A stretch of 64,000 nt of DNA, taken from assembly GCA_038503065.1 (NCBI GenBank), contig JBCAMK010000009.1, positions 124,001 to 188,000 of the forward strand, given 5' to 3'. Each line of letters starts with the position of its first letter. The stretch's first letter is position 1. Of the stretch, positions 1 through 64,000 are shown piece by piece. The translations under genes and the position numbers were made by a program. The notes under the pieces were generated by a model that searched no databases, had not been told where the DNA came from, and was given only the letters and a program-made list of their open reading frames with translations. The DNA is from Paragyromitra xinjiangensis (lineage: Eukaryota; Ascomycota; Pezizomycetes; Pezizales; Discinaceae).

Positions 1-187
1 CTAGAGCTTCCCATAGATACACGTACATCTACTCGTAAATGACTGACGTCTGTGCACCAGGCTAGGCCCGTACCCTATACACTTCCTATGATTCTGTATG
101 GTATGCAGGCCCTGCCCGGTGCACAAACGTCAGTCATTCCGAGTATCGATAGGGTACTAGTCCAGATTAGGCTTGATGCGAGACAAT

Positions 188-993
188 TTCCTTCCTACTC
201 CCTTCAGGCAACCCATATTCAACCCCATGAGCGACCTAAAAACTCCCCAACTAGCTGCACACATGTGGAAATCGAGCTACTGTGCTAATCTATGCACATA
301 AACTCGTAGTTGTGTTCATGTAGTAAGAAAAAAATATCTCCTGATGTTGTCGTATTAGTTAAAACCCTGTCCATTTCAGGCCAGCCGTTCATCAGGGCCT
401 TTGCATAATACCAAATTCTTATCACAGAATGATATACTCGCGATACCATCGGGTATTCAATGATACAGGGATTCGAACCAATCAAGATATGGGGGCGAAT
501 ATGGTAAGAAGCGGCATCGACAGTTCGAAAACTCCCATAAATGGCTTGATCAACGAAGTAGTGGCGCTATACATCACAGCCTTAAGCCTTGCTCGCCTAA
601 TAGGACGTCCCCTTCATTAGAATCCCTGTATCATTGAACACCCGATGGTATCACGAGTAGTAGAAAAGATGCCAATGGGAGCAGCATGACCAGAGCTTCC
701 CAAAAGTGAAAGCGTAGTTTCTACTTGTTTCCTTCCTACCCCTTTCAGGCAACCCATATCTAGCCCCACGAGCGACTTGAAAACTCCCCAGCTAGCTGCA
801 CATGCGGAAACCGAGATTGTCTCGAACCAGAGCCAATGGCTTGGTGATGTGAACACAAGAAACACACTAAGCCTAGTTGGGTTTGGTTCAAGGCAAGAAT
901 CCGAGACATTAAATCGAAATATTGTACTAATCTATGCACTTGCAGTTATGTGCCTGTAGTAAGAAATAAATATCTTCTAGCGTTGTCGTATTA
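188..993. repeat. Two diverged direct repeats (188-352 and 727-993)
   Basis: The segment around 190-275 recurs at 729-815, and the stretch ending near 352 recurs near 946-993. The second copy has about 100 bp more in the middle. Nearly all the differences seen by eye are transitions (C/T or A/G), as expected if repeat-induced point mutation acted on both copies. No convincing coding frame is present. A third short piece of the same family (TTAAAACCCTG..CATTTCAGGCC) occurs near 355-395 and again near 1433-1460. Confidence 0.65.
440..655. repeat. Inverted repeat, about 36 bp arms
   Basis: The arm at about 440-475 (GATACCATCGGGTATTCAAT...) is the reverse complement of about 620-655 with one transition difference. 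It sits between the two direct repeats and is probably part of the same decayed repetitive element. Confidence 0.6.
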
Positions 994-1495
994 TGGTGCA
1001 CGTGGTTGTAAGCTTAAACCCGGACCAGTCAAAATCGAGTATGGAACGCCACGTCTCACTAAATGCCCACCAAATTCTGCAGATAACTCTTCAATTTGAG
1101 AATTCTTATCAAAAGCCTCCCTAGATCAAAAGCCTCCTAGAGATCCTATAGCCCTATAGATGCTTAAACTTCCTCCCAGATGCCAAATATGGGGGGTAAT
1201 ATCCCTGCGTATATTTAGTCACGACCTTCGTATTCCTTAGAACGCTCCATTCCATGCATTTCACCACCAAAAGTGAGTTTTTATTCTGCCACAACCACCT
1301 GCTGCCATACCTTGCAAAAAGATATAGAGCTTGAATAGTATCATGTGAAATCATATATCTTTTCGCCAACAATTCCATTGGAAGTGAGTGGTGGAATAGC
1401 AGCTCGAAAAGGTGGTCCGGGTTTAGACTATAGTTAAAACCCTGCCCATTTCAGGCCAACCAATACGCGTGCTAATCCCGATTCGGACTGTGGTA

Positions 1496-1602
1496 CAAGC
1501 GCACGGGGGGTGAAGTTGGAACGGCCAGGATGTTTAGTGATAACAATTAATCTACAAAAAACAGTTTTTCAGTACCGTTCCAACTTCACCCCCATACGCT
1601 TG
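1496..1602. mobile_element. 107-bp foldback MITE with TA duplication
   Basis: Terminal inverted repeats of about 28 bp (CAAGCGCACGGGGGG... on the left; on the right the reverse complement starts CAAGCGTATGGGGG) flank a 50-bp AT-rich centre. TA dinucleotides lie immediately outside both ends (1494-1495 and 1603-1604). Size, structure and TA flanks fit a Tc1/mariner-type non-autonomous MITE. There is no coding capacity. Confidence 0.6.
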
Positions 1603-1604
1603 TA

Positions 1605-2254
1605 CAATATTCGACGCCAGGAACCGGGGCGCGTTTATGGCGTTAGAAACCGTCCCGATTAGGGAGTAATTCATCATCCAGTCTGACCACTGTCTAGGTA
1701 TATAGGCGCGTAATCCCCTCGCTTTTCCCTAGGAAAGCTCCATCTCTTCTACATCACACACGAAGGACGAACAGCAGAGCGATCACCACGAAACAAGAAC
1801 CATCACGACAGTGGCCGACCCACCGCCATAACCAAGGTCAGACCACAATAGACGATGGGTACCATCTCCATCCTGCAACTATACTTGTTTAACTAGCTAA
1901 CTGGCGATTTTTAATGTTTGGCTTTCATCGCTAATACAGTACAATCGCTCTATATGAATACTGTCGGGACCGAGAATACAGAAGAATATTCTTATAAGGG
2001 TGGTCTAACCCAATGAAGAAGGTCTATAAGAAGAGTTTACCAAATACAGGCTAGGGAGGTAGTTTCGGAAGGTGCTCTGCTAAGAATATTATAAAAAAAA
2101 TATTATTTATTTATTTTTTACAATGACTTTATTAAGTAAAACTATTCTTAAAAAGATAGACCCTTTATAAGTATTCATCCTACGATAAAAAATGTTCTTA
2201 TAAGACGAGTGTACTGTAATATAGGTAAGTCATTTGATTATCTCGATTACGACG
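1605..2254. other. Non-coding stretch with a possible promoter and an AT-rich tract
   Basis: A TATATAGG-type box near 1699 is followed by a CA-rich tract around 1740-1850 that resembles a fungal 5' leader, and a short ATG frame of only 13 codons from 1854. From about 2070 to 2220 the sequence becomes strongly AT-rich with runs of A and T. No gene can be supported here. Confidence 0.35.
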
Positions 2255-2539
2255 ATGACCGTTGAAACAATCACCACGTATATCGTGACCTCCCGCACAA
2301 CTACGGCATCCATGTTAAGTGATAGGAAGATTGAGGCCATCGATAAGAAGATCGAGGTTTTGGACAAGAGGGTTGGTCATCTGGAGAAGGACCTCAAGAT
2401 GCAGGACACCGAGTTGAGGGTACTTGAAGAGATGTCTTACGGATTGATGAGGGCTTCCGCTGGGGAGAAGAGTAATTTGAAGGGCCTCATGGAGGCCTAT
2501 AAGAACTGGAAAAAGTGTAGAGAAACTGGCAACTGTTAG
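2255..2539 (+). CDS. Small hypothetical coiled-coil protein (94 aa)
   Basis: The frame is open upstream from 2234 (TTG); the first ATG is at 2255. The predicted protein begins with a Thr-rich stretch. It then has a heptad-like charged helix with repeated Ile/Leu/Val spacing (IEAIDKKIEVLDKRVGHLEK region, about residues 28-60), giving a short coiled coil, and ends in CRETGNC. Codon pattern and composition look better than the background ORFs around it, but there is no recognisable family and no neighbour on the same strand to give context. It could be an exon of a larger gene or a chance frame in a repeat-rich region. Confidence 0.4.
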   Translation: MTVETITTYIVTSRTTTASMLSDRKIEAIDKKIEVLDKRVGHLEKDLKMQDTELRVLEEMSYGLMRASAGEKSNLKGLMEAYKNWKKCRETGNC

Positions 2540-2736
2540 GGTGGATCAAGCTGGCACGTTTTATGGGTGAGTCATCCCTATATTTTTCTTGGCGAAGATT
2601 TGGCTCACAGATGAAAGTTGTTTCTTGAACAGATGCTTGATACAAGCCTTTGACTAGAAGTACATGTATATCCTTATGGGTGATGGTAATGATACCAGCC
2701 GAGTGACTTTGGTTGACGGCTAAGCGAGATAGTCAC

Positions 2737-2949
2737 ATGATCCAGCAGAGCATTACACAGACGCAATCGGCGATAGAAAAGAGGAATGTATTTATTATTC
2801 TATTTATCATTGTTTTAGCGTTCACCCTTATGATTCCCCTGTGGTTTTCTGGCACCAGTAAGAGATATACGCAGTATTCTCAGATTATGTTAGGACTTTC
2901 GTTGACACCGTCCCCAAATGTACTACAGGTGCCGGGGTTAATCTGTTGA
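2737..2949 (+). CDS. Small hypothetical membrane protein (70 aa)
   Basis: From the ATG at 2737 the frame encodes a short polar helix, then a hydrophobic segment of about 20 residues (FIILFIIVLAFTLMIPLWF, near residues 20-39) and a polar tail. The tail runs into the left arm of an inverted repeat, so the C-terminus may be fortuitous. It lies 200 bp downstream of another small ORF on the same strand; a shared spliced transcript is possible but I could not find a convincing splice pair. Treat as doubtful. Confidence 0.25.
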   Translation: MIQQSITQTQSAIEKRNVFIILFIIVLAFTLMIPLWFSGTSKRYTQYSQIMLGLSLTPSPNVLQVPGLIC

Positions 2950-3157
2950 CACCCGGCGATGGTAGCAGTGCGAGCACTCAACTCTCTCACCCGCTCGGTG
3001 AAGCTGGGAAGATAGCTACCTACTGCAAAAGCATAAGAGCCATATTTGGAGTGTTTAATTAGGTGAGTTACAGACTTTAATTGAAGCTTGAGATGAATTA
3101 TGGTATGCATTTACTCTAGTAGGCGCACCGCCACCACCGCCAGGTGTCAACAGATTC
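2939..3157. repeat. Inverted repeat pair next to the KDZ insertion
   Basis: AATCTGTTGACACC at about 2939-2953, plus some 20 bp beyond it, matches the reverse complement of about 3122-3157. Differences are mainly A/G transitions. The spacing of about 220 bp suggests a decayed foldback element. Its right end lies only a few bases from the target-site duplication of the large transposon. Confidence 0.5.
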
Positions 3158-3160
3158 TCC

Positions 3161-3168
3161 CTGGCATC
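3161..3168. repeat. Target-site duplication, left copy (CTGGCATC)
   Basis: Direct 8-bp repeat of 16589-16596, immediately outside the left terminal inverted repeat. Confidence 0.92.
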
Positions 3169-3405
3169 CACCTATGTAGTACACCCCTTCCATTCTCCCG
3201 AATGGGCGGCTGCGTTTCATGCCCCCATTTGAGCGATATCTAGGGCTCTGGGCTTTTGGGCATTGCCCGCCGCCTGCCCCACCAAATCGATCCTAACTAA
3301 GATTTTTTTTAGAAATAGCGACCACTTCTGAGCACAAATAGAGGGGTTTCAAGAATCCCCTAAGCAGGCTATTCGGGCGTACATCTATTTTTTTTAATCA
3401 TTTTT
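3169..3405. repeat. Left 237-bp terminal inverted repeat
   Basis: Matches the reverse complement of 16352-16588 with only two substitutions (one in the A-rich part after the T8 run, one in CCCCTAAGC versus CCCCTTAGC). Similarity stops abruptly after AATCATTTTT at 3405. Confidence 0.95.
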
Positions 3406-3466
3406 CAACATTGGATAGTTGGGTGACCCCCGCGTGGCGGGATCCAAACGGCGGGAAGCATCAACT

Positions 3467-3792
3467 TATACATGCGTACTTGCTTATACAGCTCTGTACA
3501 CGCCCATATTGACCCATACTGCCTTTCCACAAGTGAAAAACCTTTTGTGAAGCAATAAAGTGCTGGATACAAATGATACAGACTCGTACAGTCATATACT
3601 ACACTATATAGGTTCATACGAGCTTGATGAGCAGCCTCTAAGATAAATCCTCAGCAATTCGAGGTGCTGAGGGGCAACTACAGATAACACGATCCCGTAC
3701 CTGTATATATGGAGCAGTACACTATTGATTCTGTTCTAAATAGTAGCAATACGGGCTTATATAAGTCCGTACTCTCTAATACAAGATGGTAT
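3467..3792. repeat. 10-bp-phased TAC/TAT motif arrays, left subterminal cluster
   Basis: Three arrays follow the left terminal repeat: one beginning at 3467 with about six TAC/TAT steps, one from about 3557 with six, and one from about 3750 with four. Successive TA steps are 10 bp apart (one 9-bp interval), so they lie on one face of the helix. The same pattern fills the opposite end of the element. Confidence 0.8.
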
Positions 3793-4017
3793 TTGAAGCG
3801 TCACGTGACAAATCCTAACCCCGCTCTAGACCACGTCGGCTATATCAACACACATAAGACCCAAATCCACCACCTCATTCTTATTCTGATATCCCTTCCA
3901 GTTCAATTCTAGGAGAGGCTCCAGAGCACTCTCTCCTCCTATCTATATATATGCAATATCGTATCCACATTGCCGCACTTCATTCACTGCACAACCACTT
4001 CAGGCACTATCAATCGA

Positions 4018-4461
4018 TTATAAACCCATGAATATTCGATAATCAGTCCGAATATCTACCACCGGAGTTGCCGCTGTCCAGTCAAAACCATAATACGCGC
4101 CTATCACCAACCAATCTGCCATGGTGGTCGTGGCGATGTTTGGCCTGCGCCAGGGCGCTACTGGGCAGGGTACTCCAGTCCTGAGGTTAACCATCTTGAT
4201 GAAGCCATTGCGAGGTCCCGGCACCCCAGCAGGAAGCCCTGTGTTTCTCTGCCGATTAATTCGTCTAGCTTGGTGGTTGTAGGTTCTGTGGGATATGTTA
4301 GCTCTGGCCTTGGGAAAGGTGGAGAACGTTACTTACTCGTTCCGTGCATACACTGCAGTTAAGGCTGGCGATCTATACCTGTTGAGCACGGCAATCGTGT
4401 GCTTCTCAGGTGTAGTAGCTGGTCTTAGCAAGTCGATAGGCCTGACAGGGTTTGCAGCCAT
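4018..4461 (-). CDS. Hypothetical 130-aa cargo protein of the KDZ element
   Basis: Two exons on the minus strand. Exon 1 is 4461-4337; a 51-nt intron has a GTAAGT donor and a CACAG acceptor; exon 2 is 4285-4018. Phases match (125 nt plus 268 nt) and the joined frame is open for 130 codons. The protein starts MAANPVRPIDLLRP and has a basic middle (QARRINRQRN). The C-terminal half is rich in Trp, Ile and Tyr (MADWLVIGAYYGFDW) and it ends RIFMGL. I recognise no family. It lies between the left motif arrays and the alpha-SNAP-like remnant, inside the transposon, so it is cargo or an accessory gene. The clean splice signals make it more credible than a chance ORF. Confidence 0.55.
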
Positions 4462-4812
4462 GTTGGTTTAACTTTCGTATGTTGTGTTTTGTTCTGATAT
4501 ATGTTTCTACCATTCCATTCGAGGCTACAGGGACGCTGATTTATACCCGCTTTAGTTCAATTGACTTACTTGCTTTCCAAGATGTTTCGAAGGGAAGGGT
4601 TTCAAGCCAGCTCCGAGTTATTTCGTTCATCATATGCGATGAGCCCTTTATTCCTTTGTTTCCTTTGGAGTGGATTTAAAGTTTGGGATAAGCGCCGTGG
4701 GGTCGACCGCGATAGCCAAAATGGTATGTCAATTGTTTCAAAAGAACAAGAGAACTCCCTTGTTCTATAGGCTCCGGTGTTAGATACTCCAGAAGGTGGC
4801 ATCTAACTCAAC

Positions 4813-5590
4813 CTAGCTTTCTCGTGCCATTTTGTGGCAGTGGTTTCCTAGAGCTCTATTACTGTTAACTCCAGGCGACGGGGGATGTTTCCACTTCATC
4901 AAATTATTACCCGCAGAGCTTCTCACAGCTCTATACTTCTCGATTGCCTCTCCATACTGCTCCGCGAGCGCCCACAGTCTGCCACTTTCAGAAGCATCTT
5001 GTTCGCTAGTGATTTGGATCGCCCTGGGTATACCACCAAGTGCTAGCTGTAGTAGCTTTGTGAGGTTCTGCTGGTGCGTCACTGCTCTTCGAAAGTTCCC
5101 CTTGAGTGTGTAGTGACTGATGGCTTTCTCGAGGATCTAGCTTTGCAAGGTTCTGCTGGTGTGTCGCTGCTCTTCGAAAATTCCCCTTGAGTGTGTAGTG
5201 ACTGATGGCTTTCTCAAGGATCCGTGTAGCAATTGAAGAGTCTCTTATGTATCCTAGCTGTAGTAGCTTTGCGAGGTTCTGCTGGTGCGTCACTGCTCTT
5301 CGAAAGTTCCCCTTGAGTGTGTAGTGACTAATGGCTCTCTCGAGGATCCGTGCAGCAATTGAAGAGTCTCTTATGTATCCTAGCTGTAGTAGCTTTGCGA
5401 GGTTCTGCTGGTGCGTCACTGCTCTTCGAAAGTTCCCCTTGAGTGTGTAGTGACTGATGGCTTTCTCGAGGATCTAGCTTTGCAAGGTTCTGCTGGTGCG
5501 TCACTGCTCTTCGAAAGTTCCCCTTGAGTGTGTAGTGACTAATGGCTCTCTCGAGGATCCGTGCAGCAACTGAAGAGTTTCCTCTTTTGT
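4813..5590 (-). pseudogene. Decayed alpha-SNAP (Sec17)-like fragment with amplified 42-aa repeat
   Basis: Read on the minus strand, the DNA contains several copies of a 126-bp unit encoding a 42-aa block that runs AISHYTLKGNFRRA, THQQNLAKLLQLG, YIRDSSIATRILEK. This resembles the alpha-SNAP helix pair in which a tetratricopeptide-like repeat reads roughly 'AI..YT.KG.FRRAA.HQQ.LAELYE'. The terminal unit continues into a segment (LALGGIPRAIQ..., then ALAEQYGEAIEKYRAV and SSAGNNLMKW) that follows the order of Sec17 helices, including the NNLLKWS-type motif. Two of the repeat units share the same internal deletion of about 41 bp, which breaks the frame. There is no proper start and the end is non-homologous. 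Function is probably lost. The assignment rests on motif order recognised by eye. Confidence 0.55.
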
Positions 5591-5626
5591 ATGCTTGATG
5601 ACATTACTCTATCACTGTCAGGAGTG

Positions 5627-5845
5627 TACAAGTCTGTACACATTGGTATTGCGTCGTATTAGCCTATACATCTCTAACTTCGTCAGGCAATATCACCCGG
5701 CCTGCGAGGCATTCAGGTCACTAAGCCGCTGTCATACAACTCCGTACACGCCTATACCTCACCATACTGATTTGTATTTATATGGCTAAACCTGGGAGTG
5801 TAGAAGATCCTTGGCATACATTACCGAACAGTATCAGCTTATACC
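5627..5845. repeat. 10-bp-phased motif arrays between cargo genes
   Basis: Arrays from 5627 (five TAC/TAT steps at exact 10-bp intervals) and from about 5726 (five steps), then a shorter one near 5816-5850. They occupy the gap between the alpha-SNAP-like remnant and the 3' end of the HMG-like gene. Confidence 0.75.
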
Positions 5846-5952
5846 ATGCTTTATTCCCACAAATCGACCCTGGCTCAACCACATCTTGCGAAACAAAATA
5901 CTGCTAACCAGTTACAAAAATCCCTCCCCCCAAATGGGAATTCCACCTGCGA

Positions 5953-6999
5953 TCAAACAGAACTATGGAAACTAAGCGACCTCCTCTGTAGCGCTTCGAT
6001 CACTGCCTCGACATCACAATTCCTAGTAGATATTAACTTTTGCTCGATCTTAGCAGGTTCATCGGGCCATCCTTCTTCCGCCGACGGCGTCTTCATAGCT
6101 ATCTTCCTAATAGTAAGCATTTCCATGAACTTTCCTTGGCCTCGAGGTAGTTTTTGAAGCTCCGACACGCCCGTCTTGCTTGCCGCATCTGTACGTTGAT
6201 GACTCTGGTTAGATTTCTCGATCAAAGAAAGGAACAATCGACTTACTGATGCAACTTAGGAGTAAATCCCTCACCTCCGTGCGCCGAAGGCTGCGGCGGT
6301 CAGGCGTCTGAGTCTGAAGTGACTTGAGCTTCTCCAACATCTCCCCACCGTTGCAAAAAGAGCGGAAGTTATCTTCACCGTATCCGGCGCTTGTCATAAG
6401 CGCTACAAAAGATTCGGCGTGGCCGTATGTGACTCTAGTTTGAGCTTTAACTCCTTTCGAGGTGGGGCATGCCATGAAGATTATATTGACTTTTTGCCGG
6501 GCGACATAGTCGATCTGTGAAGAGTTAGTTGAGAGGCCAAGGATATTCAAGGCATTGGATCTAGAATTACCGATCTCGTAACAGCACGAAGAAGTTTGCC
6601 AAGGGTCTTATCCTCTGATTCGATTGTCGTCGATGTATTGGCCGACATGATCCGGGCACGTTCATCGTACTCCTGCTTCTTCTCCGGGTTCTTGTATACG
6701 GTTGAAACAAATTGTGCGTATGCCCCAGACAAGTCTTTCCCTCCAACGAGCGCATCTGCTGGAGCATTCTTCTTTTCCTCTCGGAGCGCCAATTGCCAGC
6801 CCGTAACATTCGCTTTCCGGATTCGTGGGGTTATCCCAGGCATTTGGAATCCGGCCATTGCGAGTACTCCTTCAGTCGTCCATGCAGCGTTCTTGCGAGC
6901 AATCTGCTCTGCTTCAAGGGCTATTTTGTCGACAAACTCAAGAATTAATGGATGCTGGGAATCTTCAGGATTAACCTGAAGATTATGTGGTTCAGACAT
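5953..6999 (-). CDS. HMG-box-like accessory protein of the KDZ element
   Basis: Three exons on the minus strand: 6999 to about 6570, to about 6250, and to 5953. The introns have GTAATT/CACAG (with a CTAAC branch) and GTAAGT/TACAG boundaries and keep the frame. The product is about 310 aa. Residues 60-125 read like a divergent HMG box: NVTGWQLALREEKK, then GKDLSGAYAQFVSTVYKNP, then EKKQEYDERAR. After it comes a second domain (KLLRAVTRSIDYVARQKVNI..., then YGHAESFVALM). As I recall, this order, HMG box followed by a domain with a hydrophobic core and a conserved YGH-like turn, occurs in HMG proteins encoded near KDZ/Plavaka transposons of fungi. A role in DNA binding or bending during transposition, or in controlling element genes, is inference. 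It is divergent from the coiled-coil gene starting 214 bp away. Confidence 0.6.
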
Positions 7000-7212
7000 A
7001 TGCCAAACGGTGGTGATTTACGAAGGCGAAGGATGAATAGATTATATGGATATGCCTATATTCCCCTCTATAATGTGCGCTTAGGGTTAGGGCGTGTACA
7101 AAACCGGATTAGCGCCTTGAGGAGGGGGTATTAAGCTTTGCTAAAGTTTGGTAGCGAGACGCAACCTTCCTTCTTCCTCCCACCCCCCCGCCACCACTAG
7201 TCGTCGCCAACG

Positions 7213-8737
7213 ATGAGTTCCATTAGCTCCGTCCGCGCTACTCCTAACCCTCTAGGCGAATATCGCAAGAAAATCCTCGGAGCCTTCGCCCAAGGGATAC
7301 AAGGGCGTCACCAAGCTCTAGATGACGTCACTGACGGAGAGTGGCAGCCAATCCTCAGAAAGGTCTCTCCTTTCACAAAAGCGCAATGCAAGGTAATAAG
7401 ATTCTCCCCAAAATTGATTCTTGCTAAGCGTGGTGAATATTAGGAGTATCTGGAACTCACTTTCGAATTTCCTTACAATACAGGCCACAGCGCACTAACG
7501 GCTTCCGCACTACGTAAGTTGATGATCTTTTTAGTGGGTTGCTAGCTATTAATGATACTAGATGCTTTGAATCGGCATACAGAAAGAGTCGCGCCTAGCG
7601 ACCATAGTTCCTATCCCCTACCTCCCGTTGCCGAAGATGAGGATCCTCAACGTGGGTTAGGTGATATTAATGACGAACCTTCGACTCTTGGGCATAGGGA
7701 AGCCCCAAGTGAGGAGCAACTAAAACATAAGCAGCTCATTGACGAGGGGTATCAGAAGCTCGAGGACGATCGCCTTGCGTTTCAGAAGGAGCGTCTGCAG
7801 CAGCTCGAGAAGCATGTCCTTGATGAGGAGAAGTTGAGCGCAATGGATCAACAGCTTAAGAAACAACAGTTTGATGTCGAGGAGAGCCGTCAACTTTTGC
7901 AGAAACAGTGCGAACTTTTGCATCAGGAGCGTCTTGCCTGCAACGCAAGGCAGCGGGAAGAAGAAGAGAACCTGAAGAGGCAACGCCTCGAGCTTGATAT
8001 CCTCAAGGCGGAACTAGGTAATGAGAATCGTCAAGTTAATGACGATCGTAATGAGCTAGAGCTCAAGCTCTCTCAGTTGGTGGCTCTAGAGGAGAGACTT
8101 GGGAAGCAACGCAACCTTGACGAAGAAAAGGTCCGCCTCCAAGAGGAGTTGATACATCGTAAGGAGGATGAATTGAAGCAACAGCAAAGAGCAGTCGAAG
8201 AGGCGTACGATAAGATCGATTCTCAACGTGCTCAACTGCAGGCTGAGCGTCAGCAGTGGGAGAATGATCGCAATCAGAACCAGGGTAGGTTGACGTCAGT
8301 TGATACATATATATATGAATAGTTGAACTAAACTATAGATCATAGACAGCAACGCAGAGCAATCGTCAGTCGAGCAAGGTCCTTTGGATGTAGCTCGTTT
8401 TTTGGAAGCCTTAGGGCCTGAGGGCCTACAGGATATGGTACGGAGCCCGATCGACCCTACGTTATACAAGCATCAACACTAACAAACCTAGATCAATCTG
8501 CTTTACAAGGGAACGACGAAGGCGAAAAGAAAAGGCTCTAGCTTTAGGCCTGATAGCTCCTCCTCGCCTCTCAGTCAACTGAAGGTCTGGAAGGTTCAAC
8601 GTGACGATATGAATAGAAAGGCTTGTCAACGGAGACGAGCTGCGCAGGCCTCTCGCCAGCAGGGGGGGCATGATAGCCAAATGACTCCCGGTGAGTCTTT
8701 AACTCTAAGGCGTAGCACTAGGTTTACTGCGAAATAG
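7213..8737 (+). CDS. Coiled-coil protein encoded by the KDZ element (436 aa)
   Basis: Five exons fit by splice consensus and phase: 7213-7392, 7444-7513, 7562-8284, 8346-8437 and 8492-8737. Total 1311 nt including the stop. The N-terminal 90 residues form a small domain of unknown type (GEYRKKILGAFAQGIQGRHQ..., then TAQCKEYLEL-like). Residues about 130-320 are an uninterrupted Glu/Gln/Lys/Leu-rich coiled coil. The C-terminus is basic (KAKRKG, NRKACQRRRAAQ), suggesting nucleic-acid contact or nuclear import. No family recognised. It starts 214 bp from the divergently transcribed HMG-like gene, so both may share a promoter. It could dimerise or tether partners of the transposase; that is inference. 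Confidence 0.7.
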
Positions 8738-8750
8738 GTGGTGGATTGGG

Positions 8751-8814
8751 GGAGGGAGGGGAAGGGGGGAGGGGAAGGGGGGAGGGGAAGGGGGGAGGGG
8801 AAGGGGGGGGGGGC
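8751..8814. repeat. G-rich 13-bp minisatellite
   Basis: Four near-perfect copies of AGGGGAAGGGGGG follow 14 bp after the coiled-coil gene stop codon, ending in a longer G run. One strand is almost pure purine with many G4-G6 runs, so it could form G-quadruplexes or triplex DNA. It may act as a transcription stop or replication barrier. Confidence 0.8.
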
Positions 8815-8956
8815 TTGATATCATATTCTCTTACGATTGGGGCTATTTCTTAATATATTTTTAGCTTGGAGTATCGGTTAGCATAAGCTCTTGTTTATTA
8901 GTAAAGATAAGAATACCATGACCATATGACGAGGGCTTGCTGCTGAACGTAATTAT

Positions 8957-9868
8957 ACACTTCCGTACAGAAGGATACTGACGCATACAAGCAAATACCA
9001 GAAACTGTGAACCTGTGACGATATATATATCAGATAATAGATATATCGACTAAATATCTAAAGGGTTTCCATATATGCCGTATAGATGAACAGAGTTGAA
9101 TAAGATGAGTAAAAGCCGGAGCTGCGCCAACAGTCTAGTATGTCTGTACGCACCTATACACATCTGTATAACTTGGTACAGAGGTGTACAGTCGCTTATA
9201 CGCCAGATAGTCGAAATGATTTATACAAGTCTGTACAGACAAATATTCCAATATATAGAAGGGTACGGGTAGCCTGAATGAGTTGGCAATGCATATACTG
9301 ACGGATACAGATCTGTACATACCAATACGGCCGGGTACAAACAAAGATGAGCCCACAACAGAATTTATCTATACACGCCTGTACAGATGTATACAGATTA
9401 ATATAACGGTGTACAGCATCTATCGGCTGAAAGAGAGGGCTCTGCCTGTACAGATTTGTACAGGTTTGTACAAATTTGTACAGCTGTGTACAGGTGAAAG
9501 TGTGACAGGGAGTAAAACTTCTCTATACACGTCTGTACAGGATGATACAAAGCAATATAGGAGTGTACAGGGACTTTTACTTAGTGAGTAGTTTGTACAT
9601 GTAAGTACAAATTTGTACATAACAATACAGACGAGTACAAACAAAAGTGGGCCTGACATCAGAATATCTCTATACACGTCTGTACAGACATGTACACCTA
9701 TATACAGTAGAGTACAGCTAAATCACTCGCCCGCATATCTATACATGCTAATATAGACGAGTTGGCTCATTACCCAGATATGCAGAAAAATATGGTCCCT
9801 GCTAAAGGCATCTGTATCTATCTGTACAGGGAAATATAGTTGGATATGAGCGCATACAAACTAACGGA
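8957..9868. repeat. Central field of 10-bp-phased TGTACA-like arrays
   Basis: About ten arrays, each of about five (range four to six) TAC/TAT steps at exact 10-bp intervals, start near 8957, 9132, 9223, 9287, 9373, 9447, 9524, 9594, 9672 and 9820. The clearest, 9447-9492, is five TGTACA hexamers separated by 4 bp. Arrays are separated by about 30-50 bp of unrelated sequence. Units are near-palindromic, so orientation is not obvious. There is no gene from 8738 to 10435. Confidence 0.85.
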
Positions 9869-10333
9869 TCCGTGTATGAATTATCGATCAATCAATCAAT
9901 CTTCCTACACCCACGAATTATCACTCGACCGATCCGACCACCATCCAACGTATCTCGGGCCTCAGGAAGAGGAAAAATATTTGCAGCATACGAGATAATA
10001 GCTAGCCTTCAGAGCATCTGATTTAGGGGTTTACTTGGAAAATATAGCTCAGCGTTGGGTGTTGTTGGGTATCGTGGGTCTATAAATGTTGTTGTGGGTA
10101 GGTCATCAGCGTTAATTCATGATTCCAACAACCAATTAAAAGAGAAAAATCCCAGCTTGCTTGAAAAGGCTATTAGTATACGGCAATATGGATCTAAAGG
10201 GATTCCAAGTTTATCCCAGGCGTTATTCTAATTATTATGAATATTTTGGGGCGGGGGAATATTAATGCTCAGCGGCCAAAGAATGGTTAAGTGTGGTTGA
10301 TTGTGGTTAAGTGTGGTTAATTACTATCCTCTA

Positions 10334-10378
10334 TACACGTCTATACAGTAGAATACAAGGGTATATGATGATGTACAA
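10334..10378. repeat. Phased motif array at the 3' end of the transposase gene
   Basis: Five TAC/TAT steps at 10-bp spacing (TACACGTCTA, TACAGTAGAA, TACAAGGGTA, TATGATGATG, TAC), ending about 60 bp beyond the transposase stop codon. Confidence 0.75.
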
Positions 10379-10435
10379 TTACGTAGAGATAGTTTCTTAG
10401 AACATCGTGCATATAGATAACGATAAGACAAAAAA

Positions 10436-13400
10436 TCACAAATCCATCCTGTAATCGCTATTGCCATCAATATCAACGTCATCATCGGCATATGCATCCA
10501 GGCCATCGTTATCGCCCTCATCGTCAGCCTCACGCGCGTTCATAAACTCTCGTGTTTCCTCTCTTACCAGTGCTTCTCCCAAATCCTCCATAAGATCACC
10601 ACCTTCGATCCCTGATGGCAAATCGTCAGCATTGGAGTCATCATCGCTCATATCATTATCACTATCCATCAATCCTTCCTCGGCTTGGTCGCCTATAATA
10701 TCGGCGTGATTGAAACCATCAACTCTGCCAGCCCTTTGAAAAGGAGCATGTCTTTCGACTGTTAGCATGAGCAACGCCGACTTCACTGTTTGCTCTAAGC
10801 CTGAGAGATCGTTCCTTAAATCTTCTGTCAGCAGGTTCAAATTTGGCTTGACTTTGAGCATAGACTGGATCATTCGCAAGCGTGAGAAGAGTTTGGCTTT
10901 TAGATGCGATGGCGATAGATAAGAAGCCTCTGGCATGAGATCATTGAAGTTCTCCAAGAGGGTGCAGATCAGAAGAGATTGCCGGAGTAGCCATGCCCCC
11001 ATTCTTTGAGCATGGAGCCCTAAACGTTCTATCTCCTCCTGTGCTCTTTGAATGCGATACATTGCGAGTATTCCTTCCCTGACGTCAATCAATGCAGCCC
11101 AGTCAGACCTCGTAAACATTCGATCCAGATCCCACACCTCGTCGTTTGATATACCGTTTTTCTTCAGCTCTTCTACACTAAGCTTTCGAGGTGGTTCAAA
11201 ATTATCACGGCTCGTGAGTTTTAGGATCTCTCTGTTGTAATCGGAGACCGTCGTGTCTAAGGCCTTCCATCGGGAGTTAATCTGTGCCTTGAACCTTGTG
11301 GATTGCTTGTTTCCACGAATACGACGAGTGATGGTCGATATCTCCGCGGCACGCGTGGTCACAATCCGAATTATTTCAGTCTGAAGCCCATGGAGAGTCC
11401 TCAAGTGGTAAGAATTCTTGTATTTGGTGTGATACTCTCCACCTTCCCGCCAGTCCTCACGTGTATCTCCACACTGTGCCATCAAATCATTGGTCTTCTT
11501 GACTACTTTGGATCCATTCCAATGTTGCGATGGATCAGGGATTGGTTTTCTATTCAAACAAATAGTTAGTAAGTATATTGCTACTCTAGCCTCCGTGCCA
11601 GGCAGTCGGGAGCCATCACTTATATGTTCTGTAATACTCTTCTTGATCCGCCGCTTGCTGCATAAGATACTCTAAATCTACTCGGATCTCCGGCCTTTGC
11701 TCTCCATTCTTCAAGACCCGCGGAGGTAATACTGTCCCAATTAATGTGTGTAGGAGAGCTTCGCTTTCTGATATCACACGGAGGGCGTTGCGGAGCCTTT
11801 GTGTAAGAATAGTTCCCATTCTCTCTTTGAACGCCCTCGCTGTATATATGCCATAAGAGTCAATTCTCTGAGTTCTTCTCGGTGCTGAAGATACTCTTCC
11901 GGATGCAACAAAATGGGCCATCCTTGACCAATCATATTCGTTTTCTTCGCCTACCATGAGCCCCCAGCCTGAAGATCGGATGAGATTACATAGGGTAAAG
12001 CAACTCATTCCGTGTCCATAAATATGGAATCTTCCTATTCTTGCTTGGATTCTCTCGGCCTCTGCAGGCATCAACTCTTTTAGAGCCGGTCCGAAAACAC
12101 ATGCCACGTCGTAGCACAAGCGGAGCATCTTAATATCTGGCAGCTCTAATAGAACGTTCTGAAGCAGCGTGGTGACATGGGTTTGTCTTTCTCCTGTGAA
12201 GATATTGAGATAGCGTAAAGACGTCCCATGGAGACACACCAAGCCGACCAAGCCTTTCTCATCGAAGTTTTTGGCTCCAGGAATAGCTCCAGAACCACCA
12301 TCGTCAACTTTTGACCATTCTTTAGTTGCTTTGAATAGGTGGCCGCAAGCGCTCTCGTTGCCGCTCTTCTCTCCGGCCCGCCGTTCTGAAGCAAGAGCAA
12401 AATCCCTCTTGCCATTATCTACGAATAGTTTAGTCGGAAGAACTTCAAACTCGCAGGGGTTAACATCCTTGAATCGACCATGCTGCATGTTTCCGTCTAC
12501 GGACATGGAAACAGTCTGATCAGCGGGAAAGGAGGAAAAGTCAAAGCAGGGTGGGCAGATATTTGCTAATGACTCTTCTCTCCAGTCTGATCGCCGGCCA
12601 CCCACTTGCGCTACCTCTGTATCCCCCAGAAGCGTGTCTAATATGGTGTTGATCTTATATTCCACGGCTACCCAGTGATGGTATGCATTCCTAAACTAAT
12701 TGGAATAGAGACTTAGAATATATATCATTGCGAGTAGAGTTGTAGCCTTACCTTAATAGCGAAATGAGGTATAACTTTCAAGCCCTTTAGCTCCAACTGC
12801 TCTCGTAGCCCTTCCGCCCAAGCTGTTTTCGATATCGATCCCCTAACACTCTGGAGATGGTAAAGCTGGAGCACCTCAACTGCAAATAACGTCTGGGGCC
12901 TAACTGGGGTGGATGGAAACATTCCGCGATTTATCATTTGCGCGCACTTTTGACCGCATACACAATACTGTACCATCTCTTTTGTAAGAGCTATAACTCC
13001 TTGTTAGAACGTTCTTAGGAGCTAAGCTGATAGTTGGCTTACAAGCAAACGATATCATATTGACCTCTACGTCGTAAAATCCCTTGCAGTCACAAGGAGT
13101 CACCTCTTCAAACCGATGTAGTTGATAAGAGGCCATCCATGCTTCAATACGCTCCCAATTCTTAGCTAACGCCATTCGAACCCCATCCTTTTTCCTCTTC
13201 CTTTCCCCTTTCACAGTCCTTAGGATACGCTGAACAATATCCTCCCAATCACCGCCATCTTCATCATCCTTATCATAATCGTCGGCTCCATATCCATGAC
13301 CTCCCTCCTCAAACATACCATGCTGCCACGAAGAGCCCAACCTGCTATCATATTTCAGGAAATGCGTATCTCCAATTGCTTTAAGGCCTCTGTTATGTTG

Positions 13401-13538
13401 ATCAGCCTGCTTATGGCTTAGATTTCGAGATGAGCTGTGCCACCTTCCGTCTGGCTTATATCCAGCTACTCCAATTGATGTTATCTTCTTGTGAGACTTC
13501 TTAGGCTTGACTGTATATTTCTGTGCTCTCCGCGCCAT
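10436..13538 (-). CDS. KDZ-family transposase (974 aa)
   Basis: Four exons on the minus strand: 13538-13043, 12990-12752, 12695-11620 and 11549-10436. The phases agree and sum to 975 codons. An N-terminal cysteine cluster (CDC near residue 150, then YCVCGQKC) is followed by GMFPSTPVRPQTLF, typical of the CxC modules attached to KDZ transposases. The RNase-H-like core shows CPPCFDF, MSVDGNMQHGRFK (Asp about 312), LRLCYDVACVFGP (Asp about 441), FHIYGHG and GWGLMVGEENEYDW (Glu 495-498), i.e. an intact D-D-E set, then RVSSAPRRTQRID. The C-terminal 350 residues are helical, ending in a very acidic tail (many Asp, about residues 890-970). It should cut and paste this element, whose ends and 8-bp duplication are intact. 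No frameshift is seen, so the enzyme may be active. The start chosen is the first ATG in frame; TTG codons upstream were ignored. Confidence 0.9.
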
Positions 13539-13684
13539 CTCGAAACTGGAGCGGTTGAAGAAGGTTAGAAGAGGGTTAAACAGCTTATGACGTCGCCCAC
13601 ATAGAATAAGGGTTGGGGTTGCGGCTTTTCTTGGCGAAGCGAACGACCACCGGTGCTTAGGCCTTCTCAATCAGCAACCCTCCA

Positions 13685-13722
13685 TACATCTCCATACAAA
13701 TCAATACAGCAACATACAAGAC
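13685..13722. promoter_or_regulatory. Phased motif array in the divergent transposase promoter
   Basis: Four TAC steps at 10-bp spacing lie in the 283-bp interval between the transposase start (13538, minus) and the 182-aa gene start (13822, plus). If the arrays bind an element-encoded protein, this copy is placed to control both promoters. Regulatory role is inference. Confidence 0.5.
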
Positions 13723-13821
13723 TCAGCACCACCACAAGCACCATCACATCTTGTATGTATAGGATATCCCAAACTCCAGGTGGTGCATATGTCTGCTAAC
13801 TCTATCTTACTGCAGCTCAAC

Positions 13822-14554
13822 ATGCCTAAACGAAACGCCGACGGAACACCCAGAGGGTCTGCTCAGGTTTGTCGCTCACCGCCCTTAGAGATTGCAGAGC
13901 TTACCTCTCCATAGTTGATCGTTGTTCAAGAAGCCAAAGAGAATAAATCCCGCAGCAAGGCTGCTCTCGAGCGGAAGATTGCGTTGGACTGGGCTAGTAA
14001 AGCCGTCAACTCTGGAGCTGAAGCGATGAACAAAGATACCGAGAGGGATGTCGTCTTCACGCAGATGGCTAGCAGGAGTGTATTATTTCCCTTCCCTCCT
14101 AATAAACGTTCATATTCCCTGGTTTCCGCAATCACCGCTAACGTGGAGTAGGCTTATGTGATGGGAGAGGCCGAAGGCATTCAAATCAGGGAATTCGTCT
14201 TTGACCGCGGCCTCACTGGGACCGGACTCTATAATAGGGCTCTTCTGCAGGAATTGTACCAAAGCCTTGGGCTGGGCGAGGACGACGTTGCTCGTAAGGA
14301 TAAAGTCAATGTCAGTTATAATCAAGGAAATAAGGCACTCGAGAACTGATGGATTCGTGCTAACTCTGAGATAGACCAAGGTCGCGAATACGTACCGCGT
14401 CGTCAGAGATCTCAAAGCAATGATGGATACTGACGAACCGGATGTTGTCGCCCGTAGGTTGGCTAAGCTCTGCAAAGACTTCGCCTATGGGAAGGAAAAC
14501 GGCTTGTTTGAGCTGGAAAAGGCTGGGGTTAAGTTGGAGGATTATTCTGGCTAG
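13822..14554 (+). CDS. Hypothetical 182-aa cargo protein, divergent from the transposase
   Basis: Four exons: 13822-13866, 13915-14079, 14152-14310 and 14375-14554. All junctions are phase 0, with CTAAC branch sites in introns 2 and 3. The protein starts MPKRNADGTPRG. It has a basic helix (KENKSRSKAALERKIALDW), a central part with AYVMGEAEGIQIREFVFDRG, and ends in LEKAGVKLEDYSG. Composition suggests a soluble all-helical protein. No family recognised. Because it shares a 283-bp bidirectional promoter with the transposase, co-expression and a role in transposition or its control are plausible but unproven. A poly-G run (about 14 nt) follows the stop codon. Confidence 0.65.
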
Positions 14555-14800
14555 GTTAGGGCTGCGGGGGGGGGGGGGTTTCAATTCTTATATCTGTTCA
14601 CTCTGCCGGGTTAGATTAAGATGATATACTACTGCTTTTGCTGGTGCTACTAGTGAACTTAGCGTAAGACTATGGTGACTACAAAACAACCCTTAGCAGA
14701 TGCTTACGCTCCATACGTGTACCAATCACCCAGCTACATTACTACCAAACAGCCGATACTGCCCCTGAGATTAGAATATCAACTATTCAGCTATAAGGTC

Positions 14801-15504
14801 TTATATATAGAAACCTACCAATTCTTGTGCTAGATTCTGCGCCTCCGTGATTAGCAGCAGCCTTGCAGAGCTCTTGACTTCATCACTCTCGCCCAGCGCC
14901 CCAAGGGATCTGCGGAGGCACTGTATTTGCTGAATGAGACTATCGTAAGCATCTGCAGTTGCCTGCCTGGCGTTGATAGCATCAATTTGGGCCCTCGTAT
15001 ATGTTTTTCTAAGGTTGCGGACTGCCTGCTATATATAGGAATTCAGTCAGAGCCTCGTTCTTAAAAAAATACAGCTAAAGAGTGGGCTGAATTTACCTGG
15101 ACCTGAACGTCTGATAGCCCTGTCGACGCACTCGCCTGGTCTCTGAGGGTCTTTGTGCGAGCTCTTCCATCCGTCATACCCTTTTCAAATAATCCCTGTA
15201 TCACTGCACGTTGCTCTGCAGTATGATTCCGAGATCTGCTCCTCCGCGAAGGAGTTTCGGGAGTTTCGGGAGTGACAGAAATATCCTTAAGAGGGGCAAC
15301 AGCCTGCTTCAAGGCTCTTAGCTTCTCTTTTCTTCTTCTCCTAGAGAGGCGATGGAGAGGACTTCTGTCCTCGAACGTTAGGCGTGGGCCCAGAGTAACC
15401 TTTGGCAGACACACATCTTCGTAGAAATCAATTCCTTGATCATGCTGGTCGAATATAGGTGGAGATGATGGCGGGGACTGCTCAGGCGCTAGCTCTGAAC
15501 TCAT
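14801..15504 (-). CDS. Homeodomain-like DNA-binding protein of the KDZ element
   Basis: Two exons: 15504-15097 and 15028 (or 15025)-14801, joined across a GTAAAT...TATAG intron in phase 0. The product is about 210 aa. After a Pro/Ser/Asp-rich N-terminus and a basic patch (LSRRRRKEKLRALK), residues about 100-150 read HTAEQRAVIQGLFEKGMTDG, then RTKTLRDQASASTGLSDVQV, QAVRNLRKTY. This follows the three-helix homeobox pattern, with 'LSDVQVQ.AVRNLRK' in the place of the recognition helix (compare L..RQV..WF.NRR). The canonical Trp-Phe is replaced by Ala-Val, so the fold is a divergent match. A transcription factor or an end-binding accessory protein would both fit. It converges on the 182-aa gene, 246 bp away. 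Confidence 0.5.
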
Positions 15505-15586
15505 TCTTACTTGATTAGCGTGAGTTCGTGCCTGTGGGGGAGATGGAGTGACGTTGACAACACGGTATCACCATCTATCAATCTAT

Positions 15587-16275
15587 ATCCAGAGATATCG
15601 AACAGTACAGACTTGTACAGTGTCGTTTACGCGAATTGGTCGAAGGCATATATAGCGTAGCGGTGCCTACATATACGTCAGAAGTGCATCAGGAAAACCC
15701 AGGTGGATATGGTAAACAAACAATACAAGCCTGTACATATCTGTATAGGCTCATTGCCAAGATATCCAAACCACACCCAATGTGCTAGAGCTCACACTAT
15801 ACTGGTCTATACACGTCCGTATATGCCTATATCCACCCATATGGATTTCTATAAGCGGCGCTGGCGGCTTAGAGAAGGGGTGAATAAGGAGAAGAGTGAT
15901 ACTGGCCTGTACGTTGATGTATTGAACAGTACAGGCGCATATAAAATAACAATAATCCTTGGCTAAGCACCTCAAGAAGTCGAAATGGTATTGACCCAGT
16001 ACTAAGCTATACACACCTGTACTCGCCCGTATAAGCAAATACACAATTACAAAACTTAATTGCAGGAAAATCAATACGCGGCCCATATCGAGTTACATTA
16101 ATCAATACACCAGTACACATCTGGCTAGTCAATCCCAGCAGTATATAAGGTGTGCTAGTGGTACAGGTTCATATGCTTTCGTACAGGCCCATACAAGCCA
16201 AAACAAAAACTAGTTTGCGTTTGCTTAGTTTATGGCTATATCGAACCGTACAGCTCTGTACGGGCTTGTATAGGC
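15587..16275. repeat. 10-bp-phased motif arrays, right subterminal cluster
   Basis: About eight arrays run up to within 80 bp of the right terminal repeat: near 15587, 15731, 15801, 15910, 16006, 16070, 16160 and 16234. Most show three to five TAC/TAT steps with 10-bp spacing; the one near 16070 is irregular. The 15505-16351 interval holds no gene. Confidence 0.8.
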
Positions 16276-16351
16276 TGATACATTCACTCAACCCAAAGAC
16301 GTGAAATTGCTCGCTACCAACCCCCGAAAAACACACCCAATTCCACCCACC

Positions 16352-16588
16352 AAAAATGATTAAAAAAAATAGATGTACGCCCGAATAGCCTGCTAAGGGG
16401 ATTCTTGAAACCCCTCTATTTGTGCTCAGAAGTGGTCGCTATTTTTAAAAAAAATCTTAGTTAGGATCGATTTGGTGGGGCAGGCGGCGGGCAATGCCCA
16501 AAAGCCCAGAGCCCTAGATATCGCTCAAATGGGGGCATGAAACGCAGCCGCCCATTCGGGAGAATGGAAGGGGTGTACTACATAGGTG
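16352..16588. repeat. Right 237-bp terminal inverted repeat
   Basis: Reverse complement of 3169-3405 at 235 of 237 positions; ends ...CATAGGTG at 16588. Confidence 0.95.
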
Positions 16589-16596
16589 CTGGCATC
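16589..16596. repeat. Target-site duplication, right copy (CTGGCATC)
   Basis: Identical to 3161-3168 and directly adjacent to the right terminal inverted repeat. Confidence 0.92.
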
Positions 16597-17153
16597 CGTA
16601 GTACGTTCAAGCCACCTTAACACCAATGCCACACACCCAATATTTACACCAATCATTCCCAGCGGCCGCAACGCCATATAGAGTGGTCCCGGCTATCATT
16701 CTTTTTCTTTTTTGGCGGGGCACGAAAAAATGTCAACACGGCATCCAAATAGCTGCAAGCCAAACACGCGTCAATTGAACTGGTGACGACGTAACTTTGG
16801 TGCAACATTAAATATAGCTCAGAACATTCCAGCAGGTTTCCTCTAGTTCACACCCAAACAAAAAAAGATACGCATGCAGTGCTTCTCCGTCACTTTGAAG
16901 TGCACTTGCTTGGGACTGAAAGGTGGGGCACCTTAAAAGACTAATAATATATAACTGGATAAATATCTGGAACAAGTCTTACCTTACCGTACATGAGATA
17001 TACAGATAACGCTGAAGAAAAGAAAAGAAAAGAAAAGTAATAACGACCGTTCCTCTTAGCTATTCACAGCAAAATAACCCACCCCTGCAAATATAAACCA
17101 TACATTACGCCCGCAGGAAAACGCTTGAAACACCACCGCTCCCCAAAATTCTA
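16597..17153. other. Non-coding interval between transposon and coiled-coil gene
   Basis: Contains a short (AAAAG)n microsatellite near 17012-17037 and probably the 3' untranslated region of the minus-strand coiled-coil gene. No gene or repeat family recognised. Confidence 0.5.
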
Positions 17154-19991
17154 TTACCATTCAATCACCTCCTCCTCTTCACTATCCAGTTCATGAACAA
17201 CACTCACCACTTTTTCTAGTTTCGTTTTTCCTCTTACATCCTCCACTTCACCTACCACCCTAACAGCCCCTATCCCCGCTACCGGCGACACGACCGGCGA
17301 CACGACCGGCGAAAAATCGACTCTACCCTTCTCGTCGGAAGAACGCCTTTTCCCTACTTTCATCTTGCTTCCAGTCCGCTTCAACCCGGTGTTAGATCTC
17401 TTGGGGCTTGACGGATTCTCTAATCCTGCTGGCAAAGGCGGTAGTGGGACCTCATGGTATTTCTTAACCGCCGCAGCACCACCGATCCCCGCTAGTTGCC
17501 CGGCCACAGCAGTCTGGGAAAGTTGTAGGAATCCATGCTGCATTTTCTTAAGCTGTCTCGTGGCTGCAGCTTCAACAGCATCCTTCTCTTTCCGTGAGCG
17601 AGTGAGTTGCTTATCAATCTCAGTGATAATCATGGCCTGCTGGGAGACGAAAAGATCGTGTTTCTTCTTCAGTGCCTCGTAATCTTCGTGCATGGCTCGA
17701 TATTCTTTCTCGTACATTTGGACTTTTTGCTTCAGTGCCTTTGCCTCATCGCGTAGTGGTGAGTTGGACTCAGAACCAGAACTGTTGGTTGAGGATGGTG
17801 AGCCTTCTCGGTAACTTCCCAGGGTGTCAAGGGCATCTTGAAGAACTTTGGTTTCCAGCGTTTTGCTCTCCAGGAGGGATTCCAGCTCCGCAACACTTCT
17901 CTTGAGGTCTTTAATATGGTTATCTCTCTTCTTGACGTCCTTCTTATATACTCTCACGTCCTTCTTGTACAGTTCAATATCTTCCTTCAACTCCGAAATC
18001 TTCGTCACATCTTCGAGCTCTGGGGTTCTCCGTTGTTCTTCGCCGGTGACTTTCTGCTTGAACTCGTCCAGTTCCTTTCGGTATTCCTCAAGCCTATCCG
18101 CTACTCCTATATTCTCCTCTTCAAGACCCTTGACCCTTTCATCCCGATCCAAAAGAGTTTTACGTGCCTCTTCTAACTCGGCTTCCATTCCTACCCAAGC
18201 TTCCTCCATTGCCTTGTTATCTTTCTTTACCGCCGCCAGCTCCGTCTCAAAGAACTCAATCTTTGTGTCTTTATCCTCGATCACATTCTTCAACATGAAT
18301 ACTTCGCGATTCGCACTAGAAACACTATTCAATGCATCTTCAGTGATCTGAGTCATTTTTTCCTCGAGCTGCCGGTTCTTCCTCTTTTCCTCACCCAGAC
18401 GGGTATTGATCTTCTTCGTCATTTCAAGGAGTTCTTCGTTCGCGTCTCTCTGTGTGCGGATGGATTGCCGACTTTCCTCGAGTTCCTGGACATTATCCCA
18501 TATCTGTTTTTCCAACCTTTCCTTTTCCTCCCTCAGTCCAGCCAGGCTATTCTGAAACTCCTCCAAGTCGTTCCTTCTCAGGTTCTCAATCTTCTCAATC
18601 TTCTCCCCGTAAACCCAATTGAGCTCAGCTCTCCGCCTCTCCTCCTCCCCGAGAACGCTTTGTAGATTCTCCCTCGACCTTCTCTCCACCTCGTCTCTCA
18701 TCCTTTCCTCATGATGAAGTGTATTTTCAAATTCCCTCCAAACCACCGCTCTAATCTCCCCTCTTTTCTTCTCCTCCTCAACAATAACCGCATCCATATC
18801 CATCTTCGCCTTAACTAGACTCTCCGCCAACAACTTCTCCGCCCTCTCCCTCCTTCGAATCTCCTCCATCAGCTTCCTCCCGATATCCGCCAGCCCCATC
18901 TCCGATATCCCTTCCATCATCATCGGCGTGTTTCTATTCCTAGCCTGATACTGACCAAGTTCATAGATCCTAACTCTCGCGCTCTCCAGCTCCTCATCCT
19001 TCTGCGCCAGAGCTTGCTCCATGGCCGCGATCTGCTCCAGATAACCATGACTATTAGATCTTAGGAATTCCAGCTCTTTCTCCTTCCCCTTCACTGCGTT
19101 CACTAATTCATGTTCTCTTCGTCTCCGCTGAGTGTTCTCCAGGCCCTCCGAACTCGGCCCACTCGCGATTTCCAAACCCTGCGATTCAAACCTCAGCGCT
19201 GCTAGCTCCTGGGAGTATCCCCCCGTCATGGGCTCCGCCCCACCGATACCGTTATCCCCTAGTCCACCACCACCCGAAACACCAGGTCTGTGGGTCCGTG
19301 CGTTACCATAACTCCCATGTCGACCCTAGCACCCAGTCAGCACCACGAAACACCAACTCAAACCAACCAAACCCACCTCAGTACCCCGTTCAATCCTCTC
19401 ACCCTCATCCACCTCAGGCGATAACGGCGGACTAACAGGATAGACCGAAACCGGAGAATACAAACCCTGAGCCGACGGAACGCGACCCCTTGGAGTCCCA
19501 GCACGGCTGAAATTCACCGTCGGAACCGGTTCCTGCGGGAGTTGTGAGGACGATTGACATCTGCGATTATCGATGGGTGGAACCTCTTGATATGGCTCCA
19601 TAGGTGGACGGTGATCAAACGATTTTGTCCTCCTGCTAGGACCGGAGCTACTCGATCTGATCAATGGTTTGGATCTGGTATGGCCATTTTCTCGGCCTGG
19701 GGGGTTGTCGAAATTTGATGTTCGTGCTCTGGTGAGGTGCGGGGCGAATACGAGACCTGCGGTCTCGGAGGCGAAGCCGGAGACTATGGGGGGTGGTTTT
19801 GGGAGGTTTTTTTTCTTGTAGGATAGTGGTGCGGAGTGAGGTGGTTGTGGGATTGGTGTGGGTTGGAGGGCTGGCGCGCTGGAGGTTGGGTTGTTGTAGA
19901 TGTATGGGTCTACTTGAGGAGAAAGAGCGGCTCGGAGGGCTTTGTCTTCGCTGTTTTTGCGCCGTGAGAAGAGGCCGATTGATGATGGCAT
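17154..19991 (-). CDS. Long coiled-coil protein (928 aa), function unassigned
   Basis: Two exons: 19991-19377 and 19325-17154, with a 51-nt phase-0 intron (GTGGGT...GCTAG). The start is MPSSIGLFSRRKNSE; the frame continues upstream without a better ATG context. Residues 1-205 are disordered and rich in Pro/Ser/Arg. Residues about 270-780 form an almost continuous coiled coil of Glu/Lys/Arg heptads. The C-terminus is Ser/Pro/Lys-rich and carries a VSPVVSPV repeat and an acidic end (DSEEEEVIEW). Such architecture is common to fungal cytoskeletal and tethering proteins, but I see no diagnostic domain. The nearest gene upstream is the divergent PB1-UBA gene, 2.9 kb away. Confidence 0.85.
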
Positions 19992-22861
19992 GGTTGAAGT
20001 TTGGACGATGGTCGTGGAGAGGAGGGACCTTCGTGTAGGTTCAGGTAACGGTATGGCGCCGAAAAAAAGAACAGGATAGCTGGACAGCGGCGAGTAGAAA
20101 AATCGAGCAGCTGTTCGGGGTGACACTGCAGATTCCTACAGCGGAAGAGCGCTTCGTGGTAAATCGGTCCGACGTAACACCTGAAGTCTCAAGGCTGTTC
20201 CAGCTCAACTTGGAAGAAAGACAAAAATGTTATAAATAGAGAAAATAAAATAAAAGAATGTAAGGTTTTGAGAAAAGCAATTCTGTGCAGAGAATTTCGC
20301 TAAACTTAACCTCAGGGTTTGGAACTGGATATGCTGGCTTGGTAAGCTGATTCAACTCTGCAGCCAGTATAAAGATCGACACTCGGAGGGATTAGTGATT
20401 GAAGTACCGATTACTTGAAGAATGGCGCGCAACGTCCTGCAGAAAGGCGAGGATTGAAGATAGCAAAGACAAGACAACCAGCGCCGAAGTATGAACACTA
20501 AAAAGAATAGGAAATAAAAAAAGGGATACAATAAAGGAGACTGTTATTCAGCGGAGATTCCATTCAGGAAAGTGTTCCAGGGGTACGGCGCATACAGCAT
20601 CGAAGCTACCGAAGTGGCTTCTACCGTTGTCGCGATAACCGGATCCCTATGGACCTACCAACGTAGATCATAAGATTTCCACAATTTGCCGAGATTGAAC
20701 GTGTACCTCTTCCTTCTGAACGAGTCCAGAATGGCTAAAGCGTGTTTCAACACTTAGAATACTAAACCGAGTCCCTCCTTATATAACATCTAACAATACC
20801 AGAAGCGCTCAAGGTACTGCATGTGGCTGAGAGGCTTCGCGCAGCACCGTTTTTAATATCTCTGGTGCCACGTTTTGATATCTACCACAGCATGTGCTTC
20901 ATGCGTTCCGACCGCGGCGAACAGAAATGGATCTCAAGTCCGGTTCATGCAGTTTAAGCTTTGCTCCGTGAATTCTCCGAGCAGATTAGAGCTCATGCAA
21001 GTCATGGTGCAAGAATATCACGTTCTTTGCTTCATGCATGGCGTTTGACTAAGCGATAGTGGGTTAGTGATAGATTCACGTAAAGACTAGTAATTTAGAT
21101 ACTAATAAGTAATCTCTGTTAGTTACCAAGTTTATAAGTGGACGTAGTAAAGTAGTGCTGGATTAAAACATACCAAGACGAATCTCATCGAAGTTCTGAC
21201 GGCCCAAGAAATTATTAGCATGTGATCCGTAGTATACCAGCCAGAACAGCATCCATATACAGCAGATGTTCCTAATTTCCAGGACCCCTCGAGGACGGAA
21301 GGTATAGTACCGAAGGACACTCTAGAAGCTACCATTCCCCAGCATACGTACATCCAAACAGGCTGATTATGAATAGAGAAGACTCCAGGCCTCACAACAG
21401 AAGATTTCGTTGAGTATTCCTGGGACCAGTCGGGTTCTCCAGCGGAATCGCTTGGATACGATTCGTAACTATCCACCTCCAGAGAAGCAGTTATACCCAA
21501 CGCACCACGTCATACACTCACGCACACGTGTATGTTTCATATCTCCCACGTTCCTGAGAGCCTGGAATTCGTGTTCGGTCCTCGGCCCGACCCTCGAGCT
21601 CATCTCAAGTTTATAAACGGCTAACGGCGAGATGACGAGGAAAGCGAAATGATTGGAAGGGATGAGGATGATGTGTTGGGTGCTCTAGGCCCAAGTTCTG
21701 CTTGCGGGTAGACGTGTCCTACTAACAGTCTCTAGTACCAGAAACCCAGGGGGACTGTTAAAATCCATTGCCCGTTACCTTCGGTTGCGGGCATAGCTGC
21801 AATTGGCCAGTCGAGTTTGATATCGAACATCTAATACCATCACTGATCATTAGAAATCACTCGTTACGATGCACCACGATACTGCTCGCCCATGACACAA
21901 AGCATCACTCGCAATTCCCGAAAGTGGCAAATGTTGCACCTACCCTCCCCAGTGACAAATAAGATGTCTGCCCCATGAATTGCCGGAAGTGTTTCGAGCC
22001 ACGAATACGACGATTGGATGTCAGACCGAGATGATCGCACGATCGCAAATATTAATCCCCGCTCGTAAAACGACCGCTTCATTATACTGCTCATGGTTAG
22101 TGTAGTTACCAGACTAAATGAGTTGGGGGTTGACAACGAAACATTTTGGTCTGTGGTCACTCCTGACTCTCCAACACTCAACAGCTATCATAGCATGATT
22201 CGTAACCGACACACGTCGTATGAGTCGTATTCAAGCCCACGAAGCGCCGAGAAAACGGAAGCTATCACGGAAACAGCGAATAGACATTTACTAACCTCCA
22301 ACTAGGTACGAATGCGGCTCCTTTTGGCTTGGCAGGTTGTAAGCACAAAGGTACCCCACACTGTGGCGCGAAAGATTCAGGCAGCAGCGTGAAGTGGCGA
22401 ATTCATCTGAGGCGCCGCGCGGCCGCTCAATCGGCCGTAAGAGCTCGCTCTCAGACAGTTAGCTGACGAAGACCTCTCCGTTGTCATCCTACCAGCACTC
22501 TTCTTTTGCTCCTCCTCTTCCTATTCCTTCCCCAACCTCCCCCCGCCATCTCCCATCATCATCATCATCATCATAACTTTATCATCTCCATCTCACTCTC
22601 ACTATCACATCGCCCTTCCGTTTCATCGCTGGTTTTTTGGAAGCGACCGTGGAAAGTGGGCTGTTGGCACAACATTAGACCCGACAAGGCTGTACTTTGC
22701 TGGCAAAAATCCAGCTTTTGAAACGCTCGTGCTTAAATTGCAAAACGACACTTAACCTTTGGTTGAGCCAGCTATTGAAGAGCTCGATTGAAATCAAGTC
22801 GCCTAGATAAGCAACTGACGCTTAGGAGGCGAACATCTTCCATTAGCGACAGCAACGAATC
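19992..22861. other. 2.9-kb divergent intergenic region
   Basis: Separates the coiled-coil gene (minus) from the PB1-UBA gene (plus) and should hold both promoters. A CT-rich tract and an (ATC)n microsatellite near 22555-22576 lie about 300 bp upstream of the latter, consistent with a core promoter and leader. Small ORFs of 60-120 codons at 21132-22305 overlap on both strands and show no coding character. No RNA gene recognised. Confidence 0.5.
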
Positions 22862-25800
22862 ATGTTACCGACCTTTCAAGTTCGTGGCCTTCGCTGCTGC
22901 TCGGCAGATGCCACTTCTGGTGAAGGAGAGACATGGGCCGATGTTCAGCTCGAAAACGGGCTTCAGTACGAACAGCTTATTCAAGAGCATCCGGAGACAA
23001 CTTTGAGCTATGTCGACGATGACGATGGCGAAATCATCACAGTAAGTATCGCTTTTCCCATCCTTTAACAGTTTGTTGCGTCATGACTACTCCCCTCTGC
23101 CCAGTTCCTGGCGTGTCTACGGCAAATTTCGTTGTCGAGCTAGCCTCGTCGCTTAAACTAGTTTTTTTTGCCTCTCCTCCAAATCAAATTAATTAGAAAT
23201 ATGATGTTCTGGTGCACACTTCACTTTTGCTAGTTTTTTATAGACCATAGCTAACAGTTTATTCTTCTAGGTTGGTTCTTCAGAGGAGCTCTTCGCACGA
23301 GTTCAAGAGCTACACCCACTTACACCGGTAATCTTCGACCTCTTCATCTCCCCTTCGGATGCGAAATACGAATCTGCAATAAAACTATGGAGCAAGATTC
23401 TTCAGCCTGACGCTGAGCCTCTCCCAAAAGATAAAGGGAAAGAGAAGGCAATAGGTACAGGTGATACTGGACCCAGTTCTGTCGCTAGGAGTGGGATATT
23501 GGTAGATCTTAGCGATGATCGCTCCTCAAGCTCGAGGGAGGATGAGTCGGAAGCCAAAGAAGATCCTGCTCAGCCGTTTCTTACCATGTTTGAAAGCGAG
23601 CTTGAGAAGATCTTCCAAACCGCCACAAGCCCGTTTCCTTCTGACCCTGAAGTCTCGGCTCCTCGCGAACCTTCACCTAGCCCCTCCATTCACGAAACCC
23701 CTCAGCCCTATCCGAGTGAAATTCTTGGGCAGGCTCTTCGCACTATTGCCCGAAATATTGGCCGTGTTGCGAGTGAGTTGCGCACTGATCTTCCCTCACA
23801 TGCTCAGCCTACTGTTGAGGCTTTGAATACTGCACTTCATTCTGCGGTTGGGACGTTCACGGCTCAGCTGCAAAGTGTTGCTCTCGAGGCTGCGGCTACC
23901 GCTAGAAGCGCAGCTCAGGCAACGAAAGACATGGATGTTTCTGAGCTTGAGGCTACTGGAAGAAGGATGAGGGAATTGGCTGAGACGGTTGGTCATATCG
24001 CTGTCCAAGGTGCTGGTGTTGCAAAAGAAGAGGTTGATAAAGCCATTGTTCACGTCAGTGAGTCTGGATGGGATGTAGCTCGGGCCATTGGGCAGGCAAG
24101 ACAGGCTGCAGAGGAGGCTGAACGTGCCGGGAACGAGGTTGATGTGGATATGAAGGAAGTTAAGGGAAAGGGTAAAGAGAAGGAGTCCGAGGGGGAGCAG
24201 TCCGAGAACGAGACCGATGTTGAACAAGGAAAGACGAATGAGCCGAAGTCTATTTGGGAATTGATCCAGGAGGTCTCGGAATCTAGCAGGACCGAGAGAG
24301 CGCCTATCAACATTGCTGAGGCAGTTAACATGCCGGCTAGTGCCCAGGATCCTATGCTTCAGCCCAATATGCTCGCAGATTCTTCATCTGATGACGAGGA
24401 TGATTCTCCTGAGGAGGTTCCTGGTGGATATGAATCTCGTAATGGACGTGACGGTTCCGGTCGCCGCCGCCGTCATTTCGACCCTCTTCGACCCCAAGGT
24501 GGACATGTAGATGGACCTGCGAGAGGTAGTGCGTTTCCTCATTGGGCCCCTGGCCATCATATGTTCCACCCAAGACACTCCAGATATGGTAGACACGGGC
24601 CGCATTATGGTGGACCGCATCATGGTGGACCGCACCATGGCGGACCTCATCATGGTCCACCACCTCATTTCCCTCACTTTGGAATGCCTGGAGCACACCA
24701 TCCTCATCCCCCACCCCCTCCACCACCTCACCATGGTCCTCACGGTCCTCACGGCCCTCACGGCCCTCACGGCCCTCACGGCCCTCACGGTCCTCATGGT
24801 CCTCACGGTCCTCATGGTGCTCCACCTCCACCCCCACCCCCGCCTCCACCACCTCCACCACCTCCACCACCTCCACCACCTCCACATGATCCCCATAGCC
24901 CGCACAGACACCCGCATCCACCTCCTTTTTTCCCACACCATCCCTTTCATCAGCCTCCACCCTTTTGGGAAGCCAATAGAAGGTCCAGCAATGCTTCGGC
25001 AACCACGAACGACCCGCTAGAGGACTTCATGAAGACGCATTTCCCTGGTGGCGCCCCGGCAAAATCGGAGGATAGCACTACAGCTAGACCATCTGAAGGT
25101 AGTGCTGCGGAATGGGGCGGCGATCAAAAGAAGCAGGAAGATGTTCCTCCACCATTGTTCCCGTCTATCCGCCGCGCCAACACGATTGGATCAGCCATCA
25201 GAGACAGAGAGCGATGGGGAGTGCCACAACCCCCATCATCTGACCGTGGAAGATTTGTTCCGCCTATTGCTGCGATGCCACCAATCCCTTCGACACAGCA
25301 TGTGATGCGTCGTTTCCCTTCTCTCTCTAGCTTCCATTCTGCTTCTAGCAACCAGTCAGCTACGGGCTTGAGGGCCCAGGCATCAGTCCCCAACTTCCGC
25401 TCGCCGCGAAGAGAGTCTTCGGTGGATATTGGACAGGACCCCTTTGCAACTCCTCCAAGACAACCCTCCCCAGCAGTTGAGAAGACTGTTCCTGATACTA
25501 GCAAACCTGAAGGACCCGAGTCTCGTGCACTTCCAGGAGGATGGCCGCAAGCGGTTCTCATTCCTCCCCCTCCCCCTCCTGCACCTATGGATGCATTCAC
25601 TCCCCGTGGACTGCACCGTGCAAACACAATAGCTTCTTCCACCAGAGATGCCAGAGGTGGGTTTTTGGACACCCTTCAGAGGGCCGAAACGAACCCCTTC
25701 GCGGCACGTCGCAAGAGGAGAGAGGGAAGAATGGGCCATGAGGATAGCATCAGGGAGACCAGAGAGACAAATGACTGGGACTATTATTCTCGCCGCGTTG

Positions 25801-26033
25801 TTCCTGGCACATTCCCTCCAGAGGACCTAAAGAAGCCACAGAAGAGCGTTGATACTGAGGGCGATGTGGATAAGTGTGTTGCGCAGTTGGTAGATATGGG
25901 TTATGCGGAGGATGAGAGCGAGAATGCACTTGAGAGGCTGAAGGTTTTTGCCCAGCTTGCCAACGGTAGCGTCCTCGACGCTGTTGAGATGTTGGAAGAG
26001 GAAAGACAGGCTTGGGGCCAAAGAATGGAGTAA
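22862..26033 (+). CDS. PB1- and UBA-domain protein with His/Pro/Gly repeats (980 aa)
   Basis: Exon 1 is 22862-23041; a 229-nt intron has a GTAAGT donor and a TTCTAG acceptor; exon 2 is 23271-26033. Residues 4-87 look like a PB1 domain: the acidic OPCA-type motif YVDDDDGEII is followed by VGSSEEL. The middle is disordered. It includes GGPHHGGPHH repeats, nine or so GPH triplets (DNA about 24735-24818) and a proline run of about 20. The C-terminus (about 925-975) matches a UBA domain: DKCVAQLVDMGYAEDESENA with the MGY loop, then VLDAVEMLEEE. PB1 plus UBA recalls autophagy receptors of the NBR1/p62 type, but no ZZ zinc finger is visible between them. Ubiquitin binding and PB1 polymerisation are inferred from the domains. 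Confidence 0.85.
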
Positions 26034-27156
26034 TCGTCGGATAGTGGCTTGTATACGAGAAGGTTTTTGGAATTTGGGCCATTTTTATGATATTTTGGGA
26101 ATCTTTTTTTAGTTAGTTGTCGGTGGGTTGGAGTTGCTAGGGGTCAATGGAAAGGCTCGATGACGGTGGTGTTGATGTTACGGCCATTATTATTTGTTGA
26201 GTGTACTTGTTTTGTATTTCACTCTATTTCATCTCTTCTCTATTGATGAATATCGATTCTTTCGTTGCGACCGCGAGTTGGAGGAAAATAACAAAAGCAA
26301 TAAGAAAAAAGATTGAAGGGTTTTTATGGTGTGGAGGATGTTTAGGATGTTTTGGTTTGGTTTTTGGTTGTAGCAGCAGAACAATGATAGCTATTTCCTT
26401 CTATATTTGAGCTGGTATTTGTGCAATGTGAGGTGTAATGTGAGGTGACGTAGGCTATTCCTAGTAAGTGTGGATCATGTGATATCACTCGTGATGATCG
26501 ATTACTGTGTTATAAATAGGCTTCCTAATCGAGTGTCGATAGCATACTCTAGGGAGGGCATCGGAGGCCCCGAGTGAAAAATTTTCCATGTACTGGTTGC
26601 GGGCTCTCTATAGATTCAAGCTTGTGTGGGAGTGCGACTCCTCAATCAATTAAGACTTCTGTTCCCTAATCTCTATATCTAACACCGAAAACCATCTCTC
26701 GCATAGTGAATGTGATAATCGAGTGTCGTTGAAAGCATCGCAGTTTATAGTGGTGGGTTCCAGTCTCGTTGATAGACGCTTTCTACTAGCTGTAAAACTA
26801 TAGAGTGATCTATCGTTGTCATTGCTTCGATACGACGATATCTACATACAAAACCTATGATAGATGATTGAATTGACTTTTAGTGGAAGGAGTGGCTTAT
26901 GCTGGTCTGGGAGCCTAGTCGAGGCTAAGCCCAAATGCTTGATCAATTGAGCTTGGCACTAGTGATTTGTGGTAAATAACTTTTAATCACTAAAAGATTT
27001 GATTAGTATTTAGGTACTCATCTTCCATAAGTTTTAAACCGTAAACACCGGTGCTGCTTGATGCGGATCTAGATACTTAAGTTTAAAGCCAAAGTGTTTG
27101 TAGTTTTCCTTAGAAAATCCTGGGTACCCTTCTTATCGGTCCCGGGGTCCGATATA
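26034..27156. other. Intergenic; possible solo-LTR remnant near 26420-26690
   Basis: After the PB1-UBA stop codon there is a T-rich 3' region. Around 26420-26690 are a TATAAATAGG box, a palindromic GATCATGTGATATCAC stretch and a segment ending in TCTATATCTAACA, which resembles the promoter and 3' end of a fungal LTR. TAATCGAGTGTCG occurs at about 26528 and again near 26715. No flanking duplication was found, so the call is weak. Confidence 0.25.
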
Positions 27157-28066
27157 TTAGAACTGTTTAGTGGCTGTATAATACCGTCTCCTTCGATGTG
27201 TGGACAATTGTATTAGCCTATTATAGTTTAGCAACAACGCCAAAGAAGCGAGGCGCTTACTATTCCAGCTCTGCAAAAGACTCATAAAAGCATTCGGCAT
27301 CAGAACTAAAAGAACAACCTGACTAAAACTCCACGTATCTTCAGTATTATCACTCAAGTAATGATGATCTGAAAAGCTCCTCCGAGACAGCCACAACTTC
27401 TTAGCAGAAAAAGTACTAATGATTATTGGGATTGCGAAGTTTAGGCTTCCGAGAACCAGATTCCTTACGGCTCGCTGTTCAAACTTATATGACTCGTGGT
27501 ATACTCTCACGAACGCGAACAACACCCAGGGTACCATAAAAACCTCTAGATTACCCCGTGCGAACTTCCCTGACGGGTTCGATATAGGACTTCCGCAATC
27601 GGAGCGGAAGAAACATAGTGCTGGTCAGTGAGCGTCATTATTAAAGCTCCATCCTTTTATCTAGTACCTCATGGCGATGGGCGCTGCAAGCATCAGGAAC
27701 ATCGCTACTGTTCCTAGATGGCTCATGAAATGAACCCAGGTGTATTGCCGCCATTCAACAGAGAGAATGACGAAAGTTGCTGTCTGTGTGACGGCAGCTA
27801 GTATGGCCATGTAGCTTATTAGGTTCTAGTAGTATACTGAGATGACATGCGTGGAAGAGATCGACGGTTAGGATAACGAGACCTGTGACCCATTGTAGTT
27901 TACTCAAATCTCCTATTACGGCTTCTAGGATCTTTCGGATGTAGGTTGTGTGGTTCGGTTGGTAGTCTCGTTCGAATGACTTCCCCACACCATAGTTTCG
28001 GTTGAGCGGGTCGGTCCAGGGTCTCCCGGAGACTATTCTTTTCCGCAGAGGAAAAGAGAAAAAAAA
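27157..28066 (-). pseudogene. Broken multi-span membrane protein gene
   Basis: On the minus strand a coherent protein can be followed through several frames. PWTDPLNRNYGVGKSFERDY leads into LSKLQWVTGLVILTVDL, then a frameshift. It continues as SYMAILAAVTQTATFVILSV, WRQYTWVHFMSHLGTVAMFL, a stop, and then another frame with VPWVLFAFVRVYHESYKFEQ and two further hydrophobic stretches. An in-frame TAG lies just before NLISYMAIL, where a Trp would fit. The order (polar extracellular-type segment, QW.TGL, W..I..YMA, long C-terminal hydrophobic part) resembles the large family of uncharacterised multi-span proteins expanded in Pezizomycotina. At least one frameshift and two stops make it a pseudogene. 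Confidence 0.55.
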
Positions 28067-31000
28067 GAATGATTAAGTGTGTAGACCTAAACCTTTTTAT
28101 TCGAATCTTCGTCCAAATTCTACCCAAAGCTAAGAAAGTGGGGGAATATTATCAATATTAAATAAAAGGGATGTTATAACAGGTATCAGCGCACAGATCC
28201 TAAATCCACAGCCTTGCTGCGGCTCCACTATCCTCGTGGACTACATGCAGCACGTATAAGGCCAAAGGCAGCAGCCTATAGTGTGTACTCTCCTCATTGA
28301 TGATCGGTATACCTTATTATCCCGGTCGTGCTGAACGGGCCGTGGATGAAAGAAAATCTCAGATTGGTCGAATACGCATTGGGTTCGATTATGACCAGTA
28401 AGCAGTTGAGTCCCGGCATGTATTCAATTGATCGTCCCAAGGCCTCGTTTGGTATAGCCGAGGTAATACGGTACTATATATTGGTGCCTGAAATAGCAGA
28501 AGAGGGGAACTTATTTGCAGGATGTAGCTATCTTGGGCTCTCAACATGTGGGGGTCAAATCATTGGGGTCATCTACTATTTTGAGTACCGCTATCGGAAG
28601 ACTTTAGGATCTCGATGGCTAGTGAGAAGCCCCATTTTTCTAAAGGCTTAATTTACGCTACTGATAACTTTGATAAATATCCGGTAAGGGTTGTCCGTCC
28701 AGCTCCCTCCAGTTTGACGAGATCCTCAACTAAAATAACAGTGAACCTGAGGTTGAAAGTGCTAACTTTTAAGGCAGGCAAGCGAGATCTAGGCGCCCAT
28801 AATATGTATTCTCTAATATTAGCGAGACCCGGTTGGTGGACTGTCATCGAAGTGCCGTGTCTTACAATAAGTAACACATCCACTAAAACAGATGTCACAT
28901 CCCCAGTCATTCGTTCGGTTTTGTCGAACTGTGGACTCGACCAACAGCGTAATTTTTGGGCGGTACGAGCCGGCAAAAGAACATAACAGCTTTGTTAGGA
29001 AATAACAAGTGCTTCTACTCTAGGGGCACACCAGGCAGATAAGAAACCTAAAAGCAATCATTTACTAAATGTAGACTCGATATGGATATGGAAGCTGCAG
29101 CCTCTTCCCGAAGTGAGGCTGAAGAGAAACCTTGGGTTAAGCCTTGGGTTATTAGTTATATTGCGTAACACCCATGAAGACACTGCTCGTATGTCGTAAG
29201 AGGCTTTTCCAGTTCATAGCCTGACGCTTTTTTATTTCCTGGGCTTTTTGTATTAAGTTGGGCCTCTAGCGCCACTAAAGACTTTCCGTGTAACAAGTCG
29301 TGGGTTGCACAAGATTCGTATTCTGGCCTGTGCGCATCATGAGAAATCACTCGTCAGACTTAGTTATAGAAATGATAATTGGGCTACCGTATTAGCTGTC
29401 AATAGCGGGCCACGCTAGAAATTGATGTTGCCTTCCCAGGTAAAGTGACCCAACTTCTCCCTTTTTCTTGCCGCTTTTCTGGGGGTTTTGGACACCGTGT
29501 GTGACCATCCACTGTGCAGAGTTAATACAGCATTAAGGTTAAGCAGAGGCGAGGGGTACCGGGTGAGATGTAATCGAAAGTTCTGCCCTTAGAATATGCT
29601 TGGAGTTGAAACTTCGGGGAGCTCACTTGGGTTCTCTAGGCTAAGGTTCTCTGAGCTAGAGCAATTCAAGCCTGAGGCTAGGATTAGGTCAACGTGAACG
29701 AACCTACTTCTATTTCATCTCCCCATCAACACCGCTCACCATCACCATCACTTAATCCTTCATTCTCCTCTCTGATTGTTTATCTGTCTCCACCATTCTT
29801 CGCTAATGCTGTCGTTCTCGATTTGGGCTCGAAATTGTGACCGGTTAGACGTGCCAGCTTGCTCAATTCCCTGTGTTGCTGTATGCCCACCTGACTGGCA
29901 CGAAGCACGAAGCATAACTTGAAGTTGCATTTACCAAGAAACAGACTTGGTTGTTGGTAAGATGGAGTTGAGGGATGCCTAGTAAAAGAGCTATGGTGAA
30001 GAGATGTGAGAACCATCTTTGTTTATATTGTGCTAGTTCGTGGGTATCCTGGTTGATTTCTTGCAGTCGCTAATCTGGAGATGTTAGGTTAACGCATCTG
30101 TTACCGACACGTCGATCATGTAATGTGCTCGGTCCCTCTTCATCGAGAAACATTATTTGTTATCAGCTGAAAAAGTACTTGTTGACGAGTCTTATTCATG
30201 CAAGGTAGTATGAGGGGTATTATATTCGCTGCCTTTGCAGACAAATTACTTCACAGTCATAAGGAATGATTCGACACCATGCCAAGAATCCCCTTTTAAT
30301 ATCTTGGCGCTCATAATAATGTCCTTGGCCAATCTCCCTTTCGAAGTTTCCTGCGCGCCAGCTAGAGGAAGTATATGGAGAGAAATTGGCTAAAGGTCTT
30401 TTCTGGGTGTTTGGCATGGGTATAGGTGGAGTTCCTGCAATTTTGCTTCTGTATTTATGTACCTTTTGGCCCCTTTTGCACTTAGCTGCACTTACCCGGT
30501 AAAGACGGTTCCTCTGCATTAGTTGATTGGGGGATGCATTGCTTCTTTTAGGCGACACCTTATTGCTCATGGAAGCGACCTATGTTATGCATGTGTTTAG
30601 GACTTTTCATTGGGGTTTTCATCAACAAAACGGGGTTATTCCGTCGCGCAGGAACACGTTTCTGGCAACAACCATCGTGAAACGGTCACGAAGAGAACTT
30701 CTCCACGGAGAGGTTAATTTTTGGAAAGTTGATGTATGAGCTGGTTGACGTGGTTACGCGGCTGAGATGCACTTGGTTGCAGCTTCTGGCGAGCGGGGTG
30801 TTGTGTGACAGGGGTGCCGTTGAGGGGAGGAAATACAGAAATTCGGGTGGTTGGTCTGGCAACGCGTTGTACTCTGCGGCTGTTCAGGGCCTGTCAAGTC
30901 TTGCTATTACCTGCCACGCAGTTTTCTCAGGGCACGAGTAAATACATTCCCTTCTCCTCTTCCTCTCCTCTTTCGTCTGCTCCTCTTCCGTCACCCTTCT

Positions 31001-31133
31001 GCGTCTATTTGCTGTTCGTCTTGCGTGCTCTGCTCTGCTTTGCTGCTTTGCTCGCTCGTTGCGCTCGGCATTCCTTTGGTCACACGATTCACCTACTTAT
31101 ATTCCCATCGCCCCCCCCTTCAATACCACCAAA
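28067..31133. other. 3-kb gene-poor interval
   Basis: Short overlapping ORFs on both strands (such as 28328-28986 and 29780-30016) show no splice-supported extension or recognisable motif. The last 200 bp before the MARVEL-like gene are CT-rich, as expected for its promoter and leader. No tRNA, rRNA or repeat array seen. Confidence 0.45.
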
Positions 31134-31889
31134 ATGTCGGCACTAACTACCTCCACGGAAACAACTCTCACCACTAGCTCAATGGGGGAAGTAATCGTTG
31201 AGCGGGAAATCGTCCGAACCAAAGTGCGACGTTACCGCTGGCCGGAACTCCTCTTGTCAATTATACTCCTCCTTCTCCTGGTGTGCGCCGCCGTGGTCCT
31301 CGGGGCTTTTGGGTACTTTACGTATATCCAACAGCGACTGTTTCTCACAGTCCCTTGGTTTGTTTCCCTATTTCTGATTTTTATTTTACTTGTATGCGAT
31401 TGGCGCTAACAATTCTTTGGTCAATGATAGGTGGTACTACTATCTGATCTCCGTTGCTACAATAACCGTCGTCTTCATATGCGCCGTAGTCGCATTGTTC
31501 TATGTCCACCTTCTCCTCCCGGTCATCGTCATGATAGGTTCATTCATCATGTTTGTTCTCTGGCTCACGGGTCTCGTCAAAGCGAGTATTGAACTATGGG
31601 GCCCGCTCGGATCTATCAACGATAATTGTGTGCGATATGTATACAACGACGACTTTTGGGGCGGTGGAAATCTCTATACCCTTGCGAGAATTCAGCAAGA
31701 GGTTGTTTGCAACCTATGGCAAACCACTTTTGCGTTGGAAATGATTGCAACGTGAGTTTTTCTCTCCTGCTCTAATTTATAAAGCTTCGATTCACAAGAG
31801 GCTAACTCAATTCGGATGGCAGATTCCTGTTTCTGTGGATGATGCTGCTATCATGGCAGGTCATAAACCGAGCACGTCGCGGATACTGA
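31134..31889 (+). CDS. MARVEL-like four-span membrane protein (203 aa)
   Basis: Three exons: 31134-31357, 31431-31751 and 31823-31889. The introns have GTTTGT...GATAG and GTGAGT...GGCAG ends, and phases agree. After a 35-residue cytosolic N-terminus come four hydrophobic segments: LLLSIILLLLLVCAAVVLGA, YLISVATITVVFICAVVALF, a third around PVIVMIGSFIMFVLWLTGLV, and a C-terminal one, IATFLFLWMMLLSW. A soluble loop with two Cys and many aromatic residues (WGGGNLYTLARIQQE...) precedes the last span. This is the pattern of fungal MARVEL-domain proteins, placed in the plasma membrane or trafficking vesicles. The C-terminal RARRGY is a short basic tail. Confidence 0.75.
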
Positions 31890-33724
31890 TTGTCATCAAC
31901 TTCTTTCTTTGTTTTTAGCGCTTGTTATTTTTACGACTATACGATACACGAGCGGGAGACGATCTGCTCTTTTTTTATTTTAATGGCCTGTTAATGATAC
32001 CAATTTTTCCTTTGTTATGGTGTGGGGAGGGGTGGTGGTGTGGTGTGGTTTTTTGTCATGTCATGTGGAATGACCGGGACGGAGTTTTTGTTTCCATATT
32101 CATGTGGGACGAGCAATGGTTGGGGGCTTGGGGTTGGCGATGGGGTTGGTTTGAGGTGGTGTTGATTTGAGGTGCGGCTGATTGATTTTCTTTTGTACAC
32201 AACAAACGACTTTGGGGTGATGATGGTCGACGATTCTGGACATAATGTTCAGGTGATCCTGGCTGATCAGGAGCCATTGAAGATTTTGAAAACGGAGTAT
32301 ATTTTGGAGGATTTGTAGAGTAGTTAGTGATACCTTGTTCAATAGAAACTAAAAAAAGTTTATATTATCGATAAATCGGTTGTTTCGTTTCACTATTAAT
32401 TATCGCCACGGACTCACCTGTGCAACACCTCTAGTACTAAACTTTTCTGTACCTTTAAACTCACGAAGTAACAAACGAAAATCACCAAAATCAACCAAAC
32501 AATGCAGCAGATCACGGATAAACTTCCAGCGTATCACGAACCACCCATCCCGTCTCGCTTGAACCACGGAGAAAATATGACCTGCATAATCAAATAAACC
32601 CCAGCACAAGCTCATCGCTGATCATATTGGCGCACGGAAGGAGACTAGGGTTCGTGATGCGAGGTGACGTGCATAGGATTTGCGAACAGGTCATTGTAGG
32701 GGATTCGTCCCTTCGTTGTTTCAACGAATCTAGTTACCCAGTAAGTTCTCGTGAAATACGCCGGCGGAAGCGGTGCGACAACGTGGTGAGTGATGATTTA
32801 TGATGCTTGTGTAGGGTGTTTGTATGGATTGTTGGGTTCTTGGCGGGCTTGGCACCTATGGGGTTTTTACGGGAGGTTGTACTTGCGGCGAGAATAAGTT
32901 CCCACGCCCACTTCGCAACAACGCCAAAGCGAGAACAAAAATTGAAAATCACAACAATCACAACACAAGCAACAAGAAATAAAAGCAAATGGTAGATAAA
33001 GATGATCAAGAAATACTCCTCATCTTCAAGACAGAGTTTAAATTCCCTTGGGGAGAGCCCCTTTAGGTGTATTTTAGTCCTTGCTAGGATTGCCTCCTGC
33101 CCCAATCCACAGCTGCTTTATAGTTTTTTTTGTGTCCGAAGGTCTTTCTTTACCAAGCAGTATATCTGGCTTTTTAATGGCCTTAATTTGGGTTATTCTT
33201 GGTGGTGTTTGAAGGTTTTCATCATACTCTGTACGTTATTTGGTGGTTGCCATCCGTGGAAATTTATTCTCGCCGCAAGTAGCTCGTTGTATTTAGATTG
33301 GCTACTTGTACATGGATAATGAGAGGGCAGGAGATATAGCAATGTAACAAGTTATTAGGGCTTCGGGGGGGAAATATGAAGACGAAAGAAAGACGTTGAT
33401 TTTAAAGGGACGCTAACTTGAATTTTGATAGCGTCTCTCCCATAAAACAGATCAAATAAAAACAAATAATTACCCATTAATCCCAGAATATACACCTCAT
33501 CATACCCCAAGCTGGTATCTGTACATCCATATTAAAGCTAAGTTGACATAACGAGTAGGAGAAGTGTGACCAAAAATAGTAGGGGTGTGTTTCTATGAAC
33601 GCAAAGTTCATATTTGTGGACAGGATACTAGTTGTGTAGGTGGTAGAGTATATTCCACTCTTTAGTCGAGATTCCACCCGTCTGACATGGTATGCCGTCA
33701 GACCCGCTAAAGAGATGTATCAAC
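31890..33724. other. Intergenic, no supported gene
   Basis: Contains a G/T-rich stretch (32020-32170) downstream of the MARVEL-like gene and several short ORFs on both strands with hydrophobic or low-complexity translations. None has splice-supported continuation. Confidence 0.45.
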
Positions 33725-36620
33725 CTAGCCCTCAACATCTCTCTTCCTTTTCAAGTTCTTCCTCCGAACTAGGTAGATTCCCCTGACAGCAGTCTTGACA
33801 GTTGATACAGGGCCTTTGATGAGATTCTCGGTGCTCTCTGTGCTTGGCTTGTCGATAGTTAAAGAGTAGATGTGACTAGGAGTAGCGGTACTGGCTTTTG
33901 ATGCTGGGTGATATAATTCCCCACTCCCACTGCCCTTATGCATCCTGCTTGTGATCTCGGTGTTAAAACTGCGACATCTTACCTTCCTTTGCACGATTTT
34001 AATCTTGTCAATGTCGTCGAAGTCCCAGAGTTTAGCTGTCAGACCGGTGCCGTTCTCTTCAGGTTCCGTCGCGGTGTCCACTAGTGAGCTGTTAAGAGCA
34101 TCGATGTGTGGATCATGGTTAGCTGCTTTCGCCCTACTGAGAGTATACTGTTTCGCCGGAGAGCTCTTAACAAGAGTGATATGTCCTTTATCTAGAGTAG
34201 TAGTAGTTTTGGTGATTCTGGGCTCGACAGATTCGGCATTGGGGGTACTGGCGGTTCCAATGAAAAGATCATCGTTCCAACTGTCCTCGCAATCGCTGAG
34301 TTCGCTATCGTCACTATTATCCTCAATGGGGAAATCATCGTTCCAATTGTCTTCGCAATCGCTGAGTTCGCTATCGTCATCACTATCCTCAGGTGCCCCA
34401 GGGGCGTGGCCATCTCCACCATCACCTTCACTCGAGCCACTCTCAGTTATGCTCCCACTCCCACTACTATCTTCCTCATTCACGGTAGCGTCTCCACCCT
34501 CCTTAACCTCCCTACTAAGAACCCTCTCGAACCCAGCATACGCAAGATGCAGCATATCCCACAACCGCAACAAATCCACCCTCCTCCCATCCACCCCATC
34601 CGGATTCGCCAGCTTCCTATTCTCCTCCTGCAGTCTCCTACACACAGCGACATTCTCCGGGGACACAAAATTCACCGTAACGTTAATGCAACTCATCCGA
34701 TTCCTCACCTGATACGGACATCCAGCAGGGATCAACACCGCATCGCCCGGCTGCTGAAAGACTCTGTAGCTCCGCACCCCACCCCAAGTCGGTAAGCTAA
34801 GGTTCCTAATATCCTGTTCGTCGAGATAGTATAACTGCCTATTAATAGGATCGTCGATATCTTCACTATCTTCTCGGTTGTGTTTAAGGTACTCTCGGAC
34901 TTTATCTGCGGATTCAGGCGGCCAGATATCCCAAATTGCGCCTACTTTCTTGATCAGCTTGGTTTCAGCCATCTTCCGGGGGGCGCGGGCGCCGCCTGCT
35001 TTGTATACGCAGATGTTGACGGTGTCTGTGATGGCGAAGTGGAGGCTGGTGGTGCCCATGACGGGGTTGGCGTCGGTGCCTTTGGGTTTGGGGGTGAAGT
35101 CAGGGGATGGGTAGGCGGTGTGGATTTTTGGACCGAGGTTGGGGCGGTTTGAGTTGGGTGGGAAGTAGGATGATAGGTTGAGGGGGCCGGCTTTTGTGGT
35201 GTATTCTGGGAATGGTAGGGCGTTTTCGAAGTCTTGGAATAGGTCTTTGAAGTCTGCGGATTGAGGCCAGTCCTGGAGTATAGCTGTTAGTAATGGAAGA
35301 GCTGGGAGGAGGGGTTCATACCTTTAGTTCATGACTGCGATCACCCGGGTCAGAAAAGATCTCGAAGAAGTCCCCAATGGTAGTCGTCAAAGTTTGACCA
35401 GTCTGACAATCATCAACCATGCACTCAGCATCTCCATACTTATTCGTGAAATACGCCGGAGTCCATTTTGACTGGAACTTATCCATCAGCCCCGTAAGAA
35501 CCAGCGGGACACCCCCCTTCATCCAAAGCTCCCGAAACTGGGCCAAAGAGACCTCAGCAGCAGACGCAGTCGGAACCGGTATCAAAATCCCCGCCAAAAG
35601 TGAATCCCGTAGAATCAAAGTCGGGATCGGCGGAGCCAACACTTCCGCCTGAACTTCACCGCCTTGAACCCGTTTCTCAACTCTCTCCAACAACGCCTCC
35701 ACCTCCCCCACACCCGAATATGTCATAAAGACCATCGATGCACGTCCGTGAACCCTATTCAAAGAGCACAAATCATACTTTGTAGTAGTGCAGCCCCCCT
35801 CAGCACCAACCACCGGATCCCACTCCTCCCAACAAGAAACACACATTCTCACCCCGCAGCATCCACAAAGATACAACCCCAGGAAGATACCAATCGCACA
35901 GATATCACAATTCCCCTTCGTCGACAAACCCGACACAACCCTAACCATAGGTCTCCCTCCACCCGGGAGAGTATCCCCGTTTCCATCCCTGATACTCCCA
36001 CCACGACGACAATGCGTCAACTCGTGCCAATTCTCCCGCCGGAGAATATCCAAATACGTAGTTGCAATAAACCCCAGAGCATACTCCGCCTGCTCACTAG
36101 TAGCCTCTTCCCGACTACCCTCCACCAGACTCTGAACTACTCCATTCCCCCCCGCGGTCGTATTAGCAAAAGCATAGCTCCTCCCCATATCAAGCACGAC
36201 CCTCCTACGTTTAACCCTCATACCAAAAACCCTAATCCCCCGAAACCTGCACTTCTCACTCTCTGACCTCCCCTCTAAACACACGATACACCTCTCGGCC
36301 TTCCCATACGCCGCGCTCGAACAGTCTTCCATCTGTCGTACTGTGTGTCCGTCAGTCAGCATATGCGCTACATATAGCGTTTCCTTCCTCGGCCGTGGGG
36401 GACGTGGGGGGGAGGTGGTGGGTGAGGCGTGGTCGTCGAAGTGGACGTGTCTGGTGTTGCTCCTAGGGGTGTGCTTTAAGGCGGGTTTGAGGGTGGTGAT
36501 GGTGAGTGGGGTGGAGGCGGGTGGGGTGGAGATGGAGGGCAGGGATGCGGGCGGCTGAGAGGTGATTTTAATCCGTTTTGGCGGTGGCATGGTTGGTGAG
36601 GATATAGCTCGTTTAGTCAT
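33725..36620 (-). CDS. KDM3-like JmjC protein with substituted iron ligands (948 aa)
   Basis: Two exons: 36620-35322 and 35272-33725, with a 49-nt intron (GTATGA...TCCAG). The N-terminus is Pro-rich. A cysteine-rich zinc finger follows (CDICAIGIFLGLYLCGCCGV, then CVSCWEEW, about residues 240-270), like the C6 finger of JMJD1/KDM3 H3K9 demethylases. The JmjC domain spans about 395-650: LGPKIHTAY, TTSLHFAITDTVNICVY, GAIWDIW, PGDAVLIPAGCPYQVRN and NFVSPENV align with KDM3A motifs. The usual H-x-D reads H511-F-A513, and the second His is Tyr620, so two of three Fe(II) ligands are missing; demethylase activity is unlikely. The last 300 residues are disordered with two near-identical acidic repeats (DSDDSELSDCEDNWNDD). 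Confidence 0.85.
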
Positions 36621-37310
36621 GACGGACTCGTGAGTGGAGAGAGAGTAGATAGAGGGAGTCGAAAGAGAGAGAGAGAGAGGAAGTTACACGTACGTAGGAT
36701 ACTCGAGTTCTTGTATCTTCTATGGATCGAGTAGATGAGACAGCAGTGAAGGAGAGAACTAGGTAAAAGAGTCTGCAGCTGGATATTTAATAAACTGAGC
36801 GGTGGCTGTAATATAATATATTTACATTGAAGTAGTTCTATGGACACGACCTGTATTACATGTACCCATTGAATCAGCACAGAAAACACCATCACAGGAA
36901 CTCACTCGACAAGAACATACCCATAACGTAACAATAGAACCAAAACCCATCTATCTAAGCTACCAGAACAAAACCAACCGAACCGAATGGAAGAGAACCA
37001 GCGAGCCAAACCAAATAAAATAACAACATATAAAACTAGCGTAAAGCTCGTAACTAAAAACTAAAAACTAAAAACACGCCCTAAAGCATACACGATCGTA
37101 ATAAAATAGCGCGCAGTAGAGCACAGTAGAGTAGAGCGTAAAAGTAAAAAAAATAATGATGACCCCTAAACACCGCCCAAAACTTACAATACCCGCCTTT
37201 TAGAAAAACAAGACCCAACAAAAGAACAGCCATTCAACCATTCATCATTACCCAACCTTCTCACTACTACTTCCATCTGCACTCTTCCCCCTCCCCGTTG
37301 CCCGTGCTAG
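36621..37310. other. Promoter/3' region between JmjC and ApsB-like genes
   Basis: Holds a (GA)n run near 36664-36680 just upstream of the JmjC start and an A-rich tract downstream of the ApsB-like stop codon. No gene seen. Confidence 0.5.
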
Positions 37311-40300
37311 TCAACTCCCAATCTTACTCACCCGCTCCCGCTCTAACTCCGCCTTAAGTTCTTCCCGCTGTCCCCGCGCTTCATCAACCTTCTTCTTCGC
37401 TGCGCTCCTATCAAGCAATCGCGCCTCCCTCTCCGCTTTAAGCCTCTTCTCCAACTCCCTTAATCGCAGAATCCACCGCTTCTCACTCACATCCTGCGAA
37501 TCCGACAACTGTGGCGCAGAAGCCGAACTTGTAGTCCTCGCCAACACCCCCGCAGGCACTGCAGACGCAACAACTGTAGTATCAGCCTTCTCATTCGGCT
37601 CAGATTTACTCTCCTCGCGCTCGCGATGACGATGACGGTGTTTCCGCTCTGTAGTCGTAGTCGTAGTAGTCGCAACAGACGAGCTAGCCGCAGTCGTAGT
37701 CTTACTCCTGTGGAGCGTTGGTGATGTTGCCGCGGCCTGTTCGTTCTTAACAACGTTGAGTTCTGCCTTAAGGAGACGGTTTTCGGTCCTGAGTTTCGCA
37801 ACCTCTGTTCGCATACCACTTTGCTCGCCGATACCGCCACGGACGAGGTTCTCGAGACGTTCGAGACGACGGGTTCGGCTCTCGAGGGCGTTTTCGACGA
37901 CTTGATATTCTTTCCAGAGGTCGCGCTCAACGCCACGACAGCGCGTTTTGAACCCGGCGACAATGCTCTCGATGGTCTTGACACCGCAGAGCATGTTCTT
38001 TTGGAAGCCCTGGAGAGCACCGACGACGGCGGTTTCCATGCTTTGTTTTCCGGTTGCGCCGCCAGAACCCGTGGTGGTCTGCACGACGGAGTTGCGTTGT
38101 GTCCAGTCGGGCCCGCAGAGAGCGCTGAGACGCTGCCAGATCTGGGTAAGGAGGTTGTTACGCTCAGCGAGCTGCTCGCGATATTGCTGCTCGAGCTGTT
38201 GAATAGTACGGTTATCTTTCGAGCGAGCTTTTTCAAGATCCGTAAGATTGGTCTGATGTTGCGAGATAGTCCGACGAGTCTGCAAGTGTGTCGTCTGCAG
38301 AGTGTCCAACGCGGCACGATCCGTCTTCCGACCTGCCTTCTCCTTCTCCAGAAGCTCCGTGAGTTTCTTCGACTCAAGCGCCTAACACGATATTAACCAC
38401 CATCCACGCTTCAAACCACGACAAAAAACATACCATAGTCTCCAACAAATTCTCCCTATCCTTCAACAGGCGATCCTTCTCACTCAACTGATTCTTGGTA
38501 TAGTCCAGCTCCTCCAGGGTACTCTCCAGTTCACTTTGCAGATTCACAATGCTCTGTCGAAACCCCTTCATCAGCATCATCATCTCACTCGATGACAAAG
38601 CCGGCCATACCTTTAGCAGTCCGCTTCTGGTTCCCGAGAGATCGCCCATGGCCTCTCGCAGTGCTCTTTCGAGCTCCTCGAGTCGTTCCCTCCATTGCTT
38701 GGCCTCTTCTTCACGATTCGACACTTTCCCGCGGAGTCGGCGAACTTCCTCTTTCACGCTCATGACCTCTTGGTTCTTCTCATTGACCTTCTTTTCTAGC
38801 TCTTGCTGCCGCTGATCTCCCGTCTGCTCTCTCTCATGGCGCTCCGACTCCAGTCGTTCCTGCGTCTCCTTGAGTCGTTCTTTCTCCGCCGCGATCGCGC
38901 TCTCCATGCCCTTAATGACGTTCTCCAGCTCTCCAATCTTAATCTTATCCGCATCCTGCTCCTCACGCAGGAACGCAATCTCCCCCTTCGCGGACTCGTC
39001 CTGGACAGTCATAAGGTTCATCTTCTCGGTGGCCTCACGGAGCGATTTCTCAAGCGTATTCATCTCCTGCTCGTTCTGGTGGATCGTGTGTTGAAGCTCT
39101 GCAATCTTCTCCTCAAGACGACGGACCTCACCTTGGTGCTCCTCTTGGGCATCTTCGAGACGAACCACGATATCAGATACGTTCCGCATCTCACTCTGCA
39201 GACCCTTGAAGTCATCGTCCTTCATCCGGGCTTCATCCTCCAGCCGCTCAATCTCACCCACACGGATGTCGAGCTCCTCCTCAAGGCGTTGAATCTCCTC
39301 CTCGGCTTCCTCCTTCAGCTGCTCGAAATCCATTTCGATCTCCTCACGCATGCGTAGGGCGTCGTTACGCTCCCCTTGCATTTCCTGGACCTCAGAGTGG
39401 GCAATATCAAGCTCCTCCTCGTATTCGGCTGCGATGCGCTCGACTTCCTCCGCACGTGAGTCGAGTTCGCGGTAGCAGGTTTCGAGCTGGATCTGGAGTT
39501 CCTGGTTCTTGAGGCGGAGTTCAGAGATGCGGTCGCGGAGTTGGCCGTTAGCATTTTCGTAGTCGTCGCGCTCAGTCTCGGAGAGATTGGTAACGTGGGT
39601 TCCGGCAGCACTGATGGCGCCAGAGCGGGAGACGGAGCGGTCAAGGATGCGGTCACTCATCATGGAGCGGTTGTCATTCATGCCGAGAGCGGAAGCACTG
39701 CTACCGTTGGTACCGTTGCGCATATGGAGTTTGAGATCTTCAATTTCCTGGTAGAGACGTTCCTTCTCTCTATTACGGGAAGTCAACATACTCGTCTGAG
39801 CACCAACTTCACGGCGAAGTTCATCATTCTCAACACGAAGCTGGTTCACGACTCCACGATCGCGAGACTCGTCTCGATCGCCGCGTTCGCTGCCGCCACG
39901 AGTGGTGGAAGAGCGGCGGGTGGTGACAGAATGGGTTGAGGAGAGATGGGATGGATTAGGATCATTACGGAGACGCCACAGTTCCTCGCGGAGACGGCGG
40001 TTCTCAGCATCGACTTGTTCGCGACGAGCAGTTTCAGTTTCGAGAAGCTCGTGGAGCATTTCCTGTTATGCATTAGCTCCATGCAAACCAATCAAAAAGA
40101 GACTTGTAACTTACCACATCCTCTGCTCTCGCAGGTTGTCCCTTTCCGATATCGTCCCTCATCTTCCGCTCTCTCTCCTTCGCCCTCCTCGTCAACTCTT
40201 CAATCTCAATCTCATATCTCTCTACCCTTTCCCGCAATTCCCACAACTCCGTCTCCTCTCCCTGCTCACCCTCTTTCTCTCCACCCATCTCTTCAATCTT

Positions 40301-41911
40301 TTTCTCTAATTCTCTAACCCGCCTCTTCAGCGCTTTCCTTTCCCTCATAGCCTCCGCCAACTTTACTTTCATATCAACATTCTCCTTCGTCATCTCCTTA
40401 ATCCCCTCATCACTCTGTTTCTCTAACTTCTCATTAAGATAAAACACCTTAATCTTCAAATCAAAGTTCTCTTTCTGCAACCGATCAATAATAAAGCTCT
40501 GTTCCTTCAACGTCATATTTTTCCCCTGAGCCAACACCGGTGTTGCACCTAGCCTCTTCGACGGGCTTCCCGGCGCCATAACCCGCGATGTATACTCACG
40601 GGTGACCGTAGGTGGAATATGAATCGACTTTACATGCGCCGCAATAACCGTATCAGTCGGCTCGAGCGGCGGAGGTTTCTGGTCCGTGGGGGTCCTAGGT
40701 TCCGGGAAATCCTCACCTGAAGTCGGCTGGCGACTACGCTGGACCTCATCTTCAGAGCCACGGCGCGAGTTACGCTCCTCCTCATCGAGGCGAGCGAGAG
40801 CGCGTTCTGCCGCAGTCGACACAGATAGGGTTTTATCACCGTAGGCGCTGCTGCCACTACCGGCGATGCCAGTGACACCCGAAGCGATGGAGCCAAGGCT
40901 GGTAGAGCGCGAGAGAACACCGCCGCCGATGCCGTTACCGACTTCACCTGCGGTGAGGGTGCTTACGCCGTCGTTGTCAAAGTCGGGGTTCATATCGTTT
41001 ATGGAACTGATGGAGCTGCGCTGGGAACTACTTTGTCGACTCTTGATGAACTTTGGACGTCGTTTATTACCATAATTTGCGGACGAAGAGGATACGATGC
41101 GGGTGCTGCGTGAGGACGCGGAGGAGCTCTTAACAGGCTCACTTGCCATAGACCCAGAGGCAGCCTCACCGCGTAGGGAGCGGGCGGAAGGTCGCCGCTC
41201 AATGGCGAGCCCGATCTCCTCGGGGGTGGGGAGCGTATCGGAACGCGATGCTGGGACAAAGGCAGGGCCAAGCGCAGACGCGCTACGGGAAGAGTTACGG
41301 TTTTGCGCAGCGACGGTAGGGGAACTGGAGAAAGTTTCTAAGGGGTCGTTGTCGGTGGGGAGAAGCGGGGTGGTAGGCGAGGGGGTTTCTGGACCGCCTG
41401 AATCACCGTCTGGGAGTGGGAGAAACGGCGATGAAGTCGACTTAGGTATTGACAACTGTTGCTGTTCCGGTTTGCCTCCTATTCCTCCAACGGTTTCGGT
41501 CTTCGTTGAAATTCTGTGGGACGTGGACACGCTACGACTGCTCCTGGTGCTTCGCGTCGAGATGCTGCTCGTACTTCGCTGCAACCGTCGTTTCGGCGGA
41601 TTAACCGGGATTGGCGGAGGTCCCATATCGCCAACCTTCCCGAACGCTAGAACATCCTCCGAACCCGGCGACACCATAGAAGACTCACCCCGATCTGAAT
41701 CCACCTTGAACGAACTCTCAAGCTCCATCAAATGTCTCCGTTGATCCGGTGGAAGACTCATATCGCCGGGGTGATGTCCTCCACCACTGGCAAGGTGACT
41801 CGATTCGTTCCTCGAATCATCGTAAATCGGACTAGTATTCAACACCGACACCCCGCCTTCCCCGTCGGGATCCCGAGGCGGCGGCGGAAGTTTTGGTGAT
41901 AGTGGCTCCAT
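37311..41911 (-). CDS. apsB: ApsB/Mto1-type microtubule-organising protein (1498 aa from the ATG)
   Basis: Three exons: 41911-40115, 40062-38434 and 38381-37311, with consensus splice sites (GTAAGT...AACAG; GTATGT...GTTAG) and matching phases. The N-terminal 460 residues are Ser/Pro/Gly-rich. At about 466-530 is the centrosomin motif 1 (MTLKEQSFIIDRLQKEN, DLKIKVFYLNEKL), which recruits gamma-tubulin complexes. A coiled coil of about 800 residues follows. The last 57 residues (EKRWILRLRELEKRLKAERE, ARLLDR) match the Mto2-binding region. The set identifies the homologue of Aspergillus ApsB and fission yeast Mto1, acting at spindle pole bodies and septal microtubule-organising centres. The frame stays open and coding-like for about 345 nt upstream of the only ATG; see findings. 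Confidence 0.9.
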
Positions 41912-43033
41912 CTCAAAGCCGGGAGGACCAGCGCTCGAAGCGGCAGACCCGTCGAGTTGTGGGATTTCTGTGCTGGGTCTGTTGCTGCCAACGTCGGACT
42001 TTGGCGCTCCTTCGCGGACTGCGTCGGGGGGTGGAACGGTCGAGGTGGAGAGTCTACTGGACGGAGAGGCAGCGCGGGAAGATGGCTGTGATTGTTGGGC
42101 TTGCTGGACTTTGTGGGAGGACCCGCGAAGTGACGATAGAGAGAGACGGCGAGCGAAGCTTTGGAGACGGGAGAGGGTGGGAGAGGAGGGGGAAGGAAGC
42201 GGTTTAGTCGGTGAGGGTGCCGTTGTGAATGTAAGGGGGCGTGACGGTTGGGTACGTCACGGGTAGGGAATGTAAACAAGTTGGAGTAAAGAGTGACTTT
42301 GAGCTTTCTTTCGGCTAAAATTGGTAAGAAAGCCCAGGGGGTCTTTCTTTGCGGTTGAGCAAGATAAAGAATTGATTAGGGGCAGGGGTGCAGTGATGGG
42401 ATTGGATGAGATAGATGGAAAGGAGTGGAGGGATGTGATGGATGGAGGGGGAAGGAATGGAGGGATGTGATGGATGGAGGGATGAGAGGATGAAGAGTGG
42501 GGGGATGAGATGCAGGTGTAGATGCAGGTCAGGTGAGGGTGCCGTCGTCAGGGACTTGAATTACGTAGGGCGTTAGAACGTTAGAAGACCGTTAGAAGAG
42601 ATAAGTGAGAGAGCAGAAGAGGATGTATGCAGAGACAGGCAGAGAGATGAGATGCAACAACAGCAGCGGACCAACGAAATCCTCAGCTTTAAGAAGAGGT
42701 CTTCCCCCCCACAATAACAAATGGTGGTAGTTGGAGCAACCTGTCAACATCATAATACAATAATAGGGAAGAAAAGGAAAAAATGTCTCGGTTAGACTCT
42801 TCCGCTTGGGCCTCTGTTGCGAGATGTCTCGGACTTCGGAACGTTCCAATTGGGCATTGCGCCATATTCGGAAGCGTTCGTGCTCCCAGCGGGTGTTTTA
42901 CAACTCTATGATGCTATTGCACGCGATGTTTTTATTGTACACAATGTTTCTATATGCCATGAGAACCTTAAGCTTCAATCTTTAAAAAATATTCCAAACC
43001 TTCGTGACCGTAAAACCACCACCCTCCCCCCCA
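41912..43033. other. Upstream region of the ApsB-like gene
   Basis: 41912-42257 reads as an open, Ser/Pro-rich frame continuous with the ApsB-like protein but without an ATG. Around 42425-42490 a 24-bp unit (ATGGAGGGATGTGATGGATG...) is tandemly duplicated within a purine-rich tract. The rest is unassigned leader and intergenic DNA. Confidence 0.5.
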
Positions 43034-43959
43034 CTAGTCCTTGTCAAGCATAAGAATATACTCCCTATTAATAGTCAGCACCCATCAAATACCCCCAGGA
43101 AAGAACCCACAAACCTCGTGCTCAACCCAAACATTATTAAATCCCCCTCCTTCAGCTCCAAATACCTCCTCTCCGGCACCCTAACTTTCCCCACCGTCGT
43201 CCCATTCGCGCTCTCCAAATCAATAATATACGGCTTCACCCCCGCCTCCCTATCCCCAAACTCCCCCACCTTAACCACATGTCTAAACTGCAACACCGCA
43301 TGCTGCTTAGAACAGCTCGGATGATCCACTGGGAGATCCGCCACCGCCCTATCCCGTCCAACCAACCAACAACTATTCCCGTTCAAATCCACCGTATCCA
43401 CAATCTCCTTATCCTTAAACACGAACAACCTCCACCTCTGCGATGCCGGCGGTTTCCTCGCCTCAGCAGGCTCAGAATACTTCAACACAACTCCATTAAC
43501 CGTATTCGTCGCAGCAGCAAGCATTCCCGTCTGCGCAAAATTCGGCGCCTCCTTCTCCACCGGCACCTCTGGTGCATTCGCCCCAGTCGCTGGAGTTACC
43601 GAAGACGCAGCTACATCAGTTTGGAACCGAGAACGTGGGTCGCGTCGTGCGACTCGCTCGTCGGTGGGACTCTTCTCACGTGAGCTTCGTTTGTGGTCTC
43701 TCCGGTCGCGTGGGCTTCGTTCGTGGTCTCTCTGGTCGTAGCTCTTCTCGTGTGAGCTTCGTTTGTGGTCTCTCTGGTCGTAGCTCTTCTCGCGTGAGCT
43801 TCGTTCGCGGTTTTTCTCGCGTTCCCGTTTTGAACCCCGTTCGTGCTCGCGTTCGTCCCGTCGTCGATCGTGGCGTCCTTCATCATACCGTCTACTCCGG
43901 TGTCTTCTATCGCTATCGTCGCGTCTGGCGCGCGGAGAGCGGGATCGGGAGCGCGGCAT
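43034..43959 (-). CDS. SNIP1/Pml1-like FHA-domain protein (291 aa)
   Basis: Two exons: 43959-43115 and a 31-nt last exon, 43064-43034, across a 50-nt intron (GTTTGT, TGCTGAC branch, AATAG). The N-terminal 110 residues are an Arg/Ser/Asp/Glu/Lys domain with degenerate repeats (KRSSHEKSYDQRDH). The FHA domain (about 178-290) contains WRLFVFKDKE, CWLVGRDRAVADLPVDHPSC, SKQHAVLQFR, DLESANGTTV and finishes STREYILMLDKD. The RDRAVADLP.DHPSCSKQHA signature is that of SNIP1 (human), DAWDLE (plant) and Pml1 (yeast), the last a subunit of the RES complex that helps spliceosomes retain unspliced RNA. The splice to the tiny last exon restores the conserved REY end. Confidence 0.88.
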
Positions 43960-45574
43960 TTTGGTGTTTGCTGGAGCTCACTGTTGTGGATTATTGCGTG
44001 GTTGCCGGGTAAGGGGCGATGGTGGGTTAGGGGTGGCGAAATTAAGGTTTTAAGCCGCGTGGGGTCTGGTGACTGGTTGGTGGGTGGGTTATTTGCAGGG
44101 GGCTTTGGTTGGGTTTTATTTAGGATGACGTTCTTTGTTGTGCGTACTTTTGGGACCTCGTCTGCCAGCAGATATTGACCCACCAAGTCAAACCATCCCC
44201 ATCCCACACTCCCCCCACCACAACACAATCGCTGATATCCATGTCAGGGCTCATTTCCTAGCAAACACATTAAGCAGACAACATCAACACCTAACCCGTC
44301 ACCTGACATTCAACGGAAAACAAAATACCAGGAACAAACATTTACCCCGCTACACTCCACCACCACAGCCATGGAATATTCCAAAATTGAATACCAATCA
44401 CTAGACTCATTCGCTCACATGTCGTTCCTACCAGCCTTGAACGAAGGATGTCATACTGTACCCGCTGCTTTATGACGATTTCTGACTGCTGGATGATGGA
44501 TGCCCGCTATAGAACGCCATTCTGCAGAGGTAGCCTAAAACTGTCGCGAAATGACATTTCCTCGAGTGTTAGGGTTATCGAGAATACTAACAACCATCAT
44601 TTGATGGATACTTGCCGGAGAACGTCTATCCAGTATATTGGCTCAGAGCTGTGCACGAAACGACATGTGCTCGGGTGTGGTGGACTTATTGAACATCTCC
44701 GATCACAGCTGTTTCATTTGAGACATAGCACCGACGAGGTAGGCGAATCAACTACATCAATTGAGCAGCTATAATTATTCTAGTCTCGACTCCAGGGGCG
44801 ACGATGGGATTGTTTTCCTAGTTATTGCAAGGAAGATTCAACGACACCCACGGCGCTCGGCATTGTCACGACGTCAGCTGATATTGAGGATGGAGAGCGG
44901 TATTGCACAACGATAGACATGCTATATTCCCTGAACAGAGAAACGAAAAGTTATGGGCTGGGGATGCAGGATAGGGTTTAAAGAATTCCAGTTTGGAAAT
45001 AAGCAACATCGTTGCTTAGCAGATACGTTAACGGCGAAGTTTTGCGCTGGCTGTTTGGGTTACTCAGTGTATGCAAACCAGGTCTATTCTCCGGAAGTGA
45101 GGAAAGATTTCCTATACAGCGGATGGGCAATGCATTTAGGTGTGCGAAGCAAGTCATATGGGCACCCTTGAATGCTGGCCTTCAGTGCTGCTCTTCGACC
45201 GTTTGGGGTCATGGACAGCGTTGAATCTGCCGATGGAAGCATTTACCTCCGGGTGGTGCATTTCTGCCCGCCATGAGAGAGAAAAAACCAATGTTGCAGA
45301 GAAATATCGCCCGACAAGAACAGCAGTAATATTGTTGCCTACTCAGCCGCTGCATGGTAAGCACCCCGGTGACGATTGCAAGACCCAGCCTCCGATGCTG
45401 CCGAAACGACCACTAGTAAGACAGAAGCACACTACGATATTCTCATAGGGAATAGTCACGACTGAGATCCCGATGTTGGAAACGCGGTTTCCTATAAAGC
45501 ACTCAGAGATAGTTAAGGCTAGTTTTATTTTTGGGACCGGAAACTAGAGTTGATGTCGGTCTTATTTTTTATTA
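43960..45574. other. Gene-poor interval
   Basis: Several overlapping plus-strand ORFs (44448-44774, 44953-45171, 45140-45448) have no recognisable motif or good splice partners. No repeat array or RNA gene seen. Confidence 0.4.
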
Positions 45575-46302
45575 TTGACGCATAAGTCGAAAGCATTGGG
45601 TAGCGACTACGCAGTGAACACTACGGAGGGGAGGATACATTCAAATACCGGAGAGGAACCCAGCAATTTGATTCAGAGGCGAATACGACTACTATCATTT
45701 CTTCCTGTATTGATAGATCTTCTATTTCATCCCGAGGAATTTCCGGGCTCAATATTCCCGAGTAAGTTCATTCTAACATCCCCTTAGTGAGTCTAGTTCT
45801 ATCAGTCGTGTCTAACCATTTTTAGGCAAAAAGAACTACTCCACGATAGTAATATTCAAGGAAATTGATAACCACCTCGTTTCATGGGTGATTGGGATTT
45901 TCAGGGATGCGCTGAAAAAAGGGATATGGCACCAAAACCACAGACCAGGTAGATAACATTGTTCAACCTTGTGATTGCTTCAGCCGACTCCGCTTCTTCA
46001 TTTCGTTAAAAGTGGCGAGGGTCCTCGCTATGACTCTAGAAAGCTTGGGGAAGGCGCAATTCATGAGGAACGGTCGATCAATCGAGGGGCCGCGGTATGG
46101 CAAAATCAAGGCGTTTAAATATATGCCGCTACTTATTTTTTTCCCTCTTCCTGTCCGAGGGGCAATAGAGAAAGATTATAATCCTACGCCAAAAGGGATA
46201 CATGCCCTCTGCGTTAGGATCTTTCACTCAACTCCACAAATAGTGCTAAAGGGTCTCTATTGTCGACGATTTCGGGTCTGGAGGAAGGTGGCATTGGATT
46301 AA
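45575..46302 (+). pseudogene. Possible degenerate three-exon gene
   Basis: Three reading frames can be joined by two 64-nt introns, 45762-45825 (GTAAGT, TCTAACC branch, TTTAG) and 45949-46012 (GTAGAT...AAAAG), in phase 1 each. The joined protein reads LLSFLPVLIDLLFHPEEFPG, then YSTIVIFKEIDNHLVSWVIG, then LESLGKAQFMRNGRSIEGPR and a basic C-terminus ending at 46302. There is no ATG at the 5' end and no family is recognised. It may be a 5'-truncated remnant or coincidence. Confidence 0.28.
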
Positions 46303-48198
46303 AACAAAATCCCCGTATGATCAAGGCATTAATCCGGGGTTGGACACTTGAGTAATCTTGAATGTCATATGCTATTGATGACCCCTTGGCGCAACGCCAG
46401 CGGGTGTATTTGCTCACAATATCGACAAAGAGGCTCGTTCCTTGGCATTTTTAGGTAAGCATTTCAGTTTTCTTCCTCTCTAGGGCCCTGCAGCTTATCA
46501 AACTATTCCCGCAGCGCCGGGCCAAGAGGTGAGGTGGGTGGTGTATTAGTTTGCATGTGATTGGAAATTTTCATGCAATGAGTCCTGCAGCTAGCACGAG
46601 AAAATTCATCCTACAAGCATTAAACTAAAACTGTGGGTTGACTGCCGGATTTGTTCTTGGGTTCCATCTCGTGGCATGCTTTGTGGGAGTCTCGTTGAGT
46701 CCTTTGAGCAGGCACTGATTATTGTTAGTGGTGTGTTGAAGCTTGGAACGAGAGATATCGGGGAATTCGGAGCAGAGTTTCTATGGTGGTTCTGGCTTTC
46801 AACTATTGGTGTTTGAGGGTTAATTTCGGAAGTTCAAATCAGGAGTGAAGTAATGAGATGTGATATTCGTTGCTTCTATAGAAGGCTTGGTACATTCGGT
46901 AGAGAAGAAAGAAACGAAGAAGAGGCAGAAAGCCTTCGTATATATACAAGTATTCAACTAATTAGAGCTTTTCTATTATATACCTCGCTGGTCAATGTTT
47001 CTAGGCCCAAAGCAGCCTCCGAATAAGCCCAATATACTGAATAGCCGCCTGAATAATTGACAGCTAAAGAAGGGAATAGTAAGAAACCTGAATAGTAGGA
47101 AAGCCTACGTATGCCATAGAAGCTCTACGTAGGTGGAGAAAAGAATAGAGCCAAATGAATAGAGAAAGGCCGGAAGCGTCACGAAAGGAAGTAAATATCC
47201 AACAAGGAGCGTTTTACGTTATACGAGTGATGATGGGTGACGCCCGTCGATTCGTATAAGTTACTTTGCCTAGATTATGCGATTCAAATATGTACACGTG
47301 TGATTTCTGGAGTTGGAGGGAATTTATTTACTTGTGGAATATCGAAGCTCGTACATACATGTATTGTGGAGGTACTTTTACCTGGGTACCGTAATTACTT
47401 TACTCACGCGAATAGTGTAGAACGAGGCGGGGAATATAGAGTAGACTCCGCTTGAACGATGACATAGCATTCATAAACAGCCTCAACACAGATACTGGTA
47501 CTTCTAATTTCACGCTGGTCCAAATACCCCTTCTATTCCAATTACAAAGACCGTCACGAGATCTAGCGCAAGAGGCAGCAACCTAACGATGAAGTAACAA
47601 CTCTCAATCAACCTTCAATTAAAGTTCAAGGTACATACATGATCAATCAAGTCTTCTTCATGACCAATCAACAGGTTATGAGCCCGGGAGCGTGTCGGAA
47701 CTGAAAATACGGGCGAAAAAGTGAGTGTCCCACCGATTTTAGTTAGTTATCACCATTATCTGCAGTTTCAACACGCTACCGGGATGGTAACCTATCGAAG
47801 GGTGATGAAGGAGACTTGATTGATTGCTATCTGGTCGGTGGGAATCGGTAGTATTTATGTTGTGGGGAAAAAAAAAGAAATTACGAGGCAGCCAGTCAAC
47901 CTTATCGGAGGGGAATAGCAATGCACGTAAGAGAATTGGTCATGGAGATAAGAGATCAACACTTGGTTCCACGAGGTTTACTACTATGCAGCACTCAATT
48001 GGGATAGTACTGTCATGTAATAAGTTTGTTGTGAGACTAGCATTCTACATACGAAGGCATTAGAAATCCATAGAAGCGTTGCCAAGCACCCCGTAGAATG
48101 GGTTGTGTGAGAGCAAGGGGTTATGGATGGTATAAAGGTCTATCTATCCTGCCTACAGCATCCAAAAAAATTTCCTGCAATAGACGTTGCTCGCAAAC
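46303..48198. other. Gene-poor interval with a possible LTR-like segment
   Basis: Around 46860-47215 the minus strand has a TATATAATAG box, a pyrimidine-rich stretch and a TGTTGGATATTTAC start that recall a copia-type LTR, but no flanking duplication or second copy was found. Other ORFs here lack coding character. Confidence 0.3.
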
Positions 48199-49593
48199 AT
48201 GGAAATCACCCAAAAATCAGATCCAGTGTCCATTGTGCAGGCAGCTGCCCACAAACTTCTCTGTATCTCCGCCTCACTGCCGCCGAAACCAGATCACCTC
48301 AAGAATATTCCGACAGAGGCTCTCTGCATCTTCACTGCACTGCCGTCGAAACCATGTCATCTTAAAAATATTCCGATAGAGATTCTCTTTGACATAGTCA
48401 AGAACCTCGGTCCAAGAAACCTTTCTTTTCTTATCCGAACTTGTCACTATTTCGAATCGATTCTGACCCCTGAACTTCATCAACTTGCCTTGGTACAAAA
48501 GGATGTATCTATACATCTTCCTAGATTCTTCAGACCTCGTGATATTCCCATCCTTTGTTGGGCAGCAGCGATAGGAAACTATCCTCTGGCCTGCTTTTTG
48601 GTGAATAACGGGGTTGATATCAACGCTAGAGATGGGGTACAAGACGGAACACCACTCCATTATGCTGCTAGAGCATTCGAGCCGAGCGACAGTAATACGA
48701 AGATTATGGATCTACTTCTCAAAAATGGAGCTGACACCAAGGCAACGGACGGAGAGGGGAATACTCCACTTCACTTCGCGTCTGTGCATAATATCCCTAC
48801 TTTGCTTAGGGAGGGAGTGAATATCGAGGCTTTGAATGGAATGGGCCGTACCCGACTCCACGCTGCAGCCCGGCGGGCGAACAGCTATCAGACTGTTGAG
48901 TTACTACTTAACAATGGTGCAAATGTTGGAGCTAGAAACCCACATAACCGGTACACTCCGCTCCATGAAGCCATTGAATCTGAATTGGACGGACAACCTT
49001 CACTGGAAATTATCACGCTGTTGTTAGACAGAGGAGCTAATATTGAGGCGTCTGCTGAAGGCGGGTGTACCCCATTTGTCTTGGCAATTAGGCGTCAGCC
49101 GGAGGATGCAATCTTTGTTAGTCTTATCACTCTGTTGCTAGATAGGGGAGCTAATATCAATGTCTCGGATGAGCATGGTATGACTCCACTTCTTGTGGCA
49201 GCGAGCGAACCAAGAAAGAAAGACCTTATACCCCTGCTTTTGGAGAGGGGGGCTAATATCGAGGCACGGGATAAGGAGAGAGAGACTGTGCTTCACCTAG
49301 GGTTGGCGCATGGGGAGCTAGATCTAGGTCTTCTGAATCTGCTATTAGATAGAGGTGCCAATATTGAGGCTCAAAACAAAGCAGGTAACACAGCGCTTCA
49401 CATAGCCATGAAAAAGAAGGGAGCGGAAGTGGAAGTGATAAGGTTATTACTTGCTAGAGGAGCTTGGAAGGGTATCAATGCTCCTCCATATATGAATGGA
49501 TATGAGACAGTCCTAAATATGGCTATGAGATACGGTCTTAGTTCGAGTGTTAAGGATTTGTTGAAAGAAAATGTGGCAAAACTGAGCCGGTAA
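48199..49593 (+). CDS. F-box and ankyrin-repeat protein (464 aa)
   Basis: Single exon; the first ATG is at 48199 (the frame is open from a TTG at 48187). Residues about 65-110 form an F-box: KNIPIEILFDIVKNLGPRNL, SFLIRTCHYF. From about 125 there are eight or so ankyrin repeats with typical TPLHYAA, LLLDRGANIEA and LLLERGANIEARD motifs, to near the C-terminus. F-box proteins join SCF ubiquitin ligases and ankyrins bind the substrate; the target is unknown. The segment before the F-box (LPPKPDHLKNIPTEALCIF) is an imperfect tandem copy of the F-box start. Such genes are numerous and fast-evolving in Pezizomycetes and their relatives. Confidence 0.85.
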   Translation: MEITQKSDPVSIVQAAAHKLLCISASLPPKPDHLKNIPTEALCIFTALPSKPCHLKNIPIEILFDIVKNLGPRNLSFLIRTCHYFESILTPELHQLALVQKDVSIHLPRFFRPRDIPILCWAAAIGNYPLACFLVNNGVDINARDGVQDGTPLHYAARAFEPSDSNTKIMDLLLKNGADTKATDGEGNTPLHFASVHNIPTLLREGVNIEALNGMGRTRLHAAARRANSYQTVELLLNNGANVGARNPHNRYTPLHEAIESELDGQPSLEIITLLLDRGANIEASAEGGCTPFVLAIRRQPEDAIFVSLITLLLDRGANINVSDEHGMTPLLVAASEPRKKDLIPLLLERGANIEARDKERETVLHLGLAHGELDLGLLNLLLDRGANIEAQNKAGNTALHIAMKKKGAEVEVIRLLLARGAWKGINAPPYMNGYETVLNMAMRYGLSSSVKDLLKENVAKLSR

Positions 49594-51346
49594 CAGGTTT
49601 AATATACTCTATTTTGTGGCATGGGCCTGAAATTATTGTTGTGATAGTTCGTAAAAATGGCCGTAATTTTCGCATCAATATCCTGCCGAAGTGTTAAGCA
49701 TGTACTAGATAGCTCTTAATAGAAGTGATGTTTACTGTAAGTATTGATAAATGTAGATATATGAATGTGCGTGCTCCTTTTGCGGATGCTCGGTTTGGTG
49801 TGGAGGTGCCAAAGGAACGAGGAACTCCCAGATCAAACCTGATAAAAAAACTAAATTACGTGGTACTAAGCCACTAGGCACTAAGCCACAAGTTGGTCAT
49901 TTGGCCCTTATCATTTAGAGGTTCTTATGGGTTTTCAGGTGCTGTCTTTTATTGGAATTAGTCCCGCAGAGGTTTCACTTCTCACAGCTGTAACAGTTAG
50001 GAACCAGAGGCTCATATCAGACCATGCCTAATGTAATCGACAAGACTCGAAGGGCCGTAAAGACTAGATATACCCATCCTTTTGAATTCTAGGAGCTCTT
50101 TGGTTAGATATTCGAAGGTGTTCTTCCTCTCGTTGGCATTAGAAGGTGACTGTTCGTGGTGGGTTGTAGATCGCCGAGTCTATCAAAGTTGCTGTAAATA
50201 AGATACTCTGGGACGGAAGGGATGGCCTATACGTTGATAATGCTACCAAAACGGCAACGCCCTAGCCGTCTAGCACGGGCTCGCTGGTTCCTCCGGAAAG
50301 ACACGAAGATAAGCAAGGGCCTTTCCAATATTGGAACGAATTTAGTCTAATAATCCCCTTAGATGATATCTCCGTTGCATCTGGGCTAAAGACGCTGATA
50401 AACAATTTCCTCACCGACAGGCCTCGCCGTGCTAGCGAACTGCGAACGCTTATGAAGATGGCAAGGAGTTAGCTTTTTAGGGACTGTCGGTAGGGATGCT
50501 CTTTTGAATTTAGCTATATCAATTTTTTTCTTGCAAAGGTGAAGCAGCTTTGAAGGTTCCGTGGGTTTTCTAAGGAATGAGACCGTGCTCATTGGAAAAT
50601 CGTGTTAAGTGGACAGCACTGATGAAACTTCCAAACGTTCAATCCTTTTAGTGCTAAGCACTAGGTTCGAGGGATGACTTAAAAATGAGTTAAATATTAA
50701 GGTAGCACCGGGTCCAGTCTTCCAAAGTACACACCACCGCTAAGCCTTCAACAGGGTAGAGACAAACTTTGGTTGTCCCTGGCGGGGCCAATTTCGTTTT
50801 GTTCAACTTGGCCCTTCCAGACGAGCACATTTTACGAATTCTCAGGCGAATATGAGCCGGATGGTGACACTGTAACGAACTAAAGTGTTGGAGATGCTTC
50901 CTAATACGGGGCTTGGCCTTTCGGAGTCGGAAATGATTGAGAGACAGGTACCCGAGCACACGGGCACTCGGGCACCCGAGAGAGCTATTTAGATAGGGGC
51001 CGTATGCCCATCTAGCAAGCAAGCAATCAGGTCTTCTATTCCTCCCTACGTGCTCCCAATATTACAACATAAAGCGAAAGGACTCCGCGAGTGATAATCC
51101 ATGACCTGAGATCATTGACTGATTATTTTAGAGTTGATTATTCCGTCATTGAAAATCTGGATCTAAATTCCCTCCCAGTCCGTAAAGATACAGAAACGTG
51201 AATCACCCAATACCTTTCTACCAACTCCACACCACCCTCGCCTTCCCTCCTTCAAAACGCCAATATGCTTATATAACGCCCAAGCAATGCCTTCACAAAG
51301 AGGTAAGAAAGAAACACCATATCTCACTAATTTCACAAGCTCGCAA
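49594..51346. other. Intergenic, no supported gene
   Basis: ORFs at 50386-50592 and 50690-51022 (minus) are short with no motif or splice support. A short repeat, GGGCACTCGGGCACCCGAG, lies near 50960-50980. The right part is the 3' region of the APC1 gene. Confidence 0.45.
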
Positions 51347-54300
51347 TTAATTGTCTCTAGTCCCTGAAAAAGCCGTCCATACTCCTGCTTTCAGCCGGTC
51401 TACACTCTCAGCCGTTAACCACAAGCCACGCTCTTCTCCCATCCGCTCGCAGAATGCGAAGAGTAATCTGACACCCTTGAGCCTATCCCTATTGACACCA
51501 CTGACCGAGTCCTTCTCCAACACCAGTCTCGTGTCGACGATATTGCTCTCGAAGGTGCCCATCTGGATTCCACCTGCGGCGGCAGCTGTTGCAGCACCCT
51601 CGGTCGTTGCTATGGGTGGTGGCAGTAAGAGCGCTCTTTCTGATTTATCAAGTGAGCTGAAGGCTTTGAGACCCAGAAGCCACTCTAGTGATGAGTTATT
51701 TGTCTCTGTCTCATCAAGTGCTTGCAGGGTTGCCTGGAAAACAGTCGATGTGGACGCGTGTGCTGTGCGACGGTGAACGTAGATGGTCTGTGCGTTTTGG
51801 AAGCTAGTCAGATGCTGCGGGTTGTTCACAAAATCCAGAACAACAGTCCAATGATGAGGCGACGCAGTTGTGACCGAAGACACAAGATCTAGTTCTGGTA
51901 GTAAGCAAGGTGCCATTTTGTGTAACTCTTCCCCACTCTTTAATGTGATTGTGATAGGAATTGCACATGGCCTATGAGTATCAACGTCTCTGGCGACTAG
52001 GCATCTAGCCTCTGCTGCGAGAACCCACAAGTGCCGGAATGCCTGCAAGTGTGATCTATTGTCTAGTACCGAGTTGGGGAATAGCGGGTAAAACGCGCAT
52101 AGTAGGGACGCGACAGCCAAGTTCCCTGTACCGAAAGTGTAGCTTCCATTGCCCATAAAGAGGACACCGATAGCCAGGTGCGCAGCAAGATGACTGCCGT
52201 AAGTGACGTCTGCTTCAACCCTACCGTGAAGCTTCCTCAGCCGCCGGAACACAATCACGTCTCCTGTTCCAGCCATGACAGTCGATGCGGCCAACGCCAC
52301 TAGGTCTTGACAGTTTCTCGCCGTGGCCCTGGTAAGTTTCTGGTCGTGATTACGTGCTAATAACAAAGTCAACCCTGCCCAGCATGTACAGAGGATTAAC
52401 CCAAGTGGTAACTTACCAGGCATAGAACAAAGCCGAATATACTGATCCAAGTAATGGACCAATACATCCCTAACCTTCTCATCCCCGCTTCCCGCAAACT
52501 TCAACCCAATGCAGAAACACAACCCAGCAACAATATTAAGGAACGGCAAGTCCTCACTATCTAGTTCGGAAATGTCCGTTCCACCCAGCTTATACCTCCC
52601 TCTCAAAAACGGTCGCAAGCTCCGCTTAACCCATGCAAAACTTCCCTCAATCCCATCCCACATAATGAGATTCTTTGCGACAGTTCTAAGCAAGAAGATA
52701 TCTGGACGGACGTAATCAAATAAATGAATAGTATCCGGCACATCGACCTTCCTTGCAAGTGCTTCATCATTCGTCTTCATGTAGATCAAAGCTAACGCAA
52801 TAGTTGCCCCTGCAGTAGCTTTATCGAGAATATGGACAGCAGAGACCTTCTTACTCCCCACCGCTAAAGAAAGAAGTCGCTCAACAAGATGCATGTCGTG
52901 CAACCCTCTTAGATCTTTCCCAGAGCCTAGATTGATGAACCCCAGGGCGAAGCCAGCGGCAAGTCGGTATCCCTCATCTCGTAGAGTATCGCTAGGAACG
53001 CAACTATCTACGATCTCCACGTACTCGATCTCGCTGAGCATTACCTCACTCATTCTTCGATGTTGTGTATTTGCGTAGAGTAGCCCAATACCCATGATTC
53101 CAGCAGTCTGTGTCAGAGAACTCAAGTTCAACTCTGCACTGCCGGGCGGAAGCAGTCTCGTTACATGCACCGAGAGCAGCTTCGTAATTGTCGTATCCAT
53201 AGTCCCAAGATAACTTGCACTCAACCCCAGCAGTAGTCCAATTGAAACCATCGTATGTTTCGGCGTAAGATAGTTGAAAGCGTGCCACTTAGCAATACTT
53301 TTCAAATGCCCATTCAACCCTAAGCCTAGTAGGAAACCTGCATGTCGATTCGTTAAATCGGCAGGCTTATTGAACACAATCCAACTAGTATCAATCTCCT
53401 TAGCTTCCCTCGAGATACTCACGCCTGCCGCAACACCAGCATGGAAAAATGCCCAGCTGACCTTTTCCTCGCTGTAGATAGTTTTGTCTGCTGAGACTGT
53501 GGTCCCGCTCGGTTTCATGACAGTGTTCAAGTTGAAAGAGGAGATTGGGAATTTCTCGGTTAATAATGGTATCCTCGCTGAGAAGTTAAACAACCCCCTC
53601 CCTGGGGGCACTGCTAGTGTTCGGATTGCGACATGCTGAGCGATGTCTTTTTGAGCGTTTAAAGTATCCTGTTCACTCCAGTGTGGTTGGGGTATACATT
53701 TTGCAACCGCTGGTTTATTCGACGTGAGCAGTTTCGCTGCTTCAGCGGTACGTCTATCTTCTTTGAATATCAACCTTGCCACTGCATGTCGATCGTGCTC
53801 AGCAAGATGATCATAAGAGCCAATGACCTCGTTCTCGAAGGTGGAATTGCAAATAGCATGAACATCTCTCGTTGCTTCGTGCGTTGGGGCCTATAAAATA
53901 GATTGCGTTAGCATCAGCTTTCACTCGTGGCAGTCAAAATCCTACACTCTGCCATTTAGAGCCTCCCTCCTTCCTACCCTTCCCCGGATCAATAAGCATC
54001 CTTAGATCTTTCCTTCCCACCAAATCCAAAGCCTGTACACCCCACGTAGTTGGTGGTTGCTCCTGACACCTAGCAATTGCCTCTCTGAGCGGCACTGCAA
54101 TTCCTTCCGGTAGTCTCTCCAAGCTGGCGGTATTCATTTTAAGCTCCACCATTCGAGCAACAACATCTACATCTGCTGATCCAGGGGCTGTCAAAGTTGT
54201 GTACAGCTCGGTTATCACTCTTGTTCTGGGTGTGAGCCTGGCAAACACCCGCTTCTGTGTAGGTAGGGGCGGAGGCATCGGGGGCGGAGAGAACGGGTTT

Positions 54301-57300
54301 CTGGCGCGGGATTGGGATGTAGTAGAGTAGTGACTACCGGTCGGCGAAGAAACTGGGGCTGCAACAATATCTTGTAGCATCATAAACGGTCCTTGATTCG
54401 TGCCCTCTAGGCATCCGATCAGCCAGTCATATATTGATGGCGCATTAAAAGGTTGCGCAGGAACCTCGATGGTCGATATTTTCGCTAGGTTCATAATGTT
54501 AGTATCCAGGGCCGTTTCGACGATATGCTATCAGGGTGCTGCAGATACCTACTTTCATCAAATTTCCACGATGACATTTCTACATCTTCGAGCATATACT
54601 CGTCAACCCATTCTCTCCATCCTAGCCAAGTTGCAAGCTGCCTCAACACAGGACATAATCTCCGTCCAGCTCCCTCTGTAGTTACGTCTAACTTCCACTC
54701 CTCCCTCAATAGATGTAATGCCACGAGCAAGACCGCCAATCCTGTCTTTCTAAGCTGCTCAAGTATCACCTCGTTGCCATAATATTCCTCCTGCACTGCC
54801 TGACCCATTGGAGTCTTTGTAAACTCTCTTGCGAGAGAGATACACTCGGTGATAAACGCATTCCTTTTCCTCGTCTCTGGCGTCATACCCATAGCAATTC
54901 TGGATTTCGGTGTTGCATGAGAATGCTGTGCTATCTGCGCAAGAATCCGGTCATCATCCTCCTCAACCATCCACGACCAGGCGGGTGATTTAAGATACTC
55001 CGGCCCGCTCCCCCACTCCCCCTCGCCAGCAATTAGATCCTCCCACTCTTTGGCAGCTACAATACTGGCACTTCTTACGAACCCTGCACTTTTCCTCCTT
55101 GGAGGTGGCTTATGCTCTGGCAACGAGGGAACGGCGAGTAAGAATAAAGTTACCACAAAGGCCTTCCATTCATCCACTTCAGGAATTTTCGGTTGGCCAG
55201 GCTGACCTCGACCAACTACAACAGGCTCGGGGTTATTGTTGATACCTAGCCACTTCCCGACTTCGATCCATGTAGCCCACAACCCCTCTCCTACAGTCGG
55301 CCCTGCACTTGCTCCAAGTATCACTCTGGCAGTTTCCAAGGAGGTCTTCACAACAGCTTCCCTGGGTGCTAGTGTGATACTGATCCGATGACCGACTCCA
55401 TCTCCATCTACGACCGTGACCCTTCCACCGGTTTCAGAATACTCTAGTCGTTCGTACTTATCCGGGCTAGTCGACAAAGTTCTAGCAAAACCTTTCTTCC
55501 TGCTTCCCCTTCTGCTTCCGTCCTCACCTACAACGTTTGTGTTCCATCGAGTTAAAGTCGGCGGTAAGACAACACGGATGCTCGGACCCCATGGCGAGTA
55601 AAGGTGTAACTCCCCTTCATCTGTAAGTATAAGAATCCGTGAGGCACCATGGTCTTCCAGTTTGATCGCGTCGAGCACATTGTGCTGTCTTTCCACGTTT
55701 GATACCACTGGCGTATACCCCACTCCCACGGCTCCAAATTTGGTGCTGGATCTGCGACTGTATCCACGAGGAATTGATGGGTGAATTTGCAAGAGAAAAG
55801 TCACAAGGAGTAGCATCCCTTCTTCTGAGTTCACAACGCAAAGAACTACCTTTTTCCCGCCATTTCCCTTTCCAGCTGCTGCGGCGGCCGTTAAGGAACT
55901 TGGTGCATGTAATGTAAAGACTCTTGGTAATCTTCCAGGCTTGCCATCTCCTTCCTGGTTTAATGAAGATTTAAAAGCATAGCTATCAAGCTTAGTCATT
56001 AGGACTTCGCTTCTCAACCCCTCACCATCATAGATACCTAGTCCCCCCATTCCGATACCAAGAGCGCCCATGCTAAGCTCATTCAAGAGTTCATCAACCG
56101 GTTGTTCATTATCGAGGATCATGGAATTATGTGGTGGCGGAGGCATTGGAGGGCCTCCAAAAGAAGCTCCAATTGATCCTGAAACATCGGAAAATCGGCC
56201 TTGTCGGTCATGGTTTCCTAACAAATCTGCTCTTGCGACTAATGATGACACACGACGACTACCTCTCCTCCCACCAGCTTCAAAGTCATCGTTAAACCCA
56301 GGGAGGGAATTTACATCTCCGGGTCCAAGGGAATCCCGATTGTTACCAGCAATGGTGGATGTGGAAGCTATAGATCCTGGTCCGCCACCAGTTATGGGAG
56401 TTGTACCGCCTGTTCCTGGCCCGAAGGAGGAACGCCGATGAGAAGCTGTACCAGAAGCACTAGGAGTACGGCGTTGCACGTTTGTTGGAGGCTCTTGGGG
56501 TATGTAGCGCACATGCCATATTGTAATTTGTGACCTATCAGGATTTCGGGTGACCGCAAAAATTACCTCTGGACTTGTAGGGGAGTAGAATCTTGAGCTA
56601 TGATGATCCTCAGGAATAGATGGATCCAGTTCTGAAGAAGGAGATATGAATATTAGGTCCTCAGTTGAGGGGGTATTGGAGGGCGTGACAACTAAACCCA
56701 CCTCCAGGAGAGGGTCGGTTAGGGAGAAGAGACGAGGAGAGTCCTTAGCTGGGTTGAATGTTGGGCGAATGCTGAAACTATTACGCGTTGAAAATAAACC
56801 CGGAGGAGGCAGTGAAGGGCTAGGTGACTTTCGCTGTAATATAAGTCCATGGGGAGCTGGCACTGCATGCTCAACTTCGAACGGAAGATTGATAACATGG
56901 CTTGTTCCCGAAAGGAAGTAGACGAATGCCCGTGTCTTCAGAAACACAACCAACGCTCTGACCTTTCCCGGTATGAAACCTTCATCCTCAAGATCTCCTG
57001 TTGTTGAAGCCGCCCCCCCGCCAAAGCTACCAGCACCCACACCACGAGCTTTTGGGAAGCTTCCAAGCTGTGCAGCATACGTCCTGCTCTTTGAATTCCA
57101 GGTACTCACTCGCTTTTTCGAGCTTCCTCCGGCCGGCCAATCCTGACTTTTTCTCTTGTTTCCTTCAGGGCCATTGATGTATCTCCCTTCACCGTCATCG
57201 TCTGGGGATGAGCTTCCATGCACGTGAATAATTGCATCCTGGGGGTCATCCGAGGAAAACCAAGTGAGCACTGCCTGAACCACTGGTTCCTTCTCAACAT

Positions 57301-57496
57301 CATAGCGGAATACACGACGAATTACACCGCCCTGCGACCATATTACAGCAGACCCTGTAACCAGAAGCTCTTCATGTGGAAGACCAGCCGACCAACTGTA
57401 CGAGTTCGGGGGTGGAGGGTCAGGAAGCAGGGACTCGGTTATGCAATACGGGAGCGCAGCGGGGGTATGGAGGCCGAGCGATGATATTCTTGACAT
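51347..57496 (-). CDS. apc1: APC1 / BimE, largest subunit of the anaphase-promoting complex
   Basis: Exons run 57496-54553, 54484-53946 and 53890 to 51347, with GTAGGT...CCTAG and GTAGGA...TATAG introns. A further 60-nt in-frame intron, 52416-52357 (GTAAGT, TTGAC, TTAG), is likely; removing it gives about 1988 aa, near the family size. The start MSRISSLGLHTPAALPYCI matches the conserved APC1 N-terminus; an ATG-frame 39 codons upstream is less likely. The N-terminal half is a WD40-like domain with long disordered Ser/Gly inserts. The C-terminal half has PC (proteasome/cyclosome) repeats: HAGFLLGLGLNGHL, TMVSIGLLLGLSASYLG, GYRLAAGFALGFINLG, GSHLAAHLAIGVLF. It scaffolds the APC/C ubiquitin ligase that degrades cyclin and securin. 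Confidence 0.92.
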
Positions 57497-59906
57497 TTTA
57501 ATGACAGATTTGAGGGGATTGTCGATGCTCCGTTGGGTGTTGAGGCACCAAGCAAGGCAGCGTGGGGGGTCTCTTGGTGGGGAGACGCGTGATATGGAAA
57601 CATCCACAGGCATGTTTTCGTGTGGTTGCGGCTCTGTGGGTCTTGGCAGTACTTACGGATCTTTCCGTCTTCTCCGTCACATCCTTTTCTATTGAACCCC
57701 TCGCATCTCACCCCACCTCAAACTTCCCACTCCACTCTCGCCTCCCACCTCGACAACCGTACAACCTCAGTCAATCTACATCCACTGTCTCGTTCCACGT
57801 ACGAACATTGAGGAATCCCACTCTATCTTCCATCCACTTCCAATTTACTACAACGAAAGGCATTGGCTTATGGCGGATCACTCAATCTGAACGAAAAACA
57901 GTTTATAAATATTGAAAGAAAATTACGATTTCTATTCATAACCGGCGGCAGCTACCTTTGTTCATTCACTACATGTAGTATCTCCTCATAACAATCTCGT
58001 GGATGAAGCTTAGTCTTCTAAAGATTGACGTGAGCGAAATATCACCCTCTAATCCTGGACGGCCTTTCATCGCCTTATTTAGCTTCTTGGTAATTTGTGG
58101 TGAGTTGATACCATTTTTTACCCAATCAGGGAGCCATTGCTCTCTACTAACCAAGGCTATGCTAATTGAATCTATACTACATAGATCCATTTAACTCGAA
58201 CATGATTTCAGCTCAACCCGTTGTTTGATTGGTTCCATTCTCGCTTGTTGGGTTCCTACAGATACCTTACACACGTGGGGCGACTTGCTTTCCTCTTCAG
58301 AGCATTGGGACAGCATTCGCACGTTTCATCCCCGATTCTACCCCTAGCCGCTGATCGATAGATGTTCACGGATCGGCATGGATTTATCAACATAGTATAT
58401 TCGAATGGATCAAGATTCAATTGACGGTTTCTGAATATTGGATTCAACTGCCGAGAGAACTCTATCAGATCTCGAAGGATAATCGACAATCTCATCAAAC
58501 GACACTGCACAAATACGGACAAGAGTAAAGAACATTTTCGGGCATCCAACACTCGGTCACCATCTCCATTAGAGAAGAAGTATATGAAAACCGTATTATT
58601 TTTGAAACTATGGGCTAAGATCGGCCCTTACTAGCCCTAGCTAGTAGCAAGAATTCAATCTCATGATTATGAGGAATTAGCATGTCGAAAAATAATTCAT
58701 ACGAGAAACCTAGCCCGAGCTCATTCACCCTCGAGAAATAACTTACCGAAAACATCCATTCGCTACGGAAAGATACCATCCACGCTTGGTTGTGCGATCA
58801 GGTTTATCAACCTTATTCAAGCCTGCCATCTGTAACGGTAGATGACATTGGGATAATCTCTGCGCTACCTGAACTTTCCCTAGCCTCGCCATCTATATTT
58901 GGTTCTGGTATAAGCAGATATAAGAGGATTGGCTTGTTCCAACTCTGAAAGCGGGAGGAAGGAGGATGAAATACACTAGACCGCCATGGAATTCTTAGTC
59001 ACAGCAAGATTTCAGACTCTTCGAGCTGAACTTATGGTAGGAAAGAGTCATTAGTGCCGACACCACCCTTGAAGGATCTAACAAACCTCATCGAATAAAG
59101 GAAGCCGTATCGTCATTTAGTGGAGCCTAAACTTAAGGCTGGATATCTGGGCCTAGACCCGCTAGCTCAAAATACCATTGGAATTTTCCCCTACTCTAAC
59201 TTCTCATGTGGATTTTGCGTATAACATATAAAAGAGGAGGAACTTAGCCGAGGCCTGAGTTGGAGTGAAAGACAGAAGGACATTAAGGTTAGCGTGACTG
59301 GGGTCGTTCTCCGCCAGAAGGTAGCTGTTGCCGCAGACCAAGTTTCTAAGCTTCAGGATCATGAAGAAGAGCGAATTGGCAAAACGTGAAAATGCTACAT
59401 TCGTGCGATAAGCATCGAGTCCGGTGGTCTCGTTTTCACCTACACATACAAAGTCTGTCTTGATCTGAAGAAGGAATTGGCAGCAGCCAACAAATTCCTA
59501 ATTAAGTATTGTTTCAAGTTCCACGATGCAGGATGAAAACGGAAAATTTCTCATAGAACACTTATTCAAGGCAATCTTCGCTCGCAACCGTCCTCATCGG
59601 CGTCACACATATTTGTTTTTTTCTATCCCTAAGGTATGCATTCTCTTACACCCGAGACCTTAAAGCTTCGAGCCCCATGATACTAACTAGCGAAGGCGAG
59701 GGATGTTAAATCATAGTGCTCTTGAGATTATATTCTACCTCACCACGCCTACTATACTTTCTCTTAGCCTAGAAATCCATGGGAAATGTACACATTCGAT
59801 CCCCTTCTTCCATTTTCGTGTTAGCAGTTCCATCTCACTTTCTACGTATCCATCACAGATACAAGAGAGGGTATGCAGTTAGGTAGCAAGCAGTGCAGAC
59901 CTATAG
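57497..59906. other. APC1 promoter and decayed DNA
   Basis: The first few hundred bases are the APC1 upstream region. From about 58200 no ORF above 70 codons has coding character and no repeat structure stands out. Confidence 0.45.
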
Positions 59907-60221
59907 AATGAGATCTATACGGGAGGTACTGAGATATTAGGGAGACTCCTCGCAATTTATTCTCCAATTATATTCCTTGTATCCACTAGGAACGGGATTG
60001 ATATTTACCTCAAACTCGATGCTCTCCTACTCATTACGAGCCTTTACCTCTCCAAGCGCTGGGATCTCTGGTGGTCGTTCATTATAGTCTGCTTCTCTTT
60101 ACTTACTCGATCGCATTTCATTTTCAATGTAACTGTGGGGGCGGCCTATCTTAGAAGCCTTTCTCGCGTGCAAAGGATTGTTGGCTTCTTGCTGGTAGCT
60201 GTTCTGAATTCTATACGTTAA
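59907..60221 (+). pseudogene. ORF without ATG encoding hydrophobic spans
   Basis: Open for 104 codons between a TAG at 59904 and TAA at 60219, with no ATG early in the frame. The translation has hydrophobic stretches (LKLDALLLITSLYLSKRW, DLWWSFIIVCFSLLT, IVGFLLVAVLNSI) and FIFNVTVGAAYLRSL, resembling membrane spans. It could be a fragment of a multi-span protein gene; family not identified. Confidence 0.28.
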
Positions 60222-61029
60222 TTGTAAAACGCATCACGCAGAACTCGTATTTCGGTGTGTTGCCTACCTGCCACTCCTATATCTCTTCTCCCTTCATATG
60301 AATTCTAAACCCTAGACTAAGCACGCTAGGCCGTTATAGAATGTTTAGTGGTCGAAGGATTTCTGCTTTAGAAGTAGACTTTAAAAGCACAAGGAACCCC
60401 TGAGGGGAAGGAACTATTAGTTGTATACATGTAGATTCAGCGTCCCTTGATGTGCTGTCGTTTCCAGAGTCTACCTTGGCCCTACCTTGAAGGTCGCTGT
60501 TACTATCATGTTAGAGCTCGAGAATTTTTCGCTCAGACCGGGAGGAGGGTATTAGAAAATCTCATAGAGGTCACGTGCGAACTAGAGCGGGGTTCAAATA
60601 AACCCTACCCCCCTAGTTGAAGCCGGAGTAGAAAGTCAGAAGGTTGGCAAAAACGTCTAATCAAATTGGAAAAGGGACCAGCTACCCTTGCGGTTTACGG
60701 GCTTTCTACTAGTTGCGAAAGAATTCATGATCATTGCATTGCAGAAAATGGAGGATTCTGTACTTCTTGATAGGGATAGACTTGTCAGAACCATGGAATT
60801 AGGCATTTGAGTAGCTCCTTTAACTAAATAGACCCCACGTCCCACCAACAGAAACCTACATCACCTCCAATATTTCTGTTTTCATTCTTGAAAATATAGG
60901 AACAGACCCCGTCTGCAACAATTCACGCAAAACATAAAAGACCTTATTCTACAGCGGTTGGTAGAAGGAGCGAAAAGGACGTAGGAACTCTCTCCCCGAT
61001 AAGCCATAACTGTCTGAAAAAACATAGGC

Positions 61030-62481
61030 TAACTGCAGCTGCCAGTTAGACCAACTCCGAGATCTTCATAGACGTCGATCCATTGGGATAGAAATGGCTT
61101 CGGATGCTCTACCCCAAAGCTACGAGGCTTACGAACGCCTTCTCGCCGCCATAGACCCTAGATATACGAGATCGTACGTTTAACGTTACAATTTCTATGT
61201 TATTCCGCTCGCCCAGTTACACTCCGAGAAGTGGCGGAAGCGGTGGTGGTGAGAAGAAATCAGACCTCATTAAACCTCAATCTACGGTTCAAATCCCCAG
61301 AAGAACTGCTGCATATTTGCGGCGGTCTCGTTACTGAAGCTAACGGTGTCATTGACCTTGCCCATTACTCCATTAAAGAATACCTTTGGTCAAAGCGAAT
61401 AATCGAAGGTCCGGCTTCTGCTTTCTTTGTTACGGAAACTCAAGCACACCTCGAGATTTGCCGGATCTGCTTGATATATTTGGGTTTTGAGGACTTCAAG
61501 AGTGGCCCCCGCCGAACGAAGACAGAAATTCAAATTAAAATGGATTCATATCCATTTCTAAAATATGCTGCAGTATATTGGCGCGTACATGCGCAGAATG
61601 AAGGGGTAGAAGAGAAAATAACATATCTGATAACAAGAATATGGTCGCCACAACCAAGCCCAAAATACCTGTTATGGATACAAATTTATCAATATTTATT
61701 GGATCCAACCGCAGATCTCACGACCGACCACGATTCAGAATATTTGGCTATACATTTCCCTGCACTGTGGGGGTTGAGTAATATCGTTCAGTACCTTCTC
61801 AGATCGAACTCCCCGGTAAATAACCAAAGTGGTGGAAGACAACCATTAGTGGCAGCAGTGAAGTCAGGCTCAGAAACGACCGTCCGGTTACTTCTCGCAG
61901 CAGGGGCCGATCCTAATATAGGAGATGGACCTGATCAACTCCCTCTGGAGACTGCGGTGAATCTTCACTTGGTGAAGATTATCCAATTACTACTCGAGTA
62001 TGGTGCCGATGTCAATTTTCGTGGCACGAGCGCCTTCTTCCCGCTGGTAACGGCGTTGATCGATGGCACAGAGGAAATTGTCCGAATCCTACTCAGGGCT
62101 GGGGCTGACATCGATGCGCGCGACGAATCCACAATCAGTCCGTTGCTCATAGCAGTGGGGCTTGATTTGGTGAACATGGTCCAAATACTCCTCCATTTTA
62201 GAGCGGATACTAGTTTCCGGCAGGGAGATATTTGCACTCCGCTGGAAGCACTTCAAACAAGGCCCGATTCAGATAAGATTTTCCAGATGCTCCAGAGCCC
62301 TAGAGATCATGTTTATGACGAGGTTAGATGCATTGACTGTACTCTAGAGGCAAATACGAGAGTATCGAAACTGCGGGGGGCCACAAATTACGACATATTT
62401 TTCTTGCATTCCTCTTATTATTTTTTATTTTTGGCCGCTAACTGCTTGGGTGTTGGATATTACCTATCGCTGTTTAGATGA
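61030..62481 (+). pseudogene. 5'-truncated, frameshifted NLR-type (NACHT-ankyrin) gene
   Basis: From 61030 a frame reads CSCQLDQLRDLHRRRS, then ALPQSYEAYERLLAAIDPRY. That is the helical segment that follows the NACHT domain in fungal STAND/NLR proteins. Just after it, near 61160-61170, the homologous sequence shifts frame (VRLTLQFLCYSARPVTLREV) and continues to 62481. There it shows the conserved LAHYSIKEYLWSKRI motif and four or so ankyrin repeats (TTVRLLLAAGADPNIGD, IIQLLLEYGADVNFRG, IVRILLRAGADIDARD). The nucleotide-binding part is absent upstream, a stop precedes 61030, and there is no ATG in the long frame. It therefore looks like a dead remnant of a gene class linked to heterokaryon incompatibility and immunity. 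A hydrophobic C-terminus (SYYFLFLAANCLGVGYYL) is unusual. Confidence 0.65.
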
Positions 62482-62774
62482 CGGAATGTAGATATATATA
62501 TGTACACATAAGGTACTGTGGTGTGGTAATATTGCACTCGTAGTAATAATGGTTTCTTATATTTGCATCTGCACGCACAGTCCCGTTCGAAAAGTCTTGG
62601 CACTCCTCTTCTTTGCTGAGCACGACTGCCAGCAGATTGAGACAATAATTTCTGTAGGAAGTAGTGATATACAGTTGTTAGATGTTATTCAGATCTCAAT
62701 ATTTCCATAGTTTTCTTCTCTTTTAATTTTCTTTTCCCTAGCTCGATCTACAGCAGTTTGGTTCGCTGTCAATA

Positions 62775-62944
62775 CAGTGCCAAAAAGGGGGATGCGATTG
62801 GTACAGCATTTTTACAGTATTCTAAAAAATGCTGGATTAATTCTGCACTGCTACGGGATTTATTAGCAAATGCAGCAGCGCTCCAGAATTAATACAGCAC
62901 TTTCTAAAAATACGGTAGTAGATCCACCCCACTTTTTGGTACTG
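62775..62944. mobile_element. 170-bp Tc1/mariner-like MITE
   Basis: Ends CAGTGCCAAAAAG...CTTTTTGGTACTG, flanked by TA on both sides (62773-62774, 62945-62946). The two halves are inverted copies over almost the whole length with a centre near 62855-62870. CAGTG...CCAAAAAG is like Tc1 termini. No coding capacity. Confidence 0.65.
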
Positions 62945-63000
62945 TAGTTTGTAGGGTGCTAGGACTTTGCGAACGCGGCTGTACAAACTAGCCCGTGTCC

Positions 63001-63774
63001 AGGCACTTCCCGATACTGGTCACTCTTGATACCCGATACTCTGAGCACTACTAAGCCATAATCTATTTAAGTCGGATGGTGAAGCCTAAGGCGAACCCTT
63101 TCTAGCCTACATATTACCTCCACTTTAATTAGGGTAGGCCAGGCAAATATCCTTCATGATCAAGGGCACCCAATACCGAAGGGTGACCGTGAAAACCCTT
63201 GATCTAACCAAGACCAAGATTCCATTCATGTGTATTTAATCTTCTGCGGGATCTCACAAGCAGCGATCAAGTTGATGCGTGTCAAGAAATTCAATTCCCT
63301 AGATCCCCTTGAGCATGCAGTCACATCTTCCTTGGACTCCCTCCAAAAAACGCACTGACAATTATTGTAGGTTACACACCACGCGCAAAGAAACATTACG
63401 TAGAACTCCCGAGTGTTTCTCGGCATGTCGATGAGCCTTGCTCCAGGTCGTGTTTCTCAGGCAGATATTATCTTCTACTCCGATACCCCTCTTTTAGTAG
63501 CGGTCGACTACAAACATTCGTGTTACCAGTACGGAAGCCTTACTGACCTGCATGTAAGGCTTACCTTTGTTTAAATGTACATTCAGGCCACCCATTAGGC
63601 TTCCAATAGCTACACTTACTATATTAAGCCCATATTCGTACTCTTAACTAACCTTAAATTCTGCAACCAAAAAAAAACTCGAGGTTGCATCCTCTAACCG
63701 GCTCTTCACTACCCTCCAAACCCAACACACTCATTACCCCCCCCCCCCCCCCGGGCTAAACCCCATCCACCACA
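63001..63774. other. Intergenic; promoter region of the right-edge gene
   Basis: Contains short unsupported ORFs and, near 63737-63753, a C run of about 16 directly upstream of the last gene. Confidence 0.4.
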
Positions 63775-64000
63775 ATGCCCGATCCCACCCCAATTATCAA
63801 AACCAACGCCAATGCCGCAGCATCCGCTAATACTAGCGGTGCTGCAAACGCCGGTGTCTCTGTTGGTGATGTCGCAACTGTTAATACAGGCACTACATTC
63901 AATGCCGATGCCGATGTCGACGCTGCTGCTGGAGTTGCTATCAATACTCCCGCTCAGATCGCTGAGCAGGTGCAGGAGGGGGGGTTAGTCAGGCTCAGGA
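63775..64000 (+). CDS. Partial low-complexity Ala/Asn/Val/Gly protein, cut by the right edge
   Basis: ATG at 63775 in a good context (CCACAATGCC) opens a frame that runs to the end of the window for 75 codons. The translation starts MPDPTPIIKTNANAAASANT and is rich in Ala, Asn, Asp, Val and Gly, then becomes more helical (PAQIAEQVQEGG). No signal peptide or domain is visible. Codon use, with many C-ending codons, fits a real gene; the function is unknown. Confidence 0.55.
   Translation, partial: MPDPTPIIKTNANAAASANTSGAANAGVSVGDVATVNTGTTFNADADVDAAAGVAINTPAQIAEQVQEGGLVRLR

What the first reader, a model, noticed from the sequence alone, without database searches (positions are those of the whole stretch)
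3467..16275. About 25 arrays of TAC/TAT motifs at exact 10-bp spacing inside the KDZ element
Throughout the non-coding parts of the transposon there are short arrays, each usually of five units, in which a TAC/TAT core (best form TGTACA) repeats every 10 bp. Example: five TGTACA at 9447, 9457, 9467, 9477 and 9487. The sequence between units and between arrays varies, so phasing rather than sequence is conserved. Arrays cluster near both ends, in the 1.7-kb centre and in promoter intervals; I saw none outside the element. A same-face helical array suggests cooperative binding by a multimeric protein (transposase or one of the HMG-, homeodomain-like or coiled-coil products), or a designed bend or nucleosome signal, since 10-bp TA periodicity favours wrapping.
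Basis: partly seen in the sequence, partly recalled or inferred. Interest (0 to 1): 0.92.

Follow-up and report, generated by a model that had tools for sequence, protein, structure and literature searches.

The report
Five-unit 10-bp DNA arrays in transposon
A large fungal jumping gene carries some twenty copies of a 44-letter landing strip made of exactly five evenly spaced marks, one per turn of the DNA helix, most likely docking sites for one of its own proteins.

Summary
The 13,420-bp element (3169-16588; 237-bp terminal inverted repeats, 8-bp target duplication, KDZ transposase) holds 23 runs of at least four R-T-A-Y units at exactly 10 bp. Twenty have exactly five units, none six. There are none in the 50.6 kb of window outside or in 260 kb sampled from the same genome; 500 dinucleotide shuffles average 0.004. 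The core is palindromic, with purine-pyrimidine-biased spacers. In an old internal duplication of about 300 bp, TA is kept in 40 of 40 bases against 52 of 100 spacer bases. The outermost pentads both lie exactly 307 bp from the termini. All 20 lie between genes, on gene models drawn by eye.

Best reading: a fixed-length module for a cooperative, probably element-encoded protein making five two-fold contacts on roughly one helix face, used at the ends and inside for transposition and/or element-specific regulation. The binder is not identified. A designed bend or nucleosome signal is not supported. Closest analogues: VANC-bound VANDAL repeats, hAT subterminal repeats, bacterial parC.

The parts
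3161..3168 (.). Left target-site duplication CTGGCATC
16589..16596 (.). Right target-site duplication CTGGCATC
3169..3405 (+). Left terminal inverted repeat, 237 bp, 99% complementary to the right one
   Evidence: (I1)
16352..16588 (-). Right terminal inverted repeat
   Evidence: (I1)
3476..3519 (+). Pentad 1 (5 x RTAY at 10 bp), first base 307 bp from left terminus; a TTAT unit 10 bp before it makes six if only TAY is asked
3576..3619 (+). Pentad 2
3697..3720 (+). Three-unit partial array
3749..3792 (+). Pentad 3
5626..5669 (+). Pentad 4
5734..5777 (+). Pentad 5
8955..8998 (+). Pentad 6
9146..9189 (+). Pentad 7 (first copy of the four-pentad duplication)
9223..9266 (+). Pentad 8
9295..9338 (+). 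Pentad 9
9371..9414 (+). Pentad 10
9448..9491 (+). Pentad 11, five perfect TGTACA (second copy of the duplication)
9525..9568 (+). Pentad 12
9595..9638 (+). Pentad 13
9672..9715 (+). Pentad 14
9814..9857 (+). Pentad 15
10333..10376 (+). Pentad 16
13684..13717 (+). Four-unit array between the transposase 5' end and the divergent gene at about 13822
   Evidence: gene starts read
15585..15618 (+). Four-unit array (a fifth, CTAT, lies 10 bp upstream)
15723..15746 (+). Three-unit partial array
15799..15842 (+). Pentad 17
15899..15942 (+). Pentad 18
15999..16042 (+). Pentad 19
16161..16194 (+). Four-unit array
16238..16281 (+). Pentad 20, last base 307 bp from right terminus
11616..12665 (-). KDZ transposase, catalytic exon (PF18758, E 3.5e-22)
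10436..11557 (-). Probable 3' exon of the transposase gene (open frame, no Pfam match)
12900..13670 (-). Probable 5' exon(s) of the transposase gene (open frame, no Pfam match)
6209..6999 (-).
7214..8737 (+). Coiled-coil accessory gene with basic C-terminus (exons by eye)
13822..14554 (+). Small accessory gene of unknown family (exons by eye)
14810..15504 (-). Accessory gene with homeodomain-like look (by eye), no Pfam support

Best explanation
Each pentad is one binding module for a single kind of cooperative protein complex, most likely encoded by the element itself, because such modules were found nowhere else that was examined. Shown: 20 modules of exactly five RTAY cores at exactly 10 bp, bounded at about 48 bp, between genes (models by eye), with cores kept while spacers drifted. 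Inferred: each palindromic core (fuller form YYY-RTAY-RRR) is contacted by a two-fold symmetric unit such as a dimer, and five such units sit side by side on roughly one face of the helix and touch each other, so that specificity comes from phasing of a weak 4-bp core. Inferred: bound at the two ends (307 bp in) the complex helps bring or hold the ends together, and bound at the internal intergenic blocks it marks or regulates the element as a whole, for example activating its genes or keeping host silencing off, as TE-encoded VANC proteins do on tandem motifs of VANDAL elements.
For: Strict five-unit length: 20 of 23 runs of at least four, none longer; 0 in 50.6 kb of window outside and 0 in 260 kb of own genome; shuffles mean 0.004. 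A homology search of the own genome with the central block finds only itself. Unit symmetry: R fractions 1, 0, 1, 0.76.69.75.28.35.30 along R-T-A-Y-N6 over 80 units. Module edges: of 50 flank columns only -2 and -1 reach p 0.001 or less; +44 has p 0.011; -10, -9 and +58 lie at 0.02-0.04, about what 50 tests give. Purifying pattern: in the ~300-bp duplication (score 225 against 121 +- 13 when all but the cores and one base each side is shuffled) TA 40 of 40, R/Y class of flanking bases 40 of 40, spacer identity 52 of 100. In the C6 relict, aligned core bases 30 of 31 identical, spacers 33 of 38, TIR 215 of 233, other bases 97 of 125. 20 of 20 pentads in the 32% of the interior judged non-coding. 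[quoted passage not shown] the chance of this match was not computed).
Against: No binder is identified; no recognised DNA-binding domain was found in the accessory proteins. Only one full element could be read, so conservation rests on an internal duplication (both copies were picked for being intact pentads, which inflates core identity) and one decayed end, in which pentad 1 has a 4-bp insertion before it and lost unit four to a 1-base deletion, and pentad 2 is cut short. Function at ends and inside is inference. The net duplex twist over 40 bp is about 3.79 turns with the (recalled) parameters, so the five units drift by about 77 degrees and are only roughly on one face unless binding overwinds or wraps the DNA.
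Confidence: 0.68

Rival explanations
1. The pentads are only subterminal-type sites of the transposase itself, used to assemble the transpososome, as hAT subterminal repeats are used by Hermes; internal copies are decoys or autoregulatory.
For: Outermost pentads at exactly 307 bp from both termini; both ends have several (3 left, 4 right, plus partial ones). Hermes has five STR copies in the first 55 bp of each end and its authors stress exact phasing (PMC10368747, passages).
Against: 13 of 20 pentads are internal (5626-10333). Pentads score better in one polarity, 19 of 20 forward at both ends and inside, instead of inverting with the ends. Part of this is strand composition: linkers alone 16 of 20, and with 8-bp flanks only 16 of 20. 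The nearest pentad is far from the terminus.
Confidence: 0.2
2. A DNA-structure signal: built-in bend or a strong nucleosome, because 10-bp TA steps favour wrapping.
For: 10-bp TA phasing and R-Y steps half a turn away. Array starts often 76-77 bp apart (7 of 23 intervals), roughly half a nucleosome.
Against: Mean wedge-model bend 8.3 degrees against 9.5 with shuffled spacers, 7.5 +- 0.9 fully shuffled and 7.2 for window 44-mers; 0 of 20 above the 95th percentile of the latter; the period is confined to RTAY and absent for YTAR, the usual flank of nucleosomal TA steps (recalled). Exactly five units and sharp edges are not expected.
Confidence: 0.07
3. Partition- or tether-like site: a parC-like filament that links the element to host chromosome structure or holds copies together.
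For: Formal likeness to parC: direct ~10-bp iterons each bound by one ParR dimer, DNA wrapping a superhelix (PMC5016525, passages).
Against: An integrated transposon needs no partition; no ParR/RHH match in the element frames scanned.
Confidence: 0.05
4. Neutral debris of 10-bp tandem duplication (slippage), or pairing bait for homology sensing in RIP.
For: A different 10-bp-step repeat (TGGTTAAGTG-like) lies at 10284-10322 (D19), so 10-bp repeats can arise here; RIP senses spaced short homologies (PMC4858203, passages).
Against: Spacers of units vary while cores are strict, five is the limit, and cores outlived the duplication. RIP senses matching between two repeats over hundreds of bp, at 11-12 bp in the first study; the 2016 passages also report that other spacings, 8-10 bp among them, can work beside a longer weak homology, so period alone does not exclude this.
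Confidence: 0.05

Closest known systems
VANC-bound tandem motifs of Arabidopsis VANDAL elements (YAGTATTAY; AGTTGTMC for VANC6)
   Same: Short motif arrays in non-coding parts of a large TE, specific to that TE family, beside a dedicated TE protein (PMC5735166 and PMC10398659, passages).
   Different: VANDAL is Mutator-like (recalled), in plants; no exact 10-bp register or five-unit count was stated in the passages read; no VANC relative was sought here.
hAT subterminal repeats bound by BED domains (Hermes STRs); En/Spm TnpA motifs (recalled)
   Same: Multiple short sites near both ends, multimeric binder, phasing matters (PMC10368747, passages).
   Different: Here most arrays are internal, units are grouped in fixed fives, polarity does not seem to invert, transposase is KDZ.
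Plasmid parC/ParR and met-box/MetJ operators (the latter recalled)
   Same: Short boxes at about one helical turn, one dimer per box, DNA wrapping (PMC5016525, passages).
   Different: Bacterial, single locus; no RHH protein recognised in the element.
KDZ transposons, e.g. Cryptococcus KDZ1 (~11 kb, 241-bp TIRs, 8-bp TSD)
   Same: KDZ catalytic domain, long TIRs, 8-bp duplication (PMC12810828, passages; here 13.4 kb, 237 bp, 8 bp).
   Different: 'Subterminal' and 'tandem repeat' do not occur in that paper's main text, and 'subterminal' does not occur in PMC12730594; the sequences of those elements could not be examined.

Membership tests
KDZ DNA transposon | KDZ catalytic domain | tested here: met
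   PF18758 E 3.5e-22, 79.6 bits against cut-off 26.6
KDZ DNA transposon | TIRs and 8-bp target-site duplication | tested here: met
   237-bp TIRs, CTGGCATC on both sides
KDZ DNA transposon | N-terminal zinc-chelating CxC domain | tested here: inconclusive
VANC-type anti-silencing target array | Motif arrays in non-coding parts across the TE | tested here: met
   20 of 20 pentads non-coding on by-eye gene models, ends and centre
VANC-type anti-silencing target array | Bound by a TE-encoded protein that removes silent marks | not testable with these tools
   needs binding and methylation data
Subterminal transposase sites | Sites confined to, and mirrored at, the two ends | tested here: not met
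   13 of 20 internal; polarity not mirrored (moderate evidence), though outermost distance is mirrored
parC-like iterons | ~10-11 bp tandem boxes | tested here: met
   exact 10 bp
parC-like iterons | Cognate RHH/HTH centromere-binding protein | tested here: not met
   no such Pfam match among the 13 element frames or typed proteins scanned (7, 6); single-exon and by-eye models, so a miss is possible
Nucleosome-positioning sequence | 10-bp periodicity of bendable steps in general, YTAR-type flanks (recalled) | tested here: not met
   only RTAY clearly periodic, no clear excess bend

The most novel reading that the evidence does not exclude
A quantised cis-module new to eukaryotic mobile DNA: a fixed pentad of palindromic 4-bp cores, one per helical turn, that nucleates a defined five-dimer nucleoprotein complex encoded by a KDZ element, giving the element a self-recognition mark at its ends and between its genes. 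Specificity would come from counting and phasing instead of from a long motif.
Probability: 0.4. Interest if true: 0.82.

Novelty: new variant of a known kind. Interest (0 to 1): 0.68.

Why it matters
KDZ is a large but biochemically little studied transposon superfamily (as far as recalled), and how such elements recognise themselves is not known to me. A strict five-unit, 10-bp module is an unusually clear and testable recognition code: synthetic arrays of 3 to 7 units and 9 to 11 bp spacing against a handful of candidate proteins would settle it. If the binder also acts on silencing, it would be a fungal counterpart of plant TE anti-silencing systems.

Tried and rejected
Orientation by EM: two-orientation model barely better than all-forward (588 against 583). 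KDZ relatives with readable DNA: none confirmed in viral contigs, genome contigs or plasmids; metagenome scans were capped at zero and not tried, so arrays in relatives could not be examined although 45 protein matches exist, counting the window's own protein. Accessory proteins: the three searched are single copy in the own genome; the two searched in the protein collection each found one 99% match and no wider family. Structure of the HMG-like exon: pLDDT 43, not used. Literature: eight searches listed no title or abstract that reports such arrays; only open-licence PMC papers are held and only the listings and the passages named in the report were seen. Static bend and nucleosome readings tested and not supported. 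One search failed on a file name and was repeated.
Full report
WHAT WAS CHECKED. The window is G000:C9:124001-188000 of a 48.2-Mb, 22-contig assembly. The host was not identified. The element spans 3169-16588 (13,420 bp), with 237-bp terminal inverted repeats (99%) and the 8-bp duplication CTGGCATC on both sides. An exon at 11616-12665(-) matches the KDZ transposase family (PF18758, E 3.5e-22). It is the only KDZ match found in the genome. TIR-like pieces remain at C19 (93% over bases 1-213), C6 (90%) and C10 (43 bp).

THE ARRAYS ARE REAL. TAC/TAT shows 5.6-fold excess at lag 10, 4.7 at 20 and 3.6 at 30 inside the element, against 1.04, 0.93 and 1.13 outside. All 24 plus-strand runs of at least four lie inside; periods 7-9 and 11-15 give none. 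Requiring the palindromic core RTAY gives 23 runs of at least four: 20 of exactly five, 3 of four, none longer. Two more have three units. Outside, there are 0 runs of at least four in 50.6 kb of window and 0 in 260 kb from 26 stretches of the same genome (six beside TIR relicts or the window, twenty at a fixed place on contigs 1-20). Runs of at least three occur there 1 and 4 times. 500 dinucleotide shuffles of the element average 0.004 runs of at least four, maximum 1. With the looser TAC/TAT motif one run of four was seen among the first six stretches (L008). A homology search with the central block (9140-9860) finds only itself in the genome. This does not exclude diverged pentads elsewhere, since no pattern or profile search of the genome was made.

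ANATOMY OF A PENTAD. Over 20 pentads the units read R-T-A-Y then a spacer biased R-R-R-Y-Y-Y (R fractions .76.69.75.28.35.30 over 80 spacers), so the unit is roughly YYY-RTAY-RRR, symmetric about the TA step. Bias stops at the edges: of 50 flank columns only -2 (C/T) and -1 (T) reach p below 0.01, +44 (A) has p 0.011, and three others lie at 0.02-0.04. The strongest form is TGTACA (five of five at 9448). Leave-one-out scoring prefers the plus orientation for 19 of 20 pentads (16 of 20 with 8-bp flanks). Part of that is strand composition: downstream linkers alone give 16 of 20 with less than half the score (47 against 108), and unit-order shuffles average 42 and reach 106 at most in 200. Of 1000 random flips 0 reach 19 and 2 reach the summed score. 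I read this as moderate evidence for one polarity throughout.

SPACING AND PLACEMENT. The list holds 24 arrays: the 20 pentads, the three four-unit arrays and one of the two three-unit arrays (3697 was left out). Among its 23 start-to-start intervals 77 bp occurs five times, 76 bp twice and 100 bp three times. [quoted passage not shown] No probability was computed for that match. I set the non-coding intervals by eye from open frames, knowing where the pentads were; stop-free frames of 60 codons or more that cross pentads, such as 9259-9591(+) and 9420-9722(-), were taken as chance. On these intervals 20 of 20 pentads fall in the 32% of the interior that is non-coding (binomial p 1.5e-10, not corrected for the duplication or for this choice). 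The main block lies between two converging genes, not in a promoter.

CONSERVATION. The four pentads 9146, 9223, 9295, 9371 and the next four 9448, 9525, 9595, 9672 are an old tandem duplication of about 300 bp: local alignment score 225 against 121 +- 13 (maximum 156 of 300) when all bases but the cores and one base each side are shuffled. Across it, in-register pentads keep TA in 40 of 40, R/Y class in 40 of 40 flanking positions (33 identical), and only 52 of 100 spacer bases (76 in the same R/Y class). Both copies were chosen because they are intact, so this overstates constraint. The C6 relict keeps aligned core bases in 30 of 31, spacers 33 of 38, TIR 215 of 233, other bases 97 of 125. 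The count was stopped at 3601, where its homology ends inside pentad 2, so 8 of the 40 core positions lie beyond it; one more is a gap. Its first pentad has a 4-bp insertion before it and a 1-base deletion that removes unit four. A relict need not be functional; it does show that arrays predate this insertion.

MECHANISM. The strict count, palindromic core, one core per turn, sharp edges and confinement to this element point to a protein complex of fixed size with five two-fold contacts. The weak 4-bp core means that specificity must come from phased cooperation. Presence at mirrored distances near both ends suggests a part in end recognition; presence between genes suggests regulation or marking of the whole element. 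All of this step is inference. No binder was found: Pfam scans of open frames and hand-joined accessory proteins gave only KDZ and a SNAP fragment above their cut-offs. PDB sequence searches found nothing convincing: for the homeodomain-like piece the best match was ATP synthase subunit b (E 0.015), with engrailed fourth at E 0.76, and the HMG-like exon had two weak matches to RNA polymerase subunits. The one structure model was poor. The homeodomain-like gene next to the right-hand arrays and the transposase's own N-terminal region are the first candidates; this is a guess.

RIVALS. Transposase-only subterminal sites do not explain 13 internal pentads or the apparently unmirrored polarity. 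A bend or nucleosome signal is not supported, with recalled step parameters. Slippage debris does not explain strict cores with free spacers. RIP-related pairing was considered because RIP senses short spaced homologies (PMC4858203, passages); it needs matching between repeats, not a motif, and only one full copy of this element was found here.

COMPARISON. VANC proteins bind short motifs that form tandem repeats in non-coding parts of VANDAL elements and induce loss of methylation (PMC5735166, PMC10398659; passages). Hermes binds phased subterminal repeats with several BED domains (PMC10368747; passages). ParR dimers each bind one parC iteron and the DNA wraps them (PMC5016525; passages). Cryptococcus KDZ1 has 241-bp TIRs and 8-bp duplications (PMC12810828; passages). 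A survey of fungal TET-bearing DNA transposons, KDZ among them, does not use the word subterminal (PMC12730594; outline, abstract and passages). None of the passages read describes five-unit 10-bp modules.

VERDICT. A new variant of TE-specific binding arrays, with an unidentified binder and a clear test.

Noticed in passing
window 4813-5603 (-): The element carries a SNAP/Sec17 (alpha-SNAP) gene fragment with tandemly duplicated 126-bp units (PF14938, E 3e-7 and 1.1e-8), looking like a captured and rearranged host gene.
   Followed up: partly
window 10284-10322: Another repeat with 10-bp steps and a different motif (TGGTTAAGTG-like, three overlapping 19-nt copies) ending 10 bases before pentad 16 (D19).
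   Followed up: no
window 2930-2972 and 3124-3166: 43-bp imperfect inverted repeat (84%) in the DNA just left of the insertion; its right arm ends inside the target duplication (I2).
   Followed up: no
window 8743-8808: G-rich tandem repeat with 13-bp steps just after the coiled-coil gene (D14).
   Followed up: no
L009 (C6:2025226), L008 (C19:1000479), L011 (C10:126578): Decayed ends of related elements; on C6 25 of 52 substitutions are C>T or G>A, possibly RIP.
   Followed up: partly
P0002, P0046, P0047: Other public assemblies hold an 83% transposase relative and 99% copies of two accessory exons, so near-identical element genes exist elsewhere, perhaps in the same species.
   Followed up: no
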